Assembly: GCA_017399905.1 (NCBI GenBank)
Contig: JAFQAR010000069.1
Coordinates: forward strand, 1-45,443
Length of the DNA: 45,443 bases
Reading direction: 5' to 3'
Origin: Bacteroidales bacterium
GTDB taxonomy: Bacteria; Bacteroidota; Bacteroidia; Bacteroidales; UBA932
Numbering within the stretch: the first letter of the stretch is position 1; the number at the start of each line of letters is the position of its first letter. Of the stretch, positions 1 through 45,443 are shown piece by piece. The position numbers and the translations under genes were made by a program. The notes under the pieces were generated by a model. The model searched no databases and was not told the origin of the DNA. It was given only the letters and a program-made list of their open reading frames with translations.

Positions 1-72
1 GAGAAGATGAAGCTTTCATTCGGAATGGATGTTACCAAGTATAATATTGAACCTAAGAAAAAGAACGTTTAA
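1..72 (+). CDS. rpoA: RNA polymerase alpha subunit, C-terminal end (partial)
   Basis: An open frame enters from the left edge and ends in TAA at 70-72, giving a short tail with [12 protein letters not shown] followed by a lysine run. Only 23 residues are visible. The call rests mainly on position: in Bacteroidales the alpha operon ends rpoA-rplQ, and rplQ starts five bases downstream. The tail also looks like the end of alpha C-terminal domains in this group. It cannot be verified without the sequence to the left. Confidence 0.7.
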
Positions 73-77
73 GCAAT

Positions 78-551
78 ATGAGGCACAATAAAGCAATCAA
101 CCATCTTGGTCGTAAGAGCGGTCACCGCAAAGCTCTCCTTGCTAACATGGCTACTTCCCTCATCCTCAACAAGAGGATCCAGACTACAGTAGCTAAGGCA
201 AAGGCTCTCAAGATGTATGTAGAACCTCTCATCACAAAGGCAAAGGAGGATACTACTCACTCTCGTCGTGTTGTATTCAGCTACCTCAAGAACAAGGAGG
301 CTGTTACTGAGCTCTTCCGCACAGTAGCTCCTAAGATCGCTGACCGTCCAGGCGGATACACCCGCGTGTTGAAGACTGGTTTCCGTCAGGGTGACGGTGC
401 TGACATGGCTCTCATCGAGCTCGTTGACTTCAACGAGGCAGCTCTCGCTTCAGCTCCTAAGAAGGCAGCTAAGAAGAGCACCCGCCGTAGCTCGAAGAAG
501 GCTGTTGAGGCTGCACCAGCTGCTGAGGTTGAGACACCGGCTGCTGAGTAA
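78..551 (+). CDS. rplQ: 50S ribosomal protein L17
   Basis: Large-subunit ribosomal protein bL17, 157 aa. The N-terminus [20 protein letters not shown] is the family signature. The globular core spans about residues 1-115 and ends in the typical [24 protein letters not shown] region. Residues from about 125 on form a low-complexity Lys/Ala/Glu tail longer than in E. coli L17 (127 aa); such tails are common in Bacteroidota. It follows the rpoA stop by five bases, so it is the last gene of the alpha ribosomal operon, and a strong hairpin terminator follows. Codon use is biased to a few codons, as expected for high expression. Confidence 0.98.
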
Positions 552-572
552 TCAGAAAAAAACACAGATAAG

Positions 573-608
573 TTATCCGGGGGCCTTGCGGTTCCCGGAT
601 AATTTGTA
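573..608 (+). terminator. Rho-independent terminator after rplQ
   Basis: A perfect 9-bp stem, TTATCCGGG (573-581) with CCCGGATAA (594-602), has a 12-nt loop and is followed by a T-rich stretch. It sits 21 bases after the rplQ stop and ends the ribosomal operon. Confidence 0.8.
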
Positions 609-640
609 TATTAGCGTTTCGTTTTGAATTATTTTAAATT

Positions 641-1245
641 ATGAAAAACTTGTGTGCAACGGACTTTATCCTTTGGCCAATCGTTTCAGCATAGAGGGCT
701 ATCCTAGCGGAATCATCGATACTCGTGCCTATGTTCAGAATTACAGCTCTGATTATGCTTCCGATATGATCAAGTCAGTTGTAGAGGAGACGAGATCATC
801 ATATCCGGCCAAGACCGGAATCGCTGTTTCCAGCACTGTTTCAGGATCGCAGGTGACCGTTGATGTCGATGTGCATGTCAAGGAAGCCGATGAGTATACG
901 GTTTCGGTATTTCTGCTTGAAGACAATATTTTCGCTTATCAGAACGGTCAGGGAAACAATTATGAGCACGACCATGTGCTCCGTATGTCCCTGACAAGCA
1001 TTTCAGGAGATGACATGACCGTCGTGGAGGACAATTCCGTCTGGAGCAAGACCTATTCGGCTACAATACCGTCTGCATATGAAATATCGAACATGAAGGT
1101 TCTGGTATTTGTAGAAAAACCTTATGGCAGCAGGGAGAAGGCTTCGGGAGTTTACAATGTGATATACGGAGACTACGGAAGCACTTATGTCGACAATGCC
1201 CGCTCGGCGGCGTTGGGTACGACTGTAGAGGTGGAATACGAATAA
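641..1245 (+). pseudogene. 5'-truncated Omp28-like outer membrane protein
   Basis: The frame open from 652 encodes about 197 residues that look like the C-terminal part of Omp28-related outer membrane lipoproteins. GYPSGIIDTR resembles the end of the thioredoxin-like half. The following beta-rich domain has a YTVSVFLLEDNIFAYQ segment and HDHVLRMSLTSISG. The N-terminal lipoprotein signal and most of the thioredoxin-like fold, usually 120 or more residues, are absent. The only plausible ATG (641) is out of frame and meets a stop after 17 codons. One extra A in the AAAAA run at 644-648 would give MKKLV joined to the open frame. The simplest reading is an internal deletion plus a frameshift. A functional short form starting at GTG 652 cannot be excluded. 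The frame downstream is intact to its stop, so the decay is recent or the product is still made. Confidence 0.65.
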
Positions 1246-1278
1246 GCCTGAACGAGGCGACAGGAACAATTTCCGTTT

Positions 1279-1319
1279 AAAAGTCCGCAATTTGGTCATG
1301 AACCAGATTGCGGACTTTT
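1279..1319. terminator. Bidirectional hairpin terminator
   Basis: A perfect 13-bp inverted repeat, AAAAGTCCGCAAT (1279-1291) with ATTGCGGACTTTT (1307-1319), has an inner TGGT/ACCA pairing in the loop. The A-run and T-run at the two ends make it usable on either strand. It closes the Omp28-like unit before the hppA promoter. Confidence 0.85.
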
Positions 1320-1413
1320 GCAAATATAATAAAAATGTCAATGAATACACAAATTTTATTTAATAGTGTAATAAAATATGGTTTAATTACTTAAAAAATG
1401 CTACAGAGCAGCC

Positions 1414-1443
1414 TTGTTTTTATCAAAAATTTAAATAATTTTG
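1414..1443 (+). promoter_or_regulatory. Bacteroidota promoter of hppA
   Basis: TTG at 1414-1416, a 19-bp spacer and TAATTTTG at 1436-1443 match the Bacteroides -33/-7 consensus. Transcription would start near 1450, giving a leader of about 45 nt before the ATG at 1494. The rest of the 1320-1493 stretch is AT-rich and shows nothing else. Confidence 0.65.
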
Positions 1444-1493
1444 TTGCCCCGACTTAGGAGAATACCATAGCAAAATAACAAATCAATAACATT

Positions 1494-3683
1494 ATGACTA
1501 ACCTGTTCTATCTTGTTCCGGCGGCAGCAGTACTGGCTTTGCTGTTTGCCTATATCTTTTTCCGTCAGATGATGAAGGAGAGCGAAGGAACTGCAACCAT
1601 GAAGGAAATAGCCAAGTTCGTGAGAGACGGCGCCATGGCCTATCTCAAGCAGCAGTATAAGGTTGTGGTCATCGTATTCATTGTCCTGGCTGTACTTTTC
1701 TCTGTTCTGGCTGTGTTAGGTGTCCAGAACAGCTGGGTGCCGTTCGCATTCCTCACAGGAGGCTTCTTCTCCGGTCTCGCCGGCTTTGTCGGAATGAAGA
1801 CCGCAACATATGCATCTGCAAGAACTGCAAATGCTGCAAGGCGTTCGCTGAACTCAGGACTTAAGGTGGCTTTCCGAAGCGGTGCCGTAATGGGACTTAC
1901 CGTTGTGGGACTCGGACTTCTCGACATTGCCATATGGTGGGTGATCCTGAACCAGTTCGTAGATATCGAAGGCACTCAGAAGCTTGTCTTCATCACCACT
2001 ACGATGCTTACTTTCGGAATGGGAGCTTCCACTCAGGCTCTCTTCGCACGCGTGGGCGGCGGAATCTATACAAAGGCTGCAGACGTTGGAGCTGACCTCG
2101 TAGGAAAGGTAGAGGCCGGTATTCCGGAAGACGACCCTCGCAATCCTGCTACAATTGCTGACAATGTCGGTGACAACGTCGGTGACGTTGCAGGTATGGG
2201 TGCAGACCTTTATGAGTCATATTGCGGATCCATCCTCGCTACAATGGCACTCGGAGCTGCCGCATATTCGGCAGTAAGCACTGAGGCTCAGATGAAAGCC
2301 ATCATGGCTCCGATGATCATCGCAGCCATAGGCGTGGCGTTGTCCATCATCGGTATATATGTAGTACGCACCAAGGAAGGTGCAGGCATGCAGGAACTTC
2401 TCAAGTCCCTCAGCCGCGGAACGAACCTCAGTTCGATCCTCATCGCTGCCGCAACATTCGGAATCATGTATCTTCTCGGCCTGGAGAACTGGTGGGGCTT
2501 CTCACTTTCTGTCGTTGTGGGACTTTTTGCCGGCGTGATCATCGGTCAGGCTACGGAATATTATACCTCACATTCATACAAGCCGACCCAGAAGCTCGCC
2601 GAGTCTGCTGAGACAGGTCCGGCTACAGTCATCATCTCTGGAGTAGGTCTCGGTATGCTTTCGACTGCCATTCCTGTGGTGACCATCGCCGTGGCCATCC
2701 TTCTTGCCTATCTCTGCGCCAACGGCTTCGACCTTTCATTCTCGGCCGACAGCCTCAGCACAGGTCTTTACGGTATCGGCATCGCAGCTGTCGGAATGCT
2801 CTCTACCCTCGGAATCACTCTTGCGACTGACGCATACGGCCCTATCGCCGACAACGCCGGCGGAAATGCCCAGATGAGCGAGCTCGACCCTGAGGTACGT
2901 AAGCGCACTGACGTTCTCGACGCCCTCGGAAATACGACTGCAGCTACAGGAAAGGGTTTTGCAATCGGTTCTGCGGCACTTACAGGACTCGCCCTCCTCG
3001 CTTCATATATCGAAGAGATCAAGATCGGCCTCGGCCATCTCGGAAGGGAGATCACGAATGTTGCCGGTGAGGTTATTGCAGCTGCCGACGCTTCGATTCC
3101 GGACATCATGGCATATTATCATGTAGACCTCATGAACCCTGTGGTTCTCGTGGGCGTGTTCATCGGTGCGATGATGTCGTTCCTCTTCTGCGGCCTTACG
3201 ATGAATGCCGTAGGACGTGCCGCACAGAGCATGGTGACTGAGGTCCGCCGTCAGTTCCGTGAGATCAAGGGCATCCTTACAAAGGAAGCGACTCCGGACT
3301 ATGCACGTTGCGTGGAGATCTCTACAAAGGGAGCTCAGCGTGAGATGCTTCTCCCTTCTCTCATCGCCATCATCGTCCCTGTCCTTGTAGGCCTCATCCT
3401 CGGCCCTGCAGGAGTCATGGGTCTCCTCATCGGAGGTCTCGGATCAGGTTTCGTTCTCGCTGTCTTCATGTCGAACTCAGGCGGAGCGTGGGACAACGCC
3501 AAGAAATATGTCGAGGAAGGAAACTTCGGAGGAAAGAACTCTGAGGCTCACAAGGCGACCGTGACAGGTGACACCGTGGGAGATCCGTTCAAGGATACGT
3601 CAGGACCGTCGCTGAACATCCTCATCAAGCTCATGAGCATGGTGTCTATCGTAATGGCAATGCTTACGGTAGCTATACATTAA
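1494..3683 (+). CDS. hppA: Membrane-bound ion-pumping pyrophosphatase
   Basis: Integral membrane pyrophosphatase, 729 aa with about 16 transmembrane segments. It couples PPi hydrolysis to Na+ and/or H+ export across the cytoplasmic membrane. The substrate site is visible as [11 protein letters not shown] (from residue 197) and [19 protein letters not shown] (213-231). [10 protein letters not shown] (about 479-488) has Ala rather than Lys at the position that separates K+-dependent from K+-independent enzymes, so K+ dependence is expected. Glu241 in GADLYESY aligns with the gate glutamate of Na+-pumping enzymes such as that of Thermotoga; plant H+ pumps have it shifted. A Na+ or dual Na+/H+ pump is therefore more likely than a pure H+ pump. 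The gene has its own promoter and its 3' end overlaps the converging radical SAM gene by 11 bp. Confidence 0.96.
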
Positions 3684-4956
3684 TCATATTCGCCCAAGGC
3701 ATCACAAGTGCGGGTGCTGCTCCTGATTCGAGCAGTTCCCGCATTTTCTTCATATAAGGCTCCGTATGGGCATAGAACATCGTGTAGCCGTCGCAGAGCA
3801 CGTTGAGACCTGTTTCGCCGTTTTCCGTGCGGTTGAAGCGGTGTTTCGGACATTCTCCGTGGCACAGATGGAAATGTCGGCACCTGATGCATTTCGAAGG
3901 AAGCCCGTTCCTCTTGTCGATGCCGAAGCGTACCATCTCGGGCGACTCCATCATTTCGCGCAGCGGCTTGTCCGTGATGTTTCCGAGGCGGTAGCGGGGA
4001 TAGACGAAATGGTCGCACGGATACACGTCCCCGTTATGCTCCATTATCGCATTTCCGCCGCAGGTCTCGGCGTATGCGCATGTTCCCGGCATGACTCCGC
4101 ACCAGCCTGCCAGCGTCGCATCGAACAGATTGACGAAATACCGTCCCACGTCGTTCCGTACCCATATGTCGAAGATTCCGCACATGTATTTCCCGAAGCC
4201 TGTCGGCGACACCGACCACGGTGCAAGCACCGAATCCTCCTGCGACGGATCGACGATGACCGGCCTTGCCTTCTTCATCGTCTTTCCTGCGGCATCCTTC
4301 GGATACCTTACATGCTCCACGACCGGCATGAACTGCATGTACCGGCTTCCTATGTACTTCAGGAACTGATACACTTCCGGGCCCCTGCCTTCGCCGGCCT
4401 TGCTTATCGTCGTCATCGTATTGAATTCGACCCCCGTCCTGTGGAGCCATCCCAGACCGTTCATCACCTTGTCGAAGGTCGGGAATCCGCCCTTGTCCTT
4501 GCGGAAACGGTCGTGTATGTCCTTCGGTCCGTCGATGGATATGCCTATGAGGAAATCGTTCCGGCGGAAGAACTCCGCCCATTCACGCGTGATCAGGGTT
4601 CCGTTGGTCTGCAGAGTGTTGCGGACCTTCTTTCCGCCGGCATGCTTCTTCTGGAGCTCCATAGCCTTCCGGTAGAAGTCCAGACCCATCACAAGCGGTT
4701 CCCCGCCATGCCAGTTGAAGGTCACATCCTCCACGTCGTTGGCCTCTATGTAGCTTTTTACGGCCTTCTCCAGCATGTCTTCCGACATCTTCGGTTCATG
4801 GCCTCCGTAGATGTCCGCCTTGTCCAGATAATAGCAGTAGCAGCAGTCCAGATTGCACAGCGATCCCGCCGGCTTCATCATAATGTTGAAGGCCTTCGGC
4901 CCCGTGATCCTTTCGGCGTCGCTGAGTGTCAATGTTCTGCTGAAGTCCTTGTCCAT
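3673..4956 (-). CDS. anSME-type radical SAM/SPASM enzyme
   Basis: Radical SAM enzyme of the anaerobic sulfatase-maturating (anSME) type, which oxidises an active-site Ser or Cys of a partner protein to formylglycine; 427 aa. The SAM cluster motif is C34-x3-C38-x2-C41 within [20 protein letters not shown] segment follows in the barrel. The C-terminal SPASM region shows C-x9-G-x4-C, then C-x2-C-x5-C-x3-C ([14 protein letters not shown]), then a last Cys, which fits two auxiliary clusters. The start is placed at ATG 4956: a TTG further upstream in the same frame (4986) lies inside the -7 box. No sulfatase gene is in the window, so the substrate is unknown and another radical SAM modification is possible. 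Confidence 0.85.
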
Positions 4957-4983
4957 ATCGTTTTTCTGTCGGAATTGCAGGTG

Positions 4984-4991
4984 CAAATATA
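4984..4991 (-). promoter_or_regulatory. -7 box for the anSME-like gene
   Basis: TATATTTG on the minus strand, about 30 bases upstream of ATG 4956. No convincing -33 TTG lies 19 bp upstream. It decides the start codon, because the alternative TTG start overlaps this box. Confidence 0.5.
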
Positions 4992-5011
4992 GCTTTTCTC
5001 GTAAATAATCT

Positions 5012-5019
5012 TAAATTTG
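5012..5019 (+). promoter_or_regulatory. -7 box for the MORN/TonB-domain gene
   Basis: TAAATTTG at 5012-5019 predicts a start of transcription near 5026, which favours ATG 5043 over ATG 5031. It is divergent to the anSME promoter across a gap of 20 bp between the boxes. Confidence 0.5.
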
Positions 5020-5042
5020 TAACCGACTAAATGACCGATGAT

Positions 5043-5897
5043 ATGAAAGCGAAACCTATGCTCATGACTTTGGTGGCTGCGGTGCTGTCGTCAATGTCTC
5101 TTTGTGCGCAGGACCTGCGCTACAATCCATCTTACGATACGGAACGTTATGAGGGCCAGTGGCCGAAAGGGGAAGGAGTCCTGTATTCCTATGAAAAAGG
5201 ACTCGTGATCGGAACCTTCGATGAAGGAAGACCGGAGGGACGTTGCGTATGCTACAAGCCTAACGGCGAAGTCTATTGGGGCGATTTCAGGAAAGGAAAG
5301 GCTACAGGCCATGGACGTATCTACAGGGACAATGGTATTGTTATCGTAGGAGAATACAGGAACGGCCGATATCATGGAACAGACACCCTCTACAGGAAGA
5401 ACGGAACAGTTCATGTGGGAAAATACAGGAAAGGAAAGCTTAAGTCGAAGATCCTGGACACTTCAGGCATGCCTGCATCGGTCGGCAGGAAGCCGGATTA
5501 TCCGAAGGTGGACCTGAAACGCAAGCATGAGGATTTCCTCAAGGAGCTGGAACTCCTCTGGGAGGAGCGCAACCTCAGGATAAGGCAGAATGTCGGATTC
5601 GTGAATCCTCGCTTCCAGGGCGGTTCCGTCGATGATTTCGCCTTGTGGGTGAATTCCCGCGTGGACTATCCTACAAGGGAACGTAACAGCGCTGAAGGAA
5701 GGACTGTGATTGTCGAGTTCTTCGTCATGGAAGACGGAAGCGTGGCTGAGGTGCATGCTATATTCGGGTCGGATGCGGCTCTGAACGAGGCGGCCGTAAA
5801 TGCAGTGAAGAAGTCTCCTAAATGGGAGCCGGGCGAACAGAACGGACAGAAAAAGAGAGTCAAGATGACCGTTCCTGTGGTGTTCAGCCTCGATTAG
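5043..5897 (+). CDS. Secreted MORN-repeat protein with TonB C-terminal domain
   Basis: Predicted exported protein, 284 aa from ATG 5043 (288 from the earlier ATG 5031). The N-terminus is a signal peptide (MKAKPMLMTLVAAVLSS, then SLCAQ). Residues about 35-130 hold MORN-type repeats with recurring Y-x-G-x-(F/Y/W) and G-x-G patterns: YEGQWPKGEGVLY, GRPEGRCVCY, GDFRKGKATGHGRIY, GEYRNGRYHGTDTLY. After a charged linker (about 145-190), the C-terminal 90 residues resemble the TonB C-terminal domain (AEGRTVIVEFFVMEDGSV, ALNEAAVNAVKKSPKWEPG, KKRVKMTVPVVF). There is no N-terminal membrane anchor of a normal TonB and no Pro-rich span, so energising an outer membrane receptor is unlikely. A periplasmic binding or scaffold role is a guess. 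The gene stands alone. Confidence 0.75.
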   Translation: MKAKPMLMTLVAAVLSSMSLCAQDLRYNPSYDTERYEGQWPKGEGVLYSYEKGLVIGTFDEGRPEGRCVCYKPNGEVYWGDFRKGKATGHGRIYRDNGIVIVGEYRNGRYHGTDTLYRKNGTVHVGKYRKGKLKSKILDTSGMPASVGRKPDYPKVDLKRKHEDFLKELELLWEERNLRIRQNVGFVNPRFQGGSVDDFALWVNSRVDYPTRERNSAEGRTVIVEFFVMEDGSVAEVHAIFGSDAALNEAAVNAVKKSPKWEPGEQNGQKKRVKMTVPVVFSLD

Positions 5898-5931
5898 GGA
5901 CATCAGACATAGACGAATAATAAAAAACTGC

Positions 5932-5939
5932 TATCTTTG
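5932..5939 (+). promoter_or_regulatory. -7 box of the suf operon
   Basis: TATCTTTG followed by C is the exact Bacteroides -7 consensus. Transcription would start near 5946, leaving an 80-nt leader that contains the dispersed-repeat hairpins at 5973-6018. Confidence 0.65.
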
Positions 5940-5972
5940 CATATTCGGGCTGTCGGAAGGCCCGGACATTGC

Positions 5973-6018
5973 AGGATGGCGGTTTTCGTCATCCTGAGCA
6001 AAAGCGAAGGATCTTTTT
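5973..6018 (+). repeat. Dispersed-repeat motif with two exclusive hairpins in the sufB leader
   Basis: The segment contains GTCATCCTGAGC, then AAAAGCGAAGGATCT, a form of the GTCAT(T/C)C-GAG-GAAG-GGA(A/T)TCT motif scattered between genes in many bacteria. AGGATGGCG (5973-5981) can pair with CGTCATCCT (5987-5995), 9 bp with one G-U. Alternatively ATCCT (5991-5995) pairs with AGGAT (6008-6012) around a GC-AAAA-GC tip, directly followed by CTTTTT. Read in frame with sufB it gives a HPEQKRRIF-like peptide, the spurious N-terminal extension often created by this repeat. Confidence 0.65.
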
Positions 6019-6025
6019 GAAGAGT

Positions 6026-7465
6026 ATGAGTAAAGATAAGGAAATACTGGAAGGCCTGACGGACAAGGAATATGAGCATGGCTTTGTCACGGATGTGGAG
6101 CAGGAGTTTATACCCAAGGGCCTCAATGAAGATATAATACGCCTGATATCGGCAAAGAAGGAGGAACCGGAGTGGATGCTAGAGTTCCGCCTTCAGGCAT
6201 TCCGCCGCTGGCAGAAGATGCCTGTGCCGGAGTGGGCGCATCTCGACATTCCTGAGATAGATTTTCAGGACATCATCTATTATGCGGCTCCGAAGAGGGA
6301 CGAGGACCGTCCGAAGGAGATAGATCCCGAGCTGGAGAAGACCTTCGACAAGCTCGGAATTCCTCTCCATGAGCGCGCAGCGCTTGCCGGTGTGGCCGTG
6401 GATGCGGTCTTTGATTCCGTATCCGTGACCACCACATTCCGCGCAGCGCTTGCCGAAAAGGGCATCATCTTCTGCTCGTTCTCCGAAGCGGTGAAGGAAC
6501 ATCCGGACCTTGTGAGGAAGTATCTCGCTTCGGTGGTGCCGGTAGGCGACAATTTCTATGCTGCCTTGAATTCGGCCGTATTCAGCGACGGGTCGTTCGT
6601 GTACATTCCGAAAGGGGTGCGCTGTCCGATGGAACTTTCGAGCTACTTCCGCATCAATGCGGCGGGTACAGGCCAGTTCGAGAGGACGCTCATCGTTGCG
6701 GACGAAGGTTCTTATGTCAGCTATATGGAAGGCTGTACGGCTCCTATGCGTGACGAGAACCAGCTTCACGCCGCCGTAGTCGAGATCATTGTGGAAAAGG
6801 ATGCGGACGTGAAGTACTCGACAGTCCAGAACTGGTATCCGGGAGACGCCGAAGGAAAGGGAGGTATCTTCAATTTCGTTACCAAGAGAGGCATATGCAA
6901 GGGCTCCGGAAGCCATCTTTCATGGACTCAGGTCGAGACAGGATCGGCTATCACATGGAAATATCCGTCAACCATCCTCAAGGGTGACCATTCGTCATCA
7001 GAGTTCTATTCCGTTGCTGTGACAAACAACTTCCAGCAGGCGGATACGGGTACGAAGATGATCCATATAGGCAGGAACACCCGCAGCCGTATCGTCAGCA
7101 AGGGAATCTCTGCCGGACGCAGCCAGAACAGTTACAGAGGTCTGGTGAAGATGCTTCCGGGAGCTTACAATGCCCGCAACTTCTCGCAGTGCGACAGTCT
7201 TCTCATAGGTGACAGATGCGGTGCGCACACCTTCCCGTATATAGAGAACGCGAACAAGACGGCCGTGGTGGAGCATGAGGCGACGACTTCGAAGATCAGC
7301 GAGGACCAGCTCTTCTACTGCAATCAGAGGGGTATCGGTCCGGAGGAGGCCGTAGGACTGATAGTGAACGGATATGCACGTGAGGTGCTTTCGAAGCTTC
7401 CGATGGAGTTTGCCGTCGAGGCGCAGAAGCTGCTGCAGGTGTCGTTGGAAGGATCTGTAGGATGA
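6026..7465 (+). CDS. sufB: Fe-S cluster assembly protein SufB
   Basis: Core scaffold subunit of the SUF Fe-S assembly complex SufBC2D in the cytoplasm, 479 aa. The right-handed beta-helix region has family blocks such as [30 protein letters not shown] and [19 protein letters not shown]. Cys at about residue 389 in [18 protein letters not shown] matches E. coli SufB Cys405, needed for cluster assembly. [20 protein letters not shown] near the C-terminus is also conserved. The start is ATG 6026: in-frame codons from 5969 read through the dispersed repeat and are rejected. Its stop overlaps the pnuC-like start (ATGA), and sufC and sufD follow, so the genes form one operon. Confidence 0.96.
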
Positions 7466-8118
7466 TGGAATTCTGGAATATCATACTGTTTGAGATGGGC
7501 GGAAGGCCTGTGCTGCTGATAGATCTTCTTTCGGCGGTGTTCGGTCTGACGACTGTTTTTCTTGCCGGAAGAAACAGCAGGAAGAACTTTTATGTGGGAT
7601 ATGTCTATACCGCATTGCTGTTCTTCATGTTCTGGCAGAAGAACCTGTATGCCAACCTTCTGCTGCAGCCGATATCGTTGGGTATAAACATAATGGGCCA
7701 GTATCGCTGGAGCCATCCGAAGAAGACGGAGGAAAGCTCGCAGAACTCCGGCGAACTGAAGGTGTCCATGCTTACATGGCCGCAGAGGTTCTTCATTGTT
7801 GCCCTGGTTCTGGTGCTGGCGTTTGTATGGGGATGGCTCATGAGCATGATGGGAACGAAGTGGTTCGTGGGATATTTCCCGGCAAATCCGCTTCCGTATC
7901 TCGACTGCTGTGTGACTGTCCTGATCCTAACGGCCCAGACCTTGTCGGCATTGAAGAAGTGGGACTGCTGGATCGCATGGCTTTTCGTGAACATCGCCAA
8001 CCTTACGCTTTACCTTAAGGCCGGCCTTGTGTTCATGCCGATCGTCAGCTGCCTCTACCTGATCAACGGCATATGGTCATTGTTCACATGGTATAAACTG
8101 TATAGAAAAAATGCATGA
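7462..8118 (+). CDS. pnuC: PnuC-family vitamin transporter
   Basis: Cytoplasmic membrane transporter of the PnuC (Nicotinamide mononucleotide transporter) family, 218 aa with about seven hydrophobic segments. Family features include the N-terminal ids-like segment [47 protein letters not shown], and a C-terminal [20 protein letters not shown]. PnuC proteins move nicotinamide riboside; relatives carry thiamine (PnuT) or riboflavin (RibM) by facilitated diffusion, with trapping by phosphorylation. The sequence does not settle the substrate, and no riboswitch or kinase gene is next to it. It is odd to find it inside a suf operon: it overlaps sufB by four bases and ends one base before sufC, so it is translationally coupled to both. 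Confidence 0.85.
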
Positions 8119-8119
8119 T

Positions 8120-8866
<747 letters not shown>

Positions 8867-8877
8867 GAGGCCGGCGT

Positions 8878-9498
8878 ATGACTGAAGTTATAATTGTTTC
8901 GGACGGGCTGCTCGAACGGAAGATAGACGTACAGGCGGGACAAAGGACCGACCTTGTGCTTCTGGTGTATCCGGGAGTCAGCTGTGAAGTGAAGATGGAT
9001 GTAAGACTTCTTGGAGAGGGTGCCGAAGCTAATCTGTATGGAGTATATGTCTGCGGAGGTTCGGAAAAGGTGAGGATATCTGTTGAAATGCATCATGATG
9101 TGCATCACTGTAATTCGCGTCAGCTGTTCAAAGGCATAGCGGGAGGTACGTCCAAGGTTGATTTCTATGGAAAGATCATAGTGGCGCAGGACGCGCAGAA
9201 GACGGAAGCGTATCAGGAGAACCACAATCTCCTTCTTTCGGACGAGGCCAAGGTGGACACAAAGCCACAGCTGGAAATATATGCAGATGACGTGAAATGT
9301 TCGCATGGCGCGACGATAGGCAGCCTTAACGAAGAGGAGCAGTTCTATATGCGTTCGCGCGGAATCACCCTCGAGGATGCAAAGGTCCTTCAGATGATCT
9401 CGTTCATAGCTCCGGTGCTGGAAAACATTCAGGACGAGTCTGAGCGTGAACTGGTTTCCACCCGTTTTGAGGATGCGATACGCAAGCTTTCGAAATAG
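8878..9498 (+). CDS. sufD: Short SufD-like protein
   Basis: SufD-family partner of SufB in the SufBC2D complex, only 206 aa against about 420-450 in most bacteria. What remains is the C-terminal beta-helix and helical tail. VKCSHGATIGSL (Cys141, His143) matches the E. coli SufD Cys358/His360 region, which works with SufB in cluster formation. EEQFYMRSRGI and the C-terminal TRFEDAIRKL helix are also family-like. The N-terminal helical domain and the first half of the beta-helix are missing. There is no frameshift or upstream coding remnant: sufC ends 11 bases before. It is therefore a compact SufD rather than a broken gene. No sufS, sufE or sufU follows; ispE is next. Confidence 0.85.
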   Translation: MTEVIIVSDGLLERKIDVQAGQRTDLVLLVYPGVSCEVKMDVRLLGEGAEANLYGVYVCGGSEKVRISVEMHHDVHHCNSRQLFKGIAGGTSKVDFYGKIIVAQDAQKTEAYQENHNLLLSDEAKVDTKPQLEIYADDVKCSHGATIGSLNEEEQFYMRSRGITLEDAKVLQMISFIAPVLENIQDESERELVSTRFEDAIRKLSK

Positions 9499-9528
9499 AT
9501 TTCCTGACAATCCCGAAATGACGATTAT

Positions 9529-10440
9529 ATGATAACCAATCCGAACGTCAAGATCAACCTCGGTCTGTACATCCTTCGCAAGAGAGAGGACGGCTTTCAC
9601 GACCTCGAGACTCTTTTTGTCCCATATTTCGGGATAAGCGACACTCTGGAGATTGTTGTTGGAGATGATTACAGCCGCACTTCCGCAGCCTTGTTCGCAA
9701 AGTATGGGATGCAGGTGCCTGCTTCTCAGGGTTCCGTGAAGCCTGAAGGGATATTCGGGGTCGAAACAGAGGATTCCGATGCTCCTAAGATAGCTCAGGG
9801 CATATCCGAGGACGGCAAGCTGATGATTACCATTGCCAGGGAGGAAGGTGTGGACTGGGACCCTCTCAAGGACCTTACGGCAAAGGCCTATTACATTCTT
9901 GCGGAAGATTTCAATCTGCCGCCTGTAAAGATATTCCTTGAGAAGACATCACCTGTCGGTGCGGGTCTGGGTGGCGGTTCCGCCGATGCAGCCTTCGCAC
10001 TCAAGATGCTGAATGAGCTCTGCAGTCTCGGGCTCACGGAACAGCAGCTTGCGGGATATGCTTCGCGCCTTGGCAGCGACTGTGCGTTCTTCATCTATAA
10101 CCGTCCGATGATAGGAGAGGGTAGAGGGGAGATCCTTTCGGAGTATCCGCTTTCGCTCGATGATTATGACATCCAGGTCATCACTCCTGCCGGAATAGCC
10201 GTATCGACGAAAGATGCCTACGGCGGCATCAGACCGCGTATGCCTGAGGTTCCTCTCAGGGATGCGCTTGCAAGGCCCGTGAGTGAATGGGACGGAATCC
10301 TTGTCAATGATTTTGAAGAGACGGTCTTTGCGAAATATCCGGAACTTGCCGCAATCAAGAGGTCTCTGTACGACAGCGGAGCCGTGTATGCGAGCATGTC
10401 GGGTTCGGGGTCTGCCCTTTTCGCCATATATGGTAAGTAG
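9529..10440 (+). CDS. ispE: 4-diphosphocytidyl-2-C-methyl-D-erythritol kinase
   Basis: GHMP-family kinase of the MEP isoprenoid pathway, 303 aa; it phosphorylates CDP-methylerythritol. The start NPNVKINLGLYI carries the conserved substrate-contacting Lys. The ATP loop is SPVGAGLGGGSADAAF (about 141-156), GSDCAFF holds the catalytic Asp, and the third motif is SMSGSGSALFAIYG at the end. Residues about 50-95 form an insertion relative to E. coli IspE (283 aa), with an acidic low-similarity stretch. It lies 30 bases after sufD and is probably the last gene of the suf operon. IspG and IspH later in the pathway are Fe-S enzymes, which could explain the link; ispD is elsewhere in this window. Confidence 0.95.
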   Translation: MITNPNVKINLGLYILRKREDGFHDLETLFVPYFGISDTLEIVVGDDYSRTSAALFAKYGMQVPASQGSVKPEGIFGVETEDSDAPKIAQGISEDGKLMITIAREEGVDWDPLKDLTAKAYYILAEDFNLPPVKIFLEKTSPVGAGLGGGSADAAFALKMLNELCSLGLTEQQLAGYASRLGSDCAFFIYNRPMIGEGRGEILSEYPLSLDDYDIQVITPAGIAVSTKDAYGGIRPRMPEVPLRDALARPVSEWDGILVNDFEETVFAKYPELAAIKRSLYDSGAVYASMSGSGSALFAIYGK

Positions 10441-10505
10441 GAGGGGCTTTGTCGAATGATAGCGGGTATCTGTCGAAAAATATGACGGGCAACTGCCTTT
10501 CCTGA

Positions 10506-10513
10506 TATTTTTG
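10506..10513 (+). promoter_or_regulatory. -7 box of the OMP/two-component operon
   Basis: TATTTTTG, then C, sits 18 bases before ATG 10532. No TTG lies 19 bp upstream. It suggests separate transcription from ispE, which ends 65 bases before. Confidence 0.5.
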
Positions 10514-10531
10514 CAGATGTAAAGATGTTCA

Positions 10532-13003
10532 ATGATGAAAAGGATTGCATTTGTTTTATATCTGCTGCTGACAGCATGTGGACTGTCGGCCCAGACATCG
10601 ATTGTAAAAGGTTTTGTGCTGGACTCCCTTACGAGGCAAGGTGAGCCGGCTGCCGTAATCTCCTTCTTCCGATATGGCGAGACAGGGAAACCGGTGGCGT
10701 ATGCCGTTACATCTGAAGACGGCTCCTTTGAAAAGGAGATTTCCGGTAAGGGAAAGTATGAACTTCATTTCAGCAATGTGGGGCGCAGACCACGCATCAT
10801 CGTGTTTGATATGCAGGGCCAGGAAGTCCTTGAACTCGGTGATATCCTGGTGGAAGACGATGTACAGACTCTTAAGGCAGGGTCGGTCACGGCGCAGAAG
10901 ACGCTTGTGAAAATGGAGGTGGACAAGATTACCTATAAGGTGGAAGATGATGTGGACGCTAAGTCAAGCACAGTTCTGGATATGCTCAGGAAGGTGCCGA
11001 TGGTGTCGGTTGACGGGCAGGACAATATCACGGTAAACGGAAGTTCAGAATTTCAGGTCTATGTGGACGGAAAACCGAATCAGATGATTTCGAGCAATCC
11101 GGGACAGATACTGAAGATGATGCCGGCAAGTGCAGTGAAGGATATAGAGGTCATAACGAATCCCGGTGCCCGATATGATGCGGAAGGGGTTGGCGGTGTT
11201 CTAAATCTCATCACAGATACGTCTCAGACCGGAGGCAAGTCGGTTTCCGACGGTCATTATGCCAACATTACTCTCCAAGGTTCTACGAGAGGCTTCGGTG
11301 GAGGCCTGTATTACAGCATGCAGAAAGGCAGGTTCGCCATGAGCATGAATGCCAACGCATCCAATACATATATGAACGGGACGGTATCCGAGATGGAAAG
11401 GATCCAGAAGCATGAAAGCGGTGACTTTGTGACCAGGACTTCCGGAGAGGCAGATATAAGGATACCTTTCTATATGGGAAACGTCAATCTGAGCTATGAG
11501 GCTGACTCTCTCAATCTGATAACGGCCGGTATCGGATATTACGGTAACAATCTTTCGTATGTAAGTCCGTTCGAGACCACTTTCAGCAGCCCGTTCCTTC
11601 AGTATGCATACGACGGTTCTGTCATCACGGCTACGAAGACGAACAGCATTACGGCTAATGCGGACTATCAACATTCATGGAGAGGATGTCCCGACAGGTC
11701 TCTGGTCATATCATATATGTTTTCCGCTTCCCCTTCCGGAAGTGATGTCATCAACAGCTTCGATGAGGCTGCAGGTCTTTCAGACAGGAAGAAGGAAGGA
11801 TTGACCAATTCTCTCAGTCATATTGTCCAGGCAGATTTTTCAACTCCTTTCGGCGGCAATGCCGGCCATTCCATGAATGTGGGAGTGAAGTTCACTGCAC
11901 GGCACAACCTGTCGGATCAGAGCAATTTCATTTTTGACGGCACTGATTATATGTTTACTGAAGATGGAAGCATCGAGTATGATTTCTACAACAATATAGG
12001 TGCAGTGTATGCGGAATATGCAGGCAGATTCGGAAAGCTCGGCGTAAAGGCGGGGGCAAGGTACGAACATACATGGCAGAAGGTCGCATATCCGAAAGGA
12101 CATGGACAGGATTTCGGTCTCGATTATGGAAATCTTGTTCCGACTGCCAGCATGCAGTACAGCATCAGTCAGCAGCAGAACGTAGGCCTGTCGTACAATA
12201 TGCGCATAAGCCGTCCGGGCATCACATATCTTAATCCGTACATAGACGATGTTTCAGATCCTACGGCTAAGACATATGGTAATCCGGACCTTCTTGCAGA
12301 GACGGGACATACCATCAGTGCAGTGTACAACTACTTCAGCCCTAAATGGATCGTCAGTCTGACTCTCCGCCAGGGATTCACAGGCAAGGGAATATCTCAA
12401 TACAGCTTCTACGATGACATGCATGTATTGAATACGACTTACGGAAATGTTGTAAGCTCAAGTACGTCAGGTATTAATCTTTTCCTTACATGGAATCCGG
12501 GACAGAAGACAAGGGTAATCTTCAACGGAGGAGGCAGTTATACGGATATAAGGAGTCCGGCTCTTTCGCAAAGCAACAGCGGATGGACTTACAATGCCCT
12601 GCTGGGATTCCAGCAGACCCTGCCTTGGGATCTCAGGCTAAGCGCCAACGCCATTGCATCGGGACGTACCGTCACCCTTCAGGGATATTCGTCAGGCATG
12701 CTGTTGGGTACGCTCGGGCTTACGAAGAGCTTCATCGACGACAGGTTGAGCATAAGCATCAACGGACTTGCCAATCTTTCCGGAGGTCGCTTGATGAAAG
12801 TGGAATCCGTATCCCGGACAAAGGATTTCATCAGCCGTACTACTTCCGGCATGCCATTGAGGATGGTATCTCTGAATCTCAGCTTCTCATTCGGCAAACA
12901 GGATGGCCCAGGCATGAAGAAATCAAGAAAGACCATACAGGAGGAGGCTCAGCTCAATTCGAAATCCATGTCCGAGAGCCTTGGAACCATAATGCAGATG
13001 TGA
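10532..13003 (+). CDS. Outer membrane beta-barrel protein (TonB-receptor family)
   Basis: Outer membrane protein, 823 aa (822 if the second ATG at 10535 is used). Signal peptide MKRIAFVLYLLLTACGLSAQ. Residues about 22-110 form a carboxypeptidase-regulatory-like beta-sandwich (SIVKGFVLDSLTRQGEPAAV). Then comes a plug-like domain with STVLDMLRKVPMVSVDGQ, IMVYG-like FQVYVDGKPNQM, and IEVITNPGARYDAEGVGGVL. The rest (about 230-800) is an OMP_b-brl_3 type barrel with YSISQQQNVGLSYNMRISRP and YLNPYIDDVSDPTAKTYGNP. No clear TonB box is seen, and the tail after the last strand is a charged extension (KKSRKTIQEEAQ) rather than a terminal aromatic. The transported or bound ligand is unknown. The kinase gene starts 12 bases downstream, so the barrel is co-transcribed with a sensor pair. 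Confidence 0.88.
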   Translation: MMKRIAFVLYLLLTACGLSAQTSIVKGFVLDSLTRQGEPAAVISFFRYGETGKPVAYAVTSEDGSFEKEISGKGKYELHFSNVGRRPRIIVFDMQGQEVLELGDILVEDDVQTLKAGSVTAQKTLVKMEVDKITYKVEDDVDAKSSTVLDMLRKVPMVSVDGQDNITVNGSSEFQVYVDGKPNQMISSNPGQILKMMPASAVKDIEVITNPGARYDAEGVGGVLNLITDTSQTGGKSVSDGHYANITLQGSTRGFGGGLYYSMQKGRFAMSMNANASNTYMNGTVSEMERIQKHESGDFVTRTSGEADIRIPFYMGNVNLSYEADSLNLITAGIGYYGNNLSYVSPFETTFSSPFLQYAYDGSVITATKTNSITANADYQHSWRGCPDRSLVISYMFSASPSGSDVINSFDEAAGLSDRKKEGLTNSLSHIVQADFSTPFGGNAGHSMNVGVKFTARHNLSDQSNFIFDGTDYMFTEDGSIEYDFYNNIGAVYAEYAGRFGKLGVKAGARYEHTWQKVAYPKGHGQDFGLDYGNLVPTASMQYSISQQQNVGLSYNMRISRPGITYLNPYIDDVSDPTAKTYGNPDLLAETGHTISAVYNYFSPKWIVSLTLRQGFTGKGISQYSFYDDMHVLNTTYGNVVSSSTSGINLFLTWNPGQKTRVIFNGGGSYTDIRSPALSQSNSGWTYNALLGFQQTLPWDLRLSANAIASGRTVTLQGYSSGMLLGTLGLTKSFIDDRLSISINGLANLSGGRLMKVESVSRTKDFISRTTSGMPLRMVSLNLSFSFGKQDGPGMKKSRKTIQEEAQLNSKSMSESLGTIMQM

Positions 13004-13015
13004 TTGATTTGTGCC

Positions 13016-14077
13016 ATGACAAACCGTAAGATACATCTATACAATGTCGTGCAGGTTCTGATAGGTCTCTGCATATACCTGCTTTGTTGTTTCGCTTCCT
13101 TTCTTTTTGGTGGTGCGGATGTGGATTCCCTGTTGCCGATTGCCTTTCTTGTCGCGAAAGCGGTACTGTTTCCTATCTCTGTGTATCTTCTGAATTTCTG
13201 TGTATTCATTCCCCGTTTTCTGTTCAGTGGCAGGGAGGTGCAGTTCTTTCTCGTGAACATTTGCATGATAGCTGCCGCCATGTTTTTTCCGGCTCTCAAT
13301 CTGGCCAGTCCGGAATTGGGCGGCATGGATATGGACCAGGGTGGAATGTCTTCCGGCAAGTTTGTGATGGCGACTGTCATCGTAAGCTTGATTCTGTACA
13401 TCTGCATGATTGCTCTGGCTGTCGGCATGAGATACGTGGTAAGATGGAATAATGAAAAGGAGAAGCTGGAAGAAGAACACCGTCGCAACACGGAGGCGGA
13501 ACTCGACTGGCTCAAGAGCCAGTTGAATCCTCACTTTCTTTTCAATACACTGAATAACATATCGTCAATGATACAGATTGATGCTGAAAAGGCTCAGGAC
13601 AGCATAGGCCAGCTCAGCGAGCTTCTGAGATATGCTCTCTATGAAAGCAACATGCGGAAGGTAAAGATTGTCGATGAGATCGGGTTCATGAGCAATTACA
13701 TCGACCTCATGTCTCTGAGATGCAATGAAAAGACAAGGATCAAGGTCCGTTTTGACCGTTTTGACCCAGCCTTGATGATTTCTCCTCTGATCTTCGTTTC
13801 GTTGATAGAAAACGCATTCAAGCATGGGGCATCAGCGCACAAGGAGTCCTTCATAGAAATAGATATGGGGATGGATGGCGAAGACCTCGTGTTTTCTTGT
13901 GCGAATACCATCATGGAACGTCCTGTAGTGGACCGGGTCGGGTCCGGCATCGGAGTAGAGAATATGAAGCGGCGCCTTGAACTGCTTTATCCGGAAAACT
14001 ACTCTTACCGGCAGTATGTCGAAAACGGTGCGTATGTCGTGATTGTAAGGATTGCAAATGCAGTGTGTCATGTATAG
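13016..14077 (+). CDS. LytS-type sensor histidine kinase
   Basis: Membrane histidine kinase of the His_kinase (LytS/YehU) family, 353 aa. Four hydrophobic segments lie in the first 140 residues, a short coiled coil in about 143-163, then the phosphoacceptor motif LKSQLNPHFLFNTLNNISS with His173. The N box is SLIENAFKHG and the G box GSGIGVENMKRRLELLYP. There is no PAS, GAF or large periplasmic sensor domain, so the signal is probably sensed in the membrane. The start is ATG 13016; a TTG at 13004 is directly after the barrel-protein stop and is less likely. Its last 8 bases overlap the regulator gene. Confidence 0.93.
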   Translation: MTNRKIHLYNVVQVLIGLCIYLLCCFASFLFGGADVDSLLPIAFLVAKAVLFPISVYLLNFCVFIPRFLFSGREVQFFLVNICMIAAAMFFPALNLASPELGGMDMDQGGMSSGKFVMATVIVSLILYICMIALAVGMRYVVRWNNEKEKLEEEHRRNTEAELDWLKSQLNPHFLFNTLNNISSMIQIDAEKAQDSIGQLSELLRYALYESNMRKVKIVDEIGFMSNYIDLMSLRCNEKTRIKVRFDRFDPALMISPLIFVSLIENAFKHGASAHKESFIEIDMGMDGEDLVFSCANTIMERPVVDRVGSGIGVENMKRRLELLYPENYSYRQYVENGAYVVIVRIANAVCHV

Positions 14078-14798
14078 GTTGAAATGTATGATAGTAGATG
14101 ATGAGCCTCTGGCTGTAGAGATGCTCGTCAATTATGCCGGAAGGATTCCTTCACTGGAGCTTGTGGGTTCATTCACCGACCCCGTGCTGGCATTGTCGGA
14201 AATCCGTACCATAAGGCCAGATCTTGTTTTTATGGACATCCAGATGCCGGACATCAACGGGCTGGAACTTTCCGGGATGCTTCCCGAAGGCGTCAAGGTC
14301 ATCTTTACCACTGCTTTCAAGGAGTACGCGTTGGACAGTTATGAAGTGGAAGCCGTGGACTATCTGCTTAAGCCGATAAGATTCCGGAAGTTTCTTGAGG
14401 CCGTGTCCAAGGCCGAAAGACGTATTGCTCCGGGGCATGCTTCCGGTAATGAAGCAAATGAAAGGAGGTCTGTCTTTGTCAAGGTAGAGGGAAACCTCAA
14501 GAATATAGATCTCGACAATATTCTCTATGTCTCGGGTATGAAGGATTATGTGATGATTTTCCTTGAATCTGAAAATGAGCCTGTGATAACCCATATCACC
14601 ATGAAAGCCATGGAAGATATACTTCCTTCCGATATGTTCATGCGTGTCCATCGTTCGCATATTGTTGCCTTGAGCAAGATTACAGCTGTCGATTCGTATG
14701 GTGACATTATTCTTGGTAAGGTTTCTGTGCCGGTTTCCGAGACATATCGTAAAAATATCGATACTTATATCCGGAAGAATCTTCTGTTGGATAGATAA
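14070..14798 (+). CDS. LytTR-family response regulator
   Basis: Response regulator, 242 aa from ATG 14070. The receiver has the acidic pair in MIVDDEP, phosphoacceptor Asp56 in DLVFMDIQMPD, the T in FTTAFKEY and the Lys in DYLLKP. The C-terminal LytTR DNA-binding domain spans about 135-240 (VEGNLKNIDLDNILYVSGMK, MRVHRSHIVALSKI). It is the partner of the kinase it overlaps. The likely target is the upstream outer-membrane protein operon, as in other Bacteroidota barrel/LytS/LytTR clusters; that is inferred from position. A terminator follows. Confidence 0.93.
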   Translation: MYRLKCMIVDDEPLAVEMLVNYAGRIPSLELVGSFTDPVLALSEIRTIRPDLVFMDIQMPDINGLELSGMLPEGVKVIFTTAFKEYALDSYEVEAVDYLLKPIRFRKFLEAVSKAERRIAPGHASGNEANERRSVFVKVEGNLKNIDLDNILYVSGMKDYVMIFLESENEPVITHITMKAMEDILPSDMFMRVHRSHIVALSKITAVDSYGDIILGKVSVPVSETYRKNIDTYIRKNLLLDR

Positions 14799-14842
14799 GA
14801 AAAAGAAAAAATCATAAGAAAAGGAAAAATGTGACGAAATGG

Positions 14843-14873
14843 CCGGTTTCTGTGACGGACGGAAGCCGGTTTT
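14843..14873 (+). terminator. Terminator after the LytTR regulator
   Basis: CCGGTTTCT (14843-14851) pairs with GGAAGCCGG (14861-14869), 9 bp with two G-U pairs, followed by TTTT and another T-run a few bases later. It separates the two-component operon from the lipoprotein gene. Confidence 0.6.
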
Positions 14874-14907
14874 CTGTTGTTTTTATCTTCCTTTGACAAA
14901 AAAAGTC

Positions 14908-16113
14908 ATGAGGACAGGAAGATTGCTGGCGCTAGCCGCCGTAGCGGTGGCTGCGCTTTCGTGCGGATTGGAAGAGGTGGGCGAAGGCTCTCATTCCAAT
15001 CCTGAAGGAATATGGACCGGGCAGCTTCCAGGGCCTCCGGGGGCTGAACATTGCTTTGTGACAGTGCTGGAATATCCCGAAGGCTATGACTGGAGAGCGG
15101 ATCCGGAGCCGGAAGAAGGCAGATGTTCGCTGGCCGTCTATGCGGACTGCATACCTGTAAAGAAGATACCGGCCGGAAAAGGAACTGAAATTCCTCTCGA
15201 CCCGGAGAGGCACAGGTTGATTTCCGGTCATGTGTATACTGATTTCTCTGACGGAAAGACGACGGTAATACGTTATGACGGCAAGGAGCTTCTGCGTTGG
15301 GAGGGAGAAGAACTTGTCACGGACATGATCGTTTCCGGAGATTCTCTGCATACTCTCAGTGTTCCCGTTGATGGAGAAGGATTCCGCTACCGCGTCAACG
15401 GACGGCCAGTCATACAGCGGGATGCCGGCCGTTGTTTCGGCCATATGCGGTCTTTCCGTGATACGGTGGCCTTCTGCTTCTGCCAGCCTTCCCGTTCCTC
15501 GTCTGCGCTGTCGGAGGATTTCTACGTCTCGGCAAACGGAAAGGTCTCGAAGGTGAACCTGCCGTCTTCTGTCGTGAAGGTCTGGGACATGATGGTGCAT
15601 GAGGGGGAGACCTGCATCATCGTCTCGGAAAACGGTGTCCTGAAAGGACCGATGATGCTTCAGGACAGCCGGAAATGGCAGATAAACTACATGCTTTATA
15701 CCGATGTCGCTTCATGCCGATTCACGGATACGGAGGCACTCTGTGCGGAGGTGGTCTGCATCCATCAGGATAAAAGGGTGACAGGTCTCCTTTGCAAGGC
15801 GGAGATGAGCTGGACGCTCTGCGAGGTAGGACGAACCCTTTCCGCGTATCAGGTCAATGATGCCGGATATTATTATGTCTCGAACAGTATGGCAGACAGT
15901 CACAACGGAAAGATCTTCCGGAACCATATGATGTACGGAATCCCCGGTGACTATGCCGTGATGGGAATCAACCCTGTAGCTGTGAAGGACGGTGACATGT
16001 ACATCGGCTTCTCATCCCGCACAGGAGGCTTTCCTGCTGTATGGAAGAACGGCTCGCTGACTTCCCTCAAGGTCAACGGCTACATCGCCCGTGTCTCATA
16101 CGGAAAGTATTGA
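14908..16113 (+). CDS. Lipoprotein of unknown function
   Basis: Predicted lipoprotein, 401 aa. The start at ATG 14908 gives MRTGRLLALAAVAVAALSC, a signal peptide with lipobox ALSC at residues 16-19; codons upstream in frame overlap the terminator and are rejected. The mature part is rich in beta-prone segments with repeated short modules such as VSGDSLHTLSV, VNGRPVIQRD, VSANGKVSKVN and VWKNGSLTSLKVNGYIARV. These recur every 40-50 residues and suggest a beta-propeller. I do not recognise a family with confidence. It stands alone between the two-component operon and the converging rodA; surface or periplasmic location is expected. Confidence 0.75.
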   Translation: MRTGRLLALAAVAVAALSCGLEEVGEGSHSNPEGIWTGQLPGPPGAEHCFVTVLEYPEGYDWRADPEPEEGRCSLAVYADCIPVKKIPAGKGTEIPLDPERHRLISGHVYTDFSDGKTTVIRYDGKELLRWEGEELVTDMIVSGDSLHTLSVPVDGEGFRYRVNGRPVIQRDAGRCFGHMRSFRDTVAFCFCQPSRSSSALSEDFYVSANGKVSKVNLPSSVVKVWDMMVHEGETCIIVSENGVLKGPMMLQDSRKWQINYMLYTDVASCRFTDTEALCAEVVCIHQDKRVTGLLCKAEMSWTLCEVGRTLSAYQVNDAGYYYVSNSMADSHNGKIFRNHMMYGIPGDYAVMGINPVAVKDGDMYIGFSSRTGGFPAVWKNGSLTSLKVNGYIARVSYGKY

Positions 16114-16116
16114 AGG

Positions 16117-16186
16117 CTACATGAGCACAAAGTGCTAGCAGAGGCTGCTGATTTATCGGACTGTCATCTAACCAATTGACCTGTAG
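16117..16186. other. Cloverleaf-like structured intergenic sequence
   Basis: Within 70 nt, CTACA (16117-16121) can pair with TGTAG (16182-16186) and encloses three hairpins: AGCAC-AAA-GTGCT (16124-16136), AGCAG-AGG-CTGCT (16137-16149), and GTCA/TGAC (16163-16166 with 16177-16180) around a 10-nt loop. On the minus strand that loop reads ATTGGTTAGA, like a tRNA D-loop. No anticodon stem or T-loop consensus is present, so it is not a tRNA. The same strand has about 40 codons open without a start. It could be a dispersed repeat, a decayed element or a small RNA. Confidence 0.35.
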
Positions 16187-16286
16187 TTGCTTATGTACTA
16201 ACGAGCCGAAGATTTCCCCGACCCGTCCTTTTCATGAGTTGGTGATTTTGAGTGAAAATGTACTTCGGGTGGCGGAGGAAACCAGA

Positions 16287-17825
16287 TTAGAAGTATTTCC
16301 TCTCGTTGCGGTTGAGGGCGATGAAGATGAAGAGGAGGGCGGTGAAGGCCCAGAGGGATGATCCTCCGTAGCTGACGAAAGGCAGAGGGATGCCGATGAC
16401 AGGCATGATGCCGATGGTCATTCCGATGTTGATGAAAAGGTGCATGAAGATGCAGCAGGCGACACAGTATCCGTATATGCGGGTGAAGTTCTCCCTGCTT
16501 CTTTCAGCGTTCTTGATGATCCTCCAGATGAGGAATACATAAAGCAGTATGACTGCAGCCGATCCTACGAATCCCCATTCCTCGCCCACTGTGCAGAATA
16601 TGAAGTCGGTGCTCTGCTCCGGAACGAAGCCGTATGTGGTCTGGGTTCCGTTGAGGTATCCTTTTCCGAACAGGCCGCCGGAGCCTATGGCGATCATGGA
16701 CTGGTTCACGTTATAACCCACTCCTGCAGGGTCTTCCTTCATTCCGAGAAGAACCTCGATACGCTTTCTCTGGTGGTCCTGAAGCACGTCATTGAAGAGG
16801 AAGTCCACTGAGAATATGAGCGCGACACCGGCTATGAAAGAGAGGAGGGAGAGCTGGGTGAACATGTTCCTTTCCCTGAAGGCATGGAATGTGACGAACG
16901 GAAGTGCAATGCCGCAGAATCCCAGCAGAATGTACAGCGGCTTTATCTTCGATATCCACGGCAGCTCCGCGACGCCTTCGGCTGAAGCGGCAGCTTCGGC
17001 AGCATCGACGCCTTCTGCAGCAGCCTCGGCTGAAGCCGGCATCATTCCGGCCGCTATGCTCTCGAGGATCGATGGTACGAAGGCCATCAGCACAATAAGA
17101 GGAACGCAGATTATGAGCCACCATCTGAAACGGCCGGAATACAGGCATATGCACAGGGATGTGATGCCTGCAAGTACCAGGGCCGCGACGAATGGAGAGG
17201 CTGTAAGCGTCAGGATGAACAGGAGTATGGCCATTCCGGCTATGAATATCAACCATCCTGAAAGCCCTTCCCTGTAGAGCATGAATATGAATCCGACATA
17301 TACGAGGGCGGAACCTGTCTCGCTCTGACCGACTATTATGAGCATCGGCACTATGATGATCAGGGCTGTGACTATGAAGTCCTTCATTCTTCCTATCCTG
17401 TAGCCGAGCTGGCTCATCACCGCCGCCAGCATGAGCGAGGTGGATATCTTGGATATCTCGGCCGGCTGGAAGCGGACGGGGCCGAAGGCGAACCATGACC
17501 TCGATCCCTTGACCTCGATGCCCAGGAAGATTACGGCTACAAGCAAGACTATGACTCCCAGATAGATAGGCAGTGCGGCTCCTTCATATATCCGCGGTGG
17601 AATCACGAACAGGATGAGTCCGGCTATGCCCATTGCCGTCATCATCCAGACGAACTGCTTTCCGCTGCGGCTTGCGAAATCGAAGATCGATCCCGGTTCT
17701 GATGCATGTACCGAGGCGTAGATGTTCGCCCAGCCTATCAGAATAAGCAGCAGCCAGCATATCACCAGACTCCAGTCGATGGTCTTGGCGATGCTTCTTC
17801 CTCTATGTCCTCCTGCGTCTCTCAT
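16287..17825 (-). CDS. rodA: Peptidoglycan glycosyltransferase RodA
   Basis: SEDS-family glycan polymerase of the elongasome, 512 aa, about ten transmembrane segments. SEDS features are EVKGSRSWFAFGPVRFQPAEISK, GQSETGSALVYVG, the extracytoplasmic loop GLFGKGYLNGTQT with FVPEQSTDFIF, and the C-terminal GIPLPFVSYGGSSL. Residues about 259-289 are an Ala/Glu-rich low-complexity insertion (MPASAEAAAEGVDAAEAAAS and onward) with internal repetition, in a loop between membrane segments. It makes the protein longer than E. coli RodA (370 aa). Its start is one base after the mrdA stop, so it is the last gene of the mreB operon and works with PBP2. Confidence 0.95.
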   Translation of the reverse strand: MRDAGGHRGRSIAKTIDWSLVICWLLLILIGWANIYASVHASEPGSIFDFASRSGKQFVWMMTAMGIAGLILFVIPPRIYEGAALPIYLGVIVLLVAVIFLGIEVKGSRSWFAFGPVRFQPAEISKISTSLMLAAVMSQLGYRIGRMKDFIVTALIIIVPMLIIVGQSETGSALVYVGFIFMLYREGLSGWLIFIAGMAILLFILTLTASPFVAALVLAGITSLCICLYSGRFRWWLIICVPLIVLMAFVPSILESIAAGMMPASAEAAAEGVDAAEAAASAEGVAELPWISKIKPLYILLGFCGIALPFVTFHAFRERNMFTQLSLLSFIAGVALIFSVDFLFNDVLQDHQRKRIEVLLGMKEDPAGVGYNVNQSMIAIGSGGLFGKGYLNGTQTTYGFVPEQSTDFIFCTVGEEWGFVGSAAVILLYVFLIWRIIKNAERSRENFTRIYGYCVACCIFMHLFINIGMTIGIMPVIGIPLPFVSYGGSSLWAFTALLFIFIALNRNERKYF

Positions 17826-17826
17826 C

Positions 17827-19671
17827 TTATTTCCTGACTCTTACTCTGTCAAGCAGATTTCCGTTCAATATCCTGTCTTCAAGCGGCTTGCGCTCCTTCT
17901 TTATTTCACCGTTGAGGTACATCTCCGTCAGCAGGGAAGCGATCGGGGCCGCCCATGTCGCTCCGAAACCGCCGTTCTCCACATATGCCGCCACTGCGAT
18001 CTGAGGATTGTCCTTGGGTGCGAAGCAGATGAAGACGGAGTGGTCATGTCCGTGCGGATTCTGTGCAGTTCCTGTCTTTCCGCAGATGTCAAGGCCTTCA
18101 ACCGCTGCGATGCTGGCCGTTCCACCCGAGCCGAATCCGCTGTTCACGGCGCGGTACATTCCTCCCACGACCTTCGGGAAATGTGTGGTGTCGACCATAG
18201 TGTAGTGCCTTTCCTTGTATTTCGGGTCTATGGTCACGTTTTCCGAATCCTTGATGATGTGCGGCGTATAGTAGAATCCGCGGTTCGCAATGGTGGCGCA
18301 GAGGTTTGCGAGGTGGAGCGGGGTACATCCGATCTCACCCTGTCCGATGGACAGCGAGATGACGGTCGTCGCCTTCCAGCCTCCCTTGCGGTATACCTTG
18401 TTGTAGTATTTCGAATCTGGGATGAAGCCTCCGAGCTCCGAAGGGAAGTCGCTGCCGAGCTTCTGTCCGAAGCCGAAGCTCTTCACATATTCGTTCCATT
18501 TGTCCATCGCCTCATCTATGGATCCGTATTTCGGATTTTCAAGAAGGTCCCTCAGGATGTAGCAGTAATATGCATTGCAGGACATCATGATGGATTCCTC
18601 GAAGTTGATAGGGGACTTATGTGCGTGGCAGCCCAGTTTGTTGCGGCCGAAATGGTAGCCCATGCTGCATGGGTAAAGGGTTCCCGTCGAGACGACACCT
18701 TCCTGCAGGCCGATAAGGCCGTTCACCAGCTTGAATACGGATCCCGGAGGATACGGAGCCTGTACCGCACGGTTGAACATCGGTTTGTAAGGGTCGGATG
18801 ATATCTCCTTATAGTGCTGGCCTATGTTGGCGAGCTTGTCCACGTCTATTCCGGGACTTGACACAAGGGTGAGGATCTCTCCGGTAGCAGGCTCTATGGC
18901 CACAAGACTTCCCACCTTGTTGTTCATCAGCTGCTGGCCGTAGTGCTGGAGCTTGGCGTCGATGGTGGTCATGATGTCGTCGCCTGGGATGGCTTCCTTG
19001 TCCATCTCTCCGTCGCGATATCTTGACTCTATCTTGTTGCGTGAGTTTCTGAGCCAGATGTTGTAGCCCTTTTCACCGCGGAGTTCCTTCTCTCTTGCCG
19101 CCTCGATGCCTGTCATGCCCGCATAGTCTCCGGACTTATATTCTCCCGGATGGTTCTCTATGTATCTTGCGTTGACTTCGGAAACATAGCCGAGAAGGTT
19201 TCCTCCGGCATTGAACGGATATTCGCGGATGCTTCTGGCCTGTCCTCTGAATCCGGGGAACTTGTAGGCGACTTCCGCAAACTTCATGTATGTTTCAGGA
19301 GGTATCTGCTTGATCATGACCACGGACTGATAACCGATGCGCCTGCGGTTCCTGTAGTATTCCTGCATCTTCTCCCTGACGAATTCAGGAGTTATGTCAA
19401 GGACTTCGCATAAGGCCAGCGTATCGAACTGCTCCACTTCCTTAGGGGTCACGAGCAGATCGTAAGCCACCTTGTTGCCGACAAGGATGTTTCCGTTCCT
19501 GTCGTGGATGATTCCTCGTGTCGGATAGATGGTGGAATAGACCATCGTGTTGTTTTCGGCGGACAGCTTGTATTTGTCGTCGATGATCTGTATGCTGAAA
19601 AGCTTTGCTATAAGGATGGCTGCAGCCGTGCACAGACCTATCAGAAGCTTGTTTTCCCTGTTCAGTTTCAT
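17827..19671 (-). CDS. mrdA: Penicillin-binding protein 2 (class B transpeptidase)
   Basis: Monofunctional transpeptidase that crosslinks new wall during elongation, 614 aa. One N-terminal membrane segment (about 9-28), a dimerisation/pedestal region with YPTRGIIHDRNGNIL (49-63), then the penicillin-binding domain. Catalytic motifs are S311-V-F-K314 in YPPGSVFK, S364-C-N366, and KTG in DICGKTGTAQNPHG. LGYVSEVN and GMTGIEAAREKELRG are typical of PBP2. It lies 12 bases after mreD and immediately before rodA; PBP2 and RodA form the synthase pair of the elongasome. Confidence 0.97.
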   Translation of the reverse strand: MKLNRENKLLIGLCTAAAILIAKLFSIQIIDDKYKLSAENNTMVYSTIYPTRGIIHDRNGNILVGNKVAYDLLVTPKEVEQFDTLALCEVLDITPEFVREKMQEYYRNRRRIGYQSVVMIKQIPPETYMKFAEVAYKFPGFRGQARSIREYPFNAGGNLLGYVSEVNARYIENHPGEYKSGDYAGMTGIEAAREKELRGEKGYNIWLRNSRNKIESRYRDGEMDKEAIPGDDIMTTIDAKLQHYGQQLMNNKVGSLVAIEPATGEILTLVSSPGIDVDKLANIGQHYKEISSDPYKPMFNRAVQAPYPPGSVFKLVNGLIGLQEGVVSTGTLYPCSMGYHFGRNKLGCHAHKSPINFEESIMMSCNAYYCYILRDLLENPKYGSIDEAMDKWNEYVKSFGFGQKLGSDFPSELGGFIPDSKYYNKVYRKGGWKATTVISLSIGQGEIGCTPLHLANLCATIANRGFYYTPHIIKDSENVTIDPKYKERHYTMVDTTHFPKVVGGMYRAVNSGFGSGGTASIAAVEGLDICGKTGTAQNPHGHDHSVFICFAPKDNPQIAVAAYVENGGFGATWAAPIASLLTEMYLNGEIKKERKPLEDRILNGNLLDRVRVRK

Positions 19672-19683
19672 CCGGTCTTCCTC

Positions 19684-20196
19684 CTATTTCCTGTCGTCGA
19701 CCGTGAGTATGTTCGTCACGATGAGTGACAGAAGGCAGTTGCACAGAAGTGATACTCCGAGGCGGGTGAAATTGAACCAGGTGGGTCTTGTGCCGGCTCC
19801 GTCGAGGATGACATAAATGCCGAGGAAGACCACAAGCGAGGTGATGGTCAGCATGGAGATCTTTCCTATGCCGTTCTTCTTGAACGAGAAGCTGTCTCCT
19901 CTTGTGATCAGGTCTTCACCGAGGAAGAACCTCACGAGAGGCTTGCGCAGAAGCGCGACAGGAACAAGTGCAGCCGCATTGATGCCTATGAGTCCTTCTG
20001 CAAGCCAGTCTACGGTCAGACCTGTGGCAAAGGCCAGGATCATGCACAAAGGAGTGCTGACCGTAAGAGGAACGCACAGTATCATGGCCGGAAGCATGGT
20101 CAGTGTGACATACGGTCCGAGATTGGTGAAGTTGCAGAGGATGACCTGACCGATCACCAGAAGAAAAAACAATAGTCCGAAATTCTGTCCTTTCAT
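19684..20196 (-). CDS. mreD: Rod shape-determining protein MreD
   Basis: Small polytopic membrane protein of the elongasome, 170 aa with five to six hydrophobic segments. Sequence identity in this family is low; the call comes from length, the hydropathy pattern with TGLTVDWLAEGLIGINAAAL (the helix that carries the family's GxxxD-like motif), and the position between mreC and mrdA. Its start codon shares one base with the mreC stop (TAATG), indicating translational coupling. Confidence 0.93.
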   Translation of the reverse strand: MKGQNFGLLFFLLVIGQVILCNFTNLGPYVTLTMLPAMILCVPLTVSTPLCMILAFATGLTVDWLAEGLIGINAAALVPVALLRKPLVRFFLGEDLITRGDSFSFKKNGIGKISMLTITSLVVFLGIYVILDGAGTRPTWFNFTRLGVSLLCNCLLSLIVTNILTVDDRK

Positions 20197-21020
20197 TACA
20201 TTCCCTCCTCCAGCTGTTTCAGTTCCTGTCTGTCAAGGTTCTCCACTATCGTGACATATCGCAATGATCCGAAGTCCTCGAACAGGGTTATGTTGATTTC
20301 ATAAGTCGCTCCGTTTACTATACGGGCGTCTCCTGTGTATCCGAGAGGAATGTCCGGTGGGAAGATCGAAGAGAATCCGCTGGTGAAGACCGTGTCTCCG
20401 GGCTGGAATTCCACATGATGCGGGATCTCCTTCAGGATGGCCTTGTCGCCGCTCCTTCCGTCCCAGCTGAGAGGACCTACGGCCCCCTCCTTTCCCAACC
20501 TTGCGCTGATGTTCATCTCATGGTTGCGGAAAGATCTCGCGTAGGAGTAGTTCCTGCTTACGGCATCGATGACTCCTACGGCTCCCTTCGAGGTTATGAC
20601 TCCTGAGCCTTCGGTGATCCCGTCTTCGTAGCCTTTCCCGATGATCATATAGTTGTGCTGGGTGTTGTTGCTGATCTTGGCGATTTCCGCATTGATGTAG
20701 CGGTAGTTGCCGGCTACGCCGTCCGCAGCCGCTTCGGGCAAGGCTACGCCTTCTTCCTGCGCCGCCGCTTCCAGCTCCGCCAGCCTCACCCTCAGCTCAT
20801 AGTTCTCCTGAGCGAGGGCGTCATTGGCCTTTCCGAGGGAGAAATAGTCCCTGATGTCCTGCGATCCGCCCCAGAATACATCCATCACGGCATGTGCTCC
20901 CTTGGATATCCAGATACCCTGAAGCCTGCCGTTATGACGCAGCATATTCAACGCAGCTACCTCCAGGATAATGAAGATAGCTGCATTGATCAGATGATAT
21001 ATGAAATTGCCTTTACGCAA
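20196..21020 (-). CDS. mreC: Rod shape-determining protein MreC
   Basis: Bitopic elongasome protein with a large periplasmic part, 274 aa. A membrane helix at about 8-24 is followed by a coiled coil (about 55-85, ANDALAQENYELRVRLAELE), and then the beta-barrel MreC domain with KGAVGVIDAVSRNYSYARSF, GDTVFTSGFSSIFPPDIPLG and EDFGSLRYVTIVEN. It begins at TTG 21020, four bases after the mreB stop; upstream in frame there is a stop with no ATG, and the next ATG would delete the membrane helix. An Ala/Glu-rich stretch (about 84-105) lies after the coiled coil. Confidence 0.94.
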   Translation of the reverse strand: MRKGNFIYHLINAAIFIILEVAALNMLRHNGRLQGIWISKGAHAVMDVFWGGSQDIRDYFSLGKANDALAQENYELRVRLAELEAAAQEEGVALPEAAADGVAGNYRYINAEIAKISNNTQHNYMIIGKGYEDGITEGSGVITSKGAVGVIDAVSRNYSYARSFRNHEMNISARLGKEGAVGPLSWDGRSGDKAILKEIPHHVEFQPGDTVFTSGFSSIFPPDIPLGYTGDARIVNGATYEINITLFEDFGSLRYVTIVENLDRQELKQLEEGM

Positions 21021-21024
21021 GATC

Positions 21025-22047
21025 TTACCTCATGAGGAATGTGTAGTTCTCTGTGTTCTTGAGTGCGAGACATGTGCCTCGTGCCACCGCTCTGAGCGGG
21101 TCCTGTGCCACATAGAACGGAATGTTGATCTTCTCTGTAAGACGCTTTGCAAGTCCTCTGAGGAGCGAACCGCCACCGGCGAGGTGGATACCGTTCTCCA
21201 CGATGTCGGAGTAGAGCTCCGGAGGAGTCTGCTCGAGCACATGGATGATGCCGTTCTCGATTCTCGCAACCGACTTGTCCAGACAGTGCGCTATCTCCTG
21301 ATATGTGATCGTCGCATGGACAGGATGTGCGGTCATGAGGTTAGGTCCTGTGATTGCATATGGCTCAGGTTCCTCGTCAAGGTCCGGAATCACGGCTCCG
21401 ATCGCGATCTTGATCTTTTCTGCAGTGATCTGACCCACTCTGATGTTGTGCTGCTGGCGGAGGTGCTGCTGGATGTCACCTGTGAATACGTCGCCTGCAA
21501 CCTTGATCGAATCCTGGACCACGATGCCGCCGAGGGAGATGACGGCGATCTCAGTCGTTCCGCCTCCTATGTCCACGACCATGTTTCCCTTAGGTGCCTC
21601 CACGTCGAGTCCGATACCGAGAGCGGATGCCATAGGTTCGTAGATCAGATATACGTCGCGGCCACCTGCATGCTCGGACGAGTCACGCACCGCACGGATC
21701 TCCACTTCAGTCGAACCTGAAGGAATACCCACCACCATCTTGATGTTAGGGGTGAAGAGAGACCTGCGCTTGCTGTTCACCTGCTTGATGAATCCGCGGA
21801 TCATCATCTCAGCCGCGTTGAAGTCGGCGATGACTCCGTCCTTCATCGGACGTACGGTCTTGATGCCCGGATTCTCCCTTTCCTGCATCAGCTTCGCCTT
21901 CTGTCCGAGGGCTATGGCCTTGCCTGTATTGTTGTCAATGGCCACGATACTAGGCTCGTCAAGCACGATCTGGTCGTTCTGGAAGATGACCGTGTTCGCC
22001 GTTCCGAGGTCCATTGCAAGCTCTTGTGTCAAGAATGAAAATCCCAT
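21025..22047 (-). CDS. mreB: Rod shape-determining actin homolog MreB
   Basis: Cytoplasmic actin-like ATPase that forms membrane-bound filaments and positions the elongasome, 340 aa. Phosphate 1 motif DLGTANT (about 13-19), the connecting region VGIPSGSTEVEIRAVRDSSEHAG, phosphate 2 VVDIGGGTTEIAVISLGG, and the adenosine motif IHLAGGGSLLRGLAKRL are all intact. The N-terminal FSFLTQ is a short amphipathic or hydrophobic membrane-binding stretch. It is the first gene of the minus-strand operon mreB-mreC-mreD-mrdA-rodA. The 120-bp AT-rich spacer to the divergent ispD must hold its promoter, but no exact TAnnTTTG box was found on that strand. Confidence 0.98.
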   Translation of the reverse strand: MGFSFLTQELAMDLGTANTVIFQNDQIVLDEPSIVAIDNNTGKAIALGQKAKLMQERENPGIKTVRPMKDGVIADFNAAEMMIRGFIKQVNSKRRSLFTPNIKMVVGIPSGSTEVEIRAVRDSSEHAGGRDVYLIYEPMASALGIGLDVEAPKGNMVVDIGGGTTEIAVISLGGIVVQDSIKVAGDVFTGDIQQHLRQQHNIRVGQITAEKIKIAIGAVIPDLDEEPEPYAITGPNLMTAHPVHATITYQEIAHCLDKSVARIENGIIHVLEQTPPELYSDIVENGIHLAGGGSLLRGLAKRLTEKINIPFYVAQDPLRAVARGTCLALKNTENYTFLMR

Positions 22048-22140
22048 ATTTCAGTTTCGTTTTTTCAGATTATTCAAATAGGCGGTAAAATTACAAAAAA
22101 ACTATCAAATAACTCCGATAAAAAATCAAAACATCTTTAT

Positions 22141-22148
22141 TATTTTTG
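22141..22148 (+). promoter_or_regulatory. -7 box for ispD
   Basis: TATTTTTG at 22141-22148, 19 bases before ATG 22168. No TTG lies 19 bp upstream. Confidence 0.45.
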
Positions 22149-22167
22149 TGAAATCATTCTTCATCAT

Positions 22168-22869
22168 ATGGACAGGAAAAGATTCGTGATAATCATGGCT
22201 GCCGGAAGCGGCACGAGGATGGGCGCTCAGCTGCCCAAGCAATTCATTGAGCTTGAGGGGAAAGCGATACTCCAGAGGACCATCGAGACCTTCGTCGAAG
22301 CCTCGCCGGGGATTTCGGTCGTGACCGTCCTGCCGGAGGCTCACATGGGCTACTGGAAGAACTATTGCCTGAAGCATAACTTCACCTGCCCCCAGATTCT
22401 CGTGAAGGGAGGAATCACCCGCTTTCATTCTGTAAGGAACGCTCTGGAAAAGGTGCCGGAAGGTGCAGTCGTGGCTGTCCATGACGGCGTCCGTCCCCTG
22501 ATCAGCAGCTCCCTTGTCGCAAGCCTTTTCGAAAAGGCGGCGGCCGTGCCGGCCCTGATACCTGTGATACCTTGTGTGGATACGATGAAGATGCTTGAAG
22601 AGAAGGACGGAGAACTGGTGACAATGGCCGGAAAAACTGTGGACAGGTCGTATCTCTATGGTGCCCAGACTCCGCAGATCTTCCATTCCGAAATACTGAA
22701 GGATGCGTACAGGCAGGCCTATGACACTGCTTTTACCGATGACGCTTCAGTGGTGGAGAAATATGGAAAAAACCTCTCCTACGCAATCGGGGAGAGGTTC
22801 AATATAAAGATCACGACTCAGGATGACCTGAAGCTCGCGGAAGCCATAATGTCTTTGTCTGAGAAGTAG
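22168..22869 (+). CDS. ispD: 2-C-methyl-D-erythritol 4-phosphate cytidylyltransferase
   Basis: MEP-pathway enzyme that transfers CMP from CTP to methylerythritol 4-phosphate, 233 aa. The nucleotide motif is IIMAAGSGTRMGAQLPKQFI (with the two catalytic basic residues Arg and Lys), followed by GGITRFHSVRNAL, VAVHDGVRPLIS, and the C-terminal YGAQTPQIF, FTDDASVVE and ITTQDDLKLAE. Monofunctional, with no IspF fusion. Single gene with its own promoter, divergent from mreB and converging on the lrp gene, whose stop is one base away. Confidence 0.97.
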   Translation: MDRKRFVIIMAAGSGTRMGAQLPKQFIELEGKAILQRTIETFVEASPGISVVTVLPEAHMGYWKNYCLKHNFTCPQILVKGGITRFHSVRNALEKVPEGAVVAVHDGVRPLISSSLVASLFEKAAAVPALIPVIPCVDTMKMLEEKDGELVTMAGKTVDRSYLYGAQTPQIFHSEILKDAYRQAYDTAFTDDASVVEKYGKNLSYAIGERFNIKITTQDDLKLAEAIMSLSEK

Positions 22870-22880
22870 GTTACTTCTTT
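22862..22880. terminator. Hairpin built on the facing stop codons of ispD and lrp
   Basis: AGAAGTA (22862-22868), loop GGT, TACTTCT (22872-22878), then TT. The ispD TAG and the complement of the lrp TAA lie within the hairpin. Stem of 7 bp, modest strength; likely terminator on the plus strand. Confidence 0.4.
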
Positions 22881-23386
22881 TCCTTCTTCTTCTTTACGCT
22901 GGCCGAAAAACTTGTGTTCTGGTATTCCTTTACCCACACCTGACGCTCTATCGCCTGGTCAAGGGAGATCTGTGTCTCTGTCTGCTGGACATAAGGGATC
23001 TTCTGGATAGTGTTGAGGAGAACCTGCATGAGGTGGTCATGATCAAAGCAATAGAGCTTGATCAGAAGCGCATGCTTTCCTGTGACGAAATGACACTCTA
23101 CGATTTCTGAAATCTTCTTGAATGATTCGATCACATCAGGATATTTGTTCGCTTCAGAAAGAGATACGCTCACATAAGCGCATACGTTGAGTCCGAGTGC
23201 CTGCGGCTTCACGAGAAGTCGTGATCCCGTGATGACTCCGTTTGCCTCCAACCTCTTGACTCTCTGATGGATGGCAGCTCCTGACACGTTGCACTCACGT
23301 GCAATTTCGAGGAAAGGCATTCTCGCGTTCTTTACCAGGAAGGAGAGTATCTTCTGGTCAATCTGATCGATCTGGTAGTTTGACAT
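22871..23386 (-). CDS. Lrp/AsnC-family transcriptional regulator
   Basis: Feast/famine regulator, 171 aa. An N-terminal winged helix-turn-helix (about 5-60: QIDQKILSFLVKNARMPFLE, GAAIHQRVKRLEANGVI) is followed by an AsnC ligand-binding/dimerisation domain (about 65-150: VCAYVSVSLSEANKYPDVIE, VTGKHALLIKLYCFDHDHLM). The C-terminus ends in a lysine-rich tail (SVKKKKEKK). Such proteins bind amino acids, form octamers and often repress their own gene. The promoter at 23415-23444 is bracketed by inverted arms that could be its operator. The ligand cannot be read from sequence. Confidence 0.93.
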   Translation of the reverse strand: MSNYQIDQIDQKILSFLVKNARMPFLEIARECNVSGAAIHQRVKRLEANGVITGSRLLVKPQALGLNVCAYVSVSLSEANKYPDVIESFKKISEIVECHFVTGKHALLIKLYCFDHDHLMQVLLNTIQKIPYVQQTETQISLDQAIERQVWVKEYQNTSFSASVKKKKEKK

Positions 23387-23406
23387 AGTTTATAAATTAT
23401 AACAAA

Positions 23407-23459
23407 TTCAGCCGCTAAGATAATGACAAAATGTTAAATGTCAATAATCAGCGGCTGAA
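23407..23459. promoter_or_regulatory. Inverted arms flanking the lrp promoter
   Basis: TTCAGCCGCT (23407-23416) and AGCGGCTGAA (23450-23459) are perfect inverted copies, and the similarity continues inward (AAGATAATGACA against GATTATTGACA). Arm centres are 43 bp apart, about four helical turns. On the minus strand it could also act as a topA terminator (long hairpin, then TTTG). Autoregulation by the Lrp protein is the other reading. Confidence 0.5.
23415..23444 (-). promoter_or_regulatory. Promoter of the lrp gene
   Basis: Minus strand: TTG (23442-23444), exactly 19 bp, then TATCTTAG (23415-23422), one mismatch from TATCTTTG. Start of transcription near 23407, leader of about 20 nt to ATG 23386. 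Confidence 0.55.
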
Positions 23460-23477
23460 AAATTATATTCTTTAAGA

Positions 23478-25790
23478 TTATTTGCGTCTTTTCTTTCGTC
23501 CTGTAGGCTCTGAGCTTGCAATTATCTCCTTACACTTTTCTTCTGTAAGGGTGGTAGGGTCCGTACCTTTCGGTATCTTGTAATTGCTTCCCGCATGCTT
23601 GATATATGGCCCGTAGTTACCATCTATAACCTGAATGTCGCTTTCAGTGTATTCCGCAATGATTCCTCCGGCCTTCTTGCTCAGGCTTTCCTCGATGAGC
23701 CTTACGCATGTGTCCTTGTCCACCTTGAGAGGGTCGGTGCCGCGTGGGAGCGAGATGTTCCTGTCACCGTACTTTATGTACGGACCGAAGCGTCCCTTCG
23801 TGCAGATGATGTCGATGCCCTCATGCTGACCTACGGTGCGGGGGAGTTCGAAGAGCTTGAGAGCCTCTTCGAGGGTGATGCTTTCGATAAGCTGTCCCGG
23901 AGCCAGGCTTGCATACTGCTTCGAGTCTCCGTCACCTTTCTGAACGTACGGACCGTACTGGCCGAACCTTGCCACGAGCGGCTGTCCGTCCTTAGGGTCT
24001 GTTCCGAGGTCGCGGCTTACATGGCTGTACTCCCTGTTGCTGAGTGTCTCCTCGATCTTTGTGTGGAAAGGTCCGTAGAAGTCACCTATGACGATGTTCC
24101 ATGTCATCTCGCCTTCTGCGATCTTGTCGAAATCCTTCTCTACGTTTGCCGTGAAGCTGTAGTCGAGGATCGTTTCGAAATTCTTTACGAGATAGTCGGT
24201 GACGATCATTCCTATGTCCTGAGGAAGGAGTCTGCCCTTTTCGGAGCCGACTGTCTCTGTCTTTGAAGTTTCCTTTATGACTCCGTTCTTCAATGTCAGG
24301 TTGGTTACGCTGCGCTTTTCGCCCGGCTTGTCACCCTTTACTATATATCCGCGTCCCTTGGTGAGGGTCGATATGGTAGGGGCGTAGGTCGACGGACGTC
24401 CGATGCCGAGCTCCTCGAGCTTCTTCACGAGAGTCGCTTCCGAATAGCGTGGTGGAGCTGCGGTGAACTTGCAGTCTGCGGAGATTTCGTTCTCGAACAT
24501 CCTTCCTCCGATGTGCATCTCCGGAAGGATCACCATCTCGTCATCCTGCTGCGGCTCGTCGGAACTCTCCATGTAGAGCTTGAGGAAACCGTCGAAAAGC
24601 ACCTGGCTTGCCTGTACGTTGAACTTCTCCTCACCCTTGTCTGTAGACACCTTGATGTCTGTCCTGAGTACGCGTGCATCAGCCATCTGAGATGCCACGG
24701 TACGCTTCCATATGAGGTCGTAGAGCTTCTGCTCCTGCGGTGTGCCTTCGATGGAAGTGTTCTCGATGTATGTAGGTCTGATGGCCTCGTGGGCTTCCTG
24801 AGCACCTTTGGCCTTGGTCCTGTACTGTCTTACCTTCGAATATTCCTCTCCGAAATTGTCGCAGATGAATTTCTTTGCCGTGTTGATGGCAAGGCCCGAA
24901 AGATTGGTCGAGTCGGTACGCATGTATGTGATGAGTCCGTGCTCATAGAGCCTCTGCGCTATGCTCATGGTCTGGCTTACGGAAAGCCTGAGCTTGCGTG
25001 CAGCCTCCTGCTGGAGCGTGGATGTCGTGAACGGAGCGGCAGGGAATCTGTTGCCTTCCTTCTTGTCTATGCTGCTGATGGTGAATGTCGCACCGCTGAT
25101 CCTTTCGAGGAATTCCCTTGCTGAAGCGATGTCCGGGAATCTTCTGTCCAGAGTCGCCTTTACGAGGGTCTTCTCAGGGGTTCCTTCCGGATGGAAGAGG
25201 GCTTCCACCCTGTAGTAAGGGTCGTTGCTGAATCCGAGGATCTCCCTTTCCCTGTCCACGACAAGACGGAGAGCCACAGACTGCACGCGGCCGGCAGAAA
25301 GCTTCGGCTGGATCTTTCTCCAGAGCACCGGCGACAGTTCAAAACCTACCAGACGGTCGAGCACGCGGCGGGCCTGCTGTGCATTGACGAGGCTCATGTC
25401 GATGTCGCGAGGGTTCTCGATGGCATTCAGGATGGCCGGCTTGGTGATTTCATGGAAAACTATACGTCTTGTGTTCTCCTTCTTTAGTCCCAGCGTCTCG
25501 AAAAGATGCCATGAAATGGCTTCTCCTTCGCGGTCTTCATCGGATGCAAGCCATACTACAGATGCGGCCTTTGCGGCCTTCTTAAGGTCCGAAACGACCT
25601 TCTTCTTGTCAGCAGGTATCACGTATTCCGGTGCAAAACCGTTCTTTACGTCAATACTGAGCTCACTGTCGTGCAGGTCACGTATGTGTCCGAAGCTGGA
25701 TTTCACTTCAAATCCTTCTCCGAGAAATTTCTGGATGGTCCCCGCTTTTGCAGGAGACTCGACGATAACAAGATTCTGTCCTTCCTTCAT
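23478..25790 (-). CDS. topA: DNA topoisomerase I
   Basis: Type IA topoisomerase that relaxes negative supercoils, 770 aa. TOPRIM domain at the start: Glu11 in LVIVESPAKAGTIQKFLG and Asp84/Asp86 in WLASDEDREGEAISWHL. The active-site Tyr289 is in LITYMRTDSTNLSG. Instead of C-terminal zinc fingers the protein ends in several TopA C-terminal repeats (GRFGPYIKYGDRNISLPRGT, GNYGPYIKHAGSNYKIPKGT) and a basic tail GRKKRRK. The start is ATG 25790; the in-frame TTG at 25796 is not needed. Divergent from the PBP1A gene. Confidence 0.97.
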   Translation of the reverse strand: MKEGQNLVIVESPAKAGTIQKFLGEGFEVKSSFGHIRDLHDSELSIDVKNGFAPEYVIPADKKKVVSDLKKAAKAASVVWLASDEDREGEAISWHLFETLGLKKENTRRIVFHEITKPAILNAIENPRDIDMSLVNAQQARRVLDRLVGFELSPVLWRKIQPKLSAGRVQSVALRLVVDREREILGFSNDPYYRVEALFHPEGTPEKTLVKATLDRRFPDIASAREFLERISGATFTISSIDKKEGNRFPAAPFTTSTLQQEAARKLRLSVSQTMSIAQRLYEHGLITYMRTDSTNLSGLAINTAKKFICDNFGEEYSKVRQYRTKAKGAQEAHEAIRPTYIENTSIEGTPQEQKLYDLIWKRTVASQMADARVLRTDIKVSTDKGEEKFNVQASQVLFDGFLKLYMESSDEPQQDDEMVILPEMHIGGRMFENEISADCKFTAAPPRYSEATLVKKLEELGIGRPSTYAPTISTLTKGRGYIVKGDKPGEKRSVTNLTLKNGVIKETSKTETVGSEKGRLLPQDIGMIVTDYLVKNFETILDYSFTANVEKDFDKIAEGEMTWNIVIGDFYGPFHTKIEETLSNREYSHVSRDLGTDPKDGQPLVARFGQYGPYVQKGDGDSKQYASLAPGQLIESITLEEALKLFELPRTVGQHEGIDIICTKGRFGPYIKYGDRNISLPRGTDPLKVDKDTCVRLIEESLSKKAGGIIAEYTESDIQVIDGNYGPYIKHAGSNYKIPKGTDPTTLTEEKCKEIIASSEPTGRKKRRK

Positions 25791-25863
25791 GCTCAAATCC
25801 TCACTTTTTCAAAAGAAAGTGCAAAGTAAGGCACAAACCGGGCAATTTTCCAAATTTTGTTGT

Positions 25864-25871
25864 TAATTTTG
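25864..25871 (+). promoter_or_regulatory. -7 box for the PBP1A gene
   Basis: TAATTTTG at 25864-25871 predicts a start near 25878 and a leader of about 75 nt, which would contain the palindrome at 25899-25914. Confidence 0.4.
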
Positions 25872-25898
25872 TAAGTTTAAAACCTACTATATAAAGGT

Positions 25899-25914
25899 GT
25901 CACCTATAGGTGAC
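25899..25914. promoter_or_regulatory. 16-bp perfect palindrome upstream of the PBP1A gene
   Basis: GTCACCTATAGGTGAC is perfectly self-complementary, and the preceding GGTG repeats the half-site (GGTGTCACC). It lies 40 bases before ATG 25954, between the divergent topA and PBP1A genes. It could be an operator for a dimeric regulator or a small leader hairpin. Confidence 0.4.
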
Positions 25915-25953
25915 GGGACAGTGAAAATTTTTTGACGAAACAAACGAGATCAT

Positions 25954-28305
25954 ATGACTGATGCAACGAAGAAGAAGATAACCAAATGGTTCTGGATACT
26001 CTTCATAACTCCTATTGTCCTTGTCGCAGGACTCATAGGCCTTGTATGGGCATTTGCGGACATCCCGTCGTTCGAGGACCTCGAGAATCCGGACAGCAAG
26101 CTCGCTACGCAGGTCATCGCCGAGGACGGGGAGATACTCACGACCTTTCACATCGAGAACCGCTCCTATGTGAGCTATGACGAGCTTTCACCTAACCTTG
26201 TCCATGCGGCGGTGGCTACGGAGGACGCACGTTTCTACAGGCACTCCGGCATCGACTTCGAGAGTCTCGCCCGTGTGCTCGTGAAGACCGTGCTCGGCGG
26301 AAGCTCAAGCCAGGGAGGAGGAAGTACGATCACCCAGCAGCTTGCAAAGACCCTCTACCCTCGTGAGGACGTGAGCAGCAGGATTCCTGGTGTGTCGATC
26401 CTCAAGATGGTATGGATAAAGCTGAAGGAGTGGGTCACTGCGGTGAAGCTTGAACGCAGCTACACCAAGGACGAGATCATGAACATGTACATGAACCAGG
26501 TGTTCTTCGGCAGCAATGCCTACGGCATCAAGGCCGCGGCTCAGACCTTCTTCGGCAAGGCACCGTCTGACCTTACGGTGGAGGAGGCAGCCACTCTCGT
26601 CGGCATGGTGAACAAGCCTACCCGCTACAATCCGGCCCTCAACCCGGACAAGTCCCTCGAAAGGAGGAACCTTGTCATTTCGCGTATGGAGCAGAACGGA
26701 TTCATCACCGAGGCTGAGCGTGACTCCATCCAGCAGATTCCGATAACCCTCTCATATCAGGTGCAGGACCATAACGCCGGTGTCGGCCCTTATTTCAGGG
26801 ATATGCTCCGCCGCACGATGAATGCGAAGGAGCCTAAGCGCTCTTCATACGCCCAGTATGAGGACTATGTCGTCGATTCGCTGCTTTGGGCTGACGATGC
26901 GTTCTACGGCTGGCTCAACAAGAACACGAAGGCCGACGGAACGAAGTACAACCTCGACAGGGACGGTCTGAGGATATACACGACAATCAACTACAAGATG
27001 CAGAAATATGCAGAAGAGGCTGTTGCGGAGCATCTTGGAAAGGACCTTCAGAAGAGTTTCGACCGTCATCTGAAGTGGAACAGGAAGAAGCCGTTCGCAA
27101 GTGATGTGGACCAGAAGACCATCGACCAGCTGATGAAGCAGGCAAGGCGCTGGAGCGACCGTTACCGCATCATGAAGAACAACGGAGCTTCGGAGAACGA
27201 GATCCGCAAGAGCTTCTCGGAGCCTGTGAAGATGCGCATCTTCTCATGGAACAGGAACGGATACATCGACACCGTGATGACTCCGGACGATTCGATAAAG
27301 TACTATAAAGGCCATCTTCGTGCAGCCTTCATGGCCATCGAGCCTAATACAGGCCACATCAAGGCATATGTGGGAGGCCCTAACTACCGTTATTTCAAGT
27401 ATGACAACGTGCGTCAGGGAAAGCGTCAGGTGGGTTCGACCATCAAGCCTTTCCTCTATACGCTTGCGATGCAGGAAGGCATGAGCCCATGCGACAAGGT
27501 GGTAAATGTGCCTCAGACCTTCATGGTGGGCGACACGACATGGACTCCTAAGAGTACCGACAAGGACGAGTGGATCGGCCAGACCGTGACCCTCAAGTGG
27601 GGCCTCACGAAGAGTTCCAACAACATTTCCGCATATCTCATGAAGCAGTACGGACCGGAGGCTATGGTTGAGATGATGAGGAAGATGGGTGTGGGATGCT
27701 ATCTTGACGCGGTCAATCCTCTCTGTGTAGGTTCCGCAGACATTTCTGTCTATGAGATGGTTTCCGCCTACAATACCTTCCCTTCAAAGGGTGTCTATGT
27801 GTCACCGATATTCGTGACGAGGATCGAGGACAGCATGGGCAATGTGCTCGGAGAGTTCAACAACAGGAAGAAGGAGGCCATCAGCGATTATACGGCTTAC
27901 CTCATGGCCAACCTCATGCAGGGTGTGGTGAACAGCGGTACAGGTGTGCGCCTTCGTGCAAAATACGGCCTCAAGGGTGAGATCGCCGGCAAGACAGGAA
28001 CGACCAACGACCAGTCGGACGGATGGTTCATCGGATATACGCCTTCGCTTACTGCCGGTGTTTGGGTAGGAGCCGAGGACAGGCAGGTTCACTTCGAATC
28101 CCTTTCTCTCGGAGGAGGTTCGAACATGGCCCTTCCTATATGGGGAATCTTCATGAAGAAGGTGCTTGAGGACGGTACTCTCGGTGTGTATGAGTCAGAC
28201 CGCTTCATTGCTCCTCCGGGCATTTCGCTTGACCTGAACTGTGATGGAAGTGATGCGGATGCGTCGGTGAAGGCGGAGAATGAAGAGGATTATTTCTTTG
28301 AATGA
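25954..28305 (+). CDS. Class A penicillin-binding protein 1A
   Basis: Bifunctional glycosyltransferase/transpeptidase, 783 aa. Cytoplasmic stub and membrane helix (about 12-34), then GT51 domain with Glu90 in ATEDARFYRHSGID and GGSTITQQLAKTL (122-134), and EIMNMYMNQVFFG. The transpeptidase domain has S495-T-I-K498 in RQVGSTIKPF, S554-S-N556, and K680-T-G in AGKTGTTNDQSDGWF. The tail ends in an acidic stretch (KAENEEDYFFE). Makes and crosslinks peptidoglycan outside RodA/PBP2. Seven bases separate it from ddl, so wall precursor synthesis and polymerisation are co-transcribed. Confidence 0.96.
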   Translation: MTDATKKKITKWFWILFITPIVLVAGLIGLVWAFADIPSFEDLENPDSKLATQVIAEDGEILTTFHIENRSYVSYDELSPNLVHAAVATEDARFYRHSGIDFESLARVLVKTVLGGSSSQGGGSTITQQLAKTLYPREDVSSRIPGVSILKMVWIKLKEWVTAVKLERSYTKDEIMNMYMNQVFFGSNAYGIKAAAQTFFGKAPSDLTVEEAATLVGMVNKPTRYNPALNPDKSLERRNLVISRMEQNGFITEAERDSIQQIPITLSYQVQDHNAGVGPYFRDMLRRTMNAKEPKRSSYAQYEDYVVDSLLWADDAFYGWLNKNTKADGTKYNLDRDGLRIYTTINYKMQKYAEEAVAEHLGKDLQKSFDRHLKWNRKKPFASDVDQKTIDQLMKQARRWSDRYRIMKNNGASENEIRKSFSEPVKMRIFSWNRNGYIDTVMTPDDSIKYYKGHLRAAFMAIEPNTGHIKAYVGGPNYRYFKYDNVRQGKRQVGSTIKPFLYTLAMQEGMSPCDKVVNVPQTFMVGDTTWTPKSTDKDEWIGQTVTLKWGLTKSSNNISAYLMKQYGPEAMVEMMRKMGVGCYLDAVNPLCVGSADISVYEMVSAYNTFPSKGVYVSPIFVTRIEDSMGNVLGEFNNRKKEAISDYTAYLMANLMQGVVNSGTGVRLRAKYGLKGEIAGKTGTTNDQSDGWFIGYTPSLTAGVWVGAEDRQVHFESLSLGGGSNMALPIWGIFMKKVLEDGTLGVYESDRFIAPPGISLDLNCDGSDADASVKAENEEDYFFE

Positions 28306-28312
28306 TTTGAAA

Positions 28313-29323
28313 ATGTATAAGTCAGTAGTGGTGATATATGGCAGCGATTCTTCCGAGTGGGAAGTGTCGGTGCGCAGCGGTGAGTTTACCGCTTCCCAGA
28401 TCGATGGGGCGAGATATGATGTGTACGAGATGTTCGCCAGATTCGGCGAATGGTCTCTCGTGGCATACAGGAAATCCGGACAGGAAAGGGTGGTCATACC
28501 GGTGGAGGAACGTCCTCGGATAGACAAGACCGATTTTTCGGCGACGGTTGCAGGTGAGAAGGTGAAGTTTGACTATGCATACATCATGCAGCACGGCACA
28601 CCGGGCGAGAACGGTCTGATGCAGGGATATCTCGAGATGATAGGTGTTCCGCACAGCGGATGTGATGCCTTCGTGGCGGCTATCACTTTCGACAAGTTCT
28701 CATGCAAGAGCTATCTGAAGGATGTGGATTTCGTGAAATGTGCGGATGATATATTTGTAAGGAAAGGCGAGGTTGCTGACGGGCTTGCTCAGAAGGCTGT
28801 GGAACGTCTCGGACTTCCTATGTTCGTGAAGCCTACCGACGGCGGAAGCAGCTTCGGCGTTACGAAGGTGAAGAAGGCTGAGGATTTTGATGCGGCTGTA
28901 GATGCTGCGTTTGCTGAGGGAAAGACCGTGATGGCGGAGGCGGCTGTCGTCGGCCGCGAGCTTACATGTGCGGTATATTTCAACGGTAAGGAGAATGTGG
29001 CCCTTCCTGTTATCGAGATCATCACGGAAAATGAGTTCTTCGACTACGAAGCCAAGTACAACGGACACAGCAAGGAGGTCTGTCCTGCACATATCCCTGA
29101 TTCGTTGAGGGATGAGATACAGGAGACTTCGAAGAAGATTTATACGCATCTGGGATGCTCGGGACTTGTACGTGTGGATTATATCGCATCGGAAGAGGGA
29201 CTTTATTTCCTTGAGGTGAATACGATTCCGGGAATGACTTCAGCATCCCTTGTGCCTCAGATGGTACGTGCTGCAGGCATGTCCATGACGGATTTCCTTA
29301 CGACTGTCATAGAGAATTCGTAA
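28313..29323 (+). CDS. ddl: D-alanine--D-alanine ligase
   Basis: ATP-grasp ligase making the D-Ala-D-Ala end of the peptidoglycan stem, 336 aa from ATG 28313. The N-terminus MYKSVVVIYGSDSSEWEVS is a Ddl start, though the usual GG is GS. YIMQHGTPGENG, PMFVKPTDGGSSFGVTKV and the metal motif FLEVNTIPGMTSASLVPQM are present. In FFDYEAKYN the Tyr after AK is kept, the position where Phe marks D-Ala-D-Lac ligases (Leuconostoc type), so ordinary D-Ala-D-Ala activity and vancomycin-sensitive precursors are expected. An in-frame earlier start at 28280 would overlap the PBP1A gene and is less likely. Confidence 0.95.
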   Translation: MYKSVVVIYGSDSSEWEVSVRSGEFTASQIDGARYDVYEMFARFGEWSLVAYRKSGQERVVIPVEERPRIDKTDFSATVAGEKVKFDYAYIMQHGTPGENGLMQGYLEMIGVPHSGCDAFVAAITFDKFSCKSYLKDVDFVKCADDIFVRKGEVADGLAQKAVERLGLPMFVKPTDGGSSFGVTKVKKAEDFDAAVDAAFAEGKTVMAEAAVVGRELTCAVYFNGKENVALPVIEIITENEFFDYEAKYNGHSKEVCPAHIPDSLRDEIQETSKKIYTHLGCSGLVRVDYIASEEGLYFLEVNTIPGMTSASLVPQMVRAAGMSMTDFLTTVIENS

Positions 29324-29358
29324 ATTTTCCATATCGTTCCGAAGAACGGATCATTATT

Positions 29359-29391
29359 GTCATTCCGAGGAACGAAGTGACGTGGGAATCT
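29359..29391 (+). repeat. Dispersed intergenic repeat motif upstream of prmC
   Basis: GTCATTCCGAGGAACGAAG followed by TGACGTGGGAATCTC is a second member of the motif class seen in the sufB leader (5987-6013). ATTCC (29362-29366) pairs with GGAAT (29385-29389). It lies 5 bases before ATG 29396. Just upstream, CGTTC-CGAA-GAACG (29335-29348) forms a separate perfect hairpin after ddl. Confidence 0.6.
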
Positions 29392-29395
29392 CATT

Positions 29396-30376
29396 ATGCT
29401 ATTGAAATCATTGATAAATAAAGGTGTGGAGACCATTTCAACGGCCTATCCCGAAAGCGAGGCCCGGGAGATGGTCTATTCCTTTCTGGAGGATCTTGTC
29501 GGGACCAAGAGACATACCCATATAGTCGATCCGGAATATGAGGTGGCTGACGAAGCGGCGGAGGTTGCGATGTCGGGTTTTGAGCGGATGGCATCGGGAG
29601 AGCCTCTGCAGTATGTTACCGGCTATGCCGATTTCTACGGACGCCGGTTCCATGTCACTCCTGACGTCCTGATACCACGTCCGGAGACGGAGATACTTTG
29701 CAGATCTGTCCTTGATCTGGCATCAGAGGGTGCAGGCTCGCCAGACCCCCGCCCCGCACCAAAGGTGCTCAGGCACCCCCTAGCCGGGGGTGGCATGTCC
29801 TGCGAGCCTGCACCCTCTGATGCATGCAAGCTGGACAGAATCAGAATTATGGATATGTGCACAGGTTCAGGATGCATTGCATGGACATTGGCACTTGATA
29901 TGCCTGGAGCTGAGGTTACGGCTGTGGACATTTCCGAAGGAGCGCTTTCGGTAGCTTCGTCGCAGGACTTCTCTGAGGAAATGGCCCGTACAGGATCCTG
30001 CGCTCCTAAGTTCGTCAAGGCTGATGTCCTTGCGGATGTTCCTGATACTCTTCGTGCCGGTGAAGGATTCGACATCCTTGTCAGCAATCCGCCGTATGTC
30101 ATGGACAAGGAAAAGGCTTTCATGCGCACCAATGTCCTTGACCATGAACCTCACCTGGCCCTCTTCGTTTCCGACGACGATCCGCTGGTCTTCTACCGTG
30201 CGGTTATCCGCTGGGCTCAGGCTTTGCTGAAGCCAGGAGGTATCGGCATCGTCGAGATAAACGAAGCCCTCGGTCCTGAGACGGCCGCTGTCTTCAAGGC
30301 AGACGGATTCGTCGACGTAAAAGTCATCAAGGATCTTTCCGACCGCGACAGGTTCGTCAGATTCAGATTACCCTGA
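29396..30376 (+). CDS. prmC: Release factor glutamine methyltransferase PrmC, with inserted palindrome
   Basis: SAM-dependent enzyme that methylates the GGQ glutamine of peptide-chain release factors, 326 aa; most relatives have about 280. The N-terminal helical domain ends in GEPLQYVTGYADFYGRRFHV and LIPRPETE. The Rossmann part has motif I MDMCTGSGCIAW, TAVDIS, and the catalytic N231-P-P-Y234. Residues about 109-143 (EGAGSPDPRPAPKV and onward) are extra, Pro/Gly-rich, and coincide exactly with the palindromic element at 29720-29823. The reading frame is kept, and the insertion falls in the linker between the two domains, so function is probably retained. Confidence 0.94.
   Translation: MLLKSLINKGVETISTAYPESEAREMVYSFLEDLVGTKRHTHIVDPEYEVADEAAEVAMSGFERMASGEPLQYVTGYADFYGRRFHVTPDVLIPRPETEILCRSVLDLASEGAGSPDPRPAPKVLRHPLAGGGMSCEPAPSDACKLDRIRIMDMCTGSGCIAWTLALDMPGAEVTAVDISEGALSVASSQDFSEEMARTGSCAPKFVKADVLADVPDTLRAGEGFDILVSNPPYVMDKEKAFMRTNVLDHEPHLALFVSDDDPLVFYRAVIRWAQALLKPGGIGIVEINEALGPETAAVFKADGFVDVKVIKDLSDRDRFVRFRLP
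29720..29823. repeat. Palindromic element with 22-bp perfect inverted ends inside prmC
   Basis: Bases 29720-29741 are the exact reverse complement of 29802-29823 (22 of 22; outer part ATCAGAGGGTGCAGG). Inside, ACCCCCG (29745-29751) pairs with CGGGGGT (29785-29791). Three exclusive short hairpins can also form: GCACC-AAA-GGTGC (29756-29768), GGTGC-TCAG-GCACC (29764-29777) and CACCCCC-TAGCC-GGGGGTG (29774-29792). It is much richer in GC than the flanks. If the unit is counted as 29722-29821 with a 2-bp GC duplication, the insertion is 102 bp, or 34 codons. MITE-like or REP-like, with no transposase. Confidence 0.85.
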
Positions 30377-30462
30377 CCCTCGTCCGCTGGACCACTCTGG
30401 ACCCTCTTGCAGAGAAGTACTACAGTGTCAGTCCGTATACATTCTGCAATCTGATGTCGTGA
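30376..30462 (+). pseudogene. RHS-repeat core remnant
   Basis: The frame through TGG at 30388 reads VRWTTLDPLAEKYYSVSPY followed by TFCN, then ends in TGA at 30460-30462. This closely resembles the RHS-repeat-associated core motif (R-W-x-T-x-DPLAEKYYS-SPYAYC). Upstream in this frame lies prmC coding sequence, so no start or RHS body exists. Only the fragment of about 25 codons remains, directly at the prmC stop. RHS cores are normally followed by variable toxin tips; none is seen here. The remainder of 30463-30525 is AT-rich with nothing recognised. Confidence 0.6.
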
Positions 30463-30525
30463 ATGTGGAAATCGACGGAAATTTATCTGATTTTTTATAA
30501 AAATTGAATAAAATTTGAGAGATGG

Positions 30526-30560
30526 ATCGCCCTTGGATGTGTGTCTGAGGGCGATTTTTT
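30526..30560 (+). terminator. Rho-independent terminator
   Basis: ATCGCCCT (30526-30533) pairs perfectly with AGGGCGAT (30548-30555), with a 14-nt loop and TTTTTT at the end. It lies 150 bases after prmC and 70 before the lipoprotein gene. It may originally have belonged to the lost RHS gene. Confidence 0.8.
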
Positions 30561-30630
30561 CAAATAGCCGTATACTTTTTCGTTACACGGATAATCCTTT
30601 GGAACTTTGCATTGTAAAAATTCAAGGATT

Positions 30631-31851
30631 ATGAAACGGAGATATTCAATCTGTATGCTTATGCCTTTTATCATGGCGGCAATGTCCTGCGGGATGCTGG
30701 ACAACAGGACGGCGAGCGGAGGCGATGACAGTGACAGCATTTATGTAAGTCTTGAGGAGGTTGCGGAGATCCTGTCGTGCCTTCCTCTGCAGGATGAACA
30801 TATGAAAGAGGTCCATGATGCCGTTTCCGCATCATCAGGCAACGGTTATGACGAGGAATATACGATGCGTCATCTGTTCGGGAATCCTGGTGCCGGTGTG
30901 GGAGAAAGTGCTGTTGCAGACGTGAGGTCGGGTGTGTCATATGAACGCCCGTTGAGGGAACTTATAGGGGAACATGTACGTTCCATGACCCGTGCTTCCG
31001 GTGGCGATATGTCGCCGGATGAGTTTCTGGAGGCGATCGAAAGGTCAGACATGCAGATATACTGGCCGTTTTCGGATGAATGGGACGGCAAAGGCATGCC
31101 GGTGATAACATACGATCCGGAGGACGGATCGGAAGTGAATATAGGCTACAGGCTGTGTATGAATGATGATGGTATCCGCCATGTGCAGGAAGTGGAGGTA
31201 GATGAGGCGATGGCGCGGAACGAACCTGTGTGGGTGGTGAACAGAAACTCGGATGCAGGCTACGTTTCTCTGGAGATGTTGAGAAGGGAAGATCCGGAAT
31301 GGGGAGAAGGAGGCGGTGCCATCATTGTCAAGCCTGCAATGTCCGGTAATTCCGGCACGAAGTCGGGAGATGCGGTAAGGACGTTGATCCTCAAGGATTT
31401 CACCATGAAAAGAAATTACGATTCATGGTTTGCCGGAGCTTCGGAATTCTTCGTCAAGACAGGATATCTGGACAACTTCACTGCATCGACCGAGGCGGAG
31501 ATGAGGCTCTACAGTCCGATGGTCACGGATTTCATGATAGTTGTGAAGCGTAGTCAGGTCGGTATCCCGCAGCCGTTCAACGCCATACTCATGACGGACT
31601 GGACCGATCAGGTTGAATCATGCGCCTTCATGATAACCGAAGACGACGGCGGAACGCAGACCGACTGGACTGCAAAGACCAAGGTTTATGTGGCAGGAAA
31701 GAGTTATGGAATAGAGATCACCCTGCCGCTGAACGTGCGTGACGACATCGTCTGGAGAGGACAGCTTATGGGCTCATGGATAGAGAAGTACAGTGATGTC
31801 CGGACTCCCTTCGGCGATGTCGACCTTACCTTTGAGATACTGGAGGATTAG
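30631..31851 (+). CDS. Lipoprotein of unknown function
   Basis: Predicted lipoprotein, 406 aa from ATG 30631. Signal peptide MKRRYSICMLMPFIMAAMSC with lipobox AAMSC. The mature part starts with an acidic low-complexity stretch, then HLFGNPGAGVGES and a helical segment with FLEAIERSDMQIYWPFSDEW (the IYWPYS-like pattern recurs in Bacteroidota lipoproteins of unknown role), VITYDPEDGSEVNIGYRL, and a beta-rich C-terminal half ending in TPFGDVDLTFEILED. No enzymatic motif is recognised. It is monocistronic, and its stop overlaps the converging U32 gene by four bases. Confidence 0.8.
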   Translation: MKRRYSICMLMPFIMAAMSCGMLDNRTASGGDDSDSIYVSLEEVAEILSCLPLQDEHMKEVHDAVSASSGNGYDEEYTMRHLFGNPGAGVGESAVADVRSGVSYERPLRELIGEHVRSMTRASGGDMSPDEFLEAIERSDMQIYWPFSDEWDGKGMPVITYDPEDGSEVNIGYRLCMNDDGIRHVQEVEVDEAMARNEPVWVVNRNSDAGYVSLEMLRREDPEWGEGGGAIIVKPAMSGNSGTKSGDAVRTLILKDFTMKRNYDSWFAGASEFFVKTGYLDNFTASTEAEMRLYSPMVTDFMIVVKRSQVGIPQPFNAILMTDWTDQVESCAFMITEDDGGTQTDWTAKTKVYVAGKSYGIEITLPLNVRDDIVWRGQLMGSWIEKYSDVRTPFGDVDLTFEILED

Positions 31852-33713
31852 GCTTCCTTCACCGTCATCTCGCAGTTGCGGCAGTCGAAGCCGAGGGCGA
31901 AGCGCCTTCCGTTGTTGAGGAGGAAAAGCTTCTTGCCGTCCTTGGCGCCATGATGCTTCGGGCACATCCCCAGTTCGTATCTGATGCAGTACCTTGTGCG
32001 CATCAGTTCGGCATCCTTTCTGTGAGCAAGCTCATATGCCGGTTCGGGATTTTCCGCTCCGCATGAAGCATACACGCCTTCTGACAGGCGGTTTGAAATA
32101 TTGTTCTTATAAGAGGTATCCTGCAGGGACATATCCATTGATACTCTGCCTCTTAAATCTCTCTGCAGGATGCCTTTTCTTCCGCAAGGCATGTCGTCCA
32201 GACGTTCGGCGATCCCGCGTCTGATTCCGTTCAGGGCGGATGCGCTCATGAAAGGGATGTTACCTTCCGCGCGGATCTCCGTGACGTGCATCCTGTAGTG
32301 GCCGGACGTCTTGCCTATCTGGCCTCTGAACATTTCAAGCATGCGCTCACGGTTCGATGCAGTCTGTTCTCCTGCCTCATGGCTTACTACGGCTGTCCTT
32401 CCGTCTTCGCTCCATGCCGTGGCCTTCAATGTCCATGTGCCTTCTTCATTCAGACATTCCAGGGAAACCTTCACGTCTATCAGACGGATACAGGGATTCC
32501 TGTCGATTTCCTTTTCGAAAGCTGCATTGATGTTCCTGTATAGCCTTGCTCCGGCATATGCATCCTGCACGTTTCTCGTGCGGATCACGTTGCCTTCGCA
32601 CACGTCGCCGCGGAACCCGGCCACGCTTCCGTCCTTTCTGACGAAAGAGAAGCCGTCGCCGTTGTTCAGCGTGATTCCCTTGCCTGCAGGACGGATCCTT
32701 ATCCTGTCCCTGCCGGCTTCGGCTATCACTCCGATCTCCTCTCCCATCGACTTCGCCGCATCCATGGACGCCCAGCGTCCTCTCTTTCCGTCGAGGAAGA
32801 GCTCGGTGTATCCTCTGTTGAATGTCTTGGCCGTATCCGGCACAAATCCGCCTTCCGCTTTTCCGAAGGATCCTCTTTCATATTCCTCCGGGTGTGAGGA
32901 AACGAGGGTGTCGAGGGCGAGGGAATAATCCCTTACGACATTCTTCACATATGAGATGTTCTTGAGGCGGCCTTCTATCTTGAATGAGGTTATTCCTGCT
33001 TTGGCAAGCTCTTCAAGCCTGTTCCGCAGGTTATAGTCCTTGAGCGAGAGCAAGGCCTTGTCGCGGACCAGAACCTTTCCGTCCGAGTCGATAAGGTCAT
33101 AACGTGAACGGCAGGCCTGGATGCATGCTCCTCTGTTTGCGCTCCTGCCTGAAATCTGTTCGGAAAGGTAGCACTGGCCGCTGTAGCATACGCAGAGCGC
33201 GCCATGCACGAAGAACTCGAGCTCGCATGTCACGGCCTGTCTGATGGCCTTTATCTGGTCGAGGGAAAGCTCCCTTTCCAGAATCAGCCTCGAGAATCCG
33301 AGACTCTCCAGGAATGCAGCCTGTTCAGGAGTGCGGATGGCACATTGTGTCGATGCGTGGAGCGGTATCCTCAGCTGCTCCTTCATGCTTCCATAGCCGT
33401 TCCGGGCCATTTCCAGCACGGCAAGGTCCTGTATGATGATGGCGTCGGCACCGGCTTCCTGCACCTGCAGCATCTGGTTGTATGCCGATTCCAGTTCGTC
33501 ATCGTAAAGTATGGTGTTCAGGGCCACGAATATGCGCGCCCCGTATCTGTGTGCATGACTGCACAGCTGCCTGATGTCCTCAATGGAGTTTCCGGCAGCC
33601 TGACGGGCTCCGAACTGCGGTCCGGCTATATACACAGCATCGGCACCGCAGTCTATTGCCGCGATGCCGATCTGTGAATCTCTTGCCGGAGCAAGCAGTT
33701 CCAGCTGTCTCAT
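31848..33713 (-). CDS. U32 peptidase-family RNA hydroxylase (RlhA/TrhP-like)
   Basis: Member of peptidase family U32 with a C-terminal DUF3656-like region, 621 aa. Family signature: LELLAPA at the start, DAVYIAGPQFGARQAAGN, FVHGALCVCYSGQCYLSEQI, then SANRGACIQACR, giving the cysteines that hold an Fe-S cluster. FKIEGRLKNISYVKNVVRDY is the next conserved block. Characterised relatives RlhA and TrhP hydroxylate 23S rRNA C2501 and tRNA uridine 34 rather than cleave proteins. Length and the second domain resemble RlhA more. The C-terminal FDCRNCEM adds a Cys pair. It starts three bases after the TPR gene stop, so it is co-transcribed with it. Confidence 0.85.
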   Translation of the reverse strand: MRQLELLAPARDSQIGIAAIDCGADAVYIAGPQFGARQAAGNSIEDIRQLCSHAHRYGARIFVALNTILYDDELESAYNQMLQVQEAGADAIIIQDLAVLEMARNGYGSMKEQLRIPLHASTQCAIRTPEQAAFLESLGFSRLILERELSLDQIKAIRQAVTCELEFFVHGALCVCYSGQCYLSEQISGRSANRGACIQACRSRYDLIDSDGKVLVRDKALLSLKDYNLRNRLEELAKAGITSFKIEGRLKNISYVKNVVRDYSLALDTLVSSHPEEYERGSFGKAEGGFVPDTAKTFNRGYTELFLDGKRGRWASMDAAKSMGEEIGVIAEAGRDRIRIRPAGKGITLNNGDGFSFVRKDGSVAGFRGDVCEGNVIRTRNVQDAYAGARLYRNINAAFEKEIDRNPCIRLIDVKVSLECLNEEGTWTLKATAWSEDGRTAVVSHEAGEQTASNRERMLEMFRGQIGKTSGHYRMHVTEIRAEGNIPFMSASALNGIRRGIAERLDDMPCGRKGILQRDLRGRVSMDMSLQDTSYKNNISNRLSEGVYASCGAENPEPAYELAHRKDAELMRTRYCIRYELGMCPKHHGAKDGKKLFLLNNGRRFALGFDCRNCEMTVKEA

Positions 33714-33716
33714 CTT

Positions 33717-34646
33717 CTAGAGGGTTTTGAGCTGCTGCTGTGCGCCTGCGCCGTACTGAGGATCGTTAACTACCATCTGATAGTACTCCTTAGCCTTCTC
33801 CTTGTTGCCTGCCTGCTGATAGAGAGCAGCGATAGTGTACTTCACACCACCTGCATCCTTTGCGTTAGGCTTGAGCTCAAGGTACTTCTCGTAGTTTGCG
33901 ATGCAGTCGTCGTTCTTGCCGAGCTGCTGAGCTGCGCTTGCTGCAAATCTGTATGCGTTTGCGTTCTCAAGATAGCCGTTTGACTTCACTGCGTAGTCAT
34001 AAGCCTGCTGGAACTTCTTTGCCTTGCTTGCTGCCTGAGCCATCTTCACGTATGCAGTAGAAAGCTGCTTGTAGGCGTTCTTCTCCTGGCCGTTCTCGGC
34101 TGCCTGAAGATAAGCTGCTTCAGCCTCGTCCATCTTGCCCTGTGCTCCGAGAGCCATTCCGAGACGGAGAGCTGCCATGCCGTTTGCAGGGTCACCTGCA
34201 AGAACTTCCTTGTAAGCCGCTACAGCTCCGTCGTAGTTCTTTGCATTGAGAAGGTCGTTTGCCTTTGACATCACCAACTGAGGGATGAGCTCCTTAGCCT
34301 CTTCAGCTACGTCAGCTGCACCATAAAGGTCAGCAGCCTCAATAGCCTTGTTGAGCTGAGCGATCGCTCCGTCGAAGTTCTCGGCCTTGATGAGATCCTT
34401 GGCGATGGAAGCCATGATTGCAGGGATTGTATTCTTGCAGTTTGTTGCGATGTCTGTTCCTTCCTCTCCGAGGGCCTCAGCCATTGTGAGGGCTGTCTGG
34501 AAGTAGTTGAGGGCAGACTCCTTGTTGCCCATCTGAAGCTCCATCGCTCCGTTGTTGTAATTTTCGGTTGCCTGATTGATGTCCTGAGCGAACACCACGC
34601 CTGCTGTCATTACAGCGGCTGTGAACAAAAGGAAAATCTTCTTCAT
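33717..34646 (-). CDS. Exported tetratricopeptide-repeat protein
   Basis: Predicted periplasmic protein, 309 aa from ATG 34646. Signal peptide MKKIFLLFTAAVMTAGVVFA, mature start near QDINQA. About six to seven TPR units follow, with the usual A-x-x-Y/L-x-x-A-L/A pattern: ENYNNGAMELQMGNKESALN, AKNYDGAVAAYKEVLAGDP, GKMDEAEAAYLQAAENG, NDDCIANYEKYLELKP, GNKEKAKEYYQMVVNDPQYG. Codon use is strongly biased, like rplQ, which suggests abundant expression. It lies upstream of the U32 gene in one unit. Role unknown; TPR proteins scaffold complexes. Confidence 0.88.
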   Translation of the reverse strand: MKKIFLLFTAAVMTAGVVFAQDINQATENYNNGAMELQMGNKESALNYFQTALTMAEALGEEGTDIATNCKNTIPAIMASIAKDLIKAENFDGAIAQLNKAIEAADLYGAADVAEEAKELIPQLVMSKANDLLNAKNYDGAVAAYKEVLAGDPANGMAALRLGMALGAQGKMDEAEAAYLQAAENGQEKNAYKQLSTAYVKMAQAASKAKKFQQAYDYAVKSNGYLENANAYRFAASAAQQLGKNDDCIANYEKYLELKPNAKDAGGVKYTIAALYQQAGNKEKAKEYYQMVVNDPQYGAGAQQQLKTL

Positions 34647-34693
34647 GGTATTGTTATTAATTAATAAATAGTTGTCTAAAAGTCGCATAAATG

Positions 34694-34701
34694 CAAAAAT
34701 A
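34694..34701 (-). promoter_or_regulatory. -7 box of the TPR/U32 operon
   Basis: TATTTTTG on the minus strand (forward CAAAAATA), followed by CA. Start of transcription near 34687, leader of about 40 nt to ATG 34646. Confidence 0.6.
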
Positions 34702-34715
34702 GGAAAATTTTGTCT

Positions 34716-34723
34716 TATTTTTG
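34716..34723 (+). promoter_or_regulatory. -7 box of the M16-like gene
   Basis: TATTTTTG at 34716-34723, followed by CA, identical to the divergent box 14 bp away on the other strand. Predicted start near 34730; ATG at 34744. Confidence 0.6.
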
Positions 34724-34743
34724 CAAGCCATCAGGCTTTTATT

Positions 34744-37368
34744 ATGAAAATATGGTTTAAACAGATACTTTTGCTGGTCATCGGGTTGTTTGTTGCAATT
34801 ATCGTGCCCGCCCAGAATCTGCCTGCCCTTCAGGCCGATCCTGCCATACGTACCGGCGTCCTTCCGAACGGCACTACATATTATATAGTATCAAACTCGA
34901 CGATAAAGGGAGTGGCGGATTTCGCCCTCGTGCAGAAGACGGGTACCGCCAACATACAGGATACCGCGTCATTCAAGGCCATCAGGACAGCACAGGATGC
35001 CTTGAATTCGCTTCCGCGATGCCTTGCGCCGACGGCACAGTCATACATGACGGCGCATGGTGCGGTTCCAGGTCCTGGCGGGTTTGTGAAGGTCAGTGAA
35101 AACGCAACGGAGTTTCATTTCAGGGACATAATACTTGACAAGCCTTCGACAGCAGACTCTACCCTTCTCGTCCTTATGGATATGATAGATAGGGCAAGGA
35201 CCTCCGACGACCCTTTCCTGAACAAATGGTATTCGCCGTCAGACCAGGCCGTAATCGTTTCAGGCGATGTGAATCCGGATGATGTGGTTTCGCGTCTCTA
35301 CGGCATGTCTATGATGACTCCCGCTTCGCAGCCGCATCAGCGCATCAGTTATGAATGGACGCCGTGTGACACGGCGTCATTCGTCCGCGTTCCGTCCTCT
35401 TCTTCGAAGCTCGGCCGCCTTTCGGCGACCTGGCGTTCTCCGAGGACTCCTGCAGCTTATATGGGAACGGTCCAGCCTGCGATCTTCGAGATGTATCTGG
35501 CCCAGCTTTCGATTGTTGCGGAAGAGAACCTGAGGGCGGTCCTCAAATCCATGGATATCCCTGTCGCTTCCCTTTCATGCAGTTACGTGCTCAGTTCCCA
35601 GACTTGGGGAGACGAGACATTCAGCCTGAATGTGGTTGTCTCGGAGGAGGATTTCATGCGTACGGTCGAAGCTGTCTCTCAGGTACTTGCCTGCATTGAC
35701 GAGGGACATGTCGGCATGGAGGACCTGCTTCGTGTGAAGAGGAGATGTCTTGATGCCGTCAATGAACTGAGATCGAAGCCGGTCAGGAGCAACTCACAGT
35801 ATGTGCAGAGATGTTCCGAATCTTTCCTTTACGGCAGCACGCTTGCTTCCCTTGACACGAAGGTGGATTTCCTTTTTTCTCGTGAAGTCGCCGATTCTGT
35901 CGAGATGAGGCTCTTCGACGGCATCGCTTCGGCTCTTCTGGATCCTTCGGAAAATCTTTCGGTACGCTATTCGGCTGATTTCGATCCTGATTCGGTGAAG
36001 GCTGCCTTTGCCGGGGCATGGACCTGTGCAGGAGATACTGCCGTTTCACGCAGATATACCGCGGATGACATACCTCCGCTTCAGACGTCAGGTGCAAAGA
36101 TCAAGCTCAGGTCCGAGAAGCCTGACCATATGTCGAAGGGTAAGGTGTGGACCTTCTCGAACGGATTCACCGTCGTCTACAGGAAGATGAAGACCAACGG
36201 CATGATGTTCTACAATCTTGCCCAGAACGGAGGATACAGTTCCGTCGCTGACCTGAAGAAGGGTGAGGGCGGGTATGTCGCCGATTATCTTTTCCTGAGC
36301 AGGATCGGTGAGATGAGCGGACGTGATTTCCTGAATGTCCTCAATTCGGAGGGCATATCGATGGAAGCTTATGTGGGACTTACGAACATGATGATAAGCG
36401 GATATGCTCCGGAAGACAGGCTTCCTCTGCTCATGAGGTCTCTTGCTGCGGTTATGAACGACCGTGTTCCGGATGATGCCGCGTCAAAGTATTATGCCAG
36501 GAGCGAGAGTCTCCGTCAGGAACTGCGCAAGGGAACGGAGGAAGAAGGCAAGGTGGCCATAGACAGCATCATGTGTCCGGATTATGTCTACACGCCATAC
36601 AAGATATTGAACAGGGTGCCGGACGATCTTGCCGTCAAAGCCGACAGGTATTTCAGGTCCCAGGCGGAAAAGATGAACGACGGTCTTCTCATACTTGTAG
36701 GTGATATGGATGAGGCTGTCCTCAAGAAGATCCTGCTGTCGTCCGTGGATGGTTTCAGGACGACGGACAGGGCGTTCAGGAGACCGCAGCTGAGGTATCA
36801 GCCGGCATCCGGATGGTCTACCTATACGGTGGACGGGAATGTCAACAGCGTGGATGTGGCCATGTCTGTCCCGATGACACTTTCTTCAGACAATGTCGTG
36901 GCTGCAGAACTTGCAGTCTTGGTGCTCAGGAAGTATCTGGCTGCAGCCTTGGAAAAGACGGATTACCATGTCGCCGTCACCCATGCATGCAAGATATATC
37001 CTCAGGAACGCTTCAATGTACTGATAACGCTGACTGAAGCCCCTATGGAAGGCTTTTCATCGGATGTCCGTCAGGTCACCCCGATAGAGGCCCTTGCCAT
37101 TGTGCGTTCTGCCTTGTCGGATGTGTCTGACATGAAGATATCCCCTTCTGAACTCTCTGCAATGAAGACCCGTCTGAAGGGAAGGCTGAATATAGAGATG
37201 AATGACCCGTTCTACTGGCTGAATGTGATATCAAGACGATATCTGGCCGGAAAGGACTTCACGTCGGGTTATGAACAGAAGGCTGATGCTGTGACTGAAG
37301 CCAGGATAAAGGAACTTCTCATGTTGCTGAACAAGGGAAGCAAGGTTGAATATGTAATAAGCAGATAG
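34744..37368 (+). CDS. Degenerate M16-family (pitrilysin-like) protein
   Basis: Exported M16 metallopeptidase homolog, 874 aa from ATG 34744. Signal peptide MKIWFKQILLLVIGLFVAII, then PAQ. The first domain begins as M16 proteins do (RTGVLPNGTTYYIVSNSTIK) and the second repeats this (WTFSNGFTVVYRKMKTNGMM). The zinc motif HxxEH, expected about 45 residues after the NG, is absent: the stretch reads KAIRTAQDALNSLPR. No HxxEH occurs elsewhere. The two-half M16 architecture is otherwise kept over the full length with no stop. It is probably a non-catalytic partner, as in heterodimeric M16 pairs, but no active M16 gene is next to it. Starts before 34744 would overlap the promoter. Confidence 0.8.
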   Translation: MKIWFKQILLLVIGLFVAIIVPAQNLPALQADPAIRTGVLPNGTTYYIVSNSTIKGVADFALVQKTGTANIQDTASFKAIRTAQDALNSLPRCLAPTAQSYMTAHGAVPGPGGFVKVSENATEFHFRDIILDKPSTADSTLLVLMDMIDRARTSDDPFLNKWYSPSDQAVIVSGDVNPDDVVSRLYGMSMMTPASQPHQRISYEWTPCDTASFVRVPSSSSKLGRLSATWRSPRTPAAYMGTVQPAIFEMYLAQLSIVAEENLRAVLKSMDIPVASLSCSYVLSSQTWGDETFSLNVVVSEEDFMRTVEAVSQVLACIDEGHVGMEDLLRVKRRCLDAVNELRSKPVRSNSQYVQRCSESFLYGSTLASLDTKVDFLFSREVADSVEMRLFDGIASALLDPSENLSVRYSADFDPDSVKAAFAGAWTCAGDTAVSRRYTADDIPPLQTSGAKIKLRSEKPDHMSKGKVWTFSNGFTVVYRKMKTNGMMFYNLAQNGGYSSVADLKKGEGGYVADYLFLSRIGEMSGRDFLNVLNSEGISMEAYVGLTNMMISGYAPEDRLPLLMRSLAAVMNDRVPDDAASKYYARSESLRQELRKGTEEEGKVAIDSIMCPDYVYTPYKILNRVPDDLAVKADRYFRSQAEKMNDGLLILVGDMDEAVLKKILLSSVDGFRTTDRAFRRPQLRYQPASGWSTYTVDGNVNSVDVAMSVPMTLSSDNVVAAELAVLVLRKYLAAALEKTDYHVAVTHACKIYPQERFNVLITLTEAPMEGFSSDVRQVTPIEALAIVRSALSDVSDMKISPSELSAMKTRLKGRLNIEMNDPFYWLNVISRRYLAGKDFTSGYEQKADAVTEARIKELLMLLNKGSKVEYVISR

Positions 37369-37370
37369 AT

Positions 37371-37976
37371 ATGTATCACGGAACAATAATAGAGATAGAC
37401 GACTGTCTTGTCTCGGAGGAGATCCTTACGGAATATTTCGCATGCGACTATGAGAAATGCAAGGGCTGCTGCTGCGTCATAGGTGACAGCGGAGCGCCTA
37501 TGGAGGAGTGTGAGGCTGAAGCCATCGAGAAGAACTATCATATATTTTCACCGATAATGTCGGAAGAGGGCCGTGCGGCTGTGGCCGCGAAAGGCTTCTA
37601 TGAAATAGACATGGACGGTGACATGGTGACTCCGCTTGTTCCGGGAAGCGAGGAGTGTGCATATACCCTTTTCGATGAAGACGGCAACTGCTTCTGTTCT
37701 ATGGAGAGATGCTGGTTCCAGGGCAAGGGTGACTTCCGCAAGCCAATATCATGCTGGCTTTATCCTATCCGCATCACGCAGCTGCGCAACGGCATGAGGG
37801 CGCTGAACCTCCATCGCTGGCACATCTGCCAGGATGCATTCGCAAAGGGTAAGAAAGAAAAGGTCCGCGTATATGAATTTCTACGCGAACCTATAGAGCG
37901 TTATTTCGGCGAAGATTTCTATGCCGCCTTATGCGAGGCTGCGAAGATGTTCGCTACTCCTCGTTCTGAGGAGTAA
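37371..37976 (+). CDS. DUF3109 family cysteine-rich protein
   Basis: Small cytoplasmic protein of the DUF3109 family common in Bacteroidota, 201 aa. Cysteines are clustered as CDYEKCKGCCC near the start, then C in EEC-AY, and CFCSMERC, C in KPISCWLYPI, and C in HRWHICQDA. The pattern resembles YkgJ-type proteins thought to bind zinc or an Fe-S cluster. Function not established. It starts two bases after the M16-like gene stop and is probably co-transcribed. Its last 23 bases overlap the converging membrane-protein gene. Confidence 0.88.
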   Translation: MYHGTIIEIDDCLVSEEILTEYFACDYEKCKGCCCVIGDSGAPMEECEAEAIEKNYHIFSPIMSEEGRAAVAAKGFYEIDMDGDMVTPLVPGSEECAYTLFDEDGNCFCSMERCWFQGKGDFRKPISCWLYPIRITQLRNGMRALNLHRWHICQDAFAKGKKEKVRVYEFLREPIERYFGEDFYAALCEAAKMFATPRSEE

Positions 37977-38424
37977 GACGGTGTTCAAGGCCTGCAGCCA
38001 GACGGAGGACGTCTTTCCGGAGTCCTTCAAGCTCATAACCGTCCCCGGTCCTGCGCAGGGTGATCCTGTCTTCGTACATCTTTGATATCTTTCCTGCGAT
38101 TCCCCTGAACCTGAATGTGGCCTCGTCTCCGTTTTCTGATTCGAGGTCATATCTGCGGTCACGGAAGTACGACACCGTCGTGTCTCGTATCTCATTCCAG
38201 TCCCTGTCTACAGGAATGTCCCTGCTGATGAATCCTACTTTAGGATAGACTGCAGCCACGACTGCAAAGAATATGGCGATCTTCCATAATGCGCTGTAGC
38301 CTCCGCGGAAAATCGAATCCACGTCACCTTCCACGGCTCCGATCATCACGAGAGCCGCTATTATCAGAGAGGTCAGGATGGCGAAATAGAAAAAGTACTT
38401 TACTGATCTTATGAAATATTTCAT
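37954..38424 (-). CDS. Small two-helix membrane protein of unknown function
   Basis: Predicted membrane protein, 156 aa from ATG 38424. Two hydrophobic helices (about 7-30 and 47-65), then a soluble cytoplasmic domain of about 85 residues with RDTTVSYFRDRRYDLESENG and FRGIAGKISKMYEDRITLRR. The pattern (two helices followed by a charged alpha/beta tail) fits uncharacterised proteins frequent in Bacteroidales; I do not know a function. Starts upstream of 38424 (TTG at 38457) are less likely. The 3' end overlaps the DUF3109 gene by 23 bp, tail to tail. Confidence 0.75.
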   Translation of the reverse strand: MKYFIRSVKYFFYFAILTSLIIAALVMIGAVEGDVDSIFRGGYSALWKIAIFFAVVAAVYPKVGFISRDIPVDRDWNEIRDTTVSYFRDRRYDLESENGDEATFRFRGIAGKISKMYEDRITLRRTGDGYELEGLRKDVLRLAAGLEHRLTPQNEE

Positions 38425-38500
38425 GGCTTCATATTTGCTGTTGAACTCGGGCCTCAAGGGCTTCTATGCTTACAAATATACGAAAAATCCGATATTTTGC

Positions 38501-38508
38501 TATCTTTG
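38501..38508 (+). promoter_or_regulatory. -7 box of the coiled-coil/hemW unit
   Basis: TATCTTTG, followed by C, exact consensus. Start of transcription near 38515, which rules out starts at 38466 and makes ATG 38538 (after AAGGAAA) the likely start of the next gene. Confidence 0.65.
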
Positions 38509-38537
38509 CGAAACTAATGAACCAAACAATAAGGAAA

Positions 38538-39401
38538 ATGGAAGATACTAATCTGAAAAAAATCATGTATGCGCTGACTGCCGTGGCTGTAGTCCTTGCA
38601 GTGGCGCTGGCCTATATCTGGTATCAGAAGTCATCACTCGTGAAGGATCTCACGATCGAGAAGGAGGAACTCACAGCCCAGATGATAGATCTCCAGAATG
38701 ACTATGCATCCTTGTCTTCGGATTACGATACAATAAATTCCCAGCTTGATTCTTCCCGCGAGGAGGTGTCCCAGCTTATCGAGAGGATCCAGAAGACCGA
38801 GGCGACCAACAGGACCAAGATCCGCCAGTACGAGAAGGAGCTCGGTACCCTCAGAAGCATCATGCGCAGCTACATAGTGCAGATCGACTCTCTGAACACC
38901 TTGAACAAGAAGCTGACTGCTGACGCTGCGGCTGCACGCCGTGAGGCTGCGGAGAGCAGGAGGAAGCAGGAGGAGCTCAACAAGACGGTCGAGGAGCTTA
39001 CAGGTCAGGTGGCTGCAGGATCGGTGATCAAGGCACGTGGCCTCAGGATAGAAGCATATAATGCATCCGACAAGGTTACGGACCGCAGCAGCAGGGTCGT
39101 GAGGCTTCTCACCACGCTCAGCCTCGTGGAGAACGACCTGGCACCTAAGGGACCGGTAAGGGTCTACATCAGAGTCAAGGGACCGGACGGAATATTATTG
39201 ACCAACAGCACCCAGAGGACATTCGAGGTGAACGGCGAGCCTATGATCTGCTCCGCTTCAAGAGAAGTGGACTATCAGGGCAAGGAGGTCGAGCTCAGCA
39301 TCTATCTCAACGACATCACCGGTTATGTGAAGGGTATATACACAGTTGATGCATATACAGAGCAGACCCAGCTCGGTTCGGCTGAACTGATGCTCCGATA
39401 A
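38538..39401 (+). CDS. Membrane-anchored coiled-coil protein of unknown function
   Basis: Bitopic protein, 287 aa. One membrane helix near the start (about 9-27), a long coiled coil (about 33-165: IEKEELTAQMIDLQNDYASL, SREEVSQLIERIQKTEATNR, AAARREAAESRRKQEELNK), then a beta-rich C-terminal domain (about 175-287) with VIKARGLRIEAYNA, KGPVRVYIRVKGPDGILLTN and EVELSIYLNDITGYVKGIYT. The start is chosen because AAGGAAAATG lies downstream of the promoter. Conserved-looking but of unknown role. hemW begins four bases after. Confidence 0.8.
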   Translation: MEDTNLKKIMYALTAVAVVLAVALAYIWYQKSSLVKDLTIEKEELTAQMIDLQNDYASLSSDYDTINSQLDSSREEVSQLIERIQKTEATNRTKIRQYEKELGTLRSIMRSYIVQIDSLNTLNKKLTADAAAARREAAESRRKQEELNKTVEELTGQVAAGSVIKARGLRIEAYNASDKVTDRSSRVVRLLTTLSLVENDLAPKGPVRVYIRVKGPDGILLTNSTQRTFEVNGEPMICSASREVDYQGKEVELSIYLNDITGYVKGIYTVDAYTEQTQLGSAELMLR

Positions 39402-39405
39402 TTCC

Positions 39406-40575
39406 ATGATCTACATCCACGTTCCATTCTGCAGAAGTTTCTGCACCTATTGCGACTTCTATTCGGAAGTTGCGGCAAGGTGCCGTCAGGCAGAGGATGA
39501 GCGCAGGCAGGCGGATCTCTTTTCAAGGTTTGCCGAAGCTGTGGCGACTGAAATCAAGGCGCGCAGGGATGAGATCGCCGATGAAGTGAATACATTGTAC
39601 ATAGGAGGCGGCACCCCATCGGTGCTGCCCCTTTCTGCTTATGAGACCTTGCTTTCCGCATTGAAGGAAGCCGGACATGGAGGACCGTATGAGGAATTCA
39701 CGGTCGAGGTTAATCCCGATGACATTGTGTCTGAAGGACATGCCTATGTGGAAAGGCTTCTGGAACTTGGCGTGAACCGCATAAGCATGGGTGTCCAGTC
39801 ATTTGACGACAGGATATTGAAGTTCATGAACCGCAGGCATGATGTCCTGACGGCACGCAAGGCCTATGCGATACTGGAGGAAGTCGGTGTCGGGAACATC
39901 AGCATCGACCTCATCTTCGGTCTTCCGCAGCTTTCGGATGCCGGATGGCGGGATTCTCTGAAACAGGCTCTGGATATTTCCGCAAAAGGCAGTCAGCCCC
40001 ACCACATATCCTCCTATCAGCTTTCCGTGGAGCCGGGCAGTGCTCTGGCTGGCATGGTGGAGAAGGGACTTTGGACCGAGGCTTCCGAGGAACTGTGCAT
40101 GAGGCAGTATGATATCTTGTGCTCTACCTTGCGGGAAGCCGGATACAGCCACTATGAAATCTCCAACTTTGCCCTTCCGGGCTTTGAAGCAAGGCATAAT
40201 TCGGCCTACTGGAGACATGTCCCGTATGCAGGTTTCGGTCCCGGAGCCCATAGTTTCCGTACAGGACATGTAAAGGGTGAGGATGTGTCTGTAAGGCAAT
40301 GGAACAAGCCTGACCTGAAACTCTATCTTGAAGACCCGGCCGGTGCCACGGAGTTTGAGGTACTGACTGACGAACAGGTGGTCATGGAACATATAATGCT
40401 GGGTCTGCGCACTTCGGAAGGCCTTCCTGAGGATTATCTGAGAGAACATTGCACCGGTTCCGTTCTTGATCAGGCGGTCCATGCCGGCAGTCTGGTACGT
40501 TCGTCTTCCGGAATGATGCGTATTCCGGAGGGGCGGTTCTTTGTATCCGACGGAATAATAGCCGGACTCGTCTGA
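39406..40575 (+). CDS. hemW: Heme chaperone HemW (radical SAM)
   Basis: Radical SAM protein of the HemN-like family, 389 aa. The motif C9-x3-C13-x2-C16-x-F (PFCRSFCTYCDF) has Phe where true coproporphyrinogen dehydrogenase HemN has Cys, so it is HemW, which binds heme and delivers it to client enzymes. TLYIGGGTPSVLP, GVNRISMGVQSF, ISIDLIFGLP, HHISSYQLSVEPG, and the C-terminal HemN_C segment EHIMLGLRTSEGL are present. It follows the coiled-coil gene by four bases; its Fe-S cluster may depend on the SUF genes of this window. Confidence 0.94.
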   Translation: MIYIHVPFCRSFCTYCDFYSEVAARCRQAEDERRQADLFSRFAEAVATEIKARRDEIADEVNTLYIGGGTPSVLPLSAYETLLSALKEAGHGGPYEEFTVEVNPDDIVSEGHAYVERLLELGVNRISMGVQSFDDRILKFMNRRHDVLTARKAYAILEEVGVGNISIDLIFGLPQLSDAGWRDSLKQALDISAKGSQPHHISSYQLSVEPGSALAGMVEKGLWTEASEELCMRQYDILCSTLREAGYSHYEISNFALPGFEARHNSAYWRHVPYAGFGPGAHSFRTGHVKGEDVSVRQWNKPDLKLYLEDPAGATEFEVLTDEQVVMEHIMLGLRTSEGLPEDYLREHCTGSVLDQAVHAGSLVRSSSGMMRIPEGRFFVSDGIIAGLV

Positions 40576-40662
40576 TCTGGTCCTGTCTTTGCTCCCGGAC
40601 TGAAGGTTTCTTCCATATCTGCCAAAAAATCAGTATAATTGTAGACTGAAATATCATTCATT

Positions 40663-42486
40663 ATGGGAAATGTCTATTCTGACAGGATCGATGCCCTCAG
40701 GAGCATCATGGAGAGGAACGGCTGGGATGCCGTTGTGTTGAGCGGATCGGATCCGCACGGCAGCGAATATCCGGCGGCACGCTGGAAGCAGGTCGAGTGG
40801 CTGAGCGGATTTACAGGCGAGGCCGGAGACCTTGTGGTCACGATGGACCATGCCGGTCTGTGGACGGATTCGAGATATTTCATACAGGCTCTTTCCCAGC
40901 TTGAAGGAACAGGCGTAGAGCTTCACAAGACCCGCGTGCCGGGAGCTGTGGGCATTCCTGAGTGGCTTTCCGGAACTGCGAAGACCGTGGCTCTGGACGG
41001 ACTTTGCTGGAATGTGGATGCGGTGGAGGAGATTGCCTCGGCACTTGGGGAAGGGGGACTGGTTGTGGATGTCCCGGACCTGCTGGAAGAATTGTGGGAA
41101 GGCCGTCCGCTGATACCTGTGACTCCGGTCACTACTTTGGATGTGGAGTGTTTCGGCGGTGTCCCGCGTGCCGATAAGATCTCGTGGTTGAGGAAATGGA
41201 TGCTTCTCGAAGGAGTCGACAGGGTCCTGCTGACCTCTCTTGACGAGATCGCCTGGATGCTGAACGTCAGAGGTTCCGACATAGACTATAATCCTCTTGT
41301 GATATCATATCTTCTTGTGTCCCAGGACAATGTGAGGTGGTTCGCCAAGAAGACGGTTTCTGATGCGGAGCTGGATCCCGACACGCTTGACAGTTTCAGC
41401 GAACTTGAGATGGATGCGGTTTCGGTCGAGGATTATGATGCCGTATTTTTCGCGCTTTCGGATTTCAGCGGTGAAAACAGGCCGGTAAGGCTTTTTGTCG
41501 ATCCGTCGACACTGAACCACCATCTTTACAGCTGCATAAGGGATTCGTATCCTTCCGACTGTCTTATATCAGGTACATCTCCTGTCATTCTGGAAAAGGC
41601 TGTGAAGACGGCCTCCGAGATCGAAAACCTCAGACAGACATATATAGACGACGGTGTGGCCATGGAGTGTTTCCTTCATTGGCTTGACGAGGAAGTTTCA
41701 AGCGGCAGGGAAGTGACCGAGTGGGAGGCTTCCGAGAAGCTGACTTCCTTCCGTTCCGAGATACCGGGCTACAGAGGCAACAGTTTCGAGAACATATCAG
41801 CGTACGGGCCTGGAGCGGCCCTCCCGCATTATTCGACGCCTCGCGAAGGCTCGGCTGTCATACGCCCTCACGGCCTTTACCTCGTGGATTCAGGCGGCCA
41901 GTACCTTACCGGTACGACCGACATCACGAGGACAGTGCCGATGGGCCCATGCACACCTCTTGAGAAAGAGGATTACACCCTCGTTCTCAAGGGTATGATC
42001 GATCTGTCCATGGCCGTCTTCCCGAAGGGAACGGCCGGCTGCCAGATCGATGCCCTTGCCCGTATGCCGCTCTGGCGGGCCAAGCGCAATTTCGGCCACG
42101 GCACGGGCCATGGAATCGGCTACTATCTCTGCGTCCACGAAGGCCCGCAGAGCATACGCTACCAGTACAATCCCCAGCCGCTTCTTCCTGGCATGGTCAC
42201 CTCGAACGAGCCAGGCCTCTACCGTGAGGGCATGCACGGAGTCCGCCATGAGAACATTGTCCTCTGCAAGGACGCCGGAAAGAGCGAATTCGGCGAATGG
42301 CTTGAGTTCGAGACCCTTACGTGCTGCCATTTCGACACTTCAGCCATTGACTTCGATCTTCTCGACAAGGAGGAGACGGCATGGCTGAACAATTATAACG
42401 ATACCGTTTACCGCACTTTGGCACCGCTTCTGCCTCCACGTACCGCAGCATGGCTGCGCGACAGGACGATGCCGGTAAAAGCATAG
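40663..42486 (+). CDS. Xaa-Pro aminopeptidase (M24B)
   Basis: Cytosolic aminopeptidase P-type enzyme that removes an N-terminal residue before proline, 607 aa, three-domain layout as in eukaryotic XPNPEP1. Two creatinase-like N-terminal domains (about 8-130 and 160-315) precede the pita-bread catalytic domain. The five metal ligands are all visible: D409 (LVDSGGQY), D420 (TTDITRTV), H483 (GTGHGIGYYL), E516 (TSNEPGLY) and E530 (HENIV). A weak TATAATTG lies 25-30 bases before the start. The dynamin-like gene starts two bases after its stop. Confidence 0.95.
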   Translation: MGNVYSDRIDALRSIMERNGWDAVVLSGSDPHGSEYPAARWKQVEWLSGFTGEAGDLVVTMDHAGLWTDSRYFIQALSQLEGTGVELHKTRVPGAVGIPEWLSGTAKTVALDGLCWNVDAVEEIASALGEGGLVVDVPDLLEELWEGRPLIPVTPVTTLDVECFGGVPRADKISWLRKWMLLEGVDRVLLTSLDEIAWMLNVRGSDIDYNPLVISYLLVSQDNVRWFAKKTVSDAELDPDTLDSFSELEMDAVSVEDYDAVFFALSDFSGENRPVRLFVDPSTLNHHLYSCIRDSYPSDCLISGTSPVILEKAVKTASEIENLRQTYIDDGVAMECFLHWLDEEVSSGREVTEWEASEKLTSFRSEIPGYRGNSFENISAYGPGAALPHYSTPREGSAVIRPHGLYLVDSGGQYLTGTTDITRTVPMGPCTPLEKEDYTLVLKGMIDLSMAVFPKGTAGCQIDALARMPLWRAKRNFGHGTGHGIGYYLCVHEGPQSIRYQYNPQPLLPGMVTSNEPGLYREGMHGVRHENIVLCKDAGKSEFGEWLEFETLTCCHFDTSAIDFDLLDKEETAWLNNYNDTVYRTLAPLLPPRTAAWLRDRTMPVKA

Positions 42487-42488
42487 AT

Positions 42489-44336
42489 ATGAAAGACGAA
42501 TTATACATGACACGGCAGGCGGAGCTGCTGCACAAGTCGATGGAGTCGGTTGTGCGCAGGTATTCTCCGTCGCTTGCCGGTTACGGCGACCTCTGCCGCC
42601 AGCTCGGCAAGGTGGCCAACAGAGCCAAGGAATATTCGGACAGGTCCTTCGTCATCCTGGTGGCAGGTCCTGTCAAGTCGGGCAAGTCCACATTCGTCAA
42701 CCTTGTTGCGAATTCCTTTGTGAGCCCGACGCATTTCCTGGAATGTACGGTGCGCCCGTCCATAATTTCCTGCACGGACGGAAAGTCGGAGGAGAAGATA
42801 ACGGTCTACCGTTCAAGCGACCCTTCCCGCAGCCGTGAAGAGCAGGTGGATGCCGTCATTGACAGTCTGCGGGGCCTCATCAGGCCGGAGGAAGTGCCTG
42901 ATGTTACCAGGACGGAATGGCCTCTGACCGAGGAGAATGTGGAAAAGCACATAGCCCTTGATTTCGGAGACATAGGCGAGGACGAGACTCTCATATCGAC
43001 TATAATGACTCCGGGAGGAAAGCTGCTTTCACCGGATGTCTACCTCATAGACATGCCTGGATTCGACGGTTCGAGAGCCAATCTCGATGATCCGCTGTAC
43101 CATACGATAGCGGCCAGGGCGGACCTTGTGATCCTGGTCCAGAGCTCCAATTCGGCAATCACGAAAGTGTCCGACGAATTCTTCCGCCTCCTCGAGAACA
43201 ACAACAGGAAGGTCCCTGTATGTCTCGTGCACAATGTGTTTGATTCCGCATACTGGCGTGACCCGGCCAGAAAGGATGAAGTGATAAGGGAGCAGATGGA
43301 CTATGCCGTCTCGAAGATAAAGGGCAAAGGCTTCAATCTGGATTCCCGTAACGTCTATGCCGTCAATCTCGGCATGGTCTGGGACTGGAGGACCAGGGAG
43401 TTCTCCTCCGATGAGGCGTCTCTCGAGGCTGCTGCCGGAGCTTTTGCACGTGCGGAAGAGGAAATGCTTGATGTCCTGATGTCCCAGAGGGATATAATCA
43501 GGGTGCGCAATGTGGTGGAACGTACCCATCAGCAGCTTGAAATACTTATGACGATGCTCCGCGGCAGGATCGCCGATTCCGAAGGCCGCCTGTCGCGTCA
43601 TGACGAGGCCCGTGCTGCCTTCGATGCGCTCATCACCAGGGATATCGCTGTCGACGAATCCGTTTCCGTGGATTATCAGGCCATGAAGGACGAGATCATG
43701 AACATCTATACACTGGCGAAGAAGTCGGTTTCCGGCCGTTACAGCGTCAAGGAGACGAGGGAGCTGGTGGCCCGCTTCATCGATGACTGCCGCAAGGCCA
43801 TCGGCCGCAAGGTCGAAGAAGGCCTGAAGCTGATCTCCGCGCAGGCATCCGGAGAGGAAGTCGCCATGTGGAAGGGAGATATGGCCTCTGTACTCCGTAC
43901 GTACGGCATCACGGCTCCGCTGCCGCAGTTCACCTTGCCGGACTTCCGTCCGATGCTTCCGGACCTTTCGATGCTTGATGAGTCAAGGATCGTCCCATGG
44001 GCCCTTTTCAAATACAGGAACACAAGGATAAACGAATTCCTCCACCATGTATGCCGTTATCTTGTCGGTCCGGAATCTTCGGCTTCGCAGGAGCAGAGCT
44101 ACATCAGCTTCATCCTGCCTGCAGCTGTAGCGGAGGAAGCCGGGACAAGGGCTGATGCCCTCAAGGAGGCGCTGGAAGGCGTATATGTGAGGTTTATGGA
44201 AAAGAACCGTACGGAGGCTCTGAAGGCCATCTGTCAGGAGCCGAAGAAGTTGAAGGCGGACCTTGCCCTGCAGAAGGAACTGCTCGGAAGGCTTGAAGAA
44301 ATATATGTTTTGTCGGAAGAGACTTTAAGGATATGA
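42489..44336 (+). CDS. Dynamin-like GTPase
   Basis: Large GTPase of the bacterial dynamin-like group, 615 aa from ATG 42489. The P-loop is GPVKSGKST (60-68), switch II is D188-MPG in LIDMPGFDG, and a candidate G4 is HNVFD (248-252), which departs from the usual N/TKxD. After the GTPase domain comes a largely helical part (about 320-480) with ILMTMLRGRIADSEGRLSRH and EEGLKLISAQ, a Pro-rich short linker (about 485-505: PLPQFTLPDFRPMLPD), and a C-terminal helical region. No clear hydrophobic paddle or transmembrane helix is seen. Its last four bases overlap the start of the DUF697-like membrane gene (ATGA), so the two are translationally coupled. The role may be membrane remodelling or stress; it is not assigned. 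Confidence 0.85.
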   Translation: MKDELYMTRQAELLHKSMESVVRRYSPSLAGYGDLCRQLGKVANRAKEYSDRSFVILVAGPVKSGKSTFVNLVANSFVSPTHFLECTVRPSIISCTDGKSEEKITVYRSSDPSRSREEQVDAVIDSLRGLIRPEEVPDVTRTEWPLTEENVEKHIALDFGDIGEDETLISTIMTPGGKLLSPDVYLIDMPGFDGSRANLDDPLYHTIAARADLVILVQSSNSAITKVSDEFFRLLENNNRKVPVCLVHNVFDSAYWRDPARKDEVIREQMDYAVSKIKGKGFNLDSRNVYAVNLGMVWDWRTREFSSDEASLEAAAGAFARAEEEMLDVLMSQRDIIRVRNVVERTHQQLEILMTMLRGRIADSEGRLSRHDEARAAFDALITRDIAVDESVSVDYQAMKDEIMNIYTLAKKSVSGRYSVKETRELVARFIDDCRKAIGRKVEEGLKLISAQASGEEVAMWKGDMASVLRTYGITAPLPQFTLPDFRPMLPDLSMLDESRIVPWALFKYRNTRINEFLHHVCRYLVGPESSASQEQSYISFILPAAVAEEAGTRADALKEALEGVYVRFMEKNRTEALKAICQEPKKLKADLALQKELLGRLEEIYVLSEETLRI

Positions 44337-45292
44337 AACGCAATCTGATGCTTATAGCAGGAGTGTTTCTGGCGGTGCTGGCGATACTCCTTATGGGAAA
44401 TGTCATAACCGTAGGTGAAAAGCTTGGGGAAATATTCAATACGGTCTATGCGGAATATGCCTTTTATGTGCTGATCCTGCTTCTTGCGGTGATCTTTGTC
44501 GTCGGCCCTGTCATAAGGGTCCATTCCGCTCCGGAATTCCCGGCCTTGAATGTGGACGGGGAAGCCGATGCTTCCGAACTCCTGAAATTCGGAAGGAAGC
44601 TGGCGGCGAACTGCATGTACATAGAGGATGAAGAAAAGAGGAAGGAGCATCAGACGGAGCTTGGCAGAGAACTCCAGCTCTATTCTGCGGATGCCTCTCA
44701 GCTCAGACAGCTGCTTGACAGGGAAGTCATGCTCCGTTTCAACGGAGACCCTTCACTGGGTGTCAAGGGCATCGATTCCAAGATGAAGGAATGGGCGAAG
44801 TCGGTATTCCTCATCACCGCCCTTTCCCAGAACAGCCTTATAGATTCGGCTGTAGTCATGGTCATGAACTACAGACAGATAGAGGACCTTGTCCTGGCTA
44901 CAGGTTTCCGTCCTTCAAGAAGTCAGATGTTCCGTCTGTATGCGAAGATCCTCACGACGGCACTCATATCATACTGTACGTCCGAAATAGTTTCCGACCT
45001 TGCAGGAGAGACATCATTGACCGGAGCCCTTTCCGCTCTGAAGATACCGGGAGTAGTGACTGAATCCGCTGTCCAGGGAGCTGTGAATGCTCTCCTGACC
45101 CTCCGTATAGGATATGTGGCGCAGACCTGTCTCAGAGAGGGTCCGGATGCTCTCGCCGGCCGCCGACGCCGGGATGTCTCGCTCCAGGCCTTCCGTGCGG
45201 CCTTCGCGTCCATCCCTTCCGTCCTCGCCGGCACCGCCTCGGCCGTCGGCAAAGGTCTCGCCGGTCTTGTCCGTCGCCCTTCGGAAGACTAA
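44333..45292 (+). CDS. DUF697 (YcjF-like) membrane protein
   Basis: Membrane protein, 319 aa, partner of the GTPase. Two membrane helices near the start (about 5-23 and 40-62), a soluble segment with GRELQLYSADASQLRQLLDR, and a DUF697-like C-terminal domain (about 140-290: FLITALSQNSLIDSAVVMVM, YCTSEIVSDLAGETSLTG, GAVNALLTLRIGYVAQTCLR). The final LRIGYVAQ-type motif is typical of YcjF/DUF697. In E. coli, YcjF is next to the GTPase YcjX; here the GTPase is dynamin-like. The basic C-terminus (GRRRRD, then LVRRPSED) is likely cytoplasmic. A long terminator follows. Confidence 0.8.
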   Translation: MKRNLMLIAGVFLAVLAILLMGNVITVGEKLGEIFNTVYAEYAFYVLILLLAVIFVVGPVIRVHSAPEFPALNVDGEADASELLKFGRKLAANCMYIEDEEKRKEHQTELGRELQLYSADASQLRQLLDREVMLRFNGDPSLGVKGIDSKMKEWAKSVFLITALSQNSLIDSAVVMVMNYRQIEDLVLATGFRPSRSQMFRLYAKILTTALISYCTSEIVSDLAGETSLTGALSALKIPGVVTESAVQGAVNALLTLRIGYVAQTCLREGPDALAGRRRRDVSLQAFRAAFASIPSVLAGTASAVGKGLAGLVRRPSED

Positions 45293-45300
45293 CCAAATAA

Positions 45301-45349
45301 AAAAGAGGCTGACTAAAAAGTCTATATGACTGATTAGTCAGTCTCTTTT
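45301..45349 (+). terminator. Strong terminator after the dynamin/DUF697 unit
   Basis: AAAAGAGGCTGACTAA (45301-45316) pairs with TTAGTCAGTCTCTTTT (45334-45349), 16 bp with one G-U. An inner AGTC/GACT hairpin lies in the loop. The T-run ends the stem. Confidence 0.85.
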
Positions 45350-45382
45350 CTATATATATGGCTGCACCGGGAGGATGATAGT

Positions 45383-45432
45383 GATTGCGGAGGACTCCGT
45401 TCGCTTCGCTCACTCCGGCCCCTCCCACAATC
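45383..45432. repeat. Imperfect palindromic intergenic repeat near the window end
   Basis: GATTG (45383-45387) and GGAGG pair with CCTCC and CAATC (45428-45432) around GTTCGCTTCGCTCACTCC. On the other strand the core is AGTGAGCGAAGCGAACGGAG, a motif type that is widely scattered between genes in bacteria. It may continue beyond the window. Confidence 0.45.
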
Positions 45433-45443
45433 TACTTCGTCCC

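Follow-up and report, generated by a model that had tools for sequence, protein, structure and literature searches.

Rickettsia palindromic elements (RPEs) are described as small (~150 bp) palindromic units that lie in frame in many unrelated genes (PMC10969869). REP and REPIN sequences are characterized as short palindromes found at the 3′ ends of genes in convergent or tandem order and occasionally within genes, and a CGTC-tagged REP class has been named for Bacteroidetes (PMC3733652). Bacterial MITEs and enterobacterial RU elements, when intragenic, are reported to be translated inside genes (PMC2759123). In nematomorph mitochondria, near-perfect inverted repeats occur in coding sequence, with template switching given as one possible mechanism (PMC6649704). 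Template switching is described as homogenizing the arms of inverted repeats and flipping their spacers (PMC8604942, PMC8794818, PMC7202029); in the yeast study the spacer changes are only 2–5 bp (PMC8604942).

An earlier note, made from the sequence alone, had claimed a mobile-like palindrome in frame within prmC in the window analysed here, a stretch of 45,443 nucleotides from a Bacteroidales bacterium (contig JAFQAR010000069.1, forward strand). The reading we favour, at a probability of roughly 0.68, is that the palindrome belongs to a non-autonomous, dispersed element of ~100 bp, with a two-hairpin core and with arms rewritten by template switching. The features of the locus are as follows.

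29396..30376, + strand: prmC, encoding the release factor glutamine methyltransferase (326 aa) and carrying the insert (TIGR03534; Pfam PrmC_N and MTS).
29720..29823, + strand: the complete palindrome of 104 bp, which encodes residues 109–143 (inverted-repeat search, folding and prmC comparison).
29720..29743, + strand: left arm, specific to this locus; it pairs with the right arm, perfectly over 22 bp (inverted-repeat search).
29744..29799, + strand: conserved family core, GACCCCCG...GGCATGTC, 56 bp (recurrence in the own genome and congeners).
29752..29773, + strand: core hairpin 1, variable in sequence, with pairing kept across the family (pair count over the family).
29774..29792, + strand: core hairpin 2, CACCCCC-TAGCC-GGGGGTG, with hardly any variation (37 aligned copies).
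29800..29823, + strand: right arm, locus-specific (inverted-repeat search).

Direct reading confirmed the 104-bp palindrome and its perfect 22-bp arms (29720–29741 and 29802–29823), which belong to 24-nt arms flanking the 56-bp core. When extended to 27 nt, the arms enclose 50 nt and reach 93% complementarity, and the unit tops the 15 inverted repeats of the whole window (≥16 nt, arms within 400 nt), whose other 27-nt inverted repeat is 74% complementary. As RNA, the unit folds at −77.2 kcal/mol (z = −11.0 against 200 shuffles, none of which was as stable). The core's single GGGGGT could pair with either of two CCCCC runs, so the nested alternative hairpins that had been proposed are possible. 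No T run was read after 29823, and the prmC copy thus does not have the form of an intrinsic terminator, a GC-rich stem followed by a T run.

The reading frame is intact, as claimed, and the 326-aa ORF scores 215.7 bits against the TIGR03534 curated cut-off for PrmC of 199.1. The stretch from RPET to CTGSG is 102–105 bp (34–35 residues) longer than in the prmC genes of three genomes (G026, G032 and G063), in whose linkers no long palindrome was found. The AlphaFold model of PrmC (30 sequences) has a mean pLDDT of 88.7, with values of 45–64 for the ten-residue blocks over residues 111–150 and of 75–98 for the others. The model thus places the insert in a low-confidence linker loop between the PrmC domains, in agreement with the site named earlier; most likely it is disordered there and neutral for the protein. 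The element-carrying prmC genes are those of G000, G007, G024 (reversed), G021 (degenerate, recognized by eye) and L127 (truncated core). A different palindromic insert is present at the same linker in the prmC of G087 (L054), and the linker may thus be a hot spot for unrelated palindromes.

The core is not confined to this locus. A covariance model built from 37 copies gave seven matches in the own genome including the prmC copy (six of the seven individually listed), and BLAST also placed the core at further positions there, while the left arm of the prmC unit was unmatched by the other copies. Within the genus, which may be Cryptobacteroides, 39 of 400 genomes including our own have the core (E ≤ 1e-4), as do 8 of the 150 with completeness ≥90% and contamination ≤5%. 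A sample of relatives gave 8 of 61, again including the own genome and all of the same genus, and none of 24 sampled genomes from other families of the order has it. The covariance model found 5–34 matches per genome in all ten genomes chosen as positive and none in the five chosen as negative. The core hence recurs both in the own genome and in related Bacteroidales, and the encoded residues are missing from the three relatives above; the unit is not the solitary, conserved stretch of protein against which the earlier note had set its claim.

Beyond these samples, a pattern scan of named genomes returned at least 116 stretches; among the matches listed, all are MAGs of Bacteroidales, Bacteroidia or Bacteroidaceae, and many of their titles refer to the guts of ruminants. 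When the PrmC protein served as query against named genomes, 28 stretches came up, none of which was confirmed. Carriage of the element by phages or plasmids was considered and found no support, as there were no exact pattern matches among the viral contigs of IMG/VR and no match to the element in phage and plasmid collections. In Rfam, no family reached its gathering score for any of seven loci, the best by E-value being 34.7 bits against a gathering score of 78. The open-licence papers searched yielded no such palindromic family in Bacteroidales, which is weak evidence of novelty.

We collected 150 copies; sufficient flank and an unambiguous left edge were available for 139, and dereplication left 134. 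The family core consists of GACCCCCG, then the variable hairpin, then CACCCCCTAGCCGGGGGTGGCATGTC; it is 45–60 bp long in most copies and is flanked by arms of ~27 nt. Directly outside the core, left-hand TTCC and right-hand TxCA make up an internal loop, which is fully paired in nine of the 134 copies, the prmC copy among them. Sequence conservation ends at about position 7 outside the core, and pairing extends further: in a rigid register, arm positions 8–27 are paired in 46–74% of cases compared to 26–32% expected, with values near expectation from position 28–29 on. With gaps allowed, the arm ends peak at 24–28 nt and the arm score exceeds 12 in 110/134 copies, versus 0.15% of re-paired arms, the choice of left edge among candidate starts having slightly favoured pairing in observed and null alike. 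The other 24 copies score ≤12, 12 of these ≤8 and ten of these in a GC-rich subfamily. This subfamily, with a longer hairpin 1, comes from the RUG14513 and RUG345 MAGs (L113, L140, L158, L189, L198 and L216), and L198 and L216 each contain two copies separated by a few hundred bases.

The 22-bp perfect ends of the prmC unit are thus locus-specific and not a conserved terminal repeat. The earlier note's claim of a mobile-like element holds as regards dispersal and fails as regards the 22-bp ends as shared terminal repeats; nor can these ends serve as the proposed handle for a parent transposon, since they differ between loci and what is conserved is the core with ~7 nt on each side. Hairpin 1 behaves like the arms, with 71 distinct sequences of 11–20 nt (a range outside which the 22-nt hairpin 1 of the prmC copy falls) and Watson–Crick pairing at 370 of 409 positions. 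L166 and L214, which come from a single MAG, have both arms in common out to ~27 nt and differ in hairpin 1, and these full shared arms suggest a mobile unit of ~100 bp. Another pair, L023 and L031, shares the inner 17 nt of the arms, and its outer arms are different yet paired. The GC content of arms is weakly correlated with that of the flanks (r = 0.29 intergenic, 0.16 coding), as computed with the GC-rich RUG genomes separated because they confound a pooled comparison.

Placement was determined for the 134 copies with a crude longest-ORF gene caller, which left 20 of them unclassed. Between two called genes lie 88 copies, namely 40 in convergent, 47 in tandem and one in divergent pairs, against a background in the fetched named loci of 59, 168 and 74 (chi-square p ~2e-11). 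In tandem pairs, the core strand is the sense strand in 36/47 (p = 0.0003). At positions ~23–27 of the intergenic copies, left arms are A-rich and right arms T-rich, some resembling bidirectional terminators, and TTTT occurs at right positions 19–34 in 20 of the 88. A further 26 copies lie inside ORFs, although a few of these calls may be spurious, and ten of the 26 are from the GC-rich RUG subfamily.

In-frame copies were found in at least six gene families, prmC, murB, truB, sufD, an RluA-type synthase and hemW. Profiles support the insertions in truB (L081 and L130, at differing positions), sufD (L082 and L167), the RluA-family synthase gene (L035), hemW (L184) and murB (L155, which is cut by a contig end), the NCBIfam matches of L155, L167 and L035 being below curated cut-offs. 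Five further murB copies (L207, L019, L022, L089 and L094) were assigned by common motifs and the ORF. The named coding copies read HPLAGGGMS or near in 13/17, and the other four are in another frame or strand (DMPPPARG, TCHPRLGG, APPSRGWHV and PPPGRGW). In the sufD of L082 (and L112), one element lies in frame near the 5′ end and a second, inverted, at the 3′ end.

The resemblance to RPEs suggested in the earlier note is borne out by these palindromic units in frame in several unrelated housekeeping genes, of which 13 of the 17 share one frame. The element differs in its Bacteroidales host, in the four coding copies read in another frame or strand and in arms that are not conserved between copies. 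By analogy, it appears to work like RPEs, a likeness in the mode of insertion and not necessarily in origin. Placement at gene 3′ ends is shared with REP and REPIN sequences and their RAYT systems (GTAG and CGTC classes); in contrast to these, the element is longer, has locus-specific arms, does not exceed 34 copies per genome among the ten counted and did not flank a RAYT gene at any locus inspected (30 of 55 Y1 matches). Like MITEs and RU elements it is small, non-autonomous and dispersed, with 5–34 copies without coding capacity in each of the ten genomes chosen as positive; unlike them, its terminal inverted repeats are complementary but unconserved, and no transposase was found. The coding palindromes of nematomorphs lie within conserved coding regions, whereas those of Bacteroidales are built around a dispersed core. 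Since the terminal repeats do not fit a MITE, and the observations on a conserved peptide as in RPEs and on RAYT linkage as in REPs point neither way, we file the element in no known class.

Orthologous sites show how the arms change. Between L163 and L165, a G–C pair is swapped to C–G across the two arms, and L165 shows complete pairing of the TTCC/TACA internal loop; at the same site, L225 has different arms that are still paired. We also compared 62 ortholog pairs (identity <99.5%, matched by predicted position within 300 nt) and found the core inverted relative to its flanks in ten, which represent five sites. In L126 and L191, the 57-nt core is identical but reversed within a 2.1-kb match of 94.5% identity. 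An ungapped count over 12 scored ortholog pairs gave 98 unchanged pairs, 13 double changes, 62 positions paired in only one member and 67 in neither; a thirteenth ortholog pair offered no positions to score. As the count is partly out of register owing to indels (e.g. a one-base bulge in L225), it carries little weight in either direction. The clustered, concerted arm changes of L163/L165 and the spacer inversions at five sites have the pattern of template switching, and on this pattern DNA template switching between arms would fit the sequences better than selection on RNA. The flips span ~57–67 bp compared to 2–5 bp in yeast, which makes recombination between arms an alternative for this part of the change. 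Independent reinsertion at hot spots could lie behind some of the differences at shared sites.

Arms and hairpin 1 that vary in sequence yet stay paired would also be expected of a structured RNA, whether a riboswitch, an sRNA or a 3′-end stabilizer, whose pairing is kept by selection on the transcript and which in prmC would regulate the mRNA. The position of intergenic copies at 3′ ends, and the sense orientation of the core in most tandem pairs, agree with such a role. However, selected RNA pairing should tolerate G–U and not A–C, and among isolated arm mismatches we counted 12 G–T against 25 A–C beside 2633 Watson–Crick pairs; the raw count (51 G–T, 103 A–C) has the same direction but was judged contaminated by over-extended arms, so the stricter count is preferred. 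In hairpin 1 there are two G–T and two A–C mismatches in 409 positions. G–U is thus not favoured over A–C, which argues against RNA selection, as do the flipped cores at shared sites, since a flip changes the RNA. The patchy presence of the element in the genus (39/400) and the lack of an Rfam family at gathering score for the seven loci weigh in the same direction, and we regard a structured RNA as improbable. On the core strand, the excess of A–C over G–T among isolated arm mismatches has p = 0.047.

Sites that are empty in one genome and occupied in another bear on where the arms come from. L224 (compared with L099) and L220 (compared with L153) are without the core, without both arms and without any palindrome, and in L134 the core and both arms of L201 are likewise missing with no palindrome left. 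This is difficult to reconcile with a core that landed in palindromes already present in the host, for instance terminator hairpins, which would then make up the arms. The A-rich left and T-rich right ends of intergenic arms, the location of most intergenic copies at convergent or tandem 3′ ends and a 10-bp hairpin in the element-free prmC linker of G098 are in keeping with that origin, but neither the prmC linkers of G026, G032 and G063 nor the empty murB of L090 holds a long palindrome, and we consider it very unlikely. The native terminator as a source of arms was accordingly disfavoured by the same three empty sites. A conventional MITE, with terminal repeats and a DDE transposase and with copies that are merely old and diverged, would account for ~100 bp, inverted ends, scattered copies, the absence of own coding capacity and the full arms shared by L166 and L214. 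Against it, the terminal repeats are unconserved across the family, and old, diverged repeats should not remain mutually complementary. Target-site duplications were not evident by eye in the few empty-site alignments, whose flanks are diverged; the prmC alignment that the earlier note had proposed provided empty sites in three relatives. A conventional MITE is therefore also unlikely.

Both sources of arm sequence may be represented at individual loci. In truB, L081 has a net gain of 102 bp over L130 by manual count, and neither arm is recognizably native. In murB, the only gene where a native arm is readable, the left arm of L019 is translated as EAVSAS, in the place of DAVSAV in the empty L090, and the right arm comes close to an inverted copy of the left; the murB left arm is thus, judging from this alignment, host sequence. 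Empty sites without arms, together with the host-derived arm of murB, suggest that the arms usually arrive with the unit and can be rebuilt from host bases.

In the reading we favour, a dispersed palindromic element with arms rewritten by template switching, the element would spread at low copy number within one gut Bacteroidales genus, settling mostly at gene 3′ ends and, within housekeeping proteins, in frame at stretches that tolerate it, where copies would simply be translated. The arms have no fixed sequence and would be repeatedly rewritten from one another at each site, probably through quasipalindrome correction, in which the polymerase switches template at the hairpin, so that they stay complementary. 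Such switching could draw neighbouring host bases into an arm and occasionally flip the core. A bolder and more tentative version, which we think possible but doubtful, is a mobile element whose ends are defined solely by mutual complementarity and are remade by host replication errors that absorb flanking codons into them; it would be recognized for movement by its folded shape and not by an end sequence, and would create new in-frame protein loops in housekeeping genes.

The mover may be a hairpin-recognizing HUH/Y1 transposase acting in trans. Y1_Tnp genes are present in 15/15 genomes chosen as positive compared to 7/10 chosen as negative (a status established one by one for all of the ten but G105 and G107), and the association with the element is weak at best. 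The full-length element with a transposase sharing the ends, which the earlier note had envisaged, was not found. Of 55 Y1_Tnp matches, 30 loci were fetched, 20 of them belonging to genomes selected as positive; the core is present in none of these 30, and no transposase-bearing element sharing the ends and no transposition event were identified. A few close pairs of inverted cores were inspected as candidate full-length transposons and rejected, as the genes checked between them, sufD (L082) and a nitroreductase (L157), include no recognizable transposase; the ORF between the inverted cores at L168 has no Pfam match. Outside the 30 fetched loci, a Y1-type (IS200/RAYT-like) transposase lies ~0.8 kb from a copy in the own genome (L002:2-706, G000 C21), with another gene between them.

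These results add a palindromic element of RPE-like kind, present in frame in at least six families of housekeeping genes in uncultured gut Bacteroidales. Its copies form a natural series for tracing, across many loci, how arms are rewritten and spacers flipped, and the persistence of long palindromes, as well as the way new protein loops arise from them, becomes directly testable. The results also call for caution, as covarying stems are not proof of RNA function: here both the arms and hairpin 1 covary while G–U is not favoured and cores flip.

The stretch GTCATTCCGAGGAACGAAGTGACGTGGGAATCTC, at 29359–29392 of the window, ends shortly before the prmC start codon, and its folding there is insignificant (z = 0.45). 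We presume that it may belong to the CGTC-tagged REP class. Related stretches occur in frame in the murB of L014, an RluA-family gene of L035 and the prmC of L063.
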